DNA from: Desulforamulus reducens MI-1
Lineage (GTDB): Bacteria > Bacillota > Desulfotomaculia > Desulfotomaculales > Desulfotomaculaceae
Reading direction: 5' to 3'
Assembly: GCF_000016165.1 (NCBI RefSeq)
Contig: NC_009253.1
Coordinates: forward strand, 1,646,332-1,710,331
DNA: 64,000 nt
Of the stretch, positions 1 through 64,000 are shown piece by piece. The notes beneath the pieces were generated by a model. It had not been told where the DNA came from. It was given only the letters and a program-made list of their open reading frames with translations, and ran no database searches. A program made the translations under genes and the position numbers. Each line of letters begins with the position of its first letter. The first letter of the stretch is position 1.

Positions 1-36
1 TATCCCTAAAGGGTATAAGGAAACCAAGTCTTTCTT
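1..36. repeat. dispersed palindromic repeat, partial copy R1
   Basis: The window opens inside what looks like the right half of a short dispersed element. It carries CCTAAAGGGTATAAGG followed by ACCAAGTCTTTCTTAG. The complete copies at 1868, 9894 and 14845 have the same order: CCTA-N-AGG, then GGTATG or similar, then AAGCCAAGTTTTTCT. The left half lies outside the window, so this copy is judged only on its right end. Confidence 0.45.
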
Positions 37-110
37 AGTCTTACTTTTGCTGTTTTAACATGGAAGATAATGATAGAATATATAAAAATAAAATAATAAG
101 GGGTGCAGGC

Positions 111-605
111 ATGTCTCTGATTAAAGAAACTGATTTGCCGGGAATCGGTAGAAAATTCCAAGTAAATACCCGTAGTGGTGACAAGTTGGTAATCGTTATT
201 CATGATGATGGCCGACGAGAAATTCATCATTTTGATTATGATGATCCAGAAGAAAGCATCTCAATGGTGACACTGGATGATAATGAGGCCCGCCGCGTAA
301 GTGGTATTATTGGTGGTATGGCCTATCTGCCTAAGGCATTGGAATCCGTGGAAGTGGCCTTTGATAATATGGTATTTGAATGGTATAAGGTAGAGAGTGG
401 CGCGAAAGCCATTGGTAAAACCATCGTAGAACTGCAAATACGCAAAAAAACCGGGGCCATGATTATTGCAATTATTAAAAAGGATGAGAAAATAATTAAT
501 CCAGGTCCCAATCAAGTAATTGCGGAAGGGGCTACGCTAGTGGTCATCGGTGAAAGAAAACAAGTGAAGGCCTGTAAAGAACTACTCTTAAATGGGAGCC
601 TATAG
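111..605 (+). CDS. khtT: KhtT-like regulatory subunit of a cation/proton antiporter (TrkA-C domain)
   Basis: A soluble protein of 164 residues. The C-terminal half (about residues 80-164) reads as a TrkA-C/RCK_C ligand-binding domain, with GAMIIAIIKKDEKIINPGP followed by a G-ATLVVIGE strand. Homologues such as KhtT bind a nucleotide or proton signal and gate the membrane subunit encoded next door. The ATG at 111 was chosen over the in-frame ATG at 60 because AAGGGGTG sits directly upstream and because the family normally starts near the SLIKETDLPGIG motif. The stop is two bases before the antiporter gene, so the two are surely co-translated. Confidence 0.82.
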   Translation: MSLIKETDLPGIGRKFQVNTRSGDKLVIVIHDDGRREIHHFDYDDPEESISMVTLDDNEARRVSGIIGGMAYLPKALESVEVAFDNMVFEWYKVESGAKAIGKTIVELQIRKKTGAMIIAIIKKDEKIINPGPNQVIAEGATLVVIGERKQVKACKELLLNGSL

Positions 606-607
606 CC

Positions 608-1843
608 ATGGAAACTTATGTCATGCTAGAAATTGGCCTTGCTTTGTGCATTGTAGGTGCTGCCGGTCTCTTGGCTGCTCGTTTTCGTTTCTCCATTGTG
701 CCTTTCCTTATTCTGGCCGGCATGGCAGTTGGTCCCCAGGCCCCGGTTATCGGTGTATTTGATTTTCGTTTTATTGAAAGCACACCGCTTATTCAGTTTA
801 TGGGACGATTAGGTGTCCTTTTTTTGTTATTTTACTTGGGGCTTGAATTTTCTGTGGGGCGCTTGTTAAAGGCAGGTAAATCCATTTTTTTGGGCGGAAC
901 CACCTATATGCTGATTAACTTTTCCCTAGGCATGGCCCTGCCTTACCTATGGGGCTGGCCCTTGAGAGAAATCTTAGTGGTGGCTGGTATTATTTCCATC
1001 TCTTCCAGTGCCATTGTGGCCAAAGTTTTAGTTGACTTAAAAAGAACAGTTAGGGCAGAAACAGAAATGATTTTAGGTTTAATGCTGTACCAGGATGTTT
1101 TCGTCGCGGTATATCTGTCCATCGTCTCCGGTCTGGTACTCACAGGTGCCACCTCCTCGACGACTGTTTTAAAAACTTCTGTGATTGCTTTAGGCTTTAT
1201 GCTTAGTTTTATTTTGGTAGGGCGTAAGCTGGCACCCCGCATTAACAAGCTACTGAATGTACCTTCTGACGAGATTTTTATGCTGATTGTTTTTGGTATT
1301 CTCACTTTAGTGGCTGGCTTATCGGAAACCATTCATGTGGCCGAAGCTATTGGAGCTTTACTAGTGGGATTGGTGTTGGCAGAGACGGATCACTTAGAAC
1401 GCATTGAGCATATTGTGGTACCATTTAGAGATTTTTTTGGGGCCCTCTTTTTCTTCAGCTTTGGATTGAGTATAGATCCATTTTCACTGGGTGGAGCCAT
1501 CTGGCCCGCTCTAATCGCTGTTATCGTAACTATAATTGGCAATTTTGTTGCAGGATTAATAGCCGGGCGTAAGGCAGGCTATTCATACCAAGGCGCTACC
1601 AATATAGGATTAACCATTACTTCACGGGGTGAGTTTTCCATTATTCTGGCTAACCTAGCAAAAGCTGGGGGATTACTTTCAATTTTACAACCCTTTGCAG
1701 CACTTTATGTGTTGCTATTGGCTATTTTAGGACCTCTATTAACGAAAGAATCCAAATGGATATATAGCAAGTTAGCCGGGGTATTTGGCTGGCCATCTAT
1801 TAAAGATAAAAAACAAAGACGGCGAGCCGAAGCTAAAGGGTAG
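608..1843 (+). CDS. khtU: KhtU-like K+(Na+)/H+ antiporter, CPA2 family
   Basis: A 411-residue integral membrane protein with about 12 hydrophobic segments and the Na_H_exchanger fold. The helices around LGLEFSVGRL, SSSAIVAKVL and FFFSFGLSIDP are typical of KefB/KhtU proteins. It lacks the cytosolic TrkA-N domain of KefB/KefC, which fits with the regulatory RCK_C domain being supplied by the upstream gene. It would exchange K+ (or another monovalent cation) for protons across the inner membrane, helping with alkaline or electrophile stress. The ion specificity cannot be read from the sequence. A hairpin terminator overlaps its stop codon. Confidence 0.85.
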   Translation: METYVMLEIGLALCIVGAAGLLAARFRFSIVPFLILAGMAVGPQAPVIGVFDFRFIESTPLIQFMGRLGVLFLLFYLGLEFSVGRLLKAGKSIFLGGTTYMLINFSLGMALPYLWGWPLREILVVAGIISISSSAIVAKVLVDLKRTVRAETEMILGLMLYQDVFVAVYLSIVSGLVLTGATSSTTVLKTSVIALGFMLSFILVGRKLAPRINKLLNVPSDEIFMLIVFGILTLVAGLSETIHVAEAIGALLVGLVLAETDHLERIEHIVVPFRDFFGALFFFSFGLSIDPFSLGGAIWPALIAVIVTIIGNFVAGLIAGRKAGYSYQGATNIGLTITSRGEFSIILANLAKAGGLLSILQPFAALYVLLLAILGPLLTKESKWIYSKLAGVFGWPSIKDKKQRRRAEAKG

Positions 1844-1867
1844 ACAGCTTTTTGCTGTCTACCCTTT
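1835..1867 (+). terminator. intrinsic terminator of khtTU
   Basis: A perfect 14-bp stem (AAAGGGTAGACAGC paired with GCTGTCTACCCTTT) closes a five-T loop. The upstream arm contains the khtU stop codon. The U tract is weak, but the stem is very stable. Confidence 0.75.
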
Positions 1868-1938
1868 AAACTTTTAAGGCTGAAGCCCTGCCTAATAGGC
1901 AAATGCCTACAGGGTATGACTGTCAGCTAAGTTTTTCT
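1868..1938. repeat. dispersed palindromic repeat, copy R2
   Basis: It begins AAACTTTTAAGGCT and ends CAGCTAAGTTTTTCT, with CCTAATAGG and CCTACAGGGTATG inside. The same end sequences and internal CCTA-N-AGG blocks recur at 9894-9986 and 14845-14943. This is the shortest complete copy, at about 70 bp. Confidence 0.55.
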
Positions 1939-1955
1939 ATGGAGTCCTTTATTGT

Positions 1956-2369
1956 TTATAAATCATAATCTCCCGTAGCTTCTGGTTGGTAAAGAATATT
2001 TTCGACTTTTAACTGCACAACACCGTCCGGCACCTTCCAGTTAACTACATCACCAACCCGGTATCCCAGGATAGCTGTTCCTACCGGAGCTAGTATGGAA
2101 ATTTTATCCTCTAAGAGGTCAGCATCCGCAGGATAAACCAGTGAATAGGTTAATTCTTCATCAGCGTCCAGATCCTTTAGTAGCACTTTAGAATTCATGG
2201 TAATAACATCCTGTGGGATTTCTTTGGAAGGAACCACTTGTGCCAGTTTAAGTTCTTCTTCCAGACTTTTTAGATATTCCTTACTGGCTGGGTTAAATTC
2301 TTTTTCTTTAATAATAAGTTTCTCAAGTCGTTCCTTATCAGCACTGGTGATATATATTTTTCTTTCCAT
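1956..2369 (-). CDS. Rnk/GreA-C family protein (nucleoside diphosphate kinase regulator-like)
   Basis: A 137-residue protein. The N-terminal third is charged and helical (KERLEKLIIKEKEF, then LKSLEEELKLAQVV). The rest matches the GreA/GreB C-terminal beta domain as found in Rnk, with the typical ILAPVGTAILGYRVGD and YPADAD segments. Rnk-type proteins bind RNA polymerase near the secondary channel but have too short a coiled coil to stimulate transcript cleavage. The start is backed by AAAGGAAG seven bases upstream on the minus strand. It stands alone with no operon partner. Confidence 0.8.
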   Translation of the reverse strand: MERKIYITSADKERLEKLIIKEKEFNPASKEYLKSLEEELKLAQVVPSKEIPQDVITMNSKVLLKDLDADEELTYSLVYPADADLLEDKISILAPVGTAILGYRVGDVVNWKVPDGVVQLKVENILYQPEATGDYDL

Positions 2370-2412
2370 GTTTATCTTCCTTTCTATATCTAAATAGCTT
2401 GTTTAAAACAAT

Positions 2413-2439
2413 GGTGACTATCGCCTACGGATAGTCACC
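2413..2439 (-). terminator. hairpin, probable terminator of the acetyltransferase transcript
   Basis: A perfect 10-bp stem (GGTGACTATC/GATAGTCACC) with a seven-base loop lies between two minus-strand genes. On the minus strand it is followed by ATTGTTTT. It would end the transcript coming from the acetyltransferase before it reaches the Rnk-like gene. Confidence 0.5.
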
Positions 2440-2622
2440 GATTAGAATCATATTTTCATTGGTATAATATTACATCTAATTATATATAATAATCCTTTAT
2501 AAGTAAACACTGAAACCATTTTTGGATTCCTAATTGAACTTTTTTATTCTCTACCACCTATTTTATCCAGAATAACCAAACTTATTTTGCCATTTGATAT
2601 AAGTGCTATTAAACTTGTTTTA

Positions 2623-3168
2623 TTATTGGGTTATTTTTTTTCTCATGACAATACCCTTTTCAGTTGCAAACCCGATGGGTTTAAAGAAGGAGGAAATAGT
2701 AAATACCTCTTGAAAGCCTAATTTTTTATATGTATTTTGAGCTGCTTGCCATTTTTCAGAGACAATTAAGACAACACTGATTACTTTAGGATGGCTCTTA
2801 ATAGTTCTTTCCATTAATTCCTGCAGCATCTTTTTCCCTAAGCCGGCGCCTCTGAATTCTGGTAATAACCCCATTGAAGAAATATAGAGTTCGTTGCCTT
2901 GAGGGATATGGGCATCTTTAATAGAATGTCCCAGCTCAAGTTTTTTTGGTTTAAGATTTTCTGCAAAGGTCCACAGCTCAGAGCAAATGTACCCTACGGG
3001 CTTTGTGCTTTCAGTCATTTCCAACAAAAGAAAACCTTCTGGAAAGGTACTAATCCGATCCAAGTAGACCACGCGGGATTCCTTAACACCATCTGCAAAG
3101 GATAATTCTTCTATAGCTAAAATATCGTTAATATCCTCTGTGTTGGCAAACCTAAAAGTTTCGGACAT
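2623..3168 (-). CDS. GNAT family N-acetyltransferase
   Basis: A 181-residue single-domain GNAT protein. The acetyl-CoA binding motif A is visible as LPEFRGAGLGKKMLQELM (R/Q-x-x-G-x-G/A), preceded by the ELYISSMGL strand and followed by the KLGFQEV segment that ends most GNAT folds. It would move an acetyl group to an amine. The substrate, whether small molecule or protein N-terminus, is not predictable. The ATG at 3168 has GAGGAGGT at the correct distance. Confidence 0.82.
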   Translation of the reverse strand: MSETFRFANTEDINDILAIEELSFADGVKESRVVYLDRISTFPEGFLLLEMTESTKPVGYICSELWTFAENLKPKKLELGHSIKDAHIPQGNELYISSMGLLPEFRGAGLGKKMLQELMERTIKSHPKVISVVLIVSEKWQAAQNTYKKLGFQEVFTISSFFKPIGFATEKGIVMRKKITQ

Positions 3169-3616
3169 TGAATAAGACCTCCTCTCAGGGGTATTATTCG
3201 TTAGCAGAGGAATAATTCCTTGTTTAAATTCTGGGCACAGAGGGGAGATGATACTCTAGAGGTATTTTCTAGCTGATTTGTTCTTGAAGTCTAATAACGA
3301 AAAGGAATCCAGCAACAATAGTTTGCTAGGTCCTATGAGAAATAGGAGGTATATTACCATTTTGGTACATTTTTACCAGAAAATGAAGCGGTGAATATTG
3401 TTACTATTTATGAGTAAATCATTACTGAAATTTACATTATAATAGTTCTATTTAATTTAAATATCTTCTTTTACAAGGAAATGTTTTAGACCATGATAAT
3501 ATATATATTATAAGACAAATGACTTTGCCCGGCTTTCATTATTAGAATGAATCCCGGGCATTTGTACTGTTTAGGAAAATGAGAATGGTTATAACTCACA
3601 TTTAGAGTGAAGAGGG
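3169..3616. other. intergenic region between divergent acetyltransferase and CDF exporter
   Basis: About 450 bp of A+T-rich DNA with no supported ORF. One stem is clear: TGCCCGG near 3527 pairs with CCGGGCA near 3556 around an internal CATT/AATG pair. It could be a leader hairpin or a decayed terminator. Just before the exporter, TGAG-N11-CTCA (about 3580-3600) is a small inverted repeat that could be an operator. Neither is assigned. Confidence 0.4.
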
Positions 3617-3625
3617 GTGAATGGT

Positions 3626-4555
3626 TTGAATCCTAAGGTAAAGGTGGCAAAATTATCGATAATCTCTAATACATTTCTAACCATTGGAAAGTTAGCCGTT
3701 GGGTTTTCCATGAACTCAGTAAGTGTTATTTCTGAAGCTATTCACTCGGCACTTGATTTATTAGCGGCCATAATTGCTTTTTCAGCTGTTAAAATATCCG
3801 CTAAACCTGCCGATGAATGTCATAATTTTGGTCATGGGAAATATGAAAATGTGGCTAGTATCATTGAGGCCATGTTAATTGTTGGTGCAGCGGTATTGAT
3901 TGTTTGCAAGGCTGTTCCTAAGTTCTCCGGTCAGGTGGAAATTGAAAATCTGGGTATAGGTGCTGCTGTGATGGCAGTCTCAGCCCTTGTAAACTATCTG
4001 GTATCAAGAAAACTTATGAAGGTTGCCAAGGAGACTGATTCGCCGGCCTTGGCGGGGGATGCCTGGCATTTACTTACGGATGTTTATACTTCTCTTGGGG
4101 TATTTCTTGGTATTGTTGCTATCTATTTTACTGGCTTAACAATTATCGATCCCATTATTGCCATTGTGGTTGCGCTGCTCATTTTAAAGGCTGCTTACAA
4201 CCTAATCTATGAATCCATGAGTAGTATTTTAGATGCCAGACTGCCAGAAGAAGAGATAAGGATCATCCATGAGACCCTCAAAGCCTATTCCGATCAAATC
4301 ATCAATTACCACGAATTACGCACAAGGAAATCGGGCAGTGAACGGTACGTTGATATGCACTTATTAATTCCTAAATGCCGCACTCTGGTGGAGGCTCACA
4401 ACTTGTGTGATCAAATAGAAAAGGATATAAACCTGAGACTAACCAATATTCGTGTTTTAATTCATGCAGAACCCTGTGGTGCGGGATGCTTTAAAGGCAA
4501 TCCATCAATTAATAGCTGCAAATCCTGTAAAGAACGTAATAAATTCCTCCAATAG
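3626..4555 (+). CDS. cation diffusion facilitator (CDF) metal exporter
   Basis: About 310 residues, with six membrane segments followed by a cytosolic metal-binding domain. The CDF metal sites are visible as HSALDLL in the second helix and HLLTDVYTS in the fifth (H/D-x3-D). The HNFGHGKYE loop is also typical. It exports Zn2+, Fe2+ or a similar divalent ion against protons. The C-terminus ends in a cysteine-rich tail (CGAGC, then CKSC) beyond the usual domain, a possible extra metal site. The TTG at 3626 fits the GAGGGG ribosome site better than the GTG at 3617, which lies inside it. Confidence 0.85.
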   Translation: MNPKVKVAKLSIISNTFLTIGKLAVGFSMNSVSVISEAIHSALDLLAAIIAFSAVKISAKPADECHNFGHGKYENVASIIEAMLIVGAAVLIVCKAVPKFSGQVEIENLGIGAAVMAVSALVNYLVSRKLMKVAKETDSPALAGDAWHLLTDVYTSLGVFLGIVAIYFTGLTIIDPIIAIVVALLILKAAYNLIYESMSSILDARLPEEEIRIIHETLKAYSDQIINYHELRTRKSGSERYVDMHLLIPKCRTLVEAHNLCDQIEKDINLRLTNIRVLIHAEPCGAGCFKGNPSINSCKSCKERNKFLQ

Positions 4556-4589
4556 AAACATGCGATAAGGGGACTGTTTATGTGTTTCA

Positions 4590-5012
4590 GTGTACCTCGA
4601 AAACGTATTGGCCTACATTGAGAAGGAGCTTAGCATGGAAAGTGGTAAGATGGCTAATAAAAAGCTCCAATTAATAGCGTTAAAAAAAGATATGTATGAG
4701 AATACTGCTCATTCTGCCTATGACTTTGATAAAGTAACCGAAATAAATCAACACCTTTCTGGGGTTATTGATGAAACTTTGAGCTATAAAAACACCCAAA
4801 AACAAGCAGAAAAAGTTTATTCGAGATTAAAGAATCGGGTTGAAGTTCAATTGCTCCGTTCTTGTGAAGGTAAAATGGCAAAAGGGGCTATAATTATCCC
4901 TGCATATATGGCAAAGGGGTTAGAGTTTGATGTGGTTATGGTATATAACGCCAATGAGCAAAATTACTCTAGTAAATTCGATAAAAAATTGCGTGAAAAT
5001 TTAAGCAAATAA
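4590..5012 (+). pseudogene. helD: helD remnant: N- and C-terminal ends joined by an in-frame internal deletion
   Basis: The first about 95 residues (YIEKEL, then LIALKKDMYENTAHS, DFDKVTEINQHLS and SYKNTQKQ) match the N-terminal coiled coil of HelD, the UvrD-like helicase that recycles stalled RNA polymerase. The last about 35 residues (AKGLEFDVVMVYNANEQNYSS) match the final helicase motif of the same protein. Roughly 550 residues of helicase core, including Walker A and B, are missing between them. The reading frame has survived, giving 140 codons, but no normal start or ribosome site is evident. The short open frame is a collapsed gene and not a new family. Confidence 0.8.
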
Positions 5013-5081
5013 TGCTACAATAGTTGGTAAAGTCTTGCATTTAGCAATACCAAGAATGAATGAACGGAGGCAGAAGGGATT

Positions 5082-6398
5082 TTGAATATTGCACAACGAT
5101 TAGATAGGCTGCCACTGGTTCCTATGCATTGGTCCATTTTAATTGCGACTGGTGTTGGCTGGCTTTTTGATTCCATGGATGTGGGGTTAATATCCTTTGT
5201 TATGCCAGCGCTACAAAGGGACTGGGGGTTATCACCAGCCCAACTGGGCTTGATCGGTAGTGTAGGCATGGTGGGTATGGCCTTGGGGGCTGCCCTCAGT
5301 GGATCATTTGCAGATAGATATGGGCGAAAAAAAGTTATCTTATTTACTTTAGTTCTGTTTGGGCTGGCCACTGGTTTTGCAGGGTTGGCCACAGGTCTTA
5401 CCACCATGCTGTTGGCCAGATTTTTGGTTGGGTTGGGCCTAGGTGGTGAACTCCCTGTGGCGTCAACGCTGGTCAGTGAAATCTCGCCCCTTTTGGTTCG
5501 GGGGCGCTTTGTGGTTTTATTGGAGAGTTTCTGGGCCTGGGGGTGGATAGTTGCGGCCTTAATAGCCTATCTGCTGATTCCAGAGTATGGTTGGCGGGTA
5601 GCTTTTTTCATCGGTGCAGTACCAGCACTGGCAGCGGTCTTTTTAAGACAGGCCATTCCTGAATCACCCCGTTTTTTAATACAAAAGGGCCGCTACGAAG
5701 AGGCAGATGCCATTGTATCCCTTATGGAACAACAAGCGGGTATGGAGATTAGTAAGGAGAATAAGACCAAGACTCAAGCAAAGGAGAACGGGGGTACCTT
5801 TAGTGACCTCTGGTCAGTTCAACTCCGGCGTCGTACATTAACTCTCTGGATATTATGGCTGGGTATAAACTTTGGCTATTATGGATTTGTGATGTGGATT
5901 CCTACCTTACTGGTGGGTAAAGGATTTATCATTATTAAGAGTTTACAGTATGTACTACTCATGACTTTGGCCCAAATCCCCGGTTACTTTACGGCTGCTT
6001 ATCTTATTGAAGTGGTTGGGCGCAAGGTCGTTCTTACTATTTTTCTAGCAGGCACCGCTATCTCTGCTTACTTTTTTGGTCAAAGTGATACGGTAAGAGA
6101 GATTATGGTTGCGGGAAGTTTCTTGTACTTTTTCAGTCTTGGGGCTTGGGGGGCGGTCTACGCTTATACACCAGAGAATTATCCAACCATATCCAGGGGA
6201 ACTGGTGTGGGCTGGGCAGCTGCTGTTGGTAGGTTAGGCGCCATAGCAGCACCATATTTGGTAGGGGTTGTTTATCAGGCCCAGGGAAAGGAAAGCGGTT
6301 ACACCACTGTATTTCTGATGCTGACGGTAGTTTTTGCCGTAACGGCACTGGCAGTCTTGTTTCTAGGTCAAGAAACAAGGGGACGGTCGTTAGCCTGA
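5082..6398 (+). CDS. MFS transporter, NiaP/aromatic acid-sugar porter type
   Basis: A 438-residue protein with 12 predicted membrane helices. Family marks are GWLFDSMDVGL in helix 1, DRYGRKK in the loop between helices 2 and 3, and PESPRFL after helix 6. This combination is typical of the niacin/benzoate-type (NiaP-like) branch of sugar-porter-like MFS proteins. It probably imports a small carboxylic acid by proton symport, but the substrate is not predictable. The start is a TTG at 5082 behind GAAGGGA. It is a single gene. Confidence 0.82.
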   Translation: MNIAQRLDRLPLVPMHWSILIATGVGWLFDSMDVGLISFVMPALQRDWGLSPAQLGLIGSVGMVGMALGAALSGSFADRYGRKKVILFTLVLFGLATGFAGLATGLTTMLLARFLVGLGLGGELPVASTLVSEISPLLVRGRFVVLLESFWAWGWIVAALIAYLLIPEYGWRVAFFIGAVPALAAVFLRQAIPESPRFLIQKGRYEEADAIVSLMEQQAGMEISKENKTKTQAKENGGTFSDLWSVQLRRRTLTLWILWLGINFGYYGFVMWIPTLLVGKGFIIIKSLQYVLLMTLAQIPGYFTAAYLIEVVGRKVVLTIFLAGTAISAYFFGQSDTVREIMVAGSFLYFFSLGAWGAVYAYTPENYPTISRGTGVGWAAAVGRLGAIAAPYLVGVVYQAQGKESGYTTVFLMLTVVFAVTALAVLFLGQETRGRSLA

Positions 6399-6506
6399 AA
6401 ATTTGTGGGATGTTGTTGTCAAGCAATTTTGATCTAATGCTTTTTATACACCAGAAAACAGGCCTGGTATGTATATGTTGATTAATAATGTAATAGGAAA
6501 ATTAAG

Positions 6507-6537
6507 GGACTTAATCCGATATATTAAGTCCTTTTTT
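6507..6537 (+). terminator. terminator after the MFS gene, overlapping the convergent EamA stop
   Basis: A 9-bp stem GGACTTAAT/ATTAAGTCC with a seven-base loop runs straight into TTTTTT on the plus strand. The stem covers the stop codon of the convergent transporter gene, so it may act in both directions. The minus-strand T run is poorer. Confidence 0.78.
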
Positions 6538-7449
6538 ATTATCCCTTGCAGCGGTCTTTGGTTTAAACTCATTGGTTATATAAACACCTGCCATAACCAT
6601 ACATCCGCCAAAGATTGTGATAAAAGATATCTTTTCGTTCAATAACAGCACACCTGTCAAAGTGGCAAAGAGAGGATTAAAATATGCAAAAACAGATGTG
6701 CGAATGGCACCAATTTTCTCAACACCTGCATACCATACAAAGTATGCATAAACCGAGCAAAATAGTGCAAGGTATAGAGCGGCTGACACGGTTGGCCAGG
6801 ATAATTCTGCAAGCTGTTTCATTAACGAATGGGTCCCTAATAGATCGGGAACTGCCAGCAAGGGTAGCAGAAGGAGTGTCCCGAAGATATGAATATAGGC
6901 CATGGCCACGAAGGGGCTGTATTTAAGTAAAATCTTTTTTCCGTACAGAGTAAACCCAGCCCAAACAATTGCATTGGATAATAACATTAAATCCCCTTTT
7001 ATGGTTGTGGACTGAAATATGCCTGCCCAATTTCCCTCGGAAATGACTAAGGATACACCAATAAAGGACAGTGCTATGCCACAGGACATTGCCCTGCTTA
7101 TTTTTTCGATTTTCAGTGCTGCACCAATTATTGCCACCATGATTGGACTGGTGGCAATAATTAAAGCCGAATGGATTGTATTTGTATATTGTAACCCAGT
7201 GAATTGGATATAAAAGTATGATGTTATCCCCATAAAACCTAGAATGATAAAGGTGGGTATGTCTTTCACTTCTATTGCCCGTTCCTTGCGTATTTGTAAA
7301 AGTACGTAGAAAATAACAGAAGCAATGGTGAAACGCAAGATTACAAGGTTCAGTGGGTGCAGTTCCTGCAAGCCTATTTTGGCTGCTGCAAAGGAGGTTC
7401 CCCAGAAAAAGGATACCGTAAGTAACAAAAGATGAATATAACGACCCAT
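6511..7449 (-). CDS. EamA/DMT superfamily transporter
   Basis: About 312 residues with ten hydrophobic helices, arranged as two EamA repeats. The first begins SFFWGTSFAAAKIGL and the second near NAIVWAGFTLYGKK. Members export amino acids, purines or other metabolites; the substrate here is unknown. The third in-frame ATG (7449) was chosen because GGAG lies nine bases before it. The upstream ATG codons at 7464 and 7458 have no ribosome site. No operon partner. Confidence 0.82.
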   Translation of the reverse strand: MGRYIHLLLLTVSFFWGTSFAAAKIGLQELHPLNLVILRFTIASVIFYVLLQIRKERAIEVKDIPTFIILGFMGITSYFYIQFTGLQYTNTIHSALIIATSPIMVAIIGAALKIEKISRAMSCGIALSFIGVSLVISEGNWAGIFQSTTIKGDLMLLSNAIVWAGFTLYGKKILLKYSPFVAMAYIHIFGTLLLLPLLAVPDLLGTHSLMKQLAELSWPTVSAALYLALFCSVYAYFVWYAGVEKIGAIRTSVFAYFNPLFATLTGVLLLNEKISFITIFGGCMVMAGVYITNEFKPKTAARDNKKGLNISD

Positions 7450-7704
7450 TTCAGACATCTCCATTGGTTGTAATACATTTTAGTTTATTGGGCTGTGAAC
7501 GCCACAATACAGATAGTTAATTCTACAACAGTTTTATTACCATAGACAACCATTAAAGAAACTTAAGTAAAAAAGAAAGATACATATAAACAAACAATGT
7601 TAAATTTAGACAAATTATCTAAAGGTATTTTCTATACTAAATGTTGAAAATTATTGTATTTTAGATAATGGGGGTATCCTGATGCCCAAGGGCCATGATT
7701 TATC

Positions 7705-9666
7705 TTGCAAAAAAAAGCATTAAAATATCTGTCCAGAACGAAGCAACAAATTGCTAAAAACAAGCAACTAACACAAGAAATAAATGAATTAAATAAGAAA
7801 TGGAATGCAATGACATTGGGGTACTGCAGCAGAATCTTATCGAACCTAAGTTTACTCTTGGATAAACTTGAAGCAGTGGTTTATGTAAGTGATTTGGAAA
7901 CCTACGATATTTTATTTATAAATAACTTTGGCAGACAAATTTTTGGTCAGGGAGAAAATTTGTTAGGTAAAAAGTGCTATTCTGTACTTCAAGGAAAAGA
8001 CCACCCCTGCGAATTTTGTACTAATAATAAATTGGTGCAGGATGGGGAACCGCAAGTTTACGTTTGGGAATTTTTAAATCAAATAACTAATAAATGGATG
8101 AAATGTGTAGACTATGCTGTGCCTTGGTTTGATGGACGCCTGGTAAGATTGGAAATTGCTTTAAATATTAGCGATAATAAAATCCTAAAAAGTGAGTTGA
8201 ATAAATATCAAGAACAGTTGGAATCCTTATTTAAAGAACGCACCGTAGCATTAAAAGAAAATAAGAATCGTTATGAAGCCATTATCAAGTCACTTCCGGT
8301 GGGTGTTTATCAGACAAGCCCGGAAGGATATTGTGTTTACACCAATGAAGAGACAAGTAGGATAGTAGGTATACCAAAAGAGAATATGATTGATTATCTG
8401 TGGACTCGTTCCTTGCATCCGGAGGATAAAAAAAGCGTAATTATTAAGTGGGTTAAATGTGTTAAGAAAAAAATTCCCTTTCGTAAAGAGGTAAGGATTG
8501 TGCGGCCAGATGGCAATGTTGTTTGGAGCATCGCACTGGCTAACCCCTACGTGAGTCATGATGGTAAATTATGGTATGTGGGGACGATTATGGATATTAC
8601 AGGAAGAAAAAAAGGAGAAGACAGACTTCGCTTGTCCAATGAGAGGTTCTCAAAGGCCTTTAATGCAAGTTCCAACCCGATGGCCATAATTTCTTTGGAA
8701 TCAGGAACAACCCTTGATGCAAATGAGGCTTTTCTAACACACACTGAGTACACAAAAAAAGAAATAATAGGCTGTAAAATACTTGAACTTAGTTTAATGC
8801 TTTCCTTTGACCAAGTCTTTTTAAGCGAAATCAGAGAAGCCATGCAAAACAAAAAACCCATTAAAAATTATGAGCTTCGTATATGCTCAAAAAATAGAGT
8901 CCTTCGCTATGGTTTACTTTCTACCGATATTATAGAATTGAATGATGAAGCTTGTATGTTAGTTAATTTTAATGATCTCACTGAAAGAAGACAGATGGAG
9001 CGGGAACTGGCAAGGCTGGATCGATTAAATATAGTGGGTCAAATGGCTGCGGGAATCGGGCATGAAATTCGTAATCCCATGACCAGTGTAAGGGGATTTT
9101 TACAACTGCTGAAAAATAAAGATGAATGTGTTAAGTACACCGATTATTTTAATCTCATGATAGAGGAATTGGATAGGGCTAATTCCATTATTACAGAATA
9201 CTTATCCTTGGCTAGACGGCAAGGCGCGAACCTTAAAATGCAAAATATGAATGATATCCTGGATGCCTTACATCCTTTAATACAATCTGACGCTAACAAT
9301 TGCAATGTAAATTTAAAGATTCAAAAAGAAACGGTACCTGATATATTACTAAATGAAAAGGAACTAAGACAACTTATCTTGAATTTGGTTCGAAATGGTC
9401 TTGATGCCATGCCAGAAGGAGGTACCTTAATACTAAAGACCCAAAAAAAAGGTAAAAAAGTAGTCCTTTCAGTCCAAGATCAAGGAAAGGGGATTGCCCA
9501 CTCAATCATGGATAAGCTTGGCACTCCCTTTGTGACGACGAAGGATAACGGAGTTGGCTTGGGCCTGGCCACTTGCTATTCAATAGCATCCAGACACAAG
9601 GCAAATATCATAGTTAGCTCAAGTTCAAGGGGTACAAACTTTATGGTGGAGTTTAAAAACAGTTAG
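7705..9666 (+). CDS. sensor histidine kinase with three PAS domains
   Basis: A 653-residue cytosolic kinase with no membrane segment. The order is: short N-terminal helix; PAS 1 (about 45-145), which carries a CEFC pair after GKDHP; a coiled coil; PAS 2 with PAC (about 190-305); PAS 3 (about 315-430); HisKA with the phosphorylated His in GHEIRNP at about residue 453; and a HATPase domain with N, G1 (DQGKGIA) and G2 (GVGLGLA) boxes. The layout resembles the orphan sporulation-type kinases of Clostridia/Bacilli that feed Spo0F/Spo0A. That target is an inference, but no receiver gene is adjacent. The TTG start has a distant AAGGG. A better initiation site at 7682 is out of frame (see findings). 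Confidence 0.85.
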   Translation: MQKKALKYLSRTKQQIAKNKQLTQEINELNKKWNAMTLGYCSRILSNLSLLLDKLEAVVYVSDLETYDILFINNFGRQIFGQGENLLGKKCYSVLQGKDHPCEFCTNNKLVQDGEPQVYVWEFLNQITNKWMKCVDYAVPWFDGRLVRLEIALNISDNKILKSELNKYQEQLESLFKERTVALKENKNRYEAIIKSLPVGVYQTSPEGYCVYTNEETSRIVGIPKENMIDYLWTRSLHPEDKKSVIIKWVKCVKKKIPFRKEVRIVRPDGNVVWSIALANPYVSHDGKLWYVGTIMDITGRKKGEDRLRLSNERFSKAFNASSNPMAIISLESGTTLDANEAFLTHTEYTKKEIIGCKILELSLMLSFDQVFLSEIREAMQNKKPIKNYELRICSKNRVLRYGLLSTDIIELNDEACMLVNFNDLTERRQMERELARLDRLNIVGQMAAGIGHEIRNPMTSVRGFLQLLKNKDECVKYTDYFNLMIEELDRANSIITEYLSLARRQGANLKMQNMNDILDALHPLIQSDANNCNVNLKIQKETVPDILLNEKELRQLILNLVRNGLDAMPEGGTLILKTQKKGKKVVLSVQDQGKGIAHSIMDKLGTPFVTTKDNGVGLGLATCYSIASRHKANIIVSSSSRGTNFMVEFKNS

Positions 9667-9893
9667 CAAATAAGAGGTGCTGAAGCTCACTGGTTCGACC
9701 ACAGACTACACCCGGGCAGTTCCACAACGCGGGACATAGAATACCCTCGGGGAAAAGGTAATCTCCTAAGAGTGGTTACCCAGGCGAAGAGTGGTCTTGT
9801 TAATCTATTTAATATATACGTAAGAACCGTGATGTTTGATGGGGTAAAACAAAAAGATATGACGAATTAACTCTGATGTTCTTGTAGAATCAT

Positions 9894-9986
9894 AAAACTT
9901 TTCGGCTTGCATAAGGACAACTAAGGCTTACGCCGTCGCCTAAAGGCTCTCGTGTCCTATAGGGTATGGCGTAAGCCAAGTTTTCT
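9894..9986. repeat. dispersed palindromic repeat, copy R3
   Basis: A complete copy. The ends are AAAACTTTTCGGCTT and AAGCCAAGTTTTCT, which are inverted relative to each other. A second nested inverted pair is GGCTTACGCC/GGCGTAAGCC. The centre holds CCTAAAGG and CCTATAGGGTATG. The whole element could fold as one long hairpin of about 93 nt. Confidence 0.65.
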
Positions 9987-10647
9987 TTACTAGGTTCCTT
10001 CTTTTTTTACCAATCCTAAGTAGTAAGCCATTTTCCGAGCAAACATCTCTCTGGATTGTTTATCCCTAGAGCCAAGTAATAACGACAAATAGAAATTTGA
10101 GAGAAGCTTATGCCACCATTTGGAGACAGAAAACATAAAATCCCCCCCAATCTTTGCTTTAGTGGTATTTTATGTAGTGACTCTAATTTTGGCTAGGAAC
10201 ATATTCCTTTTGGCCTTGTTTGGATGTACTTAAAATTGTAAGAATGAGTGAGTAAATGAAAGAAAAACTTATTTCATTGAGGGAGAGAAGTAAGGCTTTT
10301 TTGCAAAGACAACCTCTTGGATTGTTTGAATTTCTCCTTAACCAACTAAATCCGTATCAGAAAATCGACCTTTGGCTTCCAAAAGTACAGGTGCAAATAT
10401 ACCTTGTAACTCTTTTTAAGTTGAGTAAGAAGATTGTTAAATGCCTCACTAGAAAAACGATAACCTATCCATCATCCCTACTTTCCAAAAAATCTTAACT
10501 CTACGGTACCATAGATGGGTAAAAATGGATGTGATAAGTATCACAGCACAGATAATACTGCCCTCTAGTATAAACTTCCCTAATCTCAATTTTAGTACAA
10601 TTTAAAAATAATTAGTGACAAAGGGCAACCACTGTAATAATATTATA

Positions 10648-10672
10648 TTTAAATGATTGCTTGAATGTTTAA
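10648..10672 (+). promoter_or_regulatory. possible ArsR/CadC-family operator upstream of cadA
   Basis: The stretch TTTAAATGATTGCTTGAATG lies about 40 bp before the cadA start, in an A+T-rich promoter region. It resembles, in composition and partial dyad symmetry (TTAAA ends), the sites bound by SmtB/CadC repressors. The CadC-like gene downstream makes this plausible, but the symmetry is imperfect. Confidence 0.3.
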
Positions 10673-10709
10673 AGGATGCATTTAGGCTTTGGATAAGGGA
10701 GGTATTACT

Positions 10710-13040
10710 GTGCAAAAGACACATGCTGATAAACAAAAAGAGCAATGTGGCTGTGGCTGTGAAGGCAAAAGAATCAACCCAACACGAGGTTTTTCGATGG
10801 GGAAAATCAACTACAAATCTGCACTGACGAAGGACTTTGCCTTACCTAGTTCCCCATTTATTACTGAAGAAAAAGCAGACCAAAAGAAAACAGAACTCCG
10901 TTTAAGCGGTCTGGATTGTGCCGATTGTGCTGCCAAACTGGAGAGGAAAATTCAAGCCCTGCCTGGTGTGGCGGAAGCAAAGATTAATTTTGGTGCAGGT
11001 AAGATCACCGTTTGCCATACGACCCCGGCAGAGACCATTTTGCAGGCAATTAAAACAGCTGGCTACCAAGGGCGTTTAGCTAACGAAGCAAGGAAACCAC
11101 CCAAGCAAAGCGTCTTTGAAGATACTAAGCTGGTTCTAACGGGTTTTTCAGGTCTTATGGTAGCAGTGGGTTTTTTCCTCTCGTTTTCAAATATATCGGA
11201 AACTCTAGTAAATGGAGTCTATCTTGCCGCTATCTTAAGCGGTGGATTTTATACCGCCCGAAGTGGTCTTACTTCTCTTAAGTCTGTGTCATTGGATATG
11301 AATTTCCTTATGACTGTGGCGGTGGTGGGCGCTGTAGCCATTGGAGAATGGGCTGAAGGGGCAACGGTGGTATTCCTTTTTGCTCTGGGCAATACCCTGC
11401 AGGCCTTTACAATGGAAAAAACCCGTAACTCCATTCGGGCATTGATGGATCTCTCCCCTAAAGATGCTCTGGTACTTCGTAACGGCCAGGAACTACGGTT
11501 GCCAGTTGAGGAGCTTAGAATTGATGACATCATAATTGTAAAACCCGGCGAATGTATTCCTATGGATGGTGAAGTGGTGGCAGGGACTACTGATGTTAAT
11601 CAGGCGCCCATCACTGGAGAATCCATGCCAATTGAGAAAACTGTTGGACATGAGGTTTACGCTGGTACGATGAACGGACATGGGGCCATTGAGGTTAAAG
11701 TTACCAAGTTGGTGGAAGATACCACATTGGCGAAAATCATAAACCTTGTGGAAGAGGCCCAGGCTCAAAAAGCACCCTCCCAACAGCTTGTTGATGTATT
11801 CGCTAAGTACTATACCCCTGCAGTGGTCATAGGCGCTGTACTAATAGCTTTGGTTCCTTGGTTATTCTTCGCACAGCCCTTTCAACTCTGGATTGAACGG
11901 GCGCTGATACTGTTGGTAATTTCTTGTCCCTGCGCCCTTGTTATATCCACTCCTGTATCCATTGTGGCTGCCATCGGCAGTGCTGCCCGAAAAGGGGTAT
12001 TAATTAAAGGGGGAGCTTATCTGGAGGAAGCGGGGTCTTTAAAGGTAATTGCCTTTGATAAAACCGGCACCCTCACCCGGGGCAGGCCGGAAGTGGCTGC
12101 AGTAATACCCGTGGATGGAGTAAGCTCCCAAAGGGTGATTGAACTTGCTGCTGCCATCGAAAAACGTTCCCAGCATCCATTGGCCGAGGCCATTTTGAGG
12201 TATGCTAAGGAGAAGGAGATTAAAGTACCCATAGGAACAGAGTTTCAATCCTTTACAGGTAAAGGTGCTGCGGCAATTGTGGATGGTATGGTCTGTTACA
12301 TTGGTAACAGTCGTTTGTTTGAAGAGTTAAATCTTTTCCCAGCCCCCCTGCAGGAACAGATTACTGTGCTGCAGAATCAAGGAAAAACAGTGATGATTTT
12401 GGGCAGTGGACATGAAGTCCTGGGGCTTATTGCGGTGGCTGACCAAATTCGCGAAAGCAGCCGGGCAGCCGTGGCAGGGCTGCGTCAGGCTGGTATTAGT
12501 CAACTGGTAATGCTAACTGGTGATAACACCGGAACCGCCAGGATAATTGCCCAGGAATTAGGGATTGATGATTACCGGGCAGAACTTTTACCTGAAAATA
12601 AATTAAAGGCCATTCAACAATTACAGCAGGAGTATGGTAAGGTAGGGATGGTGGGTGATGGCATCAACGATGCACCAGCCCTGGCCACTGCCGCTGTAGG
12701 CATTGCTATGGGGGGAGCCGGCACCGATACTGCTTTGGAAACTGCGGACATTGCATTGATGGCCGACGATTTAAGTAAACTACCCTATGCCATGCACCTG
12801 AGTAAACAGACCCTGCGGATTATTAAACAGAATATCTGGTTTTCCCTGGCTATAAAAGCTGTGTTTATTGCTGCTACCTTCTTGGGTTTTGCCAACCTGT
12901 GGATGGCTGTATTTGCCGATACCGGAGCGGCCCTTTTGGTGATTGCTAATGGGATGAGATTAATGAAGGTGGAGGACCCCTATACAAGGGATAGCTTGGA
13001 TTCCCGTAAATTATCATCCCAAACCTGTACCAGTGTGTAA
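10710..13040 (+). CDS. cadA: cadmium/zinc/lead-exporting P1B-type ATPase
   Basis: A 776-residue heavy-metal pump. The N-terminus has a Cys-rich patch (CGCGC) and then one HMA metal-binding domain with the GLDCADC motif. Membrane helices follow, with the CPC metal site at about residue 406, the phosphorylated Asp in DKTGTLT at about 450, and GDGINDAP at about 649. The CPC motif plus the neighbouring CadC-like regulator points to Cd2+/Zn2+/Pb2+ efflux and not copper. The GTG at 10710 is preceded by AAGGGAGGT, so the TTG at 10689 is rejected. The regulator gene follows 47 bases later, the reverse of the staphylococcal cadC-cadA order. Confidence 0.9.
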   Translation: MQKTHADKQKEQCGCGCEGKRINPTRGFSMGKINYKSALTKDFALPSSPFITEEKADQKKTELRLSGLDCADCAAKLERKIQALPGVAEAKINFGAGKITVCHTTPAETILQAIKTAGYQGRLANEARKPPKQSVFEDTKLVLTGFSGLMVAVGFFLSFSNISETLVNGVYLAAILSGGFYTARSGLTSLKSVSLDMNFLMTVAVVGAVAIGEWAEGATVVFLFALGNTLQAFTMEKTRNSIRALMDLSPKDALVLRNGQELRLPVEELRIDDIIIVKPGECIPMDGEVVAGTTDVNQAPITGESMPIEKTVGHEVYAGTMNGHGAIEVKVTKLVEDTTLAKIINLVEEAQAQKAPSQQLVDVFAKYYTPAVVIGAVLIALVPWLFFAQPFQLWIERALILLVISCPCALVISTPVSIVAAIGSAARKGVLIKGGAYLEEAGSLKVIAFDKTGTLTRGRPEVAAVIPVDGVSSQRVIELAAAIEKRSQHPLAEAILRYAKEKEIKVPIGTEFQSFTGKGAAAIVDGMVCYIGNSRLFEELNLFPAPLQEQITVLQNQGKTVMILGSGHEVLGLIAVADQIRESSRAAVAGLRQAGISQLVMLTGDNTGTARIIAQELGIDDYRAELLPENKLKAIQQLQQEYGKVGMVGDGINDAPALATAAVGIAMGGAGTDTALETADIALMADDLSKLPYAMHLSKQTLRIIKQNIWFSLAIKAVFIAATFLGFANLWMAVFADTGAALLVIANGMRLMKVEDPYTRDSLDSRKLSSQTCTSV

Positions 13041-13087
13041 TGTCCAATGGCCTTAGATTATGTAAATACGTATCAGGGGGTGATTTT

Positions 13088-13450
13088 GTGTCTGAAAGTA
13101 AGCTGCCGGATACTTGTGAAATATTCTGTTTTAATGAAAAGAAAGTAGAGCGTCTAAGAACGGAAGTGACGGCCACGGCGGGTCTGGCTGAATTATTCAA
13201 AGCACTGGCTGATGATACCCGCATGAAAATAATCTACGCACTATGCCAAGATGAACTGTGTGTTTGCGATGTAGCCACAATTATTGGCTCCACAGTACCT
13301 GCTGCTTCTCATCACCTGAGGTATTTGAAAAATGTAGGGTTGGCAAAGCATAGGAAACAAGGAAAAATGGTATTTTACTCCATAAATGATACTTGTGTAA
13401 AAACCATTGTTGAAACTGCTCTGGTTCATCACAAACACAAGATTGACTAA
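13088..13450 (+). CDS. cadC: CadC-like ArsR/SmtB metal-responsive repressor
   Basis: A 120-residue winged-helix repressor. The alpha-3 motif ELCVCDVA carries the two cysteines of the CadC cadmium/lead site. The other two ligands of that site are present as a C-x3-C pair at the N-terminus (TCEIFC). The C-terminal helix is His-rich (ETALVHHKHK), as in the second, zinc, site. It should bind the cadA promoter and release it on metal binding. GTG 13088 is chosen because AGGGGGTG lies just upstream and because this start keeps the N-terminal cysteine pair. The in-frame ATG at 13040 overlaps the cadA stop. Confidence 0.88.
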   Translation: MSESKLPDTCEIFCFNEKKVERLRTEVTATAGLAELFKALADDTRMKIIYALCQDELCVCDVATIIGSTVPAASHHLRYLKNVGLAKHRKQGKMVFYSINDTCVKTIVETALVHHKHKID

Positions 13451-13457
13451 TAACCTC

Positions 13458-13488
13458 AACGCCATTCTAAGCTGAATGGCGTTTTTTT
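13458..13488 (+). terminator. intrinsic terminator of cadA-cadC
   Basis: A 10-bp stem AACGCCATTC/GAATGGCGTT with a six-base loop is followed by seven T residues. Confidence 0.88.
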
Positions 13489-13585
13489 ACGGAAGCAAAG
13501 AAGCATCTCTGCTGTAAGCATTCCTGTAGAAAATGCTTTCTAAATAGTTGACTATTTTACTCGAAATACATATAATAATATCAAT

Positions 13586-13604
13586 GATATTGAAAATCAT
13601 TATC
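13586..13604 (+). promoter_or_regulatory. Fur box of the iron ABC transporter operon
   Basis: GATATTGAAAATCATTATC matches the classical 19-bp Fur box GATAATGATAATCATTATC at 17 of 19 positions. It lies about 125 bp before the binding-protein gene. Fur with Fe2+ would repress the operon when iron is plentiful. Confidence 0.85.
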
Positions 13605-13728
13605 TATTGAATGGGCGGAGGTGGTGCCAACTTAACTAATACATAAAGCAAATCGTCTGTTATTAACTTTAATTTTGGTACGTTTTTTGGCTCCAGAGAA
13701 TTCAAACATACTATATGAGGTGTAAGAT

Positions 13729-14796
13729 ATGAAAAATATTAAGGCAGTAATGGTTTTTCTAGTTATTACAGCAATGTTAGTGCTTTCCGGTTGCTCAGCA
13801 TCAAATAATAACACAGCAAGCAAGGAAACTGATAATAAGGAAAATGGCGTTATAAATCTATATACCGACAGACACTATGACACGGACCAGGCACTATTTG
13901 ATTTATTTACCAAAGAAACCGGCATTAAGGTAAATGTTGTTAAGGCCGAGTCGGATGAATTAATAGAAAGATTAGCAAGGGAAGGGAAAGATACAAAGGC
14001 CGATTTATTAATAACTGCCGATGCTGGAAGATTGTACCGGGCTAAAGAGAAAGAATTATTACAAACTACCTCAAGTGAAACCCTATTTAAAAATGTGCCG
14101 GAAAATTTGAGAGATAAAGATAACCAATGGTTTGGCTTAACGAAGCGAGCCAGAGTCATTGTTTACGCCAAGGATAGAGTTGACCCAGCCCAGTTGTCTA
14201 CCTATGAAGATTTAACAGATGCCAAATGGAAGGGAAAAGTATTAGTTAGATCAGCCAATAATATTTACAACCAGTCGTTATTGGCATCCTTTATTGCTCT
14301 AAATGGTGAAGATCAAGCCAAGGCGTGGGCTAAAGATTTAGTGGCTAATATGGCCCGGGAGCCAAAGGGTAATGATAGAGACCAGGCTAAAGCGGTGGTG
14401 GCAGGAGAAGGGGATGTTGCCATTATGAATACCTACTATGTAGGAAAGATGCTTCATTCCTCTGACCCAGAAGAAGTAAAAGTGGCTAATAAGGTGGCAG
14501 TTTTCTTCCCTAACCAGAATACCACTGGTACCCATATCAATGTAAGTGGCGTGGGTTTAACAAAATATGCTAAAAATAAAGACAATGCTATCAAGCTTAT
14601 GGAATTTTTGTCCAGCGAGAAGGCACAAAAGCAGTTTGCCGAGGCCAATTTTGAATACCCGGTTAATCCCAATGTAGAGCCTTCCGAATTATTAAAATCA
14701 TGGGGAGATTTTAAAGCGCAGGATATCAATCTTTCATTGTTAGGAGAAAACAATCAAAAAGCCGTTAGAATTTTTAATGAAGTAGGTTGGAAATAG
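13729..14796 (+). CDS. iron(III) ABC transporter substrate-binding lipoprotein (FbpA/FutA-like)
   Basis: A 355-residue protein with a lipoprotein signal peptide ending in LSGC (lipobox, about residue 20). The mature part starts with the NLYTDRHYDTD strand typical of FutA/FbpA proteins. Near residue 230 it has the NTYYVGKM tyrosine pair that ligates Fe3+ in this family. It would catch ferric iron at the outer face of the membrane and hand it to the permease encoded downstream. GAGGTG lies seven bases before the ATG. The Fur box upstream supports iron as substrate. Confidence 0.88.
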   Translation: MKNIKAVMVFLVITAMLVLSGCSASNNNTASKETDNKENGVINLYTDRHYDTDQALFDLFTKETGIKVNVVKAESDELIERLAREGKDTKADLLITADAGRLYRAKEKELLQTTSSETLFKNVPENLRDKDNQWFGLTKRARVIVYAKDRVDPAQLSTYEDLTDAKWKGKVLVRSANNIYNQSLLASFIALNGEDQAKAWAKDLVANMAREPKGNDRDQAKAVVAGEGDVAIMNTYYVGKMLHSSDPEEVKVANKVAVFFPNQNTTGTHINVSGVGLTKYAKNKDNAIKLMEFLSSEKAQKQFAEANFEYPVNPNVEPSELLKSWGDFKAQDINLSLLGENNQKAVRIFNEVGWK

Positions 14797-14798
14797 GC

Positions 14799-14819
14799 AG
14801 CAGCCCTAAATGGGCTGCT
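14799..14819 (+). terminator. hairpin between the iron binding-protein and permease genes
   Basis: AGCAGCCC/GGGCTGCT forms an 8-bp stem directly after the binding-protein stop, followed by CCTCTTT. The U tract is poor, so it is more likely a partial terminator or mRNA 3' end stabiliser that lets the binding protein be made in excess over the permease. Confidence 0.55.
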
Positions 14820-14844
14820 CCTCTTTATGCGGATCAGAAAGGAT

Positions 14845-14943
14845 AAAACTTGTAATCTACGTAAGGGCAAACTAAGTTTACTTGCACTTTACTAAAGGTC
14901 ACAACCTAAAGGTTGCAGTCAGGCAAGTAAGCCAAGTTTTTCT
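14845..14943. repeat. dispersed palindromic repeat, copy R4, inside the iron operon
   Basis: The ends are AAAACTT and AAGCCAAGTTTTTCT. Nested arms are CTTGC and GCAAG flanked by TTTA/TAAG, with CCTAAAGG in the centre. It occupies most of the gap between the binding-protein and permease genes, ending about 18 bases before the permease start. It would therefore be transcribed as part of the operon mRNA. Confidence 0.6.
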
Positions 14944-14960
14944 AAAGGAAGTGCACAACT

Positions 14961-16613
14961 ATGAAGATGCTTAAAAGATATAACCTAGATCTTTGGTCTA
15001 TGCTTAGTTTCTTATTTATATCGTTGATTGTAATACCTAGTTTCTATGTTTTTATTAATTTATTCGTACCAGCCAATGAAACTTGGCAACATATAAAAGA
15101 TTACTTATTAAAGGACTACATTGCCAACTCATTAACCTTGGTATTTTTCACAAGCATATTAACAGCCTTGATAGGAACCAGTTTATCTTGGTTAATTAGT
15201 GTATTTAACTTCCCTATGCGAAATTTTTTTAAGTGGGCACTTATTTTACCCCTGGCCATACCTCCCAATATTGCAGCCTACACCTATAGTGGATTACTTA
15301 GTTACACAGGCATTATGCAAGTTTCCCTAAGAAATCATTTCAATATTCATTTGCAACCAAAATACTTTGACATCATGAATATAGAGGGAGCAACGTTTAT
15401 CTTTACCATATGCTTGTTTCCCTACGTCTACACCATTACAAGGGCTTTTTTAGAAAAACAGTCAGCATCACTAATTGAATCTGCCCGTCTCTTAGGAAAA
15501 AAACCAACTGAAATCTTTTTCACCATTGTATTACCCTGTACAAGGGCAGCCATTGTTGGATCAGTTAGTTTAGTTATATTAGAAGTATTAAATGACTATG
15601 GGGTTGTCCAGTACTTTGGCATTCAAACCTTTAGTACAGCCATATTTAAGACATGGTTTGCTATGGGTGATATAAATTCCGCCGTTAAATTGTCTGCTTC
15701 CTTAATGCTTATGGTTCTTACAATGTTATTACTGGAAAAGGCTTTAAGGGGAAGGAAAAAGTACAGTTACACCAATGCCAAGGTTAGACCGATATCCCCA
15801 AAGTCACTTACTGGAATAAAAGGATTACTGGCAACTGGTTACTGTCTGGTTATTTTTGCCTTTAGTTTTTTAATTCCTACATTACAGCTTAGCTACTGGT
15901 CTTTTCTTTCCTATAAAAACATCCTAGATGCTTCATTTTGGTTGCTCACCATAAACTCGCTAGGGGTTGCACTGGTGACTACTTGCCTAGTAGTTTGCAT
16001 CGCTGCTATCATTGCCAATTACTGCCGAATTAATGATGGTACTACAGCAAAAATCTATTCAAAAATAATAGTGGCGGGCTATTCTATTCCTGGTGCAGTT
16101 ATTGCCATAGGTGTATTGGCTTGGTTTATTTTTTTAGATCAACATTTTTATTGGTTTTATAAAATAATCCATCCAGACTCAGCCAAATTGGTTCTCAGTA
16201 CAAGTATTGTTATCCTGTTCTTTGCCTATGTCATTCGGTTTTTAGCCATGGGTTTTAATACCCTTCAATCGGGTTTTGAAAAGGTTGGCAATAAATTTTA
16301 TGAAGCGTCTAGAACTTTAGGAGCAACCAAAACAGAGACTTTTTTTAAAGTAGACCTACCCATGATCAAACCAGCCTTCTTTAGTGGTTTTGTATTAGTT
16401 TTTGTGGAGGTTATAAAAGAATTACCTTTGACTTTGCTGTTACGACCCTTTAATTTTGATACCCTGGCAACCAAGGTTTTTCAATACGCCAGTGATGAGA
16501 TGATACATGAAGCAGCGGTACCTTCTATGGTGATTATTATAATCAGCCTTATTTCTATTTACTTCATCCATCATAGAGAAAAAAGGGGGAAAACTGATGT
16601 ACGTTACGATTAA
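14961..16613 (+). CDS. iron(III) ABC transporter permease (FbpB-like, fused double permease)
   Basis: A 550-residue membrane protein with two BPD_transp_1 halves, each with about six helices. Each half carries an EAA loop: ESARLLGKKPTEIFFTIVLP in the first and EASRTLGATKTETFFKVDLP in the second. A single chain with two permease halves is the rule in FbpB/SfuB iron transporters. It forms the channel between the FbpA-like protein and the ATPase. Its 3' end overlaps the ATPase gene by 17 bp, showing tight coupling. Confidence 0.88.
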   Translation: MKMLKRYNLDLWSMLSFLFISLIVIPSFYVFINLFVPANETWQHIKDYLLKDYIANSLTLVFFTSILTALIGTSLSWLISVFNFPMRNFFKWALILPLAIPPNIAAYTYSGLLSYTGIMQVSLRNHFNIHLQPKYFDIMNIEGATFIFTICLFPYVYTITRAFLEKQSASLIESARLLGKKPTEIFFTIVLPCTRAAIVGSVSLVILEVLNDYGVVQYFGIQTFSTAIFKTWFAMGDINSAVKLSASLMLMVLTMLLLEKALRGRKKYSYTNAKVRPISPKSLTGIKGLLATGYCLVIFAFSFLIPTLQLSYWSFLSYKNILDASFWLLTINSLGVALVTTCLVVCIAAIIANYCRINDGTTAKIYSKIIVAGYSIPGAVIAIGVLAWFIFLDQHFYWFYKIIHPDSAKLVLSTSIVILFFAYVIRFLAMGFNTLQSGFEKVGNKFYEASRTLGATKTETFFKVDLPMIKPAFFSGFVLVFVEVIKELPLTLLLRPFNFDTLATKVFQYASDEMIHEAAVPSMVIIIISLISIYFIHHREKRGKTDVRYD

Positions 16614-17232
16614 GGACTTAAGTTTTAAATATAAAAATTCTACAGAGGAAATTATCCAAAGATTTAACTTGCAAATAACTCAAGGAGAAATTATTTCTAT
16701 TTTAGGTCAGAGTGGCAGTGGCAAAAGTACAATCCTCAGGCTGCTTGCGGGATTGGAAAGACCCTGTGCTGGCACCATTGTTATTAATAATCGGGTAATG
16801 GTCGATAGTACAACCTATGTTGAACCAGAGGATCGTGGCGTCGGGATGGTGTTTCAAGATTATGCATTATTCCCTCATATGACCGTAGAACAAAATATTA
16901 AATATGGCTTGGGCAAATTGGCTAGAGAAGAACAAGCTAAGCGATTGAAAGAAGTGTTAGAACTGGTAAATCTGAAAGATTTGCAAAGTCGTTACCCCTA
17001 TGAATTAAGTGGTGGACAACAGCAAAGGGTAGCATTAGCCAGAGCCCTGGCACCTAAACCTTCTGTTTTACTAATGGATGAACCCTTTAGTAATCTAGAT
17101 GCAGGATTAAAATACACCATTCGAGGGGAATTAAAAAATATAATCAAAAAATCAGGCATTACTTCAATTCTTGTAACCCATGATCGGGAAGATTCAGAAG
17201 CTTTAGCCGAGCGGGTTGTACATTTAAAATAA
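16597..17232 (+). CDS. iron(III) ABC transporter ATP-binding protein, short form
   Basis: A 211-residue ABC ATPase with Walker A GQSGSGKST, the Q-loop at FQDYALF, the signature LSGGQQQRV, Walker B LLMDEP and the switch His in VTHD. FbpC proteins usually run to about 350 residues with a C-terminal TOBE/regulatory domain. This one stops right after the nucleotide-binding domain (ERVVHLK), so it lacks that domain entirely. The ribosome site AGGGGG lies inside the end of the permease gene. Confidence 0.87.
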   Translation: MYVTIKDLSFKYKNSTEEIIQRFNLQITQGEIISILGQSGSGKSTILRLLAGLERPCAGTIVINNRVMVDSTTYVEPEDRGVGMVFQDYALFPHMTVEQNIKYGLGKLAREEQAKRLKEVLELVNLKDLQSRYPYELSGGQQQRVALARALAPKPSVLLMDEPFSNLDAGLKYTIRGELKNIIKKSGITSILVTHDREDSEALAERVVHLK

Positions 17233-17337
17233 CGGGCTGCAGTTAATATATATATAGTGTACACTGTCATATCCGTTGCTGAACTGGATATATAATAGAT
17301 GGTATCATCATTAAAAAATTAAAAAGTGGTGGTTATA

Positions 17338-18033
17338 GTGTCTTCAATTCCGTTATATCTGGCCTTTGGTGCAGGTATTGTCTCTTTTTTATCACCTTGT
17401 ATTTTGCCCCTGGTGCCAGGATACCTTTCTTATTTGGCAGGGGTATCCGTAACCGCAGATTCAACGGAGATCAATAGAAGGCAATTGATAAGCAGGGCTC
17501 TATTGTTTAACTTAGGATTTATATTAGTCTTTATCTCGCTGGGGGTGACTGGCAGTTATCTTGGAAAAGTGTTGCTTACCTATAAACCGGTGCTTACTAA
17601 AATTGGCGGCATTTTTATCTTTTTAATGGGACTCCATATGACAGGGATTTTGAAATGGAGTACCCTTTATCGAACCTATAAGTTTCATAACAATTCTCCA
17701 GTGACAGGACCCCTTGGTGCCCTGCTTTTAGGGGTTACCTTTGCAGCAGGGTGGACACCCTGTGTAGGACCAGTTTTAGGGTCTATCCTAGTTTATGCCG
17801 GCATGTCCGGCACAGTTTCAAAGGGAGTGCTTTTACTAGGGGTTTATTCCTTAGGACTGGCTATTCCCTTTATGCTGGCAGCCATTAGTCTTAGTTGGAC
17901 AGTGAAATACTTGCCTCGGATTAGCAAATATTTGCCATATATTTCATTGGTTAGTGGTATTGTATTGATGATTGTGGGAGGACTGCTGTTCTTCGATATT
18001 TTCTCTCGGTTATCTGCGTATTTGACTTTTTAG
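17338..18033 (+). CDS. ccdA: CcdA/DsbD-like transmembrane thiol-disulfide carrier
   Basis: About 231 residues with six membrane helices. The two redox cysteines lie in LSPCILPLVPGY (helix 1) and GWTPCVGPVLG (helix 4), the hallmark of CcdA. It passes electrons from cytosolic thioredoxin across the membrane to an extracytoplasmic thiol-disulfide protein, used in cytochrome c maturation or spore coat redox control. The next gene, 13 bp on, encodes a suitable acceptor. GTG 17338 has GGTGG upstream; GTG 17326 has none. Confidence 0.87.
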   Translation: MSSIPLYLAFGAGIVSFLSPCILPLVPGYLSYLAGVSVTADSTEINRRQLISRALLFNLGFILVFISLGVTGSYLGKVLLTYKPVLTKIGGIFIFLMGLHMTGILKWSTLYRTYKFHNNSPVTGPLGALLLGVTFAAGWTPCVGPVLGSILVYAGMSGTVSKGVLLLGVYSLGLAIPFMLAAISLSWTVKYLPRISKYLPYISLVSGIVLMIVGGLLFFDIFSRLSAYLTF

Positions 18034-18046
18034 AGGAGTGGGCCAG

Positions 18047-18628
18047 ATGAAAAAAAATATCTTGTTCTTGGTTATCATAATTGCAATTGCAGCAGGAGTT
18101 TTTATCTATCGGAATTATCAGGAAGATGAACTGGTTGGTCAAGTATCTCAGTCGGACTCCGTAACCACCGGGCAGACTGAACAAAAGGAGTTAACCAAAG
18201 AGGATAAAACAATGGCTCCTGATTTTAAGCTAAAGGACCTATCGGGCAAGGAATTTTCCTTAGCAGATTTCAGGGAAAAAATAGTGCTGATTAACTTCTG
18301 GACCACGTGGTGTCCCTACTGTATTGTGGAAATGCCAGAGATAGAAAAGACCTATCAAAAATACAAAGATAAAGGTTTTGTTGTATTGGCAGTTAATCTT
18401 ACGGATCAGGAAAAAAATCCGCAAGATCCAGTTAAATTTATAGCCGAAAAAGGTTACAGTTTTCCGGTTTTGCTGGATGAAAAAGGTGAGGTTTCATTGC
18501 AATATGCAATTAGAAGTCTACCCACCAGTTTTATCATAGGGCCAGAAGGGGAAATTACCGAAGCAAAGATCGGCCCCTTTGCTCCGATGGAGTTAGAAAC
18601 CAAAATAAAGGGATTATTAAAGGAATAA
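18047..18628 (+). CDS. TlpA/ResA-like membrane-anchored thioredoxin
   Basis: About 193 residues. One N-terminal membrane anchor (ILFLVIIIAIAAGVFIY) is followed by a linker and a TlpA/ResA domain with the active site WCPYC in NFWTTWCPYC and the cis-proline segment RSLPTSFIIG. It should reduce disulfides, such as those of apocytochrome c, outside the membrane using electrons from the CcdA protein encoded just upstream. GAGGAG supports the ATG at 18047, not the GTG at 18038. Confidence 0.87.
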   Translation: MKKNILFLVIIIAIAAGVFIYRNYQEDELVGQVSQSDSVTTGQTEQKELTKEDKTMAPDFKLKDLSGKEFSLADFREKIVLINFWTTWCPYCIVEMPEIEKTYQKYKDKGFVVLAVNLTDQEKNPQDPVKFIAEKGYSFPVLLDEKGEVSLQYAIRSLPTSFIIGPEGEITEAKIGPFAPMELETKIKGLLKE

Positions 18629-18643
18629 AATTAATGGGACTGA

Positions 18644-18680
18644 AAACAGAGATCTTCTTTTGAGACTCTGTTTATTTTTT
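18644..18680 (+). terminator. intrinsic terminator of ccdA-tlpA
   Basis: An 8-bp stem AAACAGAG/CTCTGTTT with a 14-base loop is followed by A and six T residues. Confidence 0.7.
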
Positions 18681-18934
18681 GTATAGCTAGAATTATAAAC
18701 TTTGTAACATGCAAAATTAAGTTAAGTTTTCTAAAAGATCAGTTAACCTGTGATATAGCTAACAGTTTTTATACAAAAAAACCTGTAATTTTATGCCAAG
18801 TATTTATTTTGCATTAAATATCGGACATTTAAGCCTATAATAATGTAAGTAATTTGTAATACAAGATTGTTTAAATGGTAATATATTATTGCTATACTGC
18901 AGTGAATGGAAAAAATAAGGAGGAGCTACAAGTA
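18681..18934. other. leader of the split chemoreceptor operon
   Basis: A+T-rich DNA. At 18696-18732 AAACTTTGTAACATGC and TTAAGTTAAGTTTTCT look like the two ends of the dispersed repeat with the middle deleted. The CTGTGATATAGCTAACAG site follows at 18748. No ORF is supported; an in-frame upstream ATG at 18875 has no ribosome site. Confidence 0.4.
18748..18765 (+). promoter_or_regulatory. operator-like site shared with the etf promoter (copy 1)
   Basis: CTGTGATATAGCTAACAG differs by one base from the site at 22301. The arms CTGTGA and TAACAG are inverted and separated by six bases, the geometry of Rex (TTGTGA-N6-TCACAA) and Crp/Fnr-type sites. The regulator cannot be named from sequence. Confidence 0.5.
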
Positions 18935-19828
18935 ATGCCTACAAACAATCAATCACCTTTAAACAGCACCGATGAAATAGGAAAACTTGCCGGGTCATTC
19001 GTGACTATGCGGCAAAACCTGCGAGAATTAATTAGTCAATTAGCGGAAAAATCCAACCAAACCAATGATTTAGCCAATACCATGTCCCAGAGCACCAACC
19101 AGGTATCTCAGGCGTCCTCCTCAACAGCCGCTACCATTATGCAGATATCAGCAAGTTCAGACAGTGTGGCCGAACGGGCCCAAGGAGTTGCTGCCAAGGC
19201 CAGGGAATCAGCGGATTTAGCTGACCAGGGGGCCCATAATATGCAGCAAATGACAACCCAGATGAATTCCATTGCCACCGCTTCCCATGATGCTGTGGCA
19301 GCGGCCCAGCGCCTGAATGCAACTTCTAATAGAATTACTCAAATCTTGTCGGTTATTGGAAACATTGCTGACCAAACTAACCTATTGGCCTTAAATGCTG
19401 CCATTGAAGCTGCAAGGGCTGGGGAACATGGCAGGGGGTTTGCTGTAGTGGCGGATGAAGTGCGCAAGTTGGCTGAGGAATCTGCCCAGTCTACCAAGGA
19501 AATCAGCAGCTTAATTAATGGGATTCAATTTGAAATTACGGAAATTGTCTCAAAGCTGGATAGTACCAGCCAAGAGACTGTCAAAGGAAACGAGATTGTA
19601 CAGGTAACATCCCAATCTTTTGTACAAATCCATGATGCGGTGAATGAAGTTAGCTCCCAGGTTGAGGATATGGCGGCAGCTACCCAAGAAATATCCAGCG
19701 GGGTACAAAATATTGCCGCCGCAGTAGAAGAACAGACCGCAACCCTTGAGGAAATTAATAGTAATATTGAGGTATTGGCCGGCGTATCTGATGATCTGCA
19801 AGGTATGGTGAAAAAATTCAAGCTATAA
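18935..19828 (+). CDS. signalling half of a split chemoreceptor (second HAMP helix plus MCP domain)
   Basis: A 297-residue soluble protein with no membrane helix or sensor domain. Residues about 10-32 ([12 protein letters not shown], then RQNLREL) match the second amphipathic helix of a HAMP domain. The rest is a complete MCP signalling hairpin with the conserved tip [20 protein letters not shown] near the middle and a QTATLEEI-type adaptation segment near the end. The missing front half of such a receptor is encoded by the next gene, 15 bp downstream. The ATG at 18935 has an excellent AAGGAGGAG, so this is a designed start and not a broken gene end. It should bind CheW/CheA at an array. Confidence 0.88.
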
Positions 19829-19843
19829 AAAGTGGAGGGTACC

Positions 19844-20521
19844 ATGAAAAATTTAAGCTTAAAGTGGAAGGTATTAGTCCCATTGTTACTGGTGTTAGCC
19901 ACCACAATTTTGCAAATCAACCTAATTATCGCTATGAACCATGCCCAGCAGGAAGATGCAGTGCGGGTTAATGTTGCCGGTCGGCAGCGAATGCTGAGTC
20001 AACGCATGGCAAAGGATGTGTTTGGCTTTGTGTTAACGTCAAACTCCCAGCACCAAGAAGACTTAACAAAGGCCATGGATATTTTTGAACAATCCCTAAA
20101 TGCTTTAAAAACAGGAGGCCCATTGGAGGTAGGGGGAACTAAGGTAGAGGTAACCAAAACTGAAACCCCGGAAATTTTAAACCTCCTATCGGAAGCCGAA
20201 ACAAGCTGGCAAGGGATTAAGTCAGATATTGAGGGCATTGCTAGCATTTCCCCAGAGTCCACTGCCAAGGCAGAGGCTATTAATGAACAATTGGTTAAAA
20301 TGGTAAATACCTTTGATCAGGCAACCAAAATGTACGAAACCGCTTCTGCCGCCACTGTTAAAAAAAATATGACTGTGATTTATGGCTGTGCAGTGGGCTA
20401 TCTGTTTTTAATATTCTTCTCCTGGCAGATTACAAACAAGTATATCATTAAACCTGTGACAGCATTACAGAGGGCGGCGGAGGATATTGCTAAAGGGGAT
20501 TTATCAGGGAGCAGCAAATAA
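19844..20521 (+). CDS. sensor half of a split chemoreceptor (PilJ-type domain, two TM helices, first HAMP helix)
   Basis: A 225-residue membrane protein. TM1 is at about residues 8-30. The extracellular part begins with the PilJ-type motif VNVAGRQRMLSQRMAKD (nitrate/nitrite- or PilJ-like four-helix sensor). TM2 is at about 181-200. The chain ends just after the first HAMP helix, IIKPVTALQRAAEDIAKGDLSG, where an ordinary receptor would carry on into the second HAMP helix. That continuation is encoded by the gene immediately upstream. GGAGGG precedes the ATG. A hairpin terminator follows, with no receptor remnant beyond the stop. Confidence 0.87.
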   Translation: MKNLSLKWKVLVPLLLVLATTILQINLIIAMNHAQQEDAVRVNVAGRQRMLSQRMAKDVFGFVLTSNSQHQEDLTKAMDIFEQSLNALKTGGPLEVGGTKVEVTKTETPEILNLLSEAETSWQGIKSDIEGIASISPESTAKAEAINEQLVKMVNTFDQATKMYETASAATVKKNMTVIYGCAVGYLFLIFFSWQITNKYIIKPVTALQRAAEDIAKGDLSGSSK

Positions 20522-20530
20522 TAAATTAAG

Positions 20531-20578
20531 TATCCCAAAGAAAAAACGCCAATAATCTGGCGATTTCTCTTTGGGATA
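20531..20578 (+). terminator. long hairpin ending the split chemoreceptor operon
   Basis: TATCCCAAAGA pairs with TCTTTGGGATA, and an inner CGCCA/TGGCG stem closes on a six-base loop. There is no clear U tract, but the arms are long and lie 10 bp after the stop. Confidence 0.6.
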
Positions 20579-20712
20579 GATTTAGCATTATACTAGATTT
20601 TTACGGATGTTTTCGCGGCGTTTTTCTAATCAAATTCTAATTTTTCATTAATAATTCTCTAGCTATTCCTTCCTATAATAAGTTCATATTAAGAATTCTG
20701 GAGGGAATAAAA

Positions 20713-21168
20713 ATGACTTTTAATCTAGAACTTGTTGATGAATTGAAAAAAAGAACCAACGTAAGTTATGCCGATGCTAAAGATGCATTGGAACAATGTA
20801 ACGGGAATTTACTAGAAGCATTAGTGTACCTTGAAAAACATAATAAAATAAATGATCCATCAGAAGAAAAGAGCTTCCTTAACAGAATGAAAAAACTTCT
20901 AAAAAAAGGAAACAATACTAGGTTTATTGTTTGCAAAAAAGAAAGAACCATTTTAGATCTATCAGTAACTGTTACGCTGATAATAACTGTTTGTGCCCCT
21001 TATATTGTTATGCCGGTCCTGCTTCTTGGTTTAGTAACCGGCCATAGAATGAAGTTTGAAGGGAAAAATGGAGAAGAATTAAAAGTAAATAAAACACTTC
21101 ATAAGCTCTCTGACGCTGTAGACACAGCAAAGAAAAAATTAAGCGAAGATGATACTGTAACTCAATAA
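20713..21168 (+). CDS. UBA/TS-N-like domain protein with DUF4342 domain
   Basis: A 151-residue protein of unknown function. Residues about 1-42 (LVDELKKRTNVSYADAKDAL, then CNGNLLEALVYLE) form a UBA/TS-N three-helix domain like the N-terminus of elongation factor Ts. Residues about 75-120 (TRFIVCKKERTILDLSVTV, then a hydrophobic pair, then GHRMKFEGK) match DUF4342, a short membrane-inserting domain often fused to UBA-like domains in Firmicutes. GGAGGGAATAAAAATG gives a clear start. It is monocistronic, with its own terminator. Confidence 0.75.
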   Translation: MTFNLELVDELKKRTNVSYADAKDALEQCNGNLLEALVYLEKHNKINDPSEEKSFLNRMKKLLKKGNNTRFIVCKKERTILDLSVTVTLIITVCAPYIVMPVLLLGLVTGHRMKFEGKNGEELKVNKTLHKLSDAVDTAKKKLSEDDTVTQ

Positions 21169-21189
21169 CTAAAATGCGTATTGATCTAC

Positions 21190-21219
21190 AAATAACCTAC
21201 AGTTTAATGTAGGTTATTT
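21190..21219 (+). terminator. intrinsic terminator of the DUF4342 gene
   Basis: A 12-bp stem AAATAACCTACA/TGTAGGTTATTT with a six-base loop, ending in T-rich sequence. Confidence 0.75.
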
Positions 21220-21330
21220 TAGTATGGAAAGATTGTAACTGTACAATAGGAATAAGTACAGCTAAGGCTTATTTCATAGAAGCTATAAGACTTATTAGGT
21301 ATAATTAAATTACTTAAAGAGAAAAGGCCC

Positions 21331-22122
21331 CACCATAAAAAACTCGGTTTTACAGGTTGATTCTTTAAAACTGGATTTAGCTAAACACTCAGTAACCTTT
21401 AACGACAATCCAATAGAATTAACCAAGAGAGAGTTTGATTTGTTGAAATTCCTTTTTGTTTCAGATGCTTCCCATGAATTAAGAACACCCATTTCTGTTA
21501 TCCAAGGCTATGCCAATTTATTGGATAGATGGGGCAAAGATGATCCATCAGTATTGGAAGAATCTTTGGATTCTATTAAAACAGAAGCAGCTAACATGAA
21601 AGATTTAATTGAAAAACTTTTGTTTCTTGCCAGAGGAGACAAAAAAACTTTAAAAATAGAGAAAGAATTATTTTCAATTCATGAATTAATCGATGAAATT
21701 ATAAAGGAAACAAGATTAATTGATCAATCCCATGAAATTTTAAGCCATCGGGTTGAAACGTTTTTGTTCATGCGGATCGGAAACTTATTAAAGAAGCCTT
21801 AAGGAATTTCGTTGATAACAGTATAAAATACTCTCCCGAGGGTGGAACGATTATTATTGACTGCTACGCACAAAATAATCGGGCAATAATTACCATTAAG
21901 GATACGGGTATAGGAATTTCTAAAGAGGACCTGCCATTTATATTTAATCGATTTTATAGAGCGGACAAATCAAGGACAAAACAGACTGGCGGTACTGGAT
22001 TGGGGTTAGCCATAGCGAAGTGGATAATAGAAAGGCATAAAGGAACAATTGGGGTAGACAGTAAAATATCTGAAGGAACAACCATCAAGGTTAATTTGCC
22101 AATACAAATTGATAAGAAATGA
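21331..22122 (+). pseudogene. broken two-component system: response regulator fused to histidine kinase, then frameshifted
   Basis: The first about 35 codons (LQVDSLKLDLAKHSV, then ELTKREFDLLKFLF) are the start of an OmpR-type winged-helix output domain. They run directly into the HisKA domain of a kinase (DASHELRTPISVIQGYANLL). The receiver, most of the DNA-binding domain and the whole kinase sensor are gone. Near 21770 the frame is lost: the first frame stops at 21802. A second frame carries the intact HATPase end (ADRKLIKEALRNFVDNSIKYS, then GGTGLGLAIAKW) to a TGA at 22122. At least two lesions are therefore needed, a large deletion and a smaller frame-changing one. Confidence 0.85.
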
Positions 22123-22206
22123 TAAAAAACCTAGACTCGCATCTTGGTTACCTTTATTTTATTGTTAGTAATTGCCAGTTTGGCGTTAGTCAAAAAGAGT
22201 ATATAA

Positions 22207-22250
22207 TAAAAGCCAAGACTGTTGTCAGATTGCAACAGTCTTGGCTTTTA
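22207..22250 (+). terminator. strong hairpin terminator after the broken two-component system
   Basis: A perfect 18-bp stem (TAAAAGCCAAGACTGTTG and its complement) with an eight-base loop, followed by TAAATTTATTTT. It separates the pseudogene from the etf operon. Confidence 0.8.
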
Positions 22251-22300
22251 TAAATTTATTTTGCATGTTTTATTTTTGGTAATGAATAGTTAAATTAAAA

Positions 22301-22318
22301 CTGTGATATACCTAACAG
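22301..22318 (+). promoter_or_regulatory. operator-like site shared with the chemoreceptor promoter (copy 2)
   Basis: CTGTGATATACCTAACAG lies 83 bp before etfB and matches the site at 18748 at 17 of 18 positions. The inverted CTGTGA/TAACAG arms have Rex- or Crp/Fnr-like spacing. An NADH-sensing Rex would make sense for an electron-transfer flavoprotein, but this is inference. Confidence 0.5.
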
Positions 22319-22400
22319 ATAAACAACGAGTAATATGTTAGTCTGTCATTGCAGATAATTTTCGAAATGTTTAAGAAATTACAACTAGGAGAGGTGACTT

Positions 22401-23198
22401 ATGCATATTCTGGTTTGTGTTAAACAGGTTCCTGATACCACAGAGGTGCGTATCGATCCCGAGACAAACACCCTCGATCGCTCCAGCGCACCAGCCATCA
22501 TAAACCCATATGATAGCCATGCCGTAGAAGAAGCGGTTAGGATCAAGGAAAAGGTAGGGGGAAAGGTAACTGTTCTCTCAATGGGACCGCCAGCTGCCGT
22601 GGAGGTTATTAAAAGATGCATTATGTTAGGGGCAGATGAAGGTTATTTGTTAAGTGATAGAGCCTTTGCTGGTTCAGATACACTGGCCACCAGCTATATC
22701 TTGGCAAAGGGTATTGAAGTAATCAGCCACAAGGAGCCTATTGATTTAATTTTCTGTGGTAAGCAGGCCATCGACGGAGATACCGCCCAGGTTGGGCCTG
22801 GTATTGCCCGTAGATTGGGTATGCCACAACTCACCTATGTAAAAAATGTGGTGGATGTAGATACAGCCAAAAGAGAGGTTCAAGTTCATCGTAAATTGGA
22901 TGATGGACATGAAGTGGTGGTATCAAAATTACCTTGTTTAATTACCGTTGAAAAAGAAATTAATGACCTAAGATATGAGTCCCTGCCCAATATGTTGCGG
23001 GCTGCCCGCTATCAGCCCACCATTCTGGGAATGACTGATTTGGGTGCCGATCCTGTCAAGATGGGTCTCAAGGGTTCCCCAACTTCGGTTTCTAGAATCT
23101 TTGCTCCCAGCCAGCGTGGCGAGGGAGAAATACTAAAGGGTAGTGAACAAGAGATCATTAAGCAGTTAGTACAAAAATTATCCCAACGAGCAATTTAA
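22401..23198 (+). CDS. etfB: electron transfer flavoprotein beta subunit (FixA/EtfB, bifurcating type)
   Basis: A 265-residue EtfB/FixA. It has the N-terminal HILVCVKQVPDTTEVRID strand, the NPYDSHAVEEA nucleotide-binding segment and the GADEGYLLSDRAFAGSDTLAT region of the family. In bifurcating ETFs this subunit binds the FAD that takes electrons from NADH. It is first in an etfB-etfA-fixC-fixX operon. That set couples NADH oxidation to simultaneous reduction of ferredoxin and quinone, or acts in the reverse direction. AGGAGAGG precedes the ATG. Confidence 0.9.
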   Translation: MHILVCVKQVPDTTEVRIDPETNTLDRSSAPAIINPYDSHAVEEAVRIKEKVGGKVTVLSMGPPAAVEVIKRCIMLGADEGYLLSDRAFAGSDTLATSYILAKGIEVISHKEPIDLIFCGKQAIDGDTAQVGPGIARRLGMPQLTYVKNVVDVDTAKREVQVHRKLDDGHEVVVSKLPCLITVEKEINDLRYESLPNMLRAARYQPTILGMTDLGADPVKMGLKGSPTSVSRIFAPSQRGEGEILKGSEQEIIKQLVQKLSQRAI

Positions 23199-23222
23199 GA
23201 ATAGACAGAAGGGGTGATTCAA

Positions 23223-24542
23223 TTGGCAGTTAAAGTATCTTCAGCCTGCATGGGTTGTCAGGCTTGCATTACATCTTGCCCTCACGAGGCACTCTTTATG
23301 AATGATGCTGGTGTGTGCCAGGTTATTCCAGAAAAATGTGTGGATTGTGGCGAATGTGTGGAGGTTTGCCCTGTAGAAGCATTATCATCTCCGAAAAACA
23401 CTGAGGAACCAGCGCCAATAACTACACCAGCAAAAGAAGTTTGTATGGAACAGTCAACAGCTAACCAGACAAATCCTGCACAAGAGGTTGCTCAATTAGA
23501 GGGTGAACTAGGACGTTACAAAGGTGTCTGGGTCTTTATCGAGCAAAGGGAAGGGCACATAGCGCCAGTTTCCTTAGAATTGCTAGGGGCAGGCAGACAG
23601 TTGGCAGATAAACTGGGTGTAGAGTTAGCCGGTGTTCTGTTGGGTTATAACCTTTCTGGTCTGGAAGCCAGTCTTTATGAATACGGGGCAGACAAGGTTT
23701 ATCTGGTGGATCACCCCGTATTATGCTATTATCGCACAGAAACCTATATGCAGGTGGTTGGCAAGTTGGTTCAAGAATACTTGCCGGAGATTGTCTTAAT
23801 GGGTGCCACCACAACCGGGCGTGACTTAGCAGGGGCAGTGGCCACGGAGTTAGCCACCGGGCTTACAGCAGATTGTACGGTCTTGGATATTGATCAGGCT
23901 AAACGTCTGCTGCTAGCCACTCGGCCAGCCTTTGGCGGTAATATTATGGCTACCATTGTAGCCAAAAAACATCGCCCCCAGATGGCCACCGTCCGCCCGA
24001 AGGTCATGAAAATGGGTGATCCGGTGCCCGGACGACAGGGTGTGCTGGTCAAACCGGAAGTGAGTTTACAAGAAGAGAATCTGTTAACCAGAGTCTTGGA
24101 AATTGTGCAGGAATACGGTGAGCAAGCTAACCTCCAGGATGCGGAAATTATTGTTGCTGGCGGTCGCGGACTTGGTGATAAAGAAAGCTTCCATAAAATC
24201 TGTGGTAGTTTGGCTGAGGCAATCGGTGGTAAAGTCGGAGGTACCCGGGCTGCTGTTGAAGCGGGCTGGCTTGAGCAAAAATATCAAGTGGGTCAAACCG
24301 GGGTTACTGTGGCACCCAAACTTTATTTTGCACTGGGGATTTCTGGAGCTATCCAACACTTGGTGGGCATCCGTGGTTCCGATATCATTATTGCCATTAA
24401 TTCAGACCCAGAAGCCCCCATTTTTCAAGAGTGTACCTACGGTATTGTGGGGGATGCGTTAAAAATTGTCCCGAACCTAATTAAGCCTCTGCAGGTATTA
24501 TTAAAAGACAAGGGCAAGAAGGGGGGCATTTGCTGTGCCTGA
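23223..24542 (+). CDS. etfA: electron transfer flavoprotein alpha subunit with N-terminal 2[4Fe-4S] ferredoxin domain
   Basis: About 439 residues. Residues 1-60 hold two ferredoxin clusters (CMGCQACITSCP and CVDCGECVEVCP). A linker follows to about residue 95, then a full EtfA with the C-terminal FAD site (GRGLGDKES, GGTRAAVEAGW, GISGAIQH). The extra ferredoxin module is found in EtfA of anaerobes and offers an exit for low-potential electrons. TTG 23223 is preferred because GAAGGGGTG lies seven bases before it; the GTG at 23214 overlaps that site. Its end overlaps fixC by 8 bp. Confidence 0.9.
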   Translation: MAVKVSSACMGCQACITSCPHEALFMNDAGVCQVIPEKCVDCGECVEVCPVEALSSPKNTEEPAPITTPAKEVCMEQSTANQTNPAQEVAQLEGELGRYKGVWVFIEQREGHIAPVSLELLGAGRQLADKLGVELAGVLLGYNLSGLEASLYEYGADKVYLVDHPVLCYYRTETYMQVVGKLVQEYLPEIVLMGATTTGRDLAGAVATELATGLTADCTVLDIDQAKRLLLATRPAFGGNIMATIVAKKHRPQMATVRPKVMKMGDPVPGRQGVLVKPEVSLQEENLLTRVLEIVQEYGEQANLQDAEIIVAGGRGLGDKESFHKICGSLAEAIGGKVGGTRAAVEAGWLEQKYQVGQTGVTVAPKLYFALGISGAIQHLVGIRGSDIIIAINSDPEAPIFQECTYGIVGDALKIVPNLIKPLQVLLKDKGKKGGICCA

Positions 24543-25830
24543 GAAATTTGATGTAATTGTGGTAGGAGCAGGTGCCGCAGGCCTTGCTGCTGCTTATAAA
24601 ATGGCTAGAGAAGGTTTAGCTGTGGTGGTAATTGAGCGCGGGGATTACCCTGGAGCTAAAAACGTCATGGGTGGCGTGCTTTACCGTGCAATGATGGAGG
24701 AGTTAATCCCGGAGTTTTGGAAAGAGGCCCCCTTACAGCGCCCAGTAGTAGAGCAAAGATTTTGGCTGATGGATGAAGATTCCGTGGTGACCACCAGCTA
24801 TAAAGGCCAGGAGTGGGCCAAAGAGCCCTACAATTGCTTTACGGTATTCCGGGGTCAATTTGACCAGTGGTTTGCCCGTAAGTGTACAGAGGCGGGGGCC
24901 ATCATCATTAATGAAACCACTGTAGAGTCTTGCATTGTGGAAAACGAGCGAGTGGTAGGGGTAAGGACCAACCGGCCAGACGGAGATCTTTATGCTAACG
25001 TTGTAGTGTTAGCCGATGGGGTGAATTCGCTGTTAGGGAAGCAGTTGGGCTTCCACAGTGAATGGCAGCCTCAGCAAGTGGCTCTGGCGGTTATGGAAGA
25101 ATTGAAGCTTCCTTCTCAGGTTATTGAAGACCGCTTCAACCTGGACAGCGGTATGGGAGCAACCATTGAAATCTTTGGCGGCGGTACAGTGGGTATGGTG
25201 GGAACAGCCTTTATTTATACCAATAAAGAGCATATTTCTATTGGCGTAGGGGCACTGCTCTCCCAGATTCGGGAAGCTAAGGTACGTCCTTATGATTTGC
25301 TGGAGAATTTAAAGAATCATCCTGCGGTGCGGCCACTCATTCGTAACAGTGAACCCGTGGAGTACTATGCCCATTTAATTCCCGAGGGCGGCTATAATGC
25401 CATCCCTAAACTGGTTGGTGACGGTGTTATGGCCATTGGAGATGCTGCTCAACTGGTAAATGGTATCCACCGGGAAGGTAGCAACCTAGCGATGACCTCT
25501 GGTCGTTTGGCTGCCGAGGCCATTATCCGTGCCCATAAGATCGGTGAGTTTAATGAGCGTGCCTTGTCACACTATGAGATTAACCTGCGGGACAGCTTTG
25601 TCATAAAGGATTTAAAGAAGTATAAAGATACTTCTCGCCTGTTTGAGAACCAGCCACAGTATTTTAATCAATATATTCCCGCCGCTAACATGGCCCTACG
25701 GGAAATGCTGACGGTTGATGGTATTAGTAAAAAGGACAAGCAAAAGCTCATTACCCGTAGGATATTAAGCGGTCGTTCCATGTTTTCGTTAGGTAAAGAT
25801 ATCTATCAAGCTTGGAGGGCGGTGAAATAA
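24535..25830 (+). CDS. fixC: FixC/ETF-quinone oxidoreductase flavoprotein
   Basis: A 431-residue FAD enzyme. The dinucleotide-binding GAGAAGLAAAYKMAREG lies at the N-terminus and the second FAD contact GDAAQLVNGIHREGSNLAM near residue 300. It accepts electrons from EtfAB and, with the FixX ferredoxin encoded next, passes them to menaquinone at the membrane. The GTG start at 24535 lies inside the etfA 3' end, with AAGGGGGG as ribosome site. Confidence 0.9.
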   Translation: MPEKFDVIVVGAGAAGLAAAYKMAREGLAVVVIERGDYPGAKNVMGGVLYRAMMEELIPEFWKEAPLQRPVVEQRFWLMDEDSVVTTSYKGQEWAKEPYNCFTVFRGQFDQWFARKCTEAGAIIINETTVESCIVENERVVGVRTNRPDGDLYANVVVLADGVNSLLGKQLGFHSEWQPQQVALAVMEELKLPSQVIEDRFNLDSGMGATIEIFGGGTVGMVGTAFIYTNKEHISIGVGALLSQIREAKVRPYDLLENLKNHPAVRPLIRNSEPVEYYAHLIPEGGYNAIPKLVGDGVMAIGDAAQLVNGIHREGSNLAMTSGRLAAEAIIRAHKIGEFNERALSHYEINLRDSFVIKDLKKYKDTSRLFENQPQYFNQYIPAANMALREMLTVDGISKKDKQKLITRRILSGRSMFSLGKDIYQAWRAVK

Positions 25831-26150
25831 TGCAAGGGCAAATAAGCAAAAAGCTAAAACATCTCAAGGGTGAAACCAACATCGACGACAAATTATATTT
25901 AAACCGTTGGAAGCCGGATCACCAGTCCCATCTTGTAATCAAAGATCCTACTGTATGTGCGGAAAAATGTGCAGGCAAGGACTGTACATTTTTCTGCCCT
26001 GCTAGGGTTTATGAGTGGAGAGATGACCGAATTAGTGTGGGGCATGAAGGATGTCTGGAGTGTGGTGCCTGCCGCATAGCCTGCCCCCATGGCAATATCG
26101 GGTGGCGTTATCCCCGGGGCGGTTACGGGGTGCAGTTTAGATTAGCTTGA
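25830..26150 (+). CDS. fixX: FixX ferredoxin-like protein
   Basis: A 106-residue iron-sulfur partner of FixC. Cysteines occur as CAEKCAGKDCTFFCP and CLECGACRIACP, followed by the family-typical C-terminus with RYPRGGYGVQFR. The ATG overlaps the fixC stop (TAATG) and has GGAGGGCGGTG before it. It completes the FixABCX-like complex. The operon carries no acyl-CoA dehydrogenase, so the upstream electron donor is encoded elsewhere or is NADH. Confidence 0.9.
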   Translation: MQGQISKKLKHLKGETNIDDKLYLNRWKPDHQSHLVIKDPTVCAEKCAGKDCTFFCPARVYEWRDDRISVGHEGCLECGACRIACPHGNIGWRYPRGGYGVQFRLA

Positions 26151-26163
26151 CTGGCAAAATGGC

Positions 26164-26204
26164 AACACCCACTTCACCGGAATATTGGAAGTGGGTGTTT
26201 TTTT
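26164..26204 (+). terminator. intrinsic terminator of the etf operon
   Basis: A 12-bp stem AACACCCACTTC/GAAGTGGGTGTT with a 12-base loop is followed by an uninterrupted T tract ending just before the convergent minus-strand gene. Confidence 0.9.
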
Positions 26205-26206
26205 AC

Positions 26207-27517
26207 TTATTTACAACGACTGAATAAACCAAAACGGATCAGAGCTGCTTGTTCCGGCAGGTAACGGATATAGCGTTCGTCCCAGAATTTTGACCATTCC
26301 CCAAGGGACGTTAAATTTTCAGATTGGAGTTCCTGATAAAGCTTTTCCCACAGAGCGGCCTGTATTTCCGAGCGTCTCGGGCCGGTATAATCGGAAAGGT
26401 AGCATTCATGTTCGAGGCAAATGGGTGCGACTAAAACCCCTGTTTGGCTGGAGTTAGCCGCTTCCCATACCGGCAAGTAAAGGCGTTGACAAATTCGAAA
26501 CAAAAGTGTTTTTAACTCCCGTTGGTTCACTTGCAGCACAACTGGTAAAGATTCATCGGCCATATTAAAGGATGCTAATATTTCCTTAATGGCTTCCCGC
26601 AAATCATCATAGGGCTGTTTGGCTGGTAATGGGATGGATTGTGTATAGGGGTGGGACAACTTTAATGGCACCTGCTGGCAGTGAAGGGGAGCCATAGGTG
26701 CATGGGGCAACCCCTTTTCTGTCATTCCAAAAACCAGTTGTTTATCCCCTTCGATCACCTTAATGACATATCGGGAAAATGGGTGTTCGCTGGACAGAAA
26801 ACAGGCTGCCAACGGCGCCTTAACTGTATAAATAGGGTACTGGCGTGCCTTTGATTCGGTCATTAACATGCCGTTGCTGCGTAAGGTGAGAATCTTTGCG
26901 GTAATACCCAGGCTACCCATAGCCTTAGCCAATTGGTCATAAAATTGGCCAACCCCCAGCACTAATAATGCATTGGTTAATAGTAGATTCTCTCGTTCTG
27001 TATAACCAATCTTGTTAAAGATAGTACCCATCACAATCGGTAACGGACCAAGGTGTTTTTCAACCAAAGGACTGACCGTCTGTTTAGTTAAATACCGCCA
27101 GGAAAAGAAAGAAGGATTAATGGCCAACAGGTTTATTTTTTTTTTGCCCATACTTTTTATGGCAGCTTCCAGGCTTTCAAAACTATCCACCGTTGCTGTC
27201 TCAATCAGTTTTGCCAGGGGAGAGTGTTCAAGGGGAGGATTGTTTCTAGTTATTTTAGGTAGATAACGAATATAGCCAATTCTATGCTTGATAATTTTGC
27301 CAACCCCAAAGAGGTTTAAAAAGTCAGTGGTAATGAAGATGGTTTTAATTTCCTGTGGGTTAATGAATGTCTGCTTTAACAATTGGTTTAATCCATTATT
27401 GAGGGCATAGGCTAAATCTTCATAGGCCAGCCTAGTGGTTGCTATTATAAGGTCTTCCATGGCCAGCAGGCCAGAAATATGTTTTTCTTCGATCAGAAAA
27501 CTAATGGAATAATTCAT
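26207..27517 (-). CDS. HyuA-like protein with degenerate ATP-binding motifs (putative pseudoenzyme)
   Basis: A 436-residue, very divergent member of the hydantoinase A/oxoprolinase family. It can be aligned through ALLVLGVGQFYDQLAKAM and RSNGMLMTESKARQYPIYTV, which correspond to the mid-protein domain of HyuA. The phosphate-binding motif at the N-terminus (normally DVGGTNTD) reads ISFLIEEKHISG. The second one (VVDVGGTTTD) reads VIKVIEGDKQLV. A GLGGG motif is also absent. It is unlikely to hydrolyse ATP. It follows the DUF917 gene by 4 bp on the same strand. The ATG at 27517 directly after the DUF917 stop is preferred to the overlapping upstream start at 27607. Confidence 0.65.
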   Translation of the reverse strand: MNYSISFLIEEKHISGLLAMEDLIIATTRLAYEDLAYALNNGLNQLLKQTFINPQEIKTIFITTDFLNLFGVGKIIKHRIGYIRYLPKITRNNPPLEHSPLAKLIETATVDSFESLEAAIKSMGKKKINLLAINPSFFSWRYLTKQTVSPLVEKHLGPLPIVMGTIFNKIGYTERENLLLTNALLVLGVGQFYDQLAKAMGSLGITAKILTLRSNGMLMTESKARQYPIYTVKAPLAACFLSSEHPFSRYVIKVIEGDKQLVFGMTEKGLPHAPMAPLHCQQVPLKLSHPYTQSIPLPAKQPYDDLREAIKEILASFNMADESLPVVLQVNQRELKTLLFRICQRLYLPVWEAANSSQTGVLVAPICLEHECYLSDYTGPRRSEIQAALWEKLYQELQSENLTSLGEWSKFWDERYIRYLPEQAALIRFGLFSRCK

Positions 27518-27521
27518 AACC

Positions 27522-28637
27522 TTAAACCCCGTTGTTGAAATAATAATTTGGATGCAATTGCTCCAAGGGCTCGTACTGGGTCTTATATCCAAAGGTAGAT
27601 GGACCAATTACTGCCAGGGCCTCTCTGGTACGCAGTTGGTTGGGACAGGGAATACCGATCACAGCGATTTGCCTGCCGGTGTAAATCTCATTATTATTGA
27701 TGGGTTGCCCCGAGGGATATTCCAAAAAGGAAATAATGTCCGGCACCATGGCCACCATCTTTTCATTGTGATAGGCAAATGCATTTTCGTTTTCAACCAG
27801 CACTTGAAAGGTATCGTCCTGATATTGGTTAATTCCCTTAAGAATAATGGATTTTAACTTTAGTGTAGCAATGTTACCGAATTCTACTACGGTGCCGATG
27901 AAGAGTTCAATGGCTTGTCCATAAATGGAGTTTTTGGTAATATATTGCAGGCGCCAGAAAGCCTCTTGATAATGATTGTTTTTTAATGCCTGGCCCATTT
28001 CCAGGGCAAAGGAAAGGGTGCCTGGAATGATGGCTTCTTTCATTTCTTGTCCGTTCATAGCAAGACCGGCGAAGTATCCTACGCCACCATATTCCACCAG
28101 AGTTTTTCGAATATTGTAGTAATGTAAAAAATGATCCTTATAAAACAATAAATTCTCTTTGCCTTCCGAATTGGTAAGGGCAGAAGGGGTACTGGGTTGA
28201 CCGTAGATGTGGAAAGTGGTCATCTGTAATTCCGGGAAAGCCCGTCCCATGCCATCACCGTCAACCAAAGGGATACCGGTTCTGGCGGCCACCAGTACAG
28301 GATAGAGGATATTGATGCCAGCCCCTTCCAGAGCAAAGAGGGCATCGATTTTACGGTTAATATTTTTTTCCAGAAGTTCAATGGCCCGTTCTCCTTCGCT
28401 GCCATCCGGCAGGTTTTCTTCCATTAGTTCGGGGGAACCAAGTAAACCAATGGAAGCAACGGTATAGTTGTCCGGCAATTGATGGTAGGGGATTACTTCA
28501 ACTTGAGACTTGTGCTTTCCCAAGTAATTCTCCAAGGTTGTACTCAAAATAAAGGCATTGCCACCACCGCCGGAACCCAACAGAATGCTGCCCAGGGATA
28601 ATGGTAAAATATCTTGAACAATGAGGATTTCGGCCAT
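27522..28637 (-). CDS. DUF917 (S-methyl-thiohydantoin desulfurase-like) family protein, copy 1
   Basis: A 371-residue protein with the family fold marks LLGSGGGGNAF near the N-terminus and VDGDGMGRAFPELQM near residue 135. PF06032 (DUF917) is now annotated from an S-methyl thiohydantoin desulfurase. Members usually sit beside HyuA-like ATPases. The other copy, at 31988, reads GTGGGGDPY where this one reads GSGGGGNAF, so the conserved Asp-Pro is replaced. The gene lies 7 bp after the sigma-54 activator gene and 4 bp before the degenerate HyuA-like gene. Confidence 0.78.
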   Translation of the reverse strand: MAEILIVQDILPLSLGSILLGSGGGGNAFILSTTLENYLGKHKSQVEVIPYHQLPDNYTVASIGLLGSPELMEENLPDGSEGERAIELLEKNINRKIDALFALEGAGINILYPVLVAARTGIPLVDGDGMGRAFPELQMTTFHIYGQPSTPSALTNSEGKENLLFYKDHFLHYYNIRKTLVEYGGVGYFAGLAMNGQEMKEAIIPGTLSFALEMGQALKNNHYQEAFWRLQYITKNSIYGQAIELFIGTVVEFGNIATLKLKSIILKGINQYQDDTFQVLVENENAFAYHNEKMVAMVPDIISFLEYPSGQPINNNEIYTGRQIAVIGIPCPNQLRTREALAVIGPSTFGYKTQYEPLEQLHPNYYFNNGV

Positions 28638-28643
28638 CTTTGC

Positions 28644-30350
28644 TTACTCCTTTAGTTTATATTTTTTAATTCGACGGTAGAGGGTGGCCAAACTAACTCC
28701 TAAAGCAGCCGCTGCCTTTTTCTTTCCATCAGTATGCCAACCGAAACGATTTAGCATCTGAATAAGTTCTGCTTGAGACCGTTGTCCACTGCTTTTTCGA
28801 GTTTGAGGCTCCACTGGCTGGATACCAATTGGTTGATTTTCCTCTTTGATTGGTTGTTGAATGGTGATTGGCAAATCCTCCGGAGAAATAATATCTTGGT
28901 TGTGAATATTAACCAGATATTCCACCAAATTTTCCAGTTCTCGGATGTTGCCCGGCCAATGATATTTTACTAACTGTTGCAAGGCGGCGTAAGACAAAAT
29001 CTTAAAGGGTTTCTTTAACAAGATACAGTATTTTCTTAAATAATAATGAAGCAGTAGTTCAGTGTCTTCCGGGCGTTGTCGCAAGGGTGGAATAAAAATG
29101 GGGATGACATTTAAACGAAAAAACAAGTCTTCCCGGAAGGTACCTGTTCCGATCATTTCCTCCAAATTACGGTGGGTGGCAGCGATCAAACGCACATTAA
29201 TGGGCAGGGGATAGGAGCACCCCACGGGTTCAATGTTTTTTTCTTGGATCACCCTTAAAAGTTTTGCCTGTAGTGTTAATGGCATATCGCCAATTTCATC
29301 TAGGAAAAGGGTGCCATTATTGGCAAGCTCCACCTTACCCGGTTTTCCCCCTTTTCTGGCCCCGGTGAAGGACCCTTCTTCATAACCAAACAATTCACTT
29401 TCCAAAAGAGCCTCAGGAATAGCGGCACAGTTAATGGCTACAAAGGGCCCGCTATTTCTTGAACTTAATTCATGAATGGAATGGGCAAATAATTCCTTGC
29501 CTGTTCCGCTTTCACCCCGCAGCAAAACAGTGGATTCGGATTTAGCAACTTGTTTGATAATCTCAAGAATTTTTTGCAGGGCGGGACCTTTGCCGATAAT
29601 CCCAGGGAACACTGGGGACCGTTGGGTCCTTTGTGGTAGAGGGCTAATCGTGTCAAAGTTCTGGGTATGGCAGATGGCACCAATGAATTTTTTATCCTGA
29701 TAAAAGTTTTTCACCTTGATCTGGATAGGGGACAGGGCTGAATTGAATTGATGTCCCTGGGTATGGATGTCCTTTAGATCCCTTTTGTGATGATAGTGAT
29801 GGGCCAGATTGAGTTGTTCGGCCCTTTCGTTGAGAGTGCTGATTTTTTTTTGCTCATCCAACAAGACGATGCCCTCTGGGACAAGGGATAAAAGATAATT
29901 GAGCTGTTGAGTATGCAACAACTCCTTTTGTTTATAGACACCTTCTTTGATTAAAAATTCAAAATAACGAGCATAGCTTTTCAGGTGGCGCAGCCATTGG
30001 TTTAAACCCATTACCTGCATGGAGGTCAGGGATTCTAGAGGAAATTGCAAGCAAAGACCGCTGCCGGATGTCAATGAATTTTCCGCAAAGGGGAAAAATA
30101 ACTCAAGGGCCAAGGAGCACATATCGATCACCGGACATTGGGCACAGAGGTGGTGCTGTCTGGGGGAATTAATCATAATGGCAGAATTTTGTCGTTTAGC
30201 TTCCTCGATAATGGGCCAGTCATTCAACTGGCTAAGTGGGTTTGGCAAAGATGTATAGATTATTTTCCTCTGGTACCAAAGGGTGACCTGACAGGGTAGC
30301 AGATTTTTTAAACTGTTAATGGCAGAAGTAATTACCCCGCTGTAAGTCAT
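28644..30350 (-). CDS. sigma-54-dependent activator with Cys-rich N-terminus, PAS, AAA+ and Fis HTH
   Basis: A 568-residue enhancer-binding protein. The first about 230 residues hold a C-x2-C-x5-C cluster ([10 protein letters not shown]), a possible iron-sulfur or metal site, and a PAS-like domain ([17 protein letters not shown]). The AAA+ domain has Walker A GESGTGKE, the sigma-54 loop as GSFTGA (a known variant of GAFTGA) and Walker [11 protein letters not shown]. The C-terminus is a Fis-type helix-turn-helix ([16 protein letters not shown]). It is divergent from the permease operon, whose promoter is of sigma-54 type, and probably activates it in response to the substrate. Confidence 0.88.
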
Positions 30351-30391
30351 GTTGTTTCCTCCGAGTATGTAATAACTATACTATAAACCAA

Positions 30392-30509
30392 ATTGAGAAT
30401 AATTGACAACACGACGATTATTGATAATTAATGCGAAATAATGAGAAATAGGCCAATGAATCTTAAAAATGTAGTTAAAAAATGAGAAAAATGATTCTAA
30501 AATGAGAAT
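30392..30509. promoter_or_regulatory. four AATGAGAA-type repeats, candidate activator binding sites
   Basis: ATTGAGAAT (30392), AATGAGAAA (30440), AATGAGAAA (30481) and AATGAGAAT (30501) all lie in the same orientation between the divergent activator and permease genes. They are 50-165 bp upstream of the sigma-54 promoter, the usual place for enhancer sites. Spacings are 48, 41 and 20 bp, the last two being near multiples of the helical turn. A GATTCT between the last two gives local dyad symmetry. Confidence 0.5.
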
Positions 30510-30557
30510 TTACGCTATCAATTAGCTCTTTAGTGAGGAAAAGAGTGATAAAATTAA

Positions 30558-30573
30558 TGGCACTGGTTTTGCA
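30558..30573 (+). promoter_or_regulatory. sigma-54 (-24/-12) promoter of the ureide-type operon
   Basis: TGGCACTGGTTTTGCA matches the consensus TGGCAC-N5-TTGCA exactly, with GG and GC separated by 10 bp. Transcription should start near 30584, giving a leader of about 50 nt. It pairs with the sigma-54 activator encoded divergently. Confidence 0.9.
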
Positions 30574-30635
30574 TATGACACAGGTGGAGGGTGTCTACCC
30601 CAGACGTAATTTTATCTTTTTGAGGAGGAGTTTTT

Positions 30636-31961
30636 ATGTCAAATGTACACGGGGGCGATGATTACTCGTTGTCCAGAGTTCCTATGGATGCTCGGCGGCC
30701 CATGTGGGAGGTGTTAGTGATCCGAATTGGTTCCCTTGCCTGTGTTTCACAGCTTATGTTGGGAGCGGCCTTGGGTTACGGTATGACCTTTTGGGGTGCC
30801 TTTTGGGCAACCATGGTGGGGAGCGTACTGCTTCAGGTAGTTAGTTATGCACTGGGGGCCGCTGCTGCCAGGGAAGGTATGTCCACCAGTTTGCTATCCC
30901 GCTGGGCAGGTTTTGGCAAAATGGGTTCCTCGATTATCGGGGGCGTAATTGCCATTGCCCTGATGGGCTGGTTTGGTGTACAAAACTCTGTTTTTGCAGA
31001 GGGACTATTAAAGGCGACGGGTATTTTTAATATCCAGATTTGGGCCATGATTACCGGTCTGGCTGTAACCATTATTGTTGTTTTTGGTTTTCGTTTGTTA
31101 AGTATTACGGCCAATATTTCGGTTCCTTTATTTATCTTAGCAGTGGGTTTTGCTATGGCTCATGTGTTGGCCGGACACGATGTGGGTCAATTGATTCATG
31201 CTAAACCCGCCGGTGAACCCCTGAGTTTTGCTGTGGCCACCACAATGGTGGCAGGTGGTTTTATGATTGGTGCGGTGATTACGCCTGACCTCAGCCGTTT
31301 TATGAGATCGGAAAAAGATGTGTTTTGGATGACTTTGATTGGAACCTTTGTGGGTGAATTAGGCATGAACATGATGTCTGTTTTAATGGCTCTGGCGGTT
31401 CGCTCCAGTGATATTGTAACCATTATGCTTTCATTGGCCGGCTGGATTGGGGCCGCCATCGTTATTTTCTCAACTATTAAATTAAATGATATTAACCTTT
31501 ATTCTTCAAGCTTGGGCATAACCAATATGCTAAATGCCCTTTTCCAGTGGAAAGTAAACCGTGTTGCTGCCACCTGGGCCATTGGTATTATCGGAACCGT
31601 TCTTTCGATGATTGGAATTATCAGTTACTTTGTTAATTTCTTAGTCTTACTGGGCGTTGCGGTGCCCCCGGTGGCCGGCATTATGTTTGTTGATTATTAC
31701 ATATTAAAAAGAAACCGCCGTATCCTGGATGAGAGCAGAGAGAGAAATGCTTTACCTGCGGAATGTGAGATATGGAATCCTGTAACAATGGCGGCTTGGA
31801 TACTTGCTTTCCTGGTGGGCTATTTCGTTACCGATACCGGGATTCCGGCCATCAATTCTCTTGTGGTGGGTGGACTTGGTTACTACATAGGAATGAAAGT
31901 ATATGGGCTGGTATCAAACCAGAGCATTGTTGAATTTACTAAAACCAATGAAACTGTTTAA
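30636..31961 (+). CDS. NCS1-family nucleobase/hydantoin permease (CodB-like)
   Basis: A 441-residue membrane protein with about 12 helices. It has the NCS1 features SLACVSQLMLGAALGYG in helix 1, GWFGVQNSVFAEGL in helix 3 and ITPDLSRFMRS after helix 6. Relatives carry cytosine, allantoin, uracil or hydantoins (Mhp1) with Na+ or H+. As the first gene of the operon it defines the likely substrate class, a cyclic ureide or pyrimidine-like ring. GAGGAG precedes the ATG. Confidence 0.87.
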   Translation: MSNVHGGDDYSLSRVPMDARRPMWEVLVIRIGSLACVSQLMLGAALGYGMTFWGAFWATMVGSVLLQVVSYALGAAAAREGMSTSLLSRWAGFGKMGSSIIGGVIAIALMGWFGVQNSVFAEGLLKATGIFNIQIWAMITGLAVTIIVVFGFRLLSITANISVPLFILAVGFAMAHVLAGHDVGQLIHAKPAGEPLSFAVATTMVAGGFMIGAVITPDLSRFMRSEKDVFWMTLIGTFVGELGMNMMSVLMALAVRSSDIVTIMLSLAGWIGAAIVIFSTIKLNDINLYSSSLGITNMLNALFQWKVNRVAATWAIGIIGTVLSMIGIISYFVNFLVLLGVAVPPVAGIMFVDYYILKRNRRILDESRERNALPAECEIWNPVTMAAWILAFLVGYFVTDTGIPAINSLVVGGLGYYIGMKVYGLVSNQSIVEFTKTNETV

Positions 31962-31987
31962 TTCTACACTCAAAGGAGAGACATTAA

Positions 31988-33088
31988 ATGCGTATCTTAG
32001 ATATTCAAGCCATTGAAGATATTGCCCTGGGTGCAGCTTTGCTCGGCACCGGCGGCGGCGGTGACCCCTACGTCGGGAAACTTATGGCCATTCAAGCTGT
32101 GGAAGAATTTGGCCCCATTCAGCTTTTGGAACCCCATGAGGTGCCCGATGAGGCTTTGATTGTGCCAACGGCCATGATGGGTGCACCCACCGTACTGGTG
32201 GAAAAGGTACCCAACGGTGAAGAGGCGATCCATGCCTTCAACTCACTGGCAAAAACCCTGGGAACCAAGGTTTTTGCCACCATTCCCATTGAAGCCGGCG
32301 GAGTTAACTCCATGATTCCCTTGGCCCTGGCTGCCCGCATGGGAATTCCGGTGGTGGACACCGATGGCATGGGCAGAGCCTTTCCGGAACTACAAATGGT
32401 GACCTTTCACCTAAACGATATCTCTGCCACCCCCATGGTCCTCTGTGATGAAAAGGGGAACAGTATAATGTTGGATACCGTTGATAATGTTTGGACCGAG
32501 CGATTGGCCAGAAATGCCACGGTGGTAATGGGCGGCTCGGTTATGTTAGCCATTTATCCCATGAGTGGTTCGCAAATGAAACTAAGTGGTATCCATGGCA
32601 TTATCACGTTAACCGAGCAAATTGGCCGGGCTATCCGGGAAGCAAAAATAAATCGGGTGGACCCCATCAAAACGGTGCTGAGGATAACAGGTGGTTATGA
32701 GCTGTTCCGGGGTAAGGTTATGGATGTGGCCCGTAGGACTGAAGGTGGTTTTGCCAGAGGAGAAAGTAAACTGGAGGGTACAGATGGCTATAAAAGTCAA
32801 ACCCTTACCCTTCATTTCCAAAATGAACACCTGATTGCCAGGACAGAAAAAGAAGTACTGGCCACCACACCAGATTTAATTGCGGTCCTAGATGCAGAGA
32901 CGGCCCGTCCCGTTACCACAGAGGGATTAAGATATGGCGCCAGGGCTGTGGTCATTGGTATTCCCTGCCATCCCCATTGGCGCACAGAAAAGGGTATAGC
33001 CACAGTGGGGCCCCGATATTTTGGCTATGACATTGACTATATTCCCTTAGAAAACAGAATTTCCAACAGCAGGGGAGGGCACCAGTAA
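31988..33088 (+). CDS. DUF917 (S-methyl-thiohydantoin desulfurase-like) family protein, copy 2
   Basis: A 366-residue protein with the canonical family motifs: LGTGGGGDPYVGKL near residue 20, GGVNSMIPLALAARMGIPVVD and TDGMGRAFPELQM near residues 110-140. It pairs with the HyuA-like gene that follows and overlaps it at TAATG, so the two are translated together and probably form one enzyme complex. There is no HyuB gene in this operon. DUF917 may take the part of HyuB, which is inference. AAAGGAGAG gives the start. Confidence 0.82.
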   Translation: MRILDIQAIEDIALGAALLGTGGGGDPYVGKLMAIQAVEEFGPIQLLEPHEVPDEALIVPTAMMGAPTVLVEKVPNGEEAIHAFNSLAKTLGTKVFATIPIEAGGVNSMIPLALAARMGIPVVDTDGMGRAFPELQMVTFHLNDISATPMVLCDEKGNSIMLDTVDNVWTERLARNATVVMGGSVMLAIYPMSGSQMKLSGIHGIITLTEQIGRAIREAKINRVDPIKTVLRITGGYELFRGKVMDVARRTEGGFARGESKLEGTDGYKSQTLTLHFQNEHLIARTEKEVLATTPDLIAVLDAETARPVTTEGLRYGARAVVIGIPCHPHWRTEKGIATVGPRYFGYDIDYIPLENRISNSRGGHQ

Positions 33089-34635
33089 TGAGTTACAGAA
33101 TTGGTATTGACGTTGGCGGCACCAATACGGATGCCGTAATTTTAGATGAAAACTTAACTCCAGTGGCCAAAACCAAGACACCCACCACAGCAGATGTTTC
33201 CACTGGTATCTATCAGGCCATGTCCATGGTACTGCAACAAGGAGTGGTGGATCGCAGCAAGATCAAATATGCCATGCTTGGCACAACCCATTGCACAAAT
33301 GCTGTGGTAGAACGCAAACGGTTGAATAAAGTGGCAGTCATCCGCCTCGGTTTACCGGCCACCGGTGCCATTAAGCCCTTAACTGGTTGGGCCAGCGACC
33401 TGAGACAAGCCATTGGCAATCAGCAGTTTCTGGTAAGGGGCGGTCACGAATTTGACGGCAGAGAAATATCCCCCCTAGATGGAAAAAGGCTGCGGGAAAT
33501 TGCCCAAGAAATTAAAGGGAAAGCGAACTCCATTGCCATTACCTCGGTTTTTTCACCAGTCACAAATAACCATGAACTGAGGGCGGCGGAAATAATGAAG
33601 GAAGAGTTGGGTGACATTCCGGTATCCCTTTCCCATGAAATAGGCAGCATTGGTCTTTTGGAGCGGGAAAATGCAACGGTGTTAAATGCTTCTTTGGTTG
33701 ATGTTGCCCGGACCACTGCGGATGGTTTTGTATCGGCCCTGCAAAGGGAGGGTATTGATGCCAGAGTTTACTTTGGGCAAAATGATGGAACTTTAATGGC
33801 TGTGGAATATGCCACCCGTTATCCTATCCTCACCATCGCCTGCGGGCCGACAAACAGTATTCGTGGTGCTTCCTATTTGGCCAAGCATAAGAACGCCCTG
33901 GTGGTTGATGTGGGTGGCACCACCACGGATGTTGGGGTGCTGGTGAATGGTTTCCCCCGGGAATCATCCATCGCAGTGGAAATTGGTGGTGTACGCACCA
34001 ATTTCCGTATGCCTGACCTGATTTCCATTGGATTAGGCGGCGGCACCATTGTTCGAAATGATCAAGGCATCACCATTGGTCCCGATAGTGTGGGTTATCG
34101 CATTACCGAGGAAGCTTTGATCTTTGGTGGGCAAGCCCTGACCACCTCGGATGTGGTCACCGCCCTTGGTCTGGCTTCCATGGGAGATGCGGCTAAGGTT
34201 AAAGACCTGCCCAAGGATACACTAAATGAGGCTTACCGAAAGATGGTGGCCATGACTGAAGATGTCATTGACCGCATGAAAACCAGCTCAGATCCCATTC
34301 CAGTTATCCTGGTTGGAGGTGGCAGTATCATCCTGCCCGATCAATTGGCCGGGGCCTCCGAGGTAATACGTCCGGACCATTACGATGTTGCCAATGCCAT
34401 TGGCTCCGCCATTGCCCAGGTAAGTGGGCAGGTGGAAAGGGTTTTCTCCATTGACGAAATGGGTCGGGAGGGTGCCCTGCAAAGGGCCAAGCAAATGGCG
34501 GTAGAAGAAGCCATAAAGGCTGGGGCAGATCCGGACAGCATTGATATTGTTGAAATCGAAGATGTCCCGTTGGCTTATTTGCCGGGCAATGCTACAAAAA
34601 TTAGGGTAAAGGCTGCCGGTAATCTGGTGGTATAG
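33088..34635 (+). CDS. HyuA-like ATP-dependent hydantoinase/oxoprolinase family protein
   Basis: A 515-residue protein with intact ATP-binding motifs: IGIDVGGTNTDAV at the N-terminus, VVDVGGTTTDVGVL near residue 275, and IGLGGGTIV near residue 315. It is about 170 residues shorter than the HyuA encoded at 49946, lacking the C-terminal extension. Family members use ATP to activate and open a cyclic amide (N-methylhydantoin, 5-oxoproline). The start overlaps the DUF917 stop, implying a 1:1 partner. Confidence 0.83.
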   Translation: MSYRIGIDVGGTNTDAVILDENLTPVAKTKTPTTADVSTGIYQAMSMVLQQGVVDRSKIKYAMLGTTHCTNAVVERKRLNKVAVIRLGLPATGAIKPLTGWASDLRQAIGNQQFLVRGGHEFDGREISPLDGKRLREIAQEIKGKANSIAITSVFSPVTNNHELRAAEIMKEELGDIPVSLSHEIGSIGLLERENATVLNASLVDVARTTADGFVSALQREGIDARVYFGQNDGTLMAVEYATRYPILTIACGPTNSIRGASYLAKHKNALVVDVGGTTTDVGVLVNGFPRESSIAVEIGGVRTNFRMPDLISIGLGGGTIVRNDQGITIGPDSVGYRITEEALIFGGQALTTSDVVTALGLASMGDAAKVKDLPKDTLNEAYRKMVAMTEDVIDRMKTSSDPIPVILVGGGSIILPDQLAGASEVIRPDHYDVANAIGSAIAQVSGQVERVFSIDEMGREGALQRAKQMAVEEAIKAGADPDSIDIVEIEDVPLAYLPGNATKIRVKAAGNLVV

Positions 34636-34645
34636 AGGATAGAAG

Positions 34646-35467
34646 ATGAAAAGACCTTTAACCATTGGTTTAATTCAAATGGATTGCGTACTGGGGGATG
34701 TTGCAGCCAATGTGGCTAAGGCCATAGAGAGGATACGGCAAGCTGCGGCAATGGGAGCACAAATTATTTGCCTGCCGGAACTTTGTACCACGGGCTACCG
34801 ACCAGACCTGCTAGAGGATAAACTCTGGGAACTAACGGAACCAGTACCTGGTCCCACCACGGATGTATTTAGCCAGTTAGCTAAGGAACTGGGAATATAC
34901 ATTATTTTGCCCATGAACGAAAAGGGTGCAGTGCCGGGGATGATTCATAATTCCGCTGTCTTTATAGATAAAGATGGAGAAGTACAGGGCGTGTTCCGTA
35001 AGGCCCATGCCTATGCAACCGAACGCTATTACTTTACAGACGGCAACCATTACCCAGTTTTTCAAACAGAGTTTGGTAAGGTGGGGGTTATGATCTGTTA
35101 CGATATGGGTTTCCCTGAAGTGGCAAGAATACTGACCCTGAAGGGGGCCGAAGTGATTTTTGCTCCTTCGGCCTGGCGTCAGGAGGATGAAGACATTTGG
35201 GATATTAACATTGCAGCCCGGGCTCTGGAAAACAGACTCTTTGTGGCAGCGGTAAACAGAGTGGGCAGAGAAGGCGATGTCGTTATGCATGGCAAAAGCA
35301 AGATTGCCAATACCCGGGGAAAAACCCTGGCGGAAGCAGCCCGCTTTGAGGAAGATATTCTTGTGGCTACGGTGGACTTGCATGAACTGATTGCAGGGCG
35401 CAGGGAAACCCCCTATTTGAAGGATCGTAAACCTGCCAGTTATGGTTTGATTACGCAAATAAATTAA
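34646..35467 (+). CDS. nitrilase-superfamily amidohydrolase (N-carbamoyl amino acid hydrolase-like)
   Basis: A 273-residue carbon-nitrogen hydrolase with the complete Glu-Lys-Cys triad: E45 in LPELCTTGY, K119 in VFRKAHAY and C151 in MICYDMGFPE. The family includes beta-ureidopropionase and N-carbamoyl-D-amino acid hydrolase. Placed after a ring-opening enzyme pair, it would cleave the N-carbamoyl product to the amino acid, CO2 and ammonia. That step is inferred from context. The ribosome site GAGGAT is followed by ATG 10 bp after the previous stop. Confidence 0.85.
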   Translation: MKRPLTIGLIQMDCVLGDVAANVAKAIERIRQAAAMGAQIICLPELCTTGYRPDLLEDKLWELTEPVPGPTTDVFSQLAKELGIYIILPMNEKGAVPGMIHNSAVFIDKDGEVQGVFRKAHAYATERYYFTDGNHYPVFQTEFGKVGVMICYDMGFPEVARILTLKGAEVIFAPSAWRQEDEDIWDINIAARALENRLFVAAVNRVGREGDVVMHGKSKIANTRGKTLAEAARFEEDILVATVDLHELIAGRRETPYLKDRKPASYGLITQIN

Positions 35468-35477
35468 GGAGTTTATC

Positions 35478-36416
35478 ATGTTAAAACAGGTATTGGAAAT
35501 TTATGAATTATTGGATAGCTCAATGGTAACCGGGCAGCAAGTGGCAGAGCTGCTCCAATCCCGGGGGGCTGACAAGGTTACAGTGGAACTGGTGCAGGGC
35601 AAAGAAGGATCTACCGATTTTATCCGTATTGATGTGCCAGGTACCAATGGTAAGATAGTAGGGGGAACGGCACCAACTTTGGGAATTATTGGTCGGTTAG
35701 GTGGTATTGGTGCCAGACCCGAGCGAATTGGTCTGGTATCCGATGCCGATGGGGCCATTGCGGCCCTGGCCGTGGCCCTGAAGCTAGCAGAAATGGGGGA
35801 AAAGGGCGATCAACTGCCAGGGGATGTAATTATTACCACCCATATTTGTCCCCATGCCCCAACTCAGCCCCACGACCCCGTACCTTTCATGGGATCACCG
35901 GTGGATATGGAAACCATGAATCGGTACGAAGTGGACCCTGCCATGGATGCCATACTGTCCATTGACACCACCAAGGGTAACAGGGTGATTAACCACCGGG
36001 GCGTTGCTATCTCTCCCACCATCAAAGAGGGCTATATATTACGGGTCAGTGATGATTTATTAAACACCTTACAGATTACCAGCGGCCGCTTACCGGTAAC
36101 CTTCCCGGTGGCCCTGCAGGATATCACTCCCTATGGTAATGGTTTACACCATATCAATAGCATTCTTCAGCCTTCAGTGGTAACCAACTCACCGCTGGTG
36201 GCTGTGGCCATCACCAGTGAAGTAACGGTGCCTGGTTGTGCCACCGGGGCAAGCCATGAAACAGATATTACAGCAGCGGCTAAATTCTCTCTGGAAGTGG
36301 CCAAAGAATACGGTGCCGGACGCTGCCGTTTTTATGACACCGAGGAATTTGCACTTTTGCAAAGGCTGTATGGTTCGTTAGAACAGTTCCAAAGCCTGGG
36401 CCAACAAGATTCGTAA
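35478..36416 (+). CDS. DUF1177 family protein
   Basis: A 312-residue protein of the DUF1177 family, recognised from its glycine-rich core (GGTAPTLGIIGRLGGIGARPERIGLVSDADGAI), TTHICPHAPTQPHDPV and a late ATGASHETDI segment. Several conserved His and Asp residues (THICPH, SDADGA, SHETD) look like a metal site, and the general fold resembles zinc peptidases. No function is established that I can name. It is the last gene of the operon, 10 bp after the amidohydrolase, and so probably acts on the same substrate. Confidence 0.72.
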   Translation: MLKQVLEIYELLDSSMVTGQQVAELLQSRGADKVTVELVQGKEGSTDFIRIDVPGTNGKIVGGTAPTLGIIGRLGGIGARPERIGLVSDADGAIAALAVALKLAEMGEKGDQLPGDVIITTHICPHAPTQPHDPVPFMGSPVDMETMNRYEVDPAMDAILSIDTTKGNRVINHRGVAISPTIKEGYILRVSDDLLNTLQITSGRLPVTFPVALQDITPYGNGLHHINSILQPSVVTNSPLVAVAITSEVTVPGCATGASHETDITAAAKFSLEVAKEYGAGRCRFYDTEEFALLQRLYGSLEQFQSLGQQDS

Positions 36417-36740
36417 AATTAAAAGGTATTAAGCAAAAAACAGGACCCTAGAAGGATATTCTCCGGGCCTGTTTTTTGCTTTTTATAAAGAAAGAAAAGA
36501 TAATATAGAATTTTTTACCTAAATAAAAGGGTGTGATAATAACTATAAAGAATCACTAGTGTTGCATAAAAAAATTTGTTTTGTCAAGTACTCAACTTTC
36601 CCAGAAGAAAAAAGCCCATTATCCTAGGTATAACCTAGCATAGGCCGGTTTAACTACTAATATTGACAACTTAGGCTACGCTTGCAACAGTGGGTAAAAG
36701 ACTTTTCCTTATATATGTAGGTAATTGCTGTAACCATTTC
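36417..36740. other. gap between the ureide-type operon and the transposase fragment
   Basis: It holds the operon terminator at its left end. The rest is A+T-rich and without ORFs. Around 36585-36605 is CAAGTACTCAACTTTCCC, which could be an old insertion-sequence end, but I could not find a matching inverted copy on the other side of the transposase fragment. Confidence 0.35.
36432..36480 (+). terminator. intrinsic terminator of the ureide-type operon
   Basis: AGCAAAAAACAGG-CCC pairs with GGG-CCTGTTTTTTGCT around a 16-base loop (one bulged A). The T run of the right arm serves as U tract. The matching A run makes it bidirectional. Confidence 0.8.
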
Positions 36741-37181
36741 TCAACTTTTTCGGCAACAGTTCTTGATTGGAGGCTCTACCGTATCTCCCTTTACGATGGA
36801 GTCAATTATAGTTAACAATTGGGTAAGGGCCGTTTGATAATCAACTTCCTTTACCTCATCGCACAATAAAAAGAAGAGTTCCCCTAGTGACTTAGGGTCT
36901 GTATTATGCCGTGATTCCCAAGATAAAACAATATACCGAATAAAAATAATGCTGGTGTGGGCTACCATCATATCATATGAACGGCCTTGAAACTCTTTAG
37001 ACAACTGCAAGTGAGATTTTGCAACCTTGAAAAAGGTTTCTATATCCCAGTGCATCCCATAAAGACGTACAATCTCCTCATTTGATAATGTACTATCAGT
37101 GCTGAGCAAAGCTAACCATTGACGGTCTTGATGTTTATTTCTTACAAACACGATTTTAGCCCTTGTTCCTTCGCAAAAGGG
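36741..37181 (-). pseudogene. C-terminal fragment of an IS4-type transposase
   Basis: The segment LLSTDSTLSNEEIVRLYGMHWDIETFFK, with its DDE-region Glu in the W-x-IE-x-FF motif and the following KEFQGRSYD, is the C-terminal catalytic part of an IS4-family (IS1182/IS231-like) transposase. The N-terminal two thirds, with the two Asp residues, are missing: upstream on the minus strand the frame closes at 37184. No flanking inverted repeats were found. It is an inactive insertion-sequence scar. Confidence 0.8.
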
Positions 37182-37533
37182 TTACCTTTCAGTGCAAAAA
37201 CTATATTTTCGAAATTTAAACAGAGCTTTGAAAAATTCTAAGTCCTTAGAACCAGGAATTACGCGGTATTAAAGGCGCCTACCGAAGTCGGTTACAATTA
37301 CCACCCGATTATCAAGGGGACTGGCTGTGTACCAGTCCCTAGAGCTAATCATAAGTAAGTTTACGACCTATTATCTCCTCAGCTTTTTCCCTGGAAATTT
37401 GGTTCCACACAGGGGATCTAAATCCAAAGGTATCGTCGATTTTAAATTTTACAAAATTAAAAATTTCAGATATTACTACATCTATTTCAATACGTGTTAA
37501 TACGTGTTGGAATAGATTTAAGAGGTGAGGTAA
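37182..37533. other. relic DNA between the transposase scar and hicA
   Basis: No supported gene. It is mostly degenerate sequence, perhaps old insertion-sequence flank, up to about 37470. The 38-bp palindrome described separately follows. Confidence 0.35.
37480..37517. promoter_or_regulatory. 38-bp inverted repeat, probable HicB operator
   Basis: The left arm ATCTATTTCAATACG and right arm CGTGTTGGAATAGAT are complementary at 13 of 15 positions around an 8-base centre. A direct repeat AATACGTGTT is nested inside. It ends 16 bp before the hicA start, where the RHH domain of HicB antitoxins normally binds to autoregulate. Confidence 0.6.
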
Positions 37534-37712
37534 ATGAAGCGACGAGATATAGACAAAAAACTAAAAGCCGCTGGTTGGGAAATAACACCTGGCAAAAGGC
37601 ACGATATGGCTAAGCACCCTGAGAAGCCCGGAATAAAAATTCCCCTCCCGAGACCAAGGAAATAAACGAATACACGGCACAAGGCATACTAGAACAGGCT
37701 GGGCTGAAATAG
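37534..37712 (+). pseudogene. hicA: hicA toxin gene with a -1 frameshift
   Basis: The first 41 codons (MKRRDIDKKLKAAGWE, then GKRHDMAKHPEKPGIKIPLP) are a HicA mRNA interferase, including the catalytic His in KRHDM. The frame then reaches a TAA at 37663. One base back, the expected C-terminus EINEYTAQGILEQAGLK reads through to a TAG at 37710. Adding one A in the CCAAGG run near 37656 would restore a normal HicA of about 59 residues. The toxin is either dead or made only by frameshifting. AGAGGTGAGG precedes the ATG, and intact hicB follows. Confidence 0.85.
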
Positions 37713-37741
37713 CCCCACCACAAAAGAAAGGTGGTTTTAAA

Positions 37742-38131
37742 ATGAAATACGTTTACCCTGCGGTATTTACTCCTCTTTCCTCTGGCGAATATAATGTTCG
37801 CATCCCTGACTTACCTGGATGTATTACCTGCAGAAAAGATTTAGCAGATGCTATTGAAATGGCCGAAGATGCCGCCGCAATGTGGTTATGCGATGCGGAA
37901 GATAATCAAGAATCAATTTCCGCCCCATCTGAAAAACTAAATGTAGCACATCCACAGTTTGTTAATTTTGTCATCGCTGATACCGATAAATACAGGCAAG
38001 AAAACGATAACCGAGCAGTAAAGAAAACGTTAACTATTCCAAACTGGCTAAACTCTAAAGCCGAAAAAGCCGGTGTTAACTTCTCCCAGACTCTTCAAGC
38101 CGCATTAAAGCAGCAACTCGGTATAGATTGA
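37742..38131 (+). CDS. hicB: HicB family antitoxin
   Basis: A 129-residue antitoxin. Residues about 1-55 form the RNase H-like HicB domain (YPAVFTPLSSGEYNVRIPDLPGC, then DAIEMAEDAAAMWL). The C-terminus (VKKTLTIPNWLNSKAEKAGVNFSQTLQAAL) is a ribbon-helix-helix DNA-binding domain. It neutralises HicA and represses the operon from the palindrome upstream. With hicA frameshifted it may survive as an orphan repressor or as protection against related toxins. AGAAAGGTGG precedes the ATG. Confidence 0.88.
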   Translation: MKYVYPAVFTPLSSGEYNVRIPDLPGCITCRKDLADAIEMAEDAAAMWLCDAEDNQESISAPSEKLNVAHPQFVNFVIADTDKYRQENDNRAVKKTLTIPNWLNSKAEKAGVNFSQTLQAALKQQLGID

Positions 38132-38737
38132 TATCCACATAGCAGCCCTAAACGGCTGCTTTTTATTTTAGTAAAACTAAAACCGCCATTCGTTGGCGGC
38201 TAATATGATAATTTCTGACATAAATATAGGAGGGTCAAGGGGACTAAAATCCGGATGCTACAGGTAAGAGTATATTTTTGGGGTTTGTTTAGTTTTTTAT
38301 AAAAACAGACAAAAAATATAACCGCCTACGTAAGAATAGCAGAAAAGGAACTAATGCTAATTCCGGTGGGTAGGAAAATCTCGTGGGTAAAGAAAAATGA
38401 CAAACAAATAATAAAAATCCTTATCTACTTTAAAAACCGAAGTAGAAAATGGGCTTTTATTTTCTGAAGATAGAATAATTTGGCATTAATTTTTATGGTC
38501 GTTATTGGAAACAGATAAAAGGTATTTTTAGCCAAAAACCTTTGTTAACTTTATCAGGCTATTTTATGGTAAACTAATTTAAAATACAAGAATGATAAGG
38601 TTTGGGCGGTGCTCTTTCATATCTTCCAATTGCTTTGAAGCTGCGAATAACAAGATAAATTGAAACCGTTCTGATGGTTGTGTTATTGATGTGAATTGCT
38701 AAATGATTCAAAAGGCAACCCATTGGAGGGCAAAAAT
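38132..38737. other. 600-bp non-coding region after hicB
   Basis: It starts with the hicB terminator (38141) and a second small hairpin, CCGCCA/TGGCGG (38183-38199). The rest is A+T-rich without a credible ORF. A stretch around 38330-38400 (CGCCTACGTAAG, then CCGGTGGGTAGG) is richer in G+C, but I recognise no RNA class in it. I looked for a c-di-GMP riboswitch before the downstream cyclase gene and saw none. Confidence 0.4.
38141..38165 (+). terminator. intrinsic terminator of hicAB
   Basis: A 7-bp stem AGCAGCC/GGCTGCT with a six-base loop is followed by TTTTATTTTA. Confidence 0.78.
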
Positions 38738-41653
38738 TTGACACTAAGTAAAAAGACAAAACTTATTATCTATATGACATTTATAATCTTTATCATCGTA
38801 ATATTTGGCACTTCAGAATTTATTGTGCGTAAAAATCTCAGTGAACTGGAAGAAAAAGTAGTTAATCAGAATATTGAACGGGTTCGAAATGTTTTATCAG
38901 AAGATATTTCTAGTTTAAACAAATTAGCTATGGACTGGGCTTCCTGGGATGATACCTACTCCTTTATACAGGATGCCAATAAAGCATATATTCAGTCAAA
39001 TCTTGACGATACAACCTTTATTGATCAAAGGCTTAACATTGTACTTTTTATTAACTCTTCAGGTCGTATCGTTTACGGTAAGGGATTTGATTTAGAAGAT
39101 GATAAGGAAGTATCTGTTCCAAACAGTATCAAGCAGTATGTAAGTGCCAATAGTCTTCTTACGCGCCACTCTACTATTGAGAATGGTATATCAGGAGTTA
39201 TACTTTTACCCGAAGGCCCCATGCTTATTTCCTCGCGTCCAATTTTAACTACTAAAAATAAAGGTCCCATCCGAGGCATGTTGCTTATGGGACGCTACCT
39301 AGATACAAAACAAATTAAACATTTATCTCAAATAGTTGATCTGTCACTTACAATACGAGACATAAAACCTACGGAGATGCCACCTGATTTTCAAGAGGTA
39401 CTTCCTTTGTTAAAAGAAAACCCTGTTTTTGTTAGCCCGCTAAACTCAGACTTTATTGCTGGTTACACTCTGCTGAATGATGTCTTTGGTAAACCAAGTC
39501 TTATGTTAAAAGTAAGCATGCCAAGGGAAAACTATCGGACAGGCCAGGAAGCTATGTTTTATGTGTTGATATTACTTGTGGTTACTGGTTTTCTAGTTAG
39601 CAGGTTCATTCAGCATGTTTTAGACAAGGTAATCCTCTCCCGACTCACTAAGCTCAGTGTCAGTGTTGATAGTATCGGGGAAAATGGCAATCTTTCTGGC
39701 AGGGTACCTATGATGAAGGGTCAGGATGAATTTTCTAATCTAGCCGATAACATTAATGGGATGTTGGCAGCATTGGAGCAATCCCACAAGAGTGCAAAGC
39801 GTTATCGTAAGCTGGTGAATAAAATGTCTACTGCTCACCAGCAACTTCAGAATATTATAGAATTTTTGCCTGACGCAACCTTTGTTATCGATAATGACAA
39901 AAAAGTAATAGCTTGGAATTTGGCTATAGAAAAGATAACAGGAATAAACAAGAAGGATATTATCGGGAAAGGTGATTATGCCTATTCAGTACCTCTTTAT
40001 GGCAAGCAGATACCAATGCTGATTGATCTTATTGGTTCCGAGGACAGGGAAGCAGAAGGAAAATACGAATACGTAAAAAGAAAAGGAAATACCATGTTTG
40101 CTGAAGTCTTTGCTCCATCTTTCTTTGGGGGTAAAGGAGCCTTTCTTTGGGGGACTGCTTCACCACTTTACGACACTAAAGGGAATTTGGTTGGTGCTAT
40201 AGAATCAATCCGAGATATTACTGAACGCAAGAAGATAGAAAAGGAATTAAATTTACAAAAGGCCTATTTTGAGCAGCTTTTTAAGAATTCACCGGCAGGG
40301 ATTGTTATGCTGGACAACTCGGATAGGATTGTGAAGATCAATAGAGGATTTGAAAAACTTTTTCAGTATTCAATAAGTGAAGTAAAGGGTTGTTATATAA
40401 ATCAAGTTATTATTCCAGAAAAACTCCTTGAAGAAGCATCCATTTTATCTAATGTTGTACTGACAGGGGAAATTTGTCAAAAAGAGACAATTAGAAAGCG
40501 CAAAGATGGTAGCCTGGTAGATGTTCATATACTTGGCTACCCTATTCTAGTTAATAATCAACAAGTTGGAATATATATTATATATACTGATATAACTGAG
40601 CGTAAGCAAGATGAAAAACGATTAAAACATATAAGTTTGCATGATGCTCTCACTGGGCTGTATAACCGTGCTTATTTTGAACAAGAAATGACTCGCCTGG
40701 AGAAGGGGCGTAATAATTCGGTGGGGATCATTATGTGTGATGTGGATGGCCTTAAACTCGTAAACGATACCCTTGGTCACAATCGTGGTGATGAGTTGCT
40801 GTTGGCAGCAACGGATGTAATTCGTGGATCTTTCCGCCAAAGCGATATGGTGGCTAGGATTGGGGGCGATGAATTTGCCATACTTCTCACAAACAGCGAC
40901 AGTACGGAAGTAGAAAGAGCTGCCCAGAGAATTAAAGATGCCATCGCAAAGTACAACAAGGGAAACCCGAAATTGCCCCTGAATATATCCATAGGCTTTG
41001 CTGTCAGCAATGATTTATCTTTACGAATGTGGGACCTTTTCAGGGAAGCAGATAACAACATGTACCGGGAAAAACTTTATCACAGCCAAAGTGCCAGAAG
41101 CACCATTGTACAGACTCTGATGAAGGCTTTAGAAGCAAGGGATTTTATTACCGAGGGTCATGCTGATCGCTTACAAGACCTAGTGGTAAGAGTAGCTAGG
41201 GCCATAGGGCTGTCCGAGAACAAAGTAACTGACTTGCGTTTGCTTGCCAAGTTCCATGATATTGGCAAGGTGGGCATACCAGACCGTATTTTATTTAGCG
41301 AGGGCCCCCTAACCCCGGAGGAATTTATTGAAATGCAGCGTCATTGTGAGATAGGCTACCGTATTGCCCAGTCTGCTCCTGACCTTATCCCGATTGCTGA
41401 CTGGATTCTCAAACACCATGAGTGGTGGAATGGAAAGGGTTACCCCTTTGGCCTTAAGGAAAAAGAGATTCCCCTGGAGTGCCGTATTTTAACCATTGCC
41501 GATGCATATGATGCCATGACCAGTGAACGTCCTTACCGGAAGGCTATGTCCCATGAGGAAGCGGTGGTTGAACTCAGAAAATTCGCTGGTGTTCAGTTTG
41601 ACCCTCAACTGGTAGGTAAGTTTATAGAGGTATTTAATACCAAAAAGACATAG
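38738..41653 (+). CDS. membrane CHASE4-HAMP-PAS-PAS-GGDEF-HD-GYP cyclic-di-GMP enzyme
   Basis: A 971-residue bifunctional protein. TM1 is at about residues 8-28, followed by an extracellular CHASE4-like domain to about 270 with the MDWASWDDTY motif, TM2, HAMP (about 300-355), PAS (about 375-505) and PAS (about 510-630). GGDEF follows with an intact active site (about 709) and an RQSD inhibitory site five residues before it. The HD-GYP domain has HD at about 840 (KFHDIGKVGIP) and GYP at about 900. It can in principle both make and break cyclic di-GMP in response to an outside signal. The TTG start has GGAGGG eight bases upstream. Confidence 0.9.
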   Translation: MTLSKKTKLIIYMTFIIFIIVIFGTSEFIVRKNLSELEEKVVNQNIERVRNVLSEDISSLNKLAMDWASWDDTYSFIQDANKAYIQSNLDDTTFIDQRLNIVLFINSSGRIVYGKGFDLEDDKEVSVPNSIKQYVSANSLLTRHSTIENGISGVILLPEGPMLISSRPILTTKNKGPIRGMLLMGRYLDTKQIKHLSQIVDLSLTIRDIKPTEMPPDFQEVLPLLKENPVFVSPLNSDFIAGYTLLNDVFGKPSLMLKVSMPRENYRTGQEAMFYVLILLVVTGFLVSRFIQHVLDKVILSRLTKLSVSVDSIGENGNLSGRVPMMKGQDEFSNLADNINGMLAALEQSHKSAKRYRKLVNKMSTAHQQLQNIIEFLPDATFVIDNDKKVIAWNLAIEKITGINKKDIIGKGDYAYSVPLYGKQIPMLIDLIGSEDREAEGKYEYVKRKGNTMFAEVFAPSFFGGKGAFLWGTASPLYDTKGNLVGAIESIRDITERKKIEKELNLQKAYFEQLFKNSPAGIVMLDNSDRIVKINRGFEKLFQYSISEVKGCYINQVIIPEKLLEEASILSNVVLTGEICQKETIRKRKDGSLVDVHILGYPILVNNQQVGIYIIYTDITERKQDEKRLKHISLHDALTGLYNRAYFEQEMTRLEKGRNNSVGIIMCDVDGLKLVNDTLGHNRGDELLLAATDVIRGSFRQSDMVARIGGDEFAILLTNSDSTEVERAAQRIKDAIAKYNKGNPKLPLNISIGFAVSNDLSLRMWDLFREADNNMYREKLYHSQSARSTIVQTLMKALEARDFITEGHADRLQDLVVRVARAIGLSENKVTDLRLLAKFHDIGKVGIPDRILFSEGPLTPEEFIEMQRHCEIGYRIAQSAPDLIPIADWILKHHEWWNGKGYPFGLKEKEIPLECRILTIADAYDAMTSERPYRKAMSHEEAVVELRKFAGVQFDPQLVGKFIEVFNTKKT

Positions 41654-41755
41654 TGTTAGCTTAATTTAAAACAGCACCAATGGCACTAACAGTAATGTTA
41701 GTGCCAAAGCATTTATACCGGAAGTTTATGGCTAAACGAATATTATCGGTTTTTT

Positions 41756-42120
41756 TTAAACCTCGGCAACAATATTACCTGTTTCCGATATGTCGTAATT
41801 ACCTAATCCGCCAAGTTCCTTTTTGAATTCCTGGGATTGTATGATTTCAATAGCTGCCTGTATATAAGGTTTGTTGAGATCTTCCTTCCTTATTACAAGT
41901 TCGTATCGTTCCCTTTGCAAAGGGATAAAATCAACTTCCCTGACCTGCATGGATACCTTCTCATTTCCCATACCAACATCTGCATCTCCCCGGGCAACGG
42001 TACTGGCAATGGCGAGATGAGATAGTTCTTCCACCTCATAACCCTTGATTAAACGTCTATCTATGCCTAACAGGCGAAGTTTTTCATCAAGCAGAACCCT
42101 GGTACCGCTACCCAGTTCGT
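41756..42120 (-). pseudogene. C-terminal fragment of a regulator with a periplasmic-binding-protein-like domain
   Basis: Read on the minus strand from 42120, the frame begins ELGSGTRVLLDEKLRLLGI and runs through HLAIASTVARGDADVGMG to a stop at 41756. This is the end of the PBP-like domain (PF12727) of helix-turn-helix regulators related to molybdate/tungstate sensing. The DNA-binding half and a start codon are missing. At 42120 it abuts a fragment of a plus-strand gene. The GTG at 42034 opens a shorter frame but is not a real start. Confidence 0.75.
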
Positions 42121-42320
42121 TAGGTGATTTTGTTGGAAGTTTAGAAGGTGTATTAAAGTTGCCGCTTGAAAACGATTTCCATAGGGCGATTTATATTGCG
42201 ACCCTTAATGCCATTGCCTGCTTTACCGGTAAAGTCAGTAACACCATTCACTGTCGTAATGAAGGTTCGGAAAAATGTCGGGAAAAAGTAATAGAATATT
42301 TTAAAGTTATCATTTATTAA
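42119..42320 (+). pseudogene. fragment of a DUF364-like (putative heavy-metal chelation) gene
   Basis: Plus-strand codons from about 42119 read LGDFVGSLEGVLKLPLENDF, then RAIYIATLNAIACFTGKV, then TIHCRNEGSEKC and end at 42320. I associate this pattern with the N-terminal part of Rossmann-like DUF4213/DUF364 proteins, which have been linked to metal chelation, but only moderately. Both the start and the C-terminal Rossmann domain are missing. The open frame that begins at 42045 is a chance fusion with the antisense of the regulator fragment. Confidence 0.5.
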
Positions 42321-42350
42321 AAGGCTTCCAGTGCTTAGGCTGGAAGTCTT
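42321..42350 (+). terminator. terminator after the DUF364-like fragment
   Basis: A 7-bp stem CTTCCAG/CTGGAAG (with AAGG/TCTTT flanks) and an eight-base loop, followed by TATATTTATT. Confidence 0.6.
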
Positions 42351-42490
42351 TATATTTATTCCCTGAAGAACTTGGTTTACGTTACTTAAAAAAGTCTCAG
42401 AGTTATAAAGATAAGCCAGGAAAATGTGCCTATTCTGTAGAAGTAGGACCTATGTACTAGAAAAATAACCCAATTATTATGGAGGTCTCT

Positions 42491-43750
42491 ATGGTTCAGC
42501 CATTTCTGACACAAAAAACTTTAAATAAAATTAAAGGTCTTTTTATTAAAGAGACCATTCGAAAGGCAGCCGTCGTTAGGGCAGCGATTTTAAATTATGC
42601 CAAGGAACAAGAACTTAAAAGTGTCCTGGAGGAAGAAATTTACGTCGTTTTTCATTCGTTAAAAGGAACCGGCAAATCCGTTGGTTTCCCTGAAATAACC
42701 AATATTGCAGCCAATGCCTTGGAAACAATCCAAAAAACCATGGAAGGTGAGATTAGCCTACGACTCTTCAAGGCAAGAATAGAAGCATATCTTTGTGAAA
42801 TCGAAGAAATATTGCCCCGGGATGCTACTGATGTGAATGATGAAGAAGTGGTTTTAAAGAAAAGTCAGGGCACTGTGCTGGTTGTTGATGATGATGCTAC
42901 CCTTGTCCAAGCGGTTAAGGAAAGACTAACCTTGGATGGGTTCGAGGTGTTGGAGGCTACTTCTGCAAGGGAAGCAGTGTCAATTTTAAAGCGTAAGCAA
43001 GTGATTGACCTCATGATTATTGATATTGTTATGCCTGAGGGCAATGGCTTTGAACTTTGTGCAAAAATAAGAAAAGAAAAGGTATACGAAGATACGCCCA
43101 TTATTTTTATGACAGCCGAAACGTCACTGGACAAAAAATTGGAAGGCTTTAAGATTGGTGCAGATGATTATGTTGTCAAACCAATTTCATTGGATGAGAT
43201 TGCTGCAAAGGTTCAAGCCATTGTTAATAGAACCAGAAGATATAAAATGAAGTTGCAATATGATGAACTGACGGAGGCCTATAACAGATCCTTCCTGCAA
43301 GAAAAGGTACAGGAAGAAATGGCCCGAAGTAAGAGAACTGGCAAATGTTTTGGCTTTTGTATGATTGATATTGATCATTTTAAAAAAGTAAACGATACCT
43401 ATGGACATCTAGTAGGTGATGAGATCCTCAGAGCATTTGTTAAGTTCTTGAAATTACGTATTAGGCTGTCTGATGCTGTAATTCGCTATGGGGGAGAGGA
43501 ATTTGTATTGGTTTTATCTCAGATAGCCTTTGATGAAGCGAATCGGATTGTGAATCGTCTAAGAGAAGATTTTTCAAAGCAAAAATTTGAAGTCAATGGC
43601 GAAAGTTTTTCCGTATCCTTCAGTGCGGGGGTGGCCGTATACCCTGATGATAGTCAATCACTAACTGATTTAATCGCAGCCGCCGATAGAGCCCTTTATC
43701 ATGCCAAACAATCTGGCAGAAATAAAATCTGTTGTTGTGAAAGGAACTGA
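42491..43750 (+). CDS. HPt-receiver-GGDEF response regulator (PleD-like diguanylate cyclase)
   Basis: About 419 residues: an N-terminal HPt domain with the phospho-accepting His at about residue 55 (FHSLKGTGKS), a receiver domain (about 130-245) with the phosphorylated Asp in IIDIVMP at about 178, and a GGDEF domain in the active GGEEF form with the RLSD inhibitory site just before it. It makes cyclic di-GMP when phosphorylated. An HPt in front of the receiver suggests it also takes part in a phosphorelay, possibly with the hybrid kinase two genes downstream. GGAGG supports the ATG at 42491, not 42479. Confidence 0.9.
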   Translation: MVQPFLTQKTLNKIKGLFIKETIRKAAVVRAAILNYAKEQELKSVLEEEIYVVFHSLKGTGKSVGFPEITNIAANALETIQKTMEGEISLRLFKARIEAYLCEIEEILPRDATDVNDEEVVLKKSQGTVLVVDDDATLVQAVKERLTLDGFEVLEATSAREAVSILKRKQVIDLMIIDIVMPEGNGFELCAKIRKEKVYEDTPIIFMTAETSLDKKLEGFKIGADDYVVKPISLDEIAAKVQAIVNRTRRYKMKLQYDELTEAYNRSFLQEKVQEEMARSKRTGKCFGFCMIDIDHFKKVNDTYGHLVGDEILRAFVKFLKLRIRLSDAVIRYGGEEFVLVLSQIAFDEANRIVNRLREDFSKQKFEVNGESFSVSFSAGVAVYPDDSQSLTDLIAAADRALYHAKQSGRNKICCCERN

Positions 43751-43755
43751 GTAAA

Positions 43756-44121
43756 GTGAAAAAAGTATTAATTGTAGATGATGAGGACTCTCTAAGAATG
43801 CTCATCTCGGCAACTTTGGAAGATGAGGAATGGGAGATTTTTGAAGCGGAAGATGGTATTTCGGGATTGGAAAAGGCCCAGGAGATAATACCGGATCTCC
43901 TTATCCTTGACATGATGATGCCGGGCATCACAGGTCTGGAGGTGTGCCAAAGATTAAAAAGCAATCCGGCTACTGCAGGTATCAAGGTCCTTTTGCTAAC
44001 CGCCAAGGGGCAACAAAGGGATCAGGAAGCAGCTTGGGAGGCCGGTGTGGATTACTTTTTTGCCAAGCCCTTTAGTCCCAGCAAACTTTTATTATTAGTG
44101 AGCGAAATCTTATCGAAATAA
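43756..44121 (+). CDS. stand-alone response regulator receiver
   Basis: A 121-residue CheY/Spo0F-like single receiver domain. It has the acidic pair in IVDDEDSL, the phospho-Asp in LILDMMMPG (about residue 53), Thr in LLLTAKG and Lys in FFAKPFSP. With no output domain it should work as a phosphorelay shuttle between the HPt-containing regulator and the hybrid kinase that flank it. It starts with GTG five bases after the previous stop, in the same operon. Confidence 0.9.
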   Translation: MKKVLIVDDEDSLRMLISATLEDEEWEIFEAEDGISGLEKAQEIIPDLLILDMMMPGITGLEVCQRLKSNPATAGIKVLLLTAKGQQRDQEAAWEAGVDYFFAKPFSPSKLLLLVSEILSK

Positions 44122-44134
44122 TGGAGAAAAAAGC

Positions 44135-47100
44135 ATGAATATGGGTAAAAAATTGTTTGCCAGTTATATGGTGTTTGTTCTGATCATTGGTATTATTGTT
44201 TCTACGGATTACTACGATTCTAAAATGACAAAAAAGCATACGGTTGAAATAGCTGAACTGAAGCCATTAAATGATGTTATTCAAAATTTATCTTACGATT
44301 TTTTGATGCAAAGGAATTCAATTAACCAATATATTGTTAGCAAAGATTTGGCTGCTCTAGATACCTATCGGGAATATCATTTAAAAGCGGAGAAGGATAT
44401 TACCCACTTAAAGGACTTTACTAATAAATTCCCAGAGATATCTACTGAAATAGAAGCAGCCATTATGGAGTCCCGGCAACAAAACAAAGCACTCAATGAA
44501 ATCGTTAATCAGGCTGTTTTTGAAGGAGTTCAAGATTCAAAGATTCTTTTTTCGAACTCTCGACATCAAGACGATGAATTTTTGTTTGCATTAAATAATT
44601 TACAAAACAAAACACAAAACATTATTCGAAATTCATTAAACAAAATGGTGCAGCAGTCCGAGGATTTACATCAATTTAATTATTTATTATTAATCCTTTC
44701 TCTTCCTTTGGGGGTCATCCTGGGCTATGTTCTTTCAAAACGCTATACCAATCCCATTAGAAAGCTGATTAAGGCCACAGCTAAGGATGAAAATGGAAAT
44801 TACAAGACAATTCACGGGGTTTTGCCCAAGGATGAAGTAGGAATACTGGCCACTGCATTTAATGATATGGTTATTACAATTAACAATGAGCATAGTCTGC
44901 TAAAGGAACAGAATTTAAAACTTCTTTCACAACAGGAAGAAATGTCCGCCCAAAACGAGGAAATCAGGGCCCAGCAGGAGGAATTATCAGCTATCCTGGA
45001 TCAGGTTAATGCTGAGCAGGATAAACTACTTCAACTGCATGAGTTTAACACCCTGCTAAACGAATCCATTGAATTAACTGTTCTTTCGGATACCATACTC
45101 CGATACTGTCTGAAGGCCTTTAAGGCAGATGCAGGGGCCCTACTGGTAAAGGACCCTGATGAAGAAGCCATCTATATTGCTGCATCCGCTGGCTTAGATG
45201 CCTCTGTGGGTGAGACAATTCCTATGGATAACCTACGGGGCTTAGTAAAGCGATGCTACCTGGAGCAGCAAAGTATCATTGTAAGCTATCCGGCAACAGA
45301 AGTTTCTGCAGGCATCAGGCTTGCAGAAACGCAAAGATCCGCTCATGAAGTATATGTCCCCTTTACCTTTAATAGTCAGAAGCTAGGGTTTATAATTCTT
45401 AGTAAACTGTCTGGCAATAGATTTCATGATAATGAAGTTACTTTGTTAGAAGCACAAATGAGCCAAGGTGCTATGGCTATCAACAATGCCTTAGTGTATA
45501 AGCGGATTGAAAAGATGTATGAAGATATACTGGAGCAAGCAGCTTTGGTAGAACAATTAAACGCCCAGTTGGAAACAGAAAAGGATAACCTAAGTCGAGC
45601 AAGGGAAATTACTCGGTCTGTAGTTGAATCTATCAATGAAGCTATTGTTATGGTTAATATAGATGATGAGGTAGTTGCCGTCAATAAGCGCTGGCAAGAG
45701 TTATTTGAGTATGAGGGGGATCTCAGGGGTAGTTCCTCCGAGGTACTTTTCAGAACAAGCATTGACTGCTTGGAAAATTCCGCAGAGGCCTACAATAAGT
45801 TGACAGAGATTATGGCCCACCCCATGAATCAAGGCGAATTTAATGCAGTTCAAGAAAATCGGGTATTACGTGTTTGGACTGGTCCAGTTTTAGACCGGGC
45901 AGAGAATCTGATTGGACGGTTATATGTCTTTCGTGATATCACCATAGAAGCTGAAGTGGATAGGATGAAGTCTGAATTTGTTAGCACAGTAAGCCATGAA
46001 TTAAGAACACCACTCTCAAGTATTTTAGGTTTTTCTGAACTTCTGCTGATTAAAAAGCTTAGTGAGGAAGCACGCACGAAGTATACCAAGACCATTCATA
46101 AAGAAGCAAAGAGGTTAACTGACTTGGTCAATGATTTCTTAGACTTGCAAAGAATGGAATTAGGAAAACAGGTGTACGACAAAGAAGACTTTATTGCCCT
46201 AGATTTACTTGCCGAAGTTGTAGAGTCCTTTGCTGCTTCTGGTGTTGATCACGACATAACCCTTCAAACTGTCGAAAGGTTTTTCATAAACGCTGATAAA
46301 GAGCGGGTTACCCAGGTACTGATCAATCTATTGTCAAATGCTGTGAAGTTTTCGCCCAAGGGCACTAAAATAACCCTGGGAGTTACTCCTGATGAGGAAT
46401 ATGCCAAATTTTTTATAAAAGATCAAGGGCTAGGGATACCAAAGGATGTTCAAGATAATCTTTTTTCAAAGTTCTACCGGGTAGATAATTCAGACAGAAG
46501 AAAAATTGGCGGTACAGGGCTGGGCCTTTCTATTTGCAAAGAAATTGTAGAGGCTCACGGAGGGAAAATATGGGTGGAATCCGAGCATGGACATGGGAGC
46601 GTTTTCTATTTTACTGTTAAGCTTTCCGAAAAATCTATAACTGGCGATGCAGAAATAAACTCAGCCCCCAGACTTCAAAAAGATAAATCTATCAAGAGAG
46701 TTCTGCTTGTGGAGGATGACCGCAGTCTAGCCTTATTGTTTAAAGAACATCTGGCTGATTGTGGCTATCGGGTTGAGGTTAGAGCAACCGGAGAAGAGGC
46801 TTTGAAGACTATTAAACATTCCAAGCCGGATGTCATTATTCTTGATATTTTACTGGCTGGTGAAATGAATGGCTGGACCATTCTACAGACCCTTAAACAG
46901 GATAAGAGCACAGAAAACATACCCATTATAGTTTCTAGTTGTCTGCCGGAAAAGGAACAGGCTTTGGCATTGGGTGCAAACGAATACCTCATTAAACCCT
47001 TCGAACCTCAGTTGTTGATCCGGATTGTCAAGGATTTGCTTTCCCGGGAGAAAGACAGCCAAACCTTTATGATAGTCCCCAAAAACCAAAAGGTAAGTCA

Positions 47101-47200
47101 ATTATTAGTGATGAGGCTAAAAGAAAAAGGCTTCTTTGTAAAGGATATCATTGATGAAAAAGAGGCAATTTTAGTTAGTATGGATAAACCGATTGATTAA
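44135..47200 (+). CDS. hybrid sensor histidine kinase (4HB sensor, HAMP, GAF, PAS, kinase, receiver)
   Basis: A 1021-residue membrane kinase. TM1 lies at residues 5-25, an extracellular four-helix domain at about 30-180, TM2 at about 185-203 and HAMP at about 205-255. A coiled coil follows, with a GAF domain (about 310-460), a PAS-like domain (about 495-605), and HisKA with His in VSHELRTPLS at about 625. The HATPase domain has GLGIP and GGTGLGLSI, and a C-terminal receiver (VLLVEDDRSLA, then VIILDILLAG) is present. About 55 residues after the receiver match no domain I recognise. The neighbours provide the receiver and HPt that a phosphorelay needs. Confidence 0.9.
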   Translation: MNMGKKLFASYMVFVLIIGIIVSTDYYDSKMTKKHTVEIAELKPLNDVIQNLSYDFLMQRNSINQYIVSKDLAALDTYREYHLKAEKDITHLKDFTNKFPEISTEIEAAIMESRQQNKALNEIVNQAVFEGVQDSKILFSNSRHQDDEFLFALNNLQNKTQNIIRNSLNKMVQQSEDLHQFNYLLLILSLPLGVILGYVLSKRYTNPIRKLIKATAKDENGNYKTIHGVLPKDEVGILATAFNDMVITINNEHSLLKEQNLKLLSQQEEMSAQNEEIRAQQEELSAILDQVNAEQDKLLQLHEFNTLLNESIELTVLSDTILRYCLKAFKADAGALLVKDPDEEAIYIAASAGLDASVGETIPMDNLRGLVKRCYLEQQSIIVSYPATEVSAGIRLAETQRSAHEVYVPFTFNSQKLGFIILSKLSGNRFHDNEVTLLEAQMSQGAMAINNALVYKRIEKMYEDILEQAALVEQLNAQLETEKDNLSRAREITRSVVESINEAIVMVNIDDEVVAVNKRWQELFEYEGDLRGSSSEVLFRTSIDCLENSAEAYNKLTEIMAHPMNQGEFNAVQENRVLRVWTGPVLDRAENLIGRLYVFRDITIEAEVDRMKSEFVSTVSHELRTPLSSILGFSELLLIKKLSEEARTKYTKTIHKEAKRLTDLVNDFLDLQRMELGKQVYDKEDFIALDLLAEVVESFAASGVDHDITLQTVERFFINADKERVTQVLINLLSNAVKFSPKGTKITLGVTPDEEYAKFFIKDQGLGIPKDVQDNLFSKFYRVDNSDRRKIGGTGLGLSICKEIVEAHGGKIWVESEHGHGSVFYFTVKLSEKSITGDAEINSAPRLQKDKSIKRVLLVEDDRSLALLFKEHLADCGYRVEVRATGEEALKTIKHSKPDVIILDILLAGEMNGWTILQTLKQDKSTENIPIIVSSCLPEKEQALALGANEYLIKPFEPQLLIRIVKDLLSREKDSQTFMIVPKNQKVSQLLVMRLKEKGFFVKDIIDEKEAILVSMDKPID

Positions 47201-47512
47201 GATAGAATACGTCCCAAAGCCTGTATTAGGGTTTTAGGACGTATTTTTAGATGAAAAAATAATCTTTTTTGTTACATTAAATTTTGAGTTAGGGCAGGGA
47301 AAAACATGTAAATGTATAAAGATATGTATATTGAACTTAAATAATAAAACTGAGCCATATTGATATAATTATGTATATTTTATTAACAATTGGCTGTAAG
47401 ATTGCTTATTTAGCATGGTAAATATTTAACTTAAAGAGGGCATTAATATTGGGCTGGGATTCCAAAACAAATGCTTTATAATTTCTAAAAAATTATTATT
47501 GAGGTGATTGAT
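47201..47512. other. intergenic region between hybrid kinase and chemoreceptor
   Basis: The kinase operon terminator occupies 47206-47248. After it come about 260 bp of A+T-rich DNA, presumably the chemoreceptor promoter. No sigma-28-like or other clear promoter consensus could be fixed by eye. Confidence 0.35.
47206..47248 (+). terminator. intrinsic terminator of the phosphorelay operon
   Basis: A 9-bp stem AATACGTCC/GGACGTATT closes a 22-base loop and is followed by TTT. Confidence 0.65.
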
Positions 47513-49105
47513 ATGAGATTAAACATTAAACATAAGCTTTTAGGCAGTTTTGGGGTTGTATTATTAATAACGTTGCTAACCTGTCTGTATATGGTGTCCA
47601 GCATGAAAGGTATCAATAATAACTACAATAAGCTTATTAATGAAAAAGCTCATCTCCGTTATTTAGCAACATCGACTATAGCTGAGTCGTATAAAGCGGC
47701 CAACAGTTTGAGGGCTTATATTATCGATGGTGATCCCAATAACCTCGAAAAATTTCAACAGTTTATTAAGAACATAGATGATTATTTCAAGAAAATGGAA
47801 CCACTGGTAACAACCGAAGAAGGTAAAAAGTTATATAATGACTTTGTGAATAAGTTTAAAGTATATAAGGAACGTACAGGTCAATTAATTTCCCTAGTAA
47901 AAGAACGTGAAGCAAGCCAGGGGTCTGATAGGTTAGTGGCCGAAAAAAATATATTGGATTTTTTCCATACCAACAGTGGTGAAATTAGTGGCTTTGGTAC
48001 CGCCGGTGAAAGCTTTGCCAGGTATATTTCTAAGCTATTGGAGGATTACAGTAATCAAAATACAAATGATGTTAACAGGGTTATTTTTCTTTCTACCATA
48101 TCAGTAATTATTACAATTATTCTTGGATTAATTATTGCTTATGTGGTCAGTCAAATAATTACAAAGCCTATACGTTTGGTTAATACTGAAGCGGCTAAGA
48201 TTGCCACCGGTGATCTTAGCGGTAATGAGATTAAGGTGAGATCCCAGGATGAGATGGGCCAATTGGCCGAGTCCTTTAATGTAATGCATAGAAATCTAAA
48301 GGATATTGTTCAACAACTGCAGGAAAAATCAAATAATGTTGCCTCAGTGGCAGAAGAACTTTCTGCTGGAGCAGAGAATGTTTCTGCTGGAGCAAATGAA
48401 ACTGCTGCTACCATCACTCAGGTGGCTGATACGGTAGAACAAGTAGCCACAAACACGCAGAATGTGGCGGATGTTTCGGATCAGGCCACCAGATATGCTA
48501 AGGATGGTGAAGTGGCTATTCATAATGTAAGGTCGAAAATGGATTCCATTCAAAGGGTAACCGAGGCCAATGGGGAGGTAATTCAAGATTTAAGTCAATC
48601 TGTGGTTCAAATCAGCAAAATTGTTGATTTGATTACCCAAATTGCAGATCAAACCAATCTGTTGGCGCTGAATGCAGCAATCGAAGCGGCTAGAGCTGGG
48701 GAACAGGGCCGTGGCTTTGCGGTAGTGGCAGAGGAGGTAAGAAAGTTAGCCGAACAGTCAAGCAATGCCACTAAAGAGATATATAACCTTATTACAACTA
48801 TTCAACAAGAATCCGAACAAGCGGTTGAAAGCATGCAAAGGGCGAAGGATCAAGTAGGTGAAGGAGTTGAAGTTGTACATAGCGTAGGGGAGGCAATTGA
48901 TAAAATAATTAAGTCAGTACAAGAGATAGACCAGGATATACAGTCAATGGCTGCAGCGGCAGAAGAAATAAGTGCTTCTATGCAAAATGTTGCTGCGGCA
49001 ACCGAGGAAGAAACTGCAACCATGGAAGAAGTCTCTGCTAATTCTCAAGGTTTAGCCAGGATAGCTGAGGAACTGGATGGTATTGTTAGGGGGTTTAAAT
49101 TATAA
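47513..49105 (+). CDS. methyl-accepting chemotaxis protein (conventional, four-helix sensor)
   Basis: A 530-residue receptor in the usual single-chain order. TM1 (about 8-28), 4HB_MCP extracellular domain, TM2 (about 190-210), HAMP with both helices ([19 protein letters not shown] and then [13 protein letters not shown]), and the signalling hairpin with the tip [20 protein letters not shown]. It feeds CheA/CheW. It is a useful reference for the split receptor at 18935-20521, whose two halves align end to end with this chain. GAGGTG supports the ATG at 47513. Confidence 0.92.
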
Positions 49106-49146
49106 TAAAGTTGATTTTATTAGAGTTGCATGATCAAAACTATTTT

Positions 49147-49179
49147 ATAAAGAGGTCGCCGTAAAGGTGATCTCTTTAT
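49147..49179 (+). terminator. intrinsic terminator of the chemoreceptor gene
   Basis: ATAAAGAGGTCGCC pairs with GGTGATCTCTTTAT (one G-T type mismatch) around a five-base loop, followed by TTATTTT. Confidence 0.75.
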
Positions 49180-49377
49180 TTATTTTGCCTGTACTACCAA
49201 CAAGTTGCTATTGTTTATAAAATTTACCAAATTTTATCTCGAAAGTAAGCAACACATCGTAAATATATGCAAATATTTAGAAAACTATGTATGATTATAC
49301 AGGAATTTTTACTAGAATATAGAAAAACGTAAATATAACTTGAAATTCTTGTCAGAGTATAGGGGTCGAGAAAAATT

Positions 49378-49920
49378 ATGGAAGAAATATTTGAAAAAGT
49401 ACGAACTTTGAGAAATCAAAAAAATATGACATTAAAAGACCTCAGTGAGAAAACTGGCTTGTCTGTAAGCTTTTTGTCACAGGTGGAGAGGGGGACGTCT
49501 TCACTGGCCATTACTTCCTTAAAAAAGATCGCTGATGCATTAAATGTTCACATTGCGTCGTTTTTTGCTAATTATTCAAACACGAACTTTACTACAAGGG
49601 CGGACGAACAGAAATCTTTTAAAATTGAAGGTTCAAGTACAGAGTACATAAGACTGAGTGGGGAATTCCATGGCCGAAACCTGGAACCATTGTTAGTCAC
49701 CTTTGCACCTGGTCAGGTTCAGCCCAACACCTTTTGTCACCCTGGAGAAGAATTTTACTATGTCTTAGAGGGAGCGGTTATTTTCAATGTGGATGGCAAA
49801 GAAATCCTGGTAAAGGAAGGGGATACTATTCATTTTCCTTCAACCTTACCTCACTTTTGGATTAACCCCCTGCAACAAAAGACAAAGGTTCTATGTGTGT
49901 TAACACCGGTGATCTTCTAA
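49378..49920 (+). CDS. XRE-cupin transcriptional regulator
   Basis: A 180-residue repressor/activator. The N-terminal XRE helix-turn-helix has NMTLKDLSEKTGLSVSFLSQVERG (residues about 17-40). The C-terminal half is a cupin_2 domain (HPGEEFYYVLEGAVIF, then GDTIHFPSTLPHFW). Such proteins sense a small ligand through the cupin and control adjacent catabolic or transport genes. It sits 25 bp before hyuA in the same direction and presumably governs the hyuAB/ABC locus. The Shine-Dalgarno (AGGGG) is unusually far from the ATG. Confidence 0.87.
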   Translation: MEEIFEKVRTLRNQKNMTLKDLSEKTGLSVSFLSQVERGTSSLAITSLKKIADALNVHIASFFANYSNTNFTTRADEQKSFKIEGSSTEYIRLSGEFHGRNLEPLLVTFAPGQVQPNTFCHPGEEFYYVLEGAVIFNVDGKEILVKEGDTIHFPSTLPHFWINPLQQKTKVLCVLTPVIF

Positions 49921-49945
49921 AAAAACAATAAGGAAGGTGGTTTTT

Positions 49946-51988
49946 ATGCGTGTAGCAACGGATATTGGGGGCACTTTCACAGACTTGGTGGCAGTGGACA
50001 AAGAGGGACATATTCTTGTTACCAAAAGTCATACAACCCCGCCCCACTTTGAAAAAGGTGTCATTGATGTTATTAAAAAAAGTAAGATCAATGCTGAAGA
50101 AATTGAGGCATTTATACATGGCACAACCGTCATTATTAATGCCCTGACCGAACGCAAGGGTGTCAAAACTGGTCTTATAACCACCCAGGGTTTTCGGGAT
50201 GTTTTGGAAATTGGCCGAGGTAATCGTCCAGACTTATTTAATATTAGATTTAAAAAACCAACACCCTTTGTGCCCCGCTACCTTCGTAGAGAAGTGGCAG
50301 AACGTTTAAATTATAAAGGTGAAGTCTTAATTCCCTTGAACAGAAAGCAAGTGGTGGAGGCTATTGAGTTTTTTAAAAGGGAAAGGGTTGAAGCCATTGC
50401 AGTAGCCTTTCTCCATTCCTATGCTAACCCGGCACATGAACAAGAAACGGTGACATTAATCAAAGAGCTATGGCCAGATATTGCTGTAACTGCATCAAAC
50501 GAAGTGACTAAAGAATGGCGGGAGTATGAAAGGACCAGCACCTGTGTTTTAAACTCCTATGTAAAACCCATTGCAGCATCCTATGTTGATCGTTTAGAAG
50601 ATGAACTGACTAAGATCGGAGCCAAGGGTAAAAAATACATTATGCAATCCAATGGCGGTACCACAACCTTTAGTCAGTCCAAGGTTACTCCCATTAACAT
50701 GGTGGAATCAGGCCCAGTGGCCGGAGTCTTCGGCTCCAATATCCTGGGACAAATGCTGGGAGAAAAGAATATTATCGCCTTTGATATTGGTGGAACCACT
50801 GCCAAATGTTCACTAATTGATAATGGAGAAATAAAGGTCTCAACTGATTATAAAATCGAGAAGACAAACCTTACTGCAGGTTATCCCATTAAGATTCCCG
50901 TTGTTGATATTGTTGAGATTGGCAATGGCGGTGGCTCCATAGCCTGGATTGATGAGGCAGGCTCCCTAAAAGTAGGTCCCATTTCTGCAGGGGCTGTGCC
51001 CGGCCCTGTGGCCTATGGCAAAGGAGGCACAGAACCAACCACAACGGATGCTAATTTAATTACTGGACGTCTTTCTGCCAATAATTTTGATTACGAAGTT
51101 GATATCGACAAAGTTAAGGAAGCCATCCGTGAAAAGGTTGCCAAATATTTTAACATCTCTGTGGACGAAGGGGCTCTGGGGATTATTCGGATTGCCAATT
51201 CCAATATGTTGAATGCTCTAAAGCTGGTGTCCGTAAGAAAAGGCTATGATCCCCGGGAATTTACCCTGGTTGCCTTCGGGGGTGGAGGTTCCATGCATGC
51301 GCCGGCTTTGGCCAAGGAACTGGGCGTGAAGAAAGTGGTTGTGCCGGTGGCTGCCTCAGTTTTTTCGGCATGGGGTATGTTAATGACAGACCTGCGACAC
51401 GACTATATTAAAACCTATATTCGTAGATTAAATGACATTAAATATGAAGAAATAAATCAAGAGTGGACGAGTTTAGAATCGGAAGCCGTGGCGCAATTTG
51501 TAGAAGATGGACTAGAACGGGGTAAGGTCATGTTTAGCCGCTTTGCAGATATGCGATATTTAGGTCAGGAGCATACGGTGAAGGTACCTGTGCCCAATGG
51601 TATATGGAATGAAGATTTAATTGGAGAGGTAATTGAGAGGTTCCACCAGATCCATGAGCATTACTTCACCTTTAAACTGGATGGGGCTCCCACAGAGATA
51701 GTAAACCTTCATTTAACTGGCTTTGGGGTTGTGCAAAAACCTGAAATCGGTAAAATTCAACAAAATGGAGCAGTGGAAAGTGCTGTTAAGGAGATCCGAC
51801 CAGTACTCTATGAAGATACTGGGTGGATCGACACAAAGGTTTATGATCGTCAAAGGCTTGCCCCCGGAGTGTCCATTGAAGGACCTGCCATTGTGGAGGA
51901 AGCGTCTGCCTCTACTGTACTTTACTCTGGACAGGAACTGACTGTAGATGTTTATGGAAACCTAATCATTAGTACGGGGGTGAAATAA
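49946..51988 (+). CDS. hyuA: hydantoinase/oxoprolinase A subunit (HyuA)
   Basis: A 680-residue ATPase subunit with full-length architecture. Hydantoinase_A_N opens with VATDIGGTFTDLVAVD. The central domain has YERTSTCVLNSYV, MQSNGGTTTF and IAFDIGGTTAKCSLI, and a C-terminal domain is present as well. It partners HyuB encoded next. Substrates in the family include hydantoins, 5-oxoproline and, for carboxylase relatives, acetone or acetophenone, so the reaction is not certain. AAGGAAGGTGG gives the ATG at 49946. Confidence 0.88.
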   Translation: MRVATDIGGTFTDLVAVDKEGHILVTKSHTTPPHFEKGVIDVIKKSKINAEEIEAFIHGTTVIINALTERKGVKTGLITTQGFRDVLEIGRGNRPDLFNIRFKKPTPFVPRYLRREVAERLNYKGEVLIPLNRKQVVEAIEFFKRERVEAIAVAFLHSYANPAHEQETVTLIKELWPDIAVTASNEVTKEWREYERTSTCVLNSYVKPIAASYVDRLEDELTKIGAKGKKYIMQSNGGTTTFSQSKVTPINMVESGPVAGVFGSNILGQMLGEKNIIAFDIGGTTAKCSLIDNGEIKVSTDYKIEKTNLTAGYPIKIPVVDIVEIGNGGGSIAWIDEAGSLKVGPISAGAVPGPVAYGKGGTEPTTTDANLITGRLSANNFDYEVDIDKVKEAIREKVAKYFNISVDEGALGIIRIANSNMLNALKLVSVRKGYDPREFTLVAFGGGGSMHAPALAKELGVKKVVVPVAASVFSAWGMLMTDLRHDYIKTYIRRLNDIKYEEINQEWTSLESEAVAQFVEDGLERGKVMFSRFADMRYLGQEHTVKVPVPNGIWNEDLIGEVIERFHQIHEHYFTFKLDGAPTEIVNLHLTGFGVVQKPEIGKIQQNGAVESAVKEIRPVLYEDTGWIDTKVYDRQRLAPGVSIEGPAIVEEASASTVLYSGQELTVDVYGNLIISTGVK

Positions 51989-53743
51989 TTGACTGAAAGG
52001 TTCGTTAATAACACCGATCCATTTACACTGGACATTGTAAAAGATTCACTGATAGCCATTGGTGATGAGATGTTTTATGCTTTGGCCCGAACCTCCATGA
52101 GTCCCATTATATATGAAGTCTTAGATTATGCCAGTGGACTAACGGATGCCCAAGGGCAACTTCTGACACAGGGGAACGGTGCCACTGGTTTTATTGGCAT
52201 GTTAACCTTTATGGTAAAAGAAACTATCAATAAGTTTGGCAAAGAAGGCAGCCTAAAACCCGGCGACATTATCATTATTAATGATCCCTATGGGGGTGGG
52301 GGTTCCCACCTTTCTGATGTGGGTCTGGTAATGCCCATATTCTTCAGGGGGGAAGTTGTAGCTTTTTCTGCCAACAAAGCACACTGGACTGAAGTAGGAG
52401 GGAAGGACCCCGGATCATGGACAACGGATTCCACAGAAATATTTCAGGAAGGACTGCAGTTTCCTTGTATTAAGCTTTTTGAGGAAGGGAAGATCAATCA
52501 AGCTCTGGTGGACATGATTGCAGCCAATGTTCGTTTCCCAGATTTATCTCTGGGTGATATGTGGGCCCAGGTGGCAGCCCTACGAACCGGCGAAAGACGT
52601 TTTGTGGACCTCTGCAATAAATATGGTAAAGAAATTGTCTTAGCCTCCATTGAACATTTATTGGACCATGGCGAACAGCTTTCCCGGAAACAACTACAAC
52701 AATTACCTAAGGGAAGCTATGAGGTAGTAGACTATATCGATGATGACGGCTTGGGTCACGGACCTCTTAAGGTTCGAGTAAAGGTAACCATTACAGACGA
52801 AGAATTTATATGTGATTTTCGAGGTAGTCATCCCCAGGTTTTGGGTCCGGTAAACTGTTCCTACACAGCCTTGGTTTCTGCGGTAAGAATCATTTTTATG
52901 GCTATAACAAACCCTTCCCAGGATGCCAATGATGGTATTTTCCGGCCCTTAAAAGTGATTGCAGACAAAGGATCAATCTTTTCAGCCGAAAGACCGGCGG
53001 CTGTTTCGACCTATTGGGAAACCATGATCTATGGTGCCGATCTTATTTGGAAAGCCCTGGCACCGGTTTTACCCCACAGACTAACGGCGGGTCACTTGCT
53101 TTCTGTTTGTGCCGTGGTGGTAGCCGGCATGCACCCGGATACCAATGAACCCTTTCTGGTTGTAGAGCCATCGGTTGGTGGCTGGGGTGCCGGCGAAGGA
53201 AAGGATGGAGAGGCTGGCCAGTTTTGTATTGGTGATGGTGAGACCTTTAACGTTCCCATTGAGGTGGCAGAAACCCGCTATGGCATCATGGTGGAGGAAT
53301 ATAGTTTTCGTGCCGACGGTGCCGGGGCGGGCCGATTCCGGGGTGGTTCCGGTGTTGTGCGCTCCTACCGGGCCTTAACCGACAATCAAACTGTCACAGG
53401 GACCTTTGGACGTCACAAGTTTCTTCCCTGGGGCTTTGATGGAGGCCAGGATGGTTCTGCTAATTACTTTGAATTTTTAAAGTCAAATGGTGAGAAGGAA
53501 GGGCCCTTTGGGAAGTATGCCAGGTATATTCTGAACAAAGGAGATATAGTTCGACTGGTTACAGCCACCGGTGGTGGCTACGGGCACCCTCTAAATAGAT
53601 CAATAGATAAAGTAGTAGAGGACTTAAAAAATGAATTTATCACAGTGGGGCAGGCCCGGGATGATTATGGTGTTTGCATAAATCCTAAGACCTTTGAGTT
53701 TGAAGGTCTAACCGAAGAACGTCGGCAGAAAGAGAGGGCCTAA
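51989..53743 (+). CDS. hyuB: hydantoinase/oxoprolinase B subunit (HyuB)
   Basis: A 584-residue HyuB. Family marks are DPFTLDIVKDSLIAIGDEMF, IINDPYGGGGSHLSDVGLVMP, FRGSHPQVLGPVNCSYTA and a glycine-rich end (RGGSGVVRSYR, then TGGGGYGHP). It carries the catalytic domain acting on the substrate phosphorylated or activated by HyuA. The TTG start follows the hyuA stop directly with GGGGGTGAAATAATTG, so the two are translationally coupled. Confidence 0.9.
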   Translation: MTERFVNNTDPFTLDIVKDSLIAIGDEMFYALARTSMSPIIYEVLDYASGLTDAQGQLLTQGNGATGFIGMLTFMVKETINKFGKEGSLKPGDIIIINDPYGGGGSHLSDVGLVMPIFFRGEVVAFSANKAHWTEVGGKDPGSWTTDSTEIFQEGLQFPCIKLFEEGKINQALVDMIAANVRFPDLSLGDMWAQVAALRTGERRFVDLCNKYGKEIVLASIEHLLDHGEQLSRKQLQQLPKGSYEVVDYIDDDGLGHGPLKVRVKVTITDEEFICDFRGSHPQVLGPVNCSYTALVSAVRIIFMAITNPSQDANDGIFRPLKVIADKGSIFSAERPAAVSTYWETMIYGADLIWKALAPVLPHRLTAGHLLSVCAVVVAGMHPDTNEPFLVVEPSVGGWGAGEGKDGEAGQFCIGDGETFNVPIEVAETRYGIMVEEYSFRADGAGAGRFRGGSGVVRSYRALTDNQTVTGTFGRHKFLPWGFDGGQDGSANYFEFLKSNGEKEGPFGKYARYILNKGDIVRLVTATGGGYGHPLNRSIDKVVEDLKNEFITVGQARDDYGVCINPKTFEFEGLTEERRQKERA

Positions 53744-53744
53744 A

Positions 53745-54062
53745 ATGCAGGTAATTGCCATAACGGATATAGTTGCTGATAAAAACCCCGCCATTGTAAT
53801 GAAGACAATTTTTAGTGATAAAAACATTACCATGGGTACGGTGGTGATTCCGCCGGGTGCTAGAATACCTAAGCAAGGAATCGGTGTACACGAGGGTGAT
53901 GAATATTCCCTAATCCTCAAAGGCTCCATTAAGACGATGAGTGGTGGAAAAGAATACCAGGTACAGGGTGGACAGGCTACTTTTATCCCTGCCGGTGAAG
54001 AACATTGGTGCTGTAATGATGATACTGAGGAATGCGAAATCGTTTGGTTTTTAACTAAATAG
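53745..54062 (+). CDS. small cupin-domain protein
   Basis: A 105-residue single cupin_2 domain (IPPGARIPKQGIGVHEGDEYSLILKGS, then GGQATFIPAGEEHWCCN). The metal-binding His/Glu set is visible as H-x3-D/E-x-E and EEHW. It could be an isomerase, an epimerase-like helper or a ligand-binding protein for the hyuAB pathway. It lies one base after hyuB, with AGAGAGGG as ribosome site. Confidence 0.82.
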   Translation: MQVIAITDIVADKNPAIVMKTIFSDKNITMGTVVIPPGARIPKQGIGVHEGDEYSLILKGSIKTMSGGKEYQVQGGQATFIPAGEEHWCCNDDTEECEIVWFLTK

Positions 54063-54096
54063 TAATGGTGGATTTTAGTTGAGAGGAGAAGTGAAA

Positions 54097-55767
54097 TTGA
54101 AAAGTCTATGGAAAAAGGTTAAAACAATGCCATTCATTTTAATGGTAATTATGGTGTTAGTAACAGGCTGTGGTGGCGGTGAAGCAGATAAGGGAGGCTC
54201 AAAGGACTCTGCGTCGGCAGAAAAAATCATTAGAGTGAGCGAAGCCAATGTTCCCAAAATAGACCCCGGCGTTGGTTCTGATTACAGCAGTTCTGTTGCG
54301 CTTTGCAACCTATATGATACTTTGGTGTATCCAAATGACGATGGGACCCTTAAACCAATGTTAGCAACAAAGTGGGAAACAACCGACAATGGTCTCACCT
54401 GGATTTTTGATTTAAGGCAGGGTGTAAAATTTCATAATGGTGAGGAATTAACCGCAGAAGATGTTGTTTTCTCAATGGAAAGAATGTTGAAAATGGGTGA
54501 GGGTTATGGCTATTTGTATACGAATGTGATAGCTGAGGCTAAGGCGTTGGACACTTATAAGGTTCAGTTTAAGTTAAAGGAAACCTTTGGTCCATTCCTC
54601 TCTACTCTGGTTCGCTTGTATGTGCTCGACAAAAGTCAAGTTATGGCCAATATTAAAACCCCGGGGCCCTATGGAGAAATGGGAGACTATGGGAAGGATT
54701 GGCTGCTTAACCATGACGCAGGTAGCGGACCTTTTAAGGTGCAGGAATTAAAGATGCAAGAATATTTATCTGCTGAAAGGTTTGAACAATATTGGGGTGG
54801 CTGGGATAAAGATGCCCCAGAGGCCTTTAAGATCATTGGTACAAATTCTGCCCCCACGATTCGGACTCTAATGACTCGCAAGGAGCTGGAAATTTCAGAC
54901 CAATGGCAGAGTGAAGAAGCATTAAAAGCATTGGATGAAATACCTGGAGTATCCGTAAACTCCGCCTTTATGGGAAGCATGATGAATATTATGCTTAACA
55001 CTAAAAAAGCTCCAACGGATGATGTGCATTTTCGTAAAGCCCTGGCATACATCTTGGATTATCAAATCATAGAGAATAAAATATTCCCTGGCAGTAAGAA
55101 AGCACTAGGTCCGGTACCTTTTAATCTGCCTGGAGCAGCACAGGGGTTACCCCAATATAGTCGCAATTTAGAGAAGGCAAAACAAGAATTGGAAAAATCC
55201 AAATATGCAAATAATTTGGAAAAATATCCGGTAGAGCTTGCATGGATTGCTGAAGTACCGGATGAAGAAAAAATTGCTCTTCTTTTACAGGCCAATGCAG
55301 CAGAATTAGGAATTAAAATTAATATTGTTAAGACACCCTGGCTTTCTTTTACCGAGCAGGTAGCTTCCCCAGAAACCACGGCCAATGCAAGCATAATTTT
55401 TGTAAGTCCGCATTATAACGACGCGGGTTCTGTTATAGAAACGCGGTATCATTCAAACTCTGCTGGTACTTGGGAACAGTGTGAATGGTTGAAGGATACA
55501 AATCTTGATATTGCCATTAAGCAAGCTATCGGAACTGTGGAGGACTCTCTTCGTGCTTCTAAATACAAAGCGATTCAAGAATCCATTGTTGACCTGTGCC
55601 CAACCCTTTGGGTTTTTGACCAAGCAGAAAAACGAGCTTATCAAAGTGATTATATTCTATGGCCCGCTGCAGAAGCTGGCAAAGCAGGTAAACCTGTGAA
55701 TACGGTAATGGGCTATGCTTTCTATTTTCATGATTTTAAAGTTTATCCAGAAAAAGTTACAAAATAG
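54097..55767 (+). CDS. ABC transporter substrate-binding lipoprotein, family 5 (peptide/nickel/opine type)
   Basis: About 556 residues. The lipoprotein signal ends in VLVTGC (lipobox). The mature protein has the SBP_bac_5 pattern (NLYDTLVYPNDDGTLKPMLATKW, then DLRQGVKFHNGEELTAEDVVFSMERM). Located after hyuAB and the cupin, it probably binds the substrate of that pathway (a cyclic amide, short peptide or similar) outside the cell. TTG 54097 is supported by AGGAG nine bases upstream. Confidence 0.87.
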   Translation: MKSLWKKVKTMPFILMVIMVLVTGCGGGEADKGGSKDSASAEKIIRVSEANVPKIDPGVGSDYSSSVALCNLYDTLVYPNDDGTLKPMLATKWETTDNGLTWIFDLRQGVKFHNGEELTAEDVVFSMERMLKMGEGYGYLYTNVIAEAKALDTYKVQFKLKETFGPFLSTLVRLYVLDKSQVMANIKTPGPYGEMGDYGKDWLLNHDAGSGPFKVQELKMQEYLSAERFEQYWGGWDKDAPEAFKIIGTNSAPTIRTLMTRKELEISDQWQSEEALKALDEIPGVSVNSAFMGSMMNIMLNTKKAPTDDVHFRKALAYILDYQIIENKIFPGSKKALGPVPFNLPGAAQGLPQYSRNLEKAKQELEKSKYANNLEKYPVELAWIAEVPDEEKIALLLQANAAELGIKINIVKTPWLSFTEQVASPETTANASIIFVSPHYNDAGSVIETRYHSNSAGTWEQCEWLKDTNLDIAIKQAIGTVEDSLRASKYKAIQESIVDLCPTLWVFDQAEKRAYQSDYILWPAAEAGKAGKPVNTVMGYAFYFHDFKVYPEKVTK

Positions 55768-55790
55768 AACCTGTGAATAATTTAGCTAGC

Positions 55791-55825
55791 AATATGGTGA
55801 CTCCTAAAGCTGGAGTCACCATATT
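55791..55825 (+). terminator. hairpin between binding-protein and permease genes
   Basis: A perfect 14-bp stem AATATGGTGACTCC/GGAGTCACCATATT with a seven-base loop and no U tract. As in the iron operon, it sits right after the binding-protein gene and may stabilise that part of the message or cut down read-through. Confidence 0.65.
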
Positions 55826-55852
55826 AAATCCTTCTTGATTTAGGAGGCCAAT

Positions 55853-56875
55853 ATGAATCTCCGGACATTTTTAATGAAAAGATTGATGCTTTCAATCTTT
55901 GTTATTGTGGGTCTGTCTATCGTTATTTTTGTTATTTCCCGTGTGGTTCCGGGTGATCCTGCAAGAATGGCACTGGGTTCTAAGGCACCCCAGTTTGCAG
56001 TGGATGCATTAAGACAAGAAATGTATTTGGATAAACCCTTGATCTCCCAATACGTTTATTGGGCCAAAGGGGTTGTAACCGGAGATCTTGGAAAATCTTT
56101 AATCACCAAGAGAGCAGTGCTTGAGGATGTACAAGAGTTTCTGCCGGCTACTCTGGAACTGGCCTTGTTTGCAGGCGTCATCATGGTGCTATTTTCTATT
56201 ATATTTGGGGCATTAGCAGCTAAATATCGAGATACTTGGATTGATACACTGATTCGAATCATGGCTTATTCCGGTGTAGCCATGCCTTCCTTTGTGCTGG
56301 CAGTCTTGTTTTTGCTTTTATTTGGTTATATTTGGCCCATTATTCCAGTGTTAGGACGATTAAGTACGGATGTTCTTCCTCCACCGAGCCTTACTGGGCT
56401 AATAACCATTGATAGTTTGTTAACGGGGAATTTAGCTGCATTCTGGGATGGTTTCAAACATCTTATCTTGCCCTCATTAGCCCTAGCCATTGGACCACTT
56501 TTTCAGGAGGCACGCCTAATACGATCCGCCATGACTGATAACATGAATAAGGATTATGTGACTGCGGTAACCGGCTATGGGATTCCCAGCAGAATCATCA
56601 TGAGGAAATATCTATTAAAACCCTCGTTAATTCCAGCGGTATCTGTTATGGGGTTGGATTTAGCAGCGCTCATGGGGAATGCATTTTTAGTAGAAGTTAT
56701 ATTTAACTGGCCCGGGATTTCTAGATACGGTATGAATGCAATGCTGCAGAAGGACCTCAATGCTATTTCCGCTGTTATTATCGTATTTGGATGTATTTTT
56801 GTTCTTGTTAACATTATTGTTGACTTTATAGTGGCTTATCTAGATCCAAGGATTCGGTTGGGAGGAAAAATATAA
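55853..56875 (+). CDS. ABC transporter permease (DppB-like)
   Basis: A 340-residue permease with six membrane helices and the DppB N-terminal pattern (LSIVIFVISRVVPGDPARMALG). The EAA loop is TAVTGYGIPSRIIMRKYLLK, read with a few family-typical changes. It forms half of the channel. Its last base is the first base of the next gene (overlap at TAATGG). Confidence 0.9.
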   Translation: MNLRTFLMKRLMLSIFVIVGLSIVIFVISRVVPGDPARMALGSKAPQFAVDALRQEMYLDKPLISQYVYWAKGVVTGDLGKSLITKRAVLEDVQEFLPATLELALFAGVIMVLFSIIFGALAAKYRDTWIDTLIRIMAYSGVAMPSFVLAVLFLLLFGYIWPIIPVLGRLSTDVLPPPSLTGLITIDSLLTGNLAAFWDGFKHLILPSLALAIGPLFQEARLIRSAMTDNMNKDYVTAVTGYGIPSRIIMRKYLLKPSLIPAVSVMGLDLAALMGNAFLVEVIFNWPGISRYGMNAMLQKDLNAISAVIIVFGCIFVLVNIIVDFIVAYLDPRIRLGGKI

Positions 56876-57792
56876 TGGAAACGAAGGTGCAAGCAGTTCC
56901 TGACTTAACGCTTCCATCCGCTACAACCAGGCTGCGAACAGGATTACAAAAAAGCTGGTATAAGTTTTCTCGCAATAAGCTCTCCGTCATTGGTTTAGCT
57001 ATTGTATTGAGTGTTATTTTTCTTGCTATTTTTGCTCCTTATATTTCACCATACCCTCAACATGCTAAGGAACTTGTTGATTATAATAATGCAGGACTCT
57101 CCCCTTCATCAAAGTACCTACTGGGCACAGATAATATTGGGAGAGATATTTTGACGAGAATAATTTTTTCGTTACGGGGGGCCTTGTTAATGCCTGCAAT
57201 GGTTTTAGCAATAGCAGTTCCTATAGGGGTGCTTTTTGGCTTACTGGCAGGATACTATAAAGGGACTTGGTTGGACACTTCAATCATGCGACTAACAGAT
57301 ATATTCTTGGCAGTTCCTCCGCTGATTCTGGCCTTGGCAATATGTGCAGTATTAAAGCCAAATCTAATGAACTCAATGATAGCTGTAACGATAATGTGGT
57401 GGCCGTGGTATTGCCGATTAGTTTATGGAATGTCTTCATCTTTAAGAAATGAGTACTTTGTAATTGCGGCAGAATTGATTGGGGCCAGTAAAATTCATAT
57501 TCTGTTTAAGGAAATATTGCCAAATTGCCTATCTCCGATTCTTACTAAAATGGCCTTGGACGTAGGGTGGGTTATTTTAATTGGTGCAGCTTTAAGCTTT
57601 GTTGGTCTTGGGGAACAACCGCCAACTCCTGCCTTGGGGCAGATGGTTTCCGATGGTTCGCGATATATGCCGGATATGTGGTGGATGACTGTTTTTCCTT
57701 CGTTTGCCATTGTAATAATTATTCTAGGCTTTAACTTTCTGGGTGACGGAATTCGTGACATGCTCTCGAAAGGGGAGAATGAGTATGAGTAA
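56875..57792 (+). CDS. ABC transporter permease (DppC-like)
   Basis: A 305-residue permease with the DppC-type cytosolic N-terminus (oppC_N: SWYKFSRNKLSVIGLAIV), LLGTDNIGRDILTRIIF before helix 2, and the EAA loop AAELIGASKIHILFKEILPN. It pairs with the DppB-like subunit. Its end overlaps the first ATPase gene by 8 bp. Confidence 0.9.
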   Translation: METKVQAVPDLTLPSATTRLRTGLQKSWYKFSRNKLSVIGLAIVLSVIFLAIFAPYISPYPQHAKELVDYNNAGLSPSSKYLLGTDNIGRDILTRIIFSLRGALLMPAMVLAIAVPIGVLFGLLAGYYKGTWLDTSIMRLTDIFLAVPPLILALAICAVLKPNLMNSMIAVTIMWWPWYCRLVYGMSSSLRNEYFVIAAELIGASKIHILFKEILPNCLSPILTKMALDVGWVILIGAALSFVGLGEQPPTPALGQMVSDGSRYMPDMWWMTVFPSFAIVIIILGFNFLGDGIRDMLSKGENEYE

Positions 57793-58750
57793 CCCCATCT
57801 TAGCTATCAACAATTTAAGGTTATGGTATCGCACTTATGGCGGTTACTCTAAAGTCCTCGATGGAGTTAATTTTCGAGTGCATAAGGGGGAAAAGGTTGG
57901 TTTAGTAGGGGAGGCCGGTTGCGGAAAAACCACTACCATGAGGTCTGTATTGAGAATACTTCCTGAAAAGCAAATCCACATCCCAGAAGGAGAAATTATT
58001 TTCCAGGGACAAGATATATTGAAGCTGAGGACCACTGACATTCAAGAAATACGCACAAAAAAAGTAGCTATGATTTTTCAGGAACCGGCCGCAGCCCTGA
58101 ACCCTGTTTTCACAATTGGTACACAAATGTTTGATATTATTAGATATTCGGATAACACAAAAACGAGAGAACAAATTAAAAACATGGCCTTAGAGGCTAT
58201 TAAAGAGGTGTATATTCCCGATCCCGAAAGAATACTGGACTGCTATCCAAACCAGCTAAGCGGTGGGATGAAACAGAGAATATGTATTGCTATGGCAATT
58301 ATGACTCGGAGGGAACTGTTGATAGCAGATGAACCGGGTACTGCCCTTGATGTAACAATACAAGACCAGGTGCATCGACTTTTGAGCGGTTTAGTTGATA
58401 AGAAGGGTGTGTCCTTGGTAATGATTACTCATTCGCTGGGGGTTGCCAGGGAAATCACTGATAGAATTTATGTAATGTATGCAGGGAATATTGTGGAAGT
58501 TGCCAATACGAAAGATCTTTTCGCAAGACCTTTACACCCCTACACTCTAGGCTTAATGGACTCTGTGCCCAGGCTTACCGGTGGTGGGTTATCCGAAGGC
58601 ATCTATGGACGAATTCCTAATTATTTACAACCCCCCACAGGTTGCCGCTTCCATCCTCGTTGCCCCAGAGCAGTTGAAAGATGTAGAGAAGAAAGACCCG
58701 TATTATATGATTTGGGAGACGGTCACGGGGTGGCATGCTTCCGAATCTAG
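57785..58750 (+). CDS. ABC transporter ATP-binding protein (DppD-like)
   Basis: A 321-residue ATPase with Walker [10 protein letters not shown], signature LSGGMKQRI, Walker B LLIADEP and the oligopeptide/dipeptide C-terminal module with a Cys cluster ([15 protein letters not shown]) that binds an iron-sulfur or zinc centre in this family. The Walker A Ser/Ala variant (EAG instead of ESG) is tolerated. The ATG at 57785 has GGGGAG at proper distance; 57779 is too close. Confidence 0.9.
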
Positions 58751-58762
58751 GAGGTGTACCAG

Positions 58763-59779
58763 ATGTCCAATGATATATTGTCGATAATTAACTTAAGAAC
58801 ATACTTCCCGGTAAAAACTTCTCAGGGAAAGGATGTATTTGTTAAAGCTGTTGACGGTGTTAACCTTAAGGTGGAAAGAGGTGAAGTGCTAGGTGTCGTG
58901 GGGGAATCCGGGTCCGGCAAAAGTACCATTGCTTATACTGTGATGGGTATGTACAAACCTACAGGTGGGAAAATCCTTTTTCATGGTCAAGATATCAGTA
59001 TATTAAGCAGCAAACGACCATTGTTATTAAAAAAGGATTTACAAATTGTATTCCAAGACCCAGGTTCTTCTCTAAATATATATCAGGATATTAAGCAGAT
59101 TTTGGAATTGCCGTTAAAAGTTCATAAAATAGTTAATAAAAATCAGATTAAGGAAAAGATTATCAGTCTCCTGCAGATGGTTGAGTTGTCGGAAAGTTAT
59201 TTGCATAAATCCCCGGTGGCTATGGGGGGCGGGGAAAGACAAATGGTCTCCATCGCACGGGCATTGGCCTGTGAGCCTAGATTCATTATTTTGGATGAGC
59301 CGACTTCGGCCCTTGATGTATCCATTCAGGCAAAGATCATTAACATGTTATTAAAGCTACAGAGGGAAAAACAACTTACTTATATGTTTATAACCCATGA
59401 TTTAAGTCTGATGAGAAATATTGCTACCCGAGTTGCCATTATGTATCTGGGAAAGATTTGTGAAATTGCTAAAACCAATGAATTCTTTTCTAAACCCCTT
59501 CATCCCTATACAAGAATGCTATTATCCTCTATTCCGGTGGTATCCGAAGAAGAAGAAGCATTTAAGCCAAAGAAAATTAAGTCCACTGGTGAAATACCTT
59601 CCCCGGTGAATATACCCTCGGGTTGCAGTTTTCATTTGCGTTGTCCAGAAAGAACAGAATTGTGTTATAAAGAAGAACCCACCACCGTGGAAGTTGTTCC
59701 GGGGCACTTTGTTCGTTGTCATTTATACCAAGGAATGAAACTTCAAGGTGAGATTGCAGGGATAGGAGATGGATATTAG
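58763..59779 (+). CDS. ABC transporter ATP-binding protein (DppF-like)
   Basis: A 338-residue ATPase with Walker A GESGSGKST, Walker B FIILDEP and C-terminal cysteines (GCSFHLRCPERTELC). The signature reads MGGGERQMV instead of the usual LSGGQRQR, an uncommon form whose effect is unknown. It completes a five-gene Dpp/Nik/Opp-type importer with the binding protein and two permeases. GGAGGTG supports the ATG at 58763. Confidence 0.88.
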   Translation: MSNDILSIINLRTYFPVKTSQGKDVFVKAVDGVNLKVERGEVLGVVGESGSGKSTIAYTVMGMYKPTGGKILFHGQDISILSSKRPLLLKKDLQIVFQDPGSSLNIYQDIKQILELPLKVHKIVNKNQIKEKIISLLQMVELSESYLHKSPVAMGGGERQMVSIARALACEPRFIILDEPTSALDVSIQAKIINMLLKLQREKQLTYMFITHDLSLMRNIATRVAIMYLGKICEIAKTNEFFSKPLHPYTRMLLSSIPVVSEEEEAFKPKKIKSTGEIPSPVNIPSGCSFHLRCPERTELCYKEEPTTVEVVPGHFVRCHLYQGMKLQGEIAGIGDGY

Positions 59780-59887
59780 TACATTAAAATGGACCTAAAA
59801 AAATAAAAATCCTTTTAAATATACTAGTTACAATTTGCCTCCTTATTCGTCTATATTCTTGAATTTTAAATATGGGAGGTATTCTAA

Positions 59888-60628
59888 ATGGAACAAAGTA
59901 ATAAGGGGAGGTACTATGTTCTTGCGGCTGGCCTAATTTCCTTGGCACTGATTATTTGTGCAATGGTTTTGGCTAATCCATTGTCGGATTATGCCGCCAG
60001 TAAAACATCTATTGTGGTTACAGGTGCAGCTGAGAAAGAAATTGTATCGGATCTAGCTGTTTGGAGGGGTTCTTTTTATCAAGAATCCAGTAATTTGCCG
60101 GAAGCCTATAGTAGCCTAAAGGATGCTTTAAAGACAGTAAAGTCTTATCTGGTTAGTAGGGGAATCCCGGAAGATAAAATCATTGTCTCTTCCATTTCAA
60201 CCATACCACAATATATTTACAATCAAAATGGCAATAGTACAGGTCAAATCTCCAGTTACAGGCTTTCCCAAACTGTTGAGATTAAATCCAATGATGTGCA
60301 AAAAATTGCCAGCATTGCCCGGGAATCTACCGAACTAATTGAGCAAGGAGTAATCTTTGAATCTCAGCCGCCAGAATACTTTTATACTAAACTTAATGAC
60401 TTAAAGGTTAATATTTTGGCAGAGGCCACTAAAAATGCCAAAGAAAGAGCAGAAAAAATGGCTTCCAGTACCGGCAGTCGTATTGGGGCTATCAGATCAG
60501 CTAGAATGGGTGTTTTTCAAATCACACCGGTGAACTCCAATGAAATCACAGACTACGGTATCAATGATACTTCCTCGATTGAGAAAAAAATTACAGCTGT
60601 GGTAAATGTGGAATTTAGTATAAAATAA
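59888..60628 (+). CDS. SIMPL-domain (DUF541) protein
   Basis: A 246-residue protein with one N-terminal membrane helix (VLAAGLISLALIICAMVLA) and a SIMPL/DUF541 domain outside the membrane (VTGAAEKEIVSDLAVWRG, then ATKNAKERAEKMASSTG). Proteins of this family, like the BP26/Omp28 periplasmic proteins, form ring-like oligomers of unclear purpose, sometimes linked to oxidative stress. GGGAGG gives the start. It appears to be transcribed apart from the importer. Confidence 0.85.
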   Translation: MEQSNKGRYYVLAAGLISLALIICAMVLANPLSDYAASKTSIVVTGAAEKEIVSDLAVWRGSFYQESSNLPEAYSSLKDALKTVKSYLVSRGIPEDKIIVSSISTIPQYIYNQNGNSTGQISSYRLSQTVEIKSNDVQKIASIARESTELIEQGVIFESQPPEYFYTKLNDLKVNILAEATKNAKERAEKMASSTGSRIGAIRSARMGVFQITPVNSNEITDYGINDTSSIEKKITAVVNVEFSIK

Positions 60629-60679
60629 AAGGGTATAATGCCTGTAACTACTATGGGAGAGTTAGTGTGGGGAAAATCA

Positions 60680-61378
60680 ATGAAATTAGATGAACTTTTA
60701 AAAAGCAGTTTATCTGAAAGACCCTCTATTCAAGGGGTGGAAGATTACTTTAACTCGGTTGTTCTGGTGTTGCTCATATTAATTAATGAAGAATACCACT
60801 TGGTATTTCAAAAGAGATGCTCTGCCATACGCCAGGGAGGAGAAGTAAGTTTCCCTGGTGGAAAATATGAACCGGATAAGGATTTGACATTAGAGAATAC
60901 AGCGATCCGCGAGACCTGGGAGGAAATGGGAATTCCAGCAAACAAAATTACCATCATTGGCAGACTGGACACCCTAGTGGCACCTATGGGTACTATTATT
61001 GATGCCTTTGTTGGCATTGCAGATATCAATGTGGATGACATTCAATTGAACCCGGATGAAGTAGAGAGGGTCTTTACGGTGCCCTTGGACTATTTTCTTC
61101 AAAATGAACCGGAAAGGTATTTTGCCGTAGTAAAAGTTCATCCTTCTTATATTGATGAAAAAAACCGTCAAGAGGTAATCAGTTTTCCTGCCGAGGCCTT
61201 AGGTCTGCCGGAAAGGTATAGGCAACCCTGGGGGAATCTAAAATATGGTATACTGGTTTACAATACCAAAGAAGAAAAAATCTGGGGAGTAACAGCGCGA
61301 ATCATCGAGAATTTAATTAAGAAATTAAAGAAATCTAACATAAGAAACCTGGGTAAAACCAATAGGAAGACCCTGTGA
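60680..61378 (+). CDS. NUDIX hydrolase, CoA pyrophosphatase type
   Basis: About 232 residues. The NUDIX box is present as GGKYEPDKDLTLENTAIRET followed by WEEMGI, the REx2EExG core that binds the metal. The preceding FQKRCSAIRQGGEVSFPG is typical of CoA pyrophosphatases (NudL type), which split CoA or acyl-CoA into 4-phosphopantetheine and 3',5'-ADP. ATG 60680 has GGGG seven bases upstream and gives the family's usual short N-terminus; ATG 60638 is an alternative with AAGGG very close. Confidence 0.82.
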   Translation: MKLDELLKSSLSERPSIQGVEDYFNSVVLVLLILINEEYHLVFQKRCSAIRQGGEVSFPGGKYEPDKDLTLENTAIRETWEEMGIPANKITIIGRLDTLVAPMGTIIDAFVGIADINVDDIQLNPDEVERVFTVPLDYFLQNEPERYFAVVKVHPSYIDEKNRQEVISFPAEALGLPERYRQPWGNLKYGILVYNTKEEKIWGVTARIIENLIKKLKKSNIRNLGKTNRKTL

Positions 61379-61433
61379 GTAGGAATTCTTTTCAGTTTTT
61401 TGTACAAATCATAGCCAATGACAAATCGGTTTA

Positions 61434-61462
61434 TTGACAGTTAGGTACTTATGGTTTAACAT
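61434..61462 (+). promoter_or_regulatory. sigma-A promoter of the TrpXYZ-like operon
   Basis: TTGACA (61434) and TAACAT (61457) are separated by 17 bp. Transcription would start near 61469, giving a leader of about 165 nt that holds the attenuator. Confidence 0.65.
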
Positions 61463-61500
61463 AAATGCAACGGTAGAATGGCATAAAAAAAGAAATTAGA

Positions 61501-61580
61501 ATGGGCAGGACGGTAGGTCGGAAGGACTTTTATTAAGTATGTACTTTATTCATGAGCAAGCCCCGTCCAGGGGCTTTTTT
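61501..61580 (+). promoter_or_regulatory. leader attenuator with terminator and alternative pairing
   Basis: AAGCCCC (61558-61564) and GGGGCTT (61570-61576) form a terminator with a five-base loop and a run of T. GGACGG at 61508-61513 is complementary to CCGTCC at 61563-61568, which lies across the terminator's left arm and loop. The two pairings exclude each other, the hallmark of transcription attenuation. The same stretch contains a possible 11-codon leader ORF (ATG at 61501, ending in Asp-Phe-Tyr-stop). No known riboswitch class was recognised. Confidence 0.55.
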
Positions 61581-61633
61581 CCTTTTTCTGCCCTGCCAAC
61601 TACTGGAATTATTCTTTTGGGAGGTAGAAAGAG

Positions 61634-62446
61634 TTGAAAAAAATATTGTTGTCCCTTATGGCCATGTTGTTGGCGGTGGGGATCATAGGATGCGGTGGGG
61701 GTACGGATACCCCTAAAGCGCCGGAAGCAAAACAGGTGAAATTGGGAATTGTGCAAATTGTTGAACACCCCGCTCTTGATGCAGCCAGACAAGGATTTTT
61801 GGATCTGTTAAAAGAGAAGGGCTACGACGAACAAAGATTAGTTGTGGACTACCAAAATGCCCAGGGGGATCAGGCCAACCTGCAGACCATTGCTCGCAAA
61901 TTTGTGCAGGAGAAATCGAACCTAGTTCTGGCCATTGCTACCCCTTCTGCCATGGCCATGGCTAATGAAACAACAGATATTCCTATTCTGATTACTGCGG
62001 TTACTGATCCTGTTAGTGCCAAGTTGGTAAAGAGTTTGGAACAACCGGGGACCAATGTTACCGGGACATCAGATTTGAACCCAGTAAAAGATCAGTTGCA
62101 ACTGATTAAAGAGCTTGTTCCATCGGCCAAAAGAGTTGGGGTTATTTTTAATGCCAGCGAAATAAATTCCCAAGTTCAGATTGATTTAGCTGATAAGGTT
62201 GCCCCTGAATTGGGACTGGAATTAGTAAAAGTAACAGTAACAGCTAGCAGTGAAGTCATGCAAGCAGCACAGTCGTTGGTAAAAAAAGTTGATGCAATTT
62301 ACCTGCCCACCGATAATATGGTGATATCCTCCATGGCAGCTGTCCTCAAAGTGGCAGAGGAGAATAAGCTGCCCGTTGTTGCTGGAGAAAGCAACGCTGT
62401 GGAAAATGGTGCCCTGGCCACCATAGGATATGAAGAAGAAAGCTAA
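61634..62446 (+). pseudogene. TrpX-like ABC substrate-binding lipoprotein, C-terminally truncated by a deletion
   Basis: The N-terminus is a lipoprotein signal ending GIIGC. The body matches ABC_sub_bind (PF04392) proteins (VKLGIVQIVEHPALDAARQGFLD, then TAVTDPVSAKLV and AGESNAVENGALATIG). The frame then ends abruptly as YEEES-stop, 270 residues in all, where family members run to about 320. In another frame the following bases read KKKAKKIIE-stop, a typical natural end of such proteins. About 50 codons have therefore been lost with a frame change. The truncated protein lacks the final strands of its second lobe and is probably inactive. TTG start with GGGAGG. Confidence 0.75.
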
Positions 62447-62472
62447 AAAAATTATTGAATAGGTGATAAAAC

Positions 62473-63396
62473 GTGACAACAAGTATATGGCTGGGTGTGC
62501 TTGAACAGGGCTTGCTATGGGGAGTCATGGTGCTGGGAGTCTATATCACCTTTCGGGTGTTGGACTTCCCGGATCTTACGGTGGATGGAAGTTTTACTCT
62601 TGGTGCAGCCGTGGCGGCCAGAATGATAATAGAGGGTCAAGATCCTTGGTTGGGGACTTTGTTAGCACTGTTTGCCGGTGCCGCAGCCGGGTTTGTTACA
62701 GGGTTTTTAAATACTAGGCTGCGGATTGCTCCTCTTTTGTCAGGGATTCTGATGATGATTGCTTTATATTCCATCAACCTGAGGGTTATGGGAAATAAAT
62801 CCATGATATCGCTATTACGGATGGATAATATATATACAGATGTTGCAAATATTGGAGTTCCCGCTGGCATGGCAGTTTTAACCTTTGGCCTGGTTATCAT
62901 TACGCTAACTACTTACTTGTTGTACGCATTCTTGCAAACGGAAATCGGAATGGCCCTCCGTGCCACTGGTGATAATGAACAAATGATTCGTAGTCTTGGC
63001 GTTAATACCAATTCTACGAAAATTTTAGGATTATCCATGGGCAATGCTTTGGTGGCGATGTCGGGTGCTTTAGTGGCCCAATATCAAAGCTACAGTGATG
63101 TGGGCATGGGCATTGGGATGATTGTGGTTGGATTAGCTTCCGTTATTGTTGGGGAAGTTGTCATAGGTAAACGTACCTTGCTGCGGACCCTGGTGGCTGT
63201 GTTGATTGGTTCCATCATCTACAGGGCAGTTATTGCCGCGGTTATGCAGTTGGGGCTACCCACCACAGATCTTAAACTATTTACTGCTTTGCTGGTGATA
63301 TTTGCTATGTCATCGCCACTTATCAAAGAAAAACTGTCTGCTCCACCGGGACGGGCGAAGGGAAGTGTAGACCATGCTGTCAATAGTGGGAATTAG
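62473..63396 (+). CDS. TrpY-like ABC transporter permease
   Basis: A 307-residue permease with about eight hydrophobic segments and the BPD_transp_2 (branched-chain amino acid/ribose type) pattern: GVYITFRVLDFPDLTVDGSF near the N-terminus and EIGMALRATGDNEQMIRSLG as its coupling loop. Relatives in TrpXYZ import tryptophan or other aromatic compounds. GTG start with AGGTGAT seven bases before it. The end overlaps the ATPase gene by 23 bp. Confidence 0.85.
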   Translation: MTTSIWLGVLEQGLLWGVMVLGVYITFRVLDFPDLTVDGSFTLGAAVAARMIIEGQDPWLGTLLALFAGAAAGFVTGFLNTRLRIAPLLSGILMMIALYSINLRVMGNKSMISLLRMDNIYTDVANIGVPAGMAVLTFGLVIITLTTYLLYAFLQTEIGMALRATGDNEQMIRSLGVNTNSTKILGLSMGNALVAMSGALVAQYQSYSDVGMGIGMIVVGLASVIVGEVVIGKRTLLRTLVAVLIGSIIYRAVIAAVMQLGLPTTDLKLFTALLVIFAMSSPLIKEKLSAPPGRAKGSVDHAVNSGN

Positions 63397-64000
63397 AAAA
63401 ACCTTTAACCCTGGCAGTGTCAATGAACGGTTGGCTTTGGCAGGATTATCCCTTCATTTACAAGCCGGTGATGTGGTGACAGTTATTGGCGGCAATGGTG
63501 CAGGGAAATCCACTTTGCTAAACATGGTTGCGGGTGTTCACCCTGTTGATGAAGGTCGAATTATCATCGAGAATCAGGCAGTGGAACATCTACCTGAACA
63601 TATAAGGGCATCCTATATCGGTAGAGTTTTTCAGGACCCCATGATGGGCACTGCTGCCTCCATGACCATTGAAGAAAACCTGGCAATGGCCGTAAGGCGT
63701 GGTTCCACACGCAAATTGAGGCGGGGGATCAGAAGCAAGGATCGGCAATATTTTTGTGAACAGCTTGAACTATTAGGGTTGGGTCTGGAAGATAGGTTGA
63801 CCACCCGGGTGGGTTTGCTGTCTGGCGGTCAGCGTCAAGCCTTAACTTTACTGATGGCTACGCTGGTACCACCCAAGCTTTTGTTGCTGGATGAACACAC
63901 AGCAGCCCTGGACCCCAGTACTGCCCAAAAGGTATTAGAGCTTACAGAAAAAATGATCAAAAAACATAAACTAACTACCCTGATGGTAACTCACAATATG
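63374..64000 (+). CDS. TrpZ-like ABC transporter ATP-binding protein (partial, runs off the window)
   Basis: An open frame from ATG 63374 to the window end, 209 codons so far. It encodes an ABC ATPase with Walker A GGNGAGKST, the Q-loop in FQDPMMG, signature LSGGQRQAL and Walker B LLLLDEHTAAL, with the switch His in VTHNM at the last codons. The Walker B glutamate is followed by HTAALDP, as is typical of this uncharacterised amino-acid-type group. It completes the transporter begun at 61634. GGGAAG precedes the ATG. Confidence 0.87.
   Translation, partial: MLSIVGIRKTFNPGSVNERLALAGLSLHLQAGDVVTVIGGNGAGKSTLLNMVAGVHPVDEGRIIIENQAVEHLPEHIRASYIGRVFQDPMMGTAASMTIEENLAMAVRRGSTRKLRRGIRSKDRQYFCEQLELLGLGLEDRLTTRVGLLSGGQRQALTLLMATLVPPKLLLLDEHTAALDPSTAQKVLELTEKMIKKHKLTTLMVTHNM

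What the first reader, a model, noticed from the sequence alone, without database searches (positions are those of the whole stretch)
18935..20521. A chemoreceptor split inside its HAMP domain and encoded in reversed order
Directly visible: the upstream gene holds only the second HAMP helix plus the whole MCP signalling hairpin. The downstream gene, 15 bp later, holds the PilJ-like sensor, both membrane helices and the first HAMP helix. Concatenating downstream-then-upstream gives a colinear receptor, as alignment with the ordinary receptor at 47513 shows (GDLSG, connector, then [10 protein letters not shown]). Each half has its own strong ribosome site and there is no leftover partner sequence at either edge, so this looks maintained and not like random decay. 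It could be a two-piece receptor whose four-helix HAMP bundle is rebuilt from separate chains. A likely origin is a tandem duplication that lost both outer halves.
Basis: partly seen in the sequence, partly recalled or inferred. Interest (0 to 1): 0.8.

Follow-up and report, generated by a model that had tools for sequence, protein, structure and literature searches.

The report
Chemoreceptor made as two HAMP-split chains
Some sulfate-reducing bacteria and their relatives encode a chemotaxis receptor as two separate proteins, cut inside its signal-relay (HAMP) domain and often listed in back-to-front gene order, and this arrangement is conserved across many species, so it looks like a working two-piece receptor and not a broken gene.

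Summary
Gene 18935-19828 encodes HAMP helix 2 plus a complete MCP hairpin. Gene 19844-20521 encodes a PilJ/NarQ-type sensor, two membrane helices and HAMP helix 1. Joined sensor-then-signal, they give one HAMP domain (42 bits, profile 4-53 of 53); apart they score 17.5 and 25.3 bits.

It is not decay. The swapped pair is conserved in two other Desulforamulus genomes (dN/dS 0.06-0.16), with start codons, ribosome sites and split point kept, at another chromosomal site. Stand-alone signal halves form one clade (100/99) found in 12 of 113 genomes of the class (four families) and in one genome of another class. All 13 genomes also carry a stand-alone sensor half ending after HAMP helix 1. Two unrelated sensor types occur: PilJ-like (5 genomes) and a short two-helix type (8). 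Gene order is signal-first in 6 genomes and sensor-first in 7.

Best explanation: a constitutively two-chain receptor whose HAMP bundle is assembled from separate AS1 and AS2 helices. The window's sensor carries the exact nitrate N-box, so nitrate or a related anion is the likely ligand. Assembly and ligand are inferred, not shown. Known bipartite receptors (CetA/CetB) are cut elsewhere, so this is a new variant of a known kind.

The parts
18917..18925 (+). Ribosome-binding site AAGGAGGAG of the signal half
   Evidence: Sequence; GGAGGG-type site kept at the same place in the two relatives
18935..19828 (+). Signal half, 297 aa: HAMP AS2 plus complete MCP hairpin, no membrane helix, no sensor
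   Evidence: Pfam HAMP 30-53/53 and MCPsignal; orthologues 89-91% identical; clade of stand-alone halves
18971..19036 (+). HAMP AS2 segment (residues 13-34, [10 protein letters not shown]...)
   Evidence: Pfam; dN/dS at most 0.05 between relatives
19834..19839 (+). Ribosome-binding site GGAGGG of the sensor half
   Evidence: Sequence; conserved in relatives
19844..20521 (+). Sensor half, 225 aa: TM1, PilJ/NarQ-like four-helix sensor, TM2, HAMP AS1, then stop
   Evidence: Pfam PilJ and HAMP 4-26/53; NCBIfam NarQ E 1.3e-8; model matches NarQ and McpN structures
19967..20002 (+). N-box VNVAGRQRMLSQ (residues 42-53), the nitrate-binding motif of PilJ domains
   Evidence: Exact match to the published pattern (PMC6381276; checked)
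20438..20506 (+). HAMP AS1 segment (residues 199-221, ...KPVTALQRAAEDIAKGDLS)
   Evidence: Pfam; conserved in all PilJ-type sensor halves
20547..20562 (+). Possible intrinsic terminator ending the two-gene unit
   Evidence: Pattern scan only; not above chance for the region

Best explanation
A two-chain chemoreceptor. The downstream gene makes a membrane sensor dimer that ends after HAMP helix AS1. The upstream gene makes a soluble signalling dimer that begins at HAMP helix AS2 and carries the whole CheA/CheW-binding hairpin. The two dimers meet in the four-helix HAMP bundle (two AS1 plus two AS2). Ligand binding to the PilJ/NarQ-type sensor, probably nitrate, nitrite or a similar anion for the window's copy, moves TM2 and AS1, which shifts the AS2 packing and so the kinase-control hairpin. 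The gap in the chain replaces the usual connector loop. Shown: domain content, exact split point, conservation, selection, co-occurrence, clade. Inferred: physical assembly, signalling direction, ligand.
For: (1) The joined halves restore one full HAMP match: 42.2 bits against 17.5 and 25.3. (2) The swapped pair is conserved in G006 (D. aeronauticus) and G002, at a different chromosomal site from the window, as a two-gene unit. (3) dN/dS is 0.06-0.08 (signal) and 0.12-0.16 (sensor), close to the range of neighbouring genes at 0.04-0.11. (4) In the class, 12 of 113 genomes carry a stand-alone signal half, at 388 bits or more against 283 for the best full-length receptor. Three of these (G074, G086, G089) were not in the model. 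(5) The only genomes with a type A sensor half (4) or type B sensor half (8) are the same 12. (6) A phylum search with the sensor alone found a fifth stand-alone PilJ sensor in another class (G232), and its neighbour was a stand-alone signal half in swapped order. (7) All stand-alone signal halves form one clade, 100/99. (8) Every pair splits in the connector, between GDL and DEIG. (9) In the three Desulforamulus signal halves the residue four before DEIG is L/L/F, where many fused receptors have V or I, so a hydrophobic connector position is retained (alignment, connectors).
Against: AlphaFold models of single halves are of low confidence (pLDDT 65 and 61). Type B sensors match the Pfam HAMP model only weakly (13.6 and 15.2 bits) or not at all (G089) on their own. 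In G086 the two genes are about 2.8 kb apart. The distribution is patchy: 3 of 9 genomes of the window's genus, 1 of 3 of G232's genus.
Confidence: 0.77

Rival explanations
1. The halves work independently: the signal half is a soluble cytoplasmic receptor or array filler, and the sensor half is a separate regulator (for example one that titrates other receptors).
For: Soluble receptors without membrane helices are known (own knowledge). In G086 the genes are about 2.8 kb apart.
Against: Perfect co-occurrence in 12 of 12 genomes of the class and in G232. The complementary AS1 and AS2 pieces are both kept under constraint. A free AS1 or AS2 helix has no known use on its own.
Confidence: 0.1
2. 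The signal half docks onto AS1 of many receptors, and the sensor half onto many signalling partners, so the pair is a promiscuous adaptor set and not a dedicated receptor.
For: One signal-half clade is paired with two unrelated sensor types, so the HAMP docking tolerates different sensors over evolution.
Against: Within any one genome there is one stand-alone signal half and one sensor half, adjacent in 12 of the 13 genomes. No further stand-alone halves were found in the class.
Confidence: 0.08
3. Recent rearrangement debris or a sequencing or assembly artefact.
For: Swapped halves look like the product of a partial tandem duplication. The genome also holds other receptor fragments.
Against: The same pair occurs in independent assemblies with dS about 0.7-0.8 and dN/dS 0.06-0.16, and in another family and another class.
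Confidence: 0.02
4. The halves are rejoined into one chain after or during synthesis, by trans-splicing, a split intein or frameshifting.
For: In the sensor-first family the open frames overlap by about 12-42 nt, so a frameshift could in principle fuse them.
Against: In the swapped lineages a frameshift cannot give sensor-then-signal order. Neither half carries extra sequence that could be an intein piece: each ends a few residues from the HAMP helix.
Confidence: 0.03

Closest known systems
CetA/CetB bipartite energy-taxis receptors (Campylobacter; CetBA in Magnetospirillum), PMC2628428 and PMC12442639
   Same: One receptor function divided between two adjacent, co-transcribed genes, one with the MCP hairpin and one with the sensor.
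   Different: There the cut lies between a soluble PAS sensor and an intact membrane-HAMP-MCP chain. Here the cut is inside the HAMP domain, the sensor chain keeps the membrane helices and AS1, and the signalling chain has no membrane anchor.
McpN (PilJ-domain nitrate chemoreceptor, PMC6381276, PDB 6gcv) and NarQ (nitrate/nitrite histidine kinase)
   Same: Sensor fold, the N-box (exact in the three Desulforamulus sensors), and the sensor-TM-HAMP layout; best structure matches of the model and NCBIfam NarQ.
   Different: McpN and NarQ are single chains. Here the chain ends after HAMP AS1.
Ordinary single-chain MCPs with a HAMP domain
   Same: Hairpin aligned without notable gaps, tip motif intact, HAMP sequence complete once the halves are joined.
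   Different: Two genes, connector cut, own clade. The Asn that 22 of 29 fused receptors have at position 23 of AS2 is in none of the split ones.
Short two-helix receptors and diguanylate cyclases of other Bacillota (L082-L084, L086; L085, L087, L088)
   Same: Share the two-helix sensor with the type B sensor halves.
   Different: They are single chains; the type B halves end after AS1.

Membership tests
CetA/CetB bipartite chemoreceptors | Soluble PAS protein (CetB) partners a chain with membrane region, intact HAMP and MCP hairpin (CetA) | tested here: not met
   No PAS in either half; the signal half has no membrane helix and only HAMP 30-53
Methyl-accepting chemotaxis proteins (signal half) | Complete MCPsignal hairpin with conserved tip | tested here: met
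   MCPsignal 175 bits; tip [16 protein letters not shown] invariant in nine stand-alone halves
Methyl-accepting chemotaxis proteins (signal half) | Binds CheA/CheW and is methylated | not testable with these tools
   Needs experiment
PilJ-domain nitrate sensors (McpN type) | N-box [IVL]-[ND]-x-A-G-x-Q-R-M-L-[ST]-Q with the nitrate-binding Arg | tested here: met
   Exact in the window and both Desulforamulus relatives; two positions differ in G074 and in G232, though the Arg is kept
PilJ-domain nitrate sensors (McpN type) | Binds nitrate | not testable with these tools
   Needs binding assay
HAMP domain | AS1-connector-AS2 in one chain | tested here: not met
   AS1 and AS2 lie in different genes in all 13 genomes
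HAMP domain | Parallel four-helix bundle | not testable with these tools

The most novel reading that the evidence does not exclude
A family of chemoreceptors in at least two classes of Bacillota signals across a chain break inside the HAMP domain. One signalling-chain lineage has been paired with two unrelated membrane sensors, so the HAMP AS1/AS2 interface is a natural, exchangeable docking joint between separate proteins.
Probability: 0.62. Interest if true: 0.85.

Novelty: new variant of a known kind. Interest (0 to 1): 0.72.

Why it matters
How HAMP domains pass a signal is a long debate (helix rotation, piston, dynamic bundle), and most models assume a covalently linked AS1-AS2 chain. 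A natural receptor with the connector cut would show that the connector is dispensable and that the signal passes by non-covalent helix packing. It would also give a ready system in which sensor and signalling halves can be mixed, titrated and labelled separately. The reuse of one signalling half with two sensor types is a natural example of modular rewiring.

Tried and rejected
Decay or artefact: rejected by conserved pairs and dN/dS. An in-frame longer start at 18875: rejected, no ribosome site and not conserved. Independent splits elsewhere by a ribosome-site + ATG + DEIG DNA pattern in 349 genomes: 38 hits, not clearly above the reversed control, and none of those inspected was a receptor. 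The pattern is narrow and missed the window's own pair, so this is weak evidence. Phylum scan with the signal-half model at 1e-90: only known members; that threshold is too strict for distant members, and it would miss G232 (263 bits). Genome-contig scan with the sensor alignment: only the two Desulforamulus relatives. Promoter and terminator scans: not above chance. Origin by tandem duplication: not resolved, since no fused relative is nearest to both halves. The nearest fused relatives of the split signal clade are poorly supported. Literature searches for split-HAMP receptors found only CetA/CetB-type bipartite receptors. The library lacks most subscription papers, so an earlier description cannot be excluded.

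Full report
OBSERVATION. The window is part of a complete 3,608,104-base genome; its relatives are Desulforamulus. The size fits D. reducens MI-1 from memory only. Gene 18935-19828 encodes 297 aa beginning [22 protein letters not shown]. It holds HAMP positions 30-53 of 53 and a full MCP signalling domain. Gene 19844-20521 encodes 225 aa with a PilJ domain and HAMP positions 4-26, ending GDLSGSSK. Joining sensor then signal gives a single HAMP match over positions 4-53 at 42.2 bits, against 17.5 and 25.3 bits for the parts.

CLOSE RELATIVES. Two of eight other genomes of the genus carry the same two genes in the same swapped order: G006 (the D. aeronauticus contig NZ_FRAR01000005) and G002 (a MAG contig), with sensor identities of 82% and 80% and signal identities of 89% and 91%. 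Both genes keep their ribosome sites and short spacer. dN/dS is 0.06-0.08 for the signal half and 0.12-0.16 for the sensor half; dS between the window genome and its relatives is about 0.7-0.8. Neighbouring genes of G006 and G002 give 0.04-0.11. The HAMP pieces are themselves constrained, while the few residues after GDLS vary (these short stretches give rough estimates). The pair lies beside different genes in the window than in G006/G002, where the flanking genes run on the opposite strand, so the two genes form a unit.

WIDER FAMILY. A model of six signal halves run on all 113 genomes of the class (which here equals the order) gave twelve matches of 388-529 bits, all in open frames of 297-328 aa, and then a drop to 283 bits for ordinary receptors. 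Three of the twelve (G074, G086, G089) were not in the model. The twelve belong to four families. Inspecting their neighbourhoods showed that each has a sensor gene ending just after AS1. Type A is PilJ-like and occurs in the window genome, G002, G006 and G074. The G074 sensor is 36% identical to the window's and its pair is also swapped. Type B is a short protein with two membrane helices (FPFF...LGLP...VFRP), found in five g10 genomes and in G085, G086 and G089. A class-wide search with each sensor type found only these genomes, so the two halves co-occur in 12 of 12 genomes, and at the thresholds used neither was found in the other 101. The G086 sensor was not in its model; its gene lies about 2.8 kb upstream of the signal half.

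OUT-OF-SAMPLE CHECK. Searching 369 genomes of the phylum with type A sensors found, besides fused receptors, one more stand-alone sensor (G232, another class). Its neighbour is a stand-alone signal half in swapped order, with the sensor start overlapping the signal stop. This was not selected for. One of three genomes of that genus has it.

PHYLOGENY. The twelve signal halves form one clade against 29 full-length receptors (support 100/99, on a long stem). Adding G232 and more fused receptors keeps the clade at 100/99 with G232 inside. G232 is a long branch and its exact place is unsure. Desulforamulus branches first. Signal-first order occurs in Desulforamulus, G074, G089 and G232; sensor-first occurs only in family f9. 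On this tree, signal-first is the simpler ancestral order, and the sensor type changed at least once. Both are parsimony inferences.

FUNCTION. The window's sensor contains VNVAGRQRMLSQ, an exact match to the nitrate-binding N-box defined for McpN (PMC6381276). It matches NarQ in NCBIfam at E 1.3e-8 over most of its length. Its predicted structure (pLDDT 65, low) finds NarQ sensor-TM-HAMP fragments as the six best solved structures and McpN as the seventh. G074 and G232 deviate from the N-box, though the key Arg is kept, and type B sensors have no such domain, so nitrate is proposed for Desulforamulus only. In f9 and in G232 the split receptor lies close to a nitrite/sulfite-reductase-like protein and an unnamed Cys-rich protein of about 150 aa, homologous between the two classes at 47-50% identity. 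This points to nitrogen- or sulfur-oxyanion or redox sensing.

MECHANISM. The simplest account is that AS1 from the sensor dimer and AS2 from the signal dimer pack as the usual HAMP four-helix bundle without a connector. Not shown: interaction, signalling, ligand. Both single-chain structure predictions are of low confidence, and no complex could be predicted.

KNOWN SYSTEMS. CetA/CetB and CetBA receptors are also two-gene receptors, but they are cut between a PAS protein and a chain with an intact HAMP. Literature searches found no receptor cut within HAMP, within the limits of an open-access library. I therefore file it as a new variant of bipartite chemoreceptors.

Noticed in passing
L027:111-863, and the matching genes in L026, L028, L042: In family f9 a protoglobin fused to a truncated MCP tip (251 aa, MCPsignal 21-107 of 172) lies directly upstream of the split receptor; in G049 (L029:876-1142) it is internally deleted to 88 aa.
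   Followed up: partly
L125:2149-3330; L029:1-847: A NIR_SIR-domain protein and a Cys-rich protein of about 150 aa without any Pfam or NCBIfam family lie near split receptors in two classes, on opposite sides of the receptor.
   Followed up: partly
G000:C1:3164015-3164644 (L008) and G000:C1:3118844-3119275: Other short open frames in the window's genome carry only part of an MCP signalling domain (217 and 149 aa frames); they may be decayed receptors.
   Followed up: no
window 21305-22122: Two adjacent open frames (21305-21802 and 21757-22122) look like one histidine kinase broken by a frameshift, next to the split receptor.
   Followed up: no
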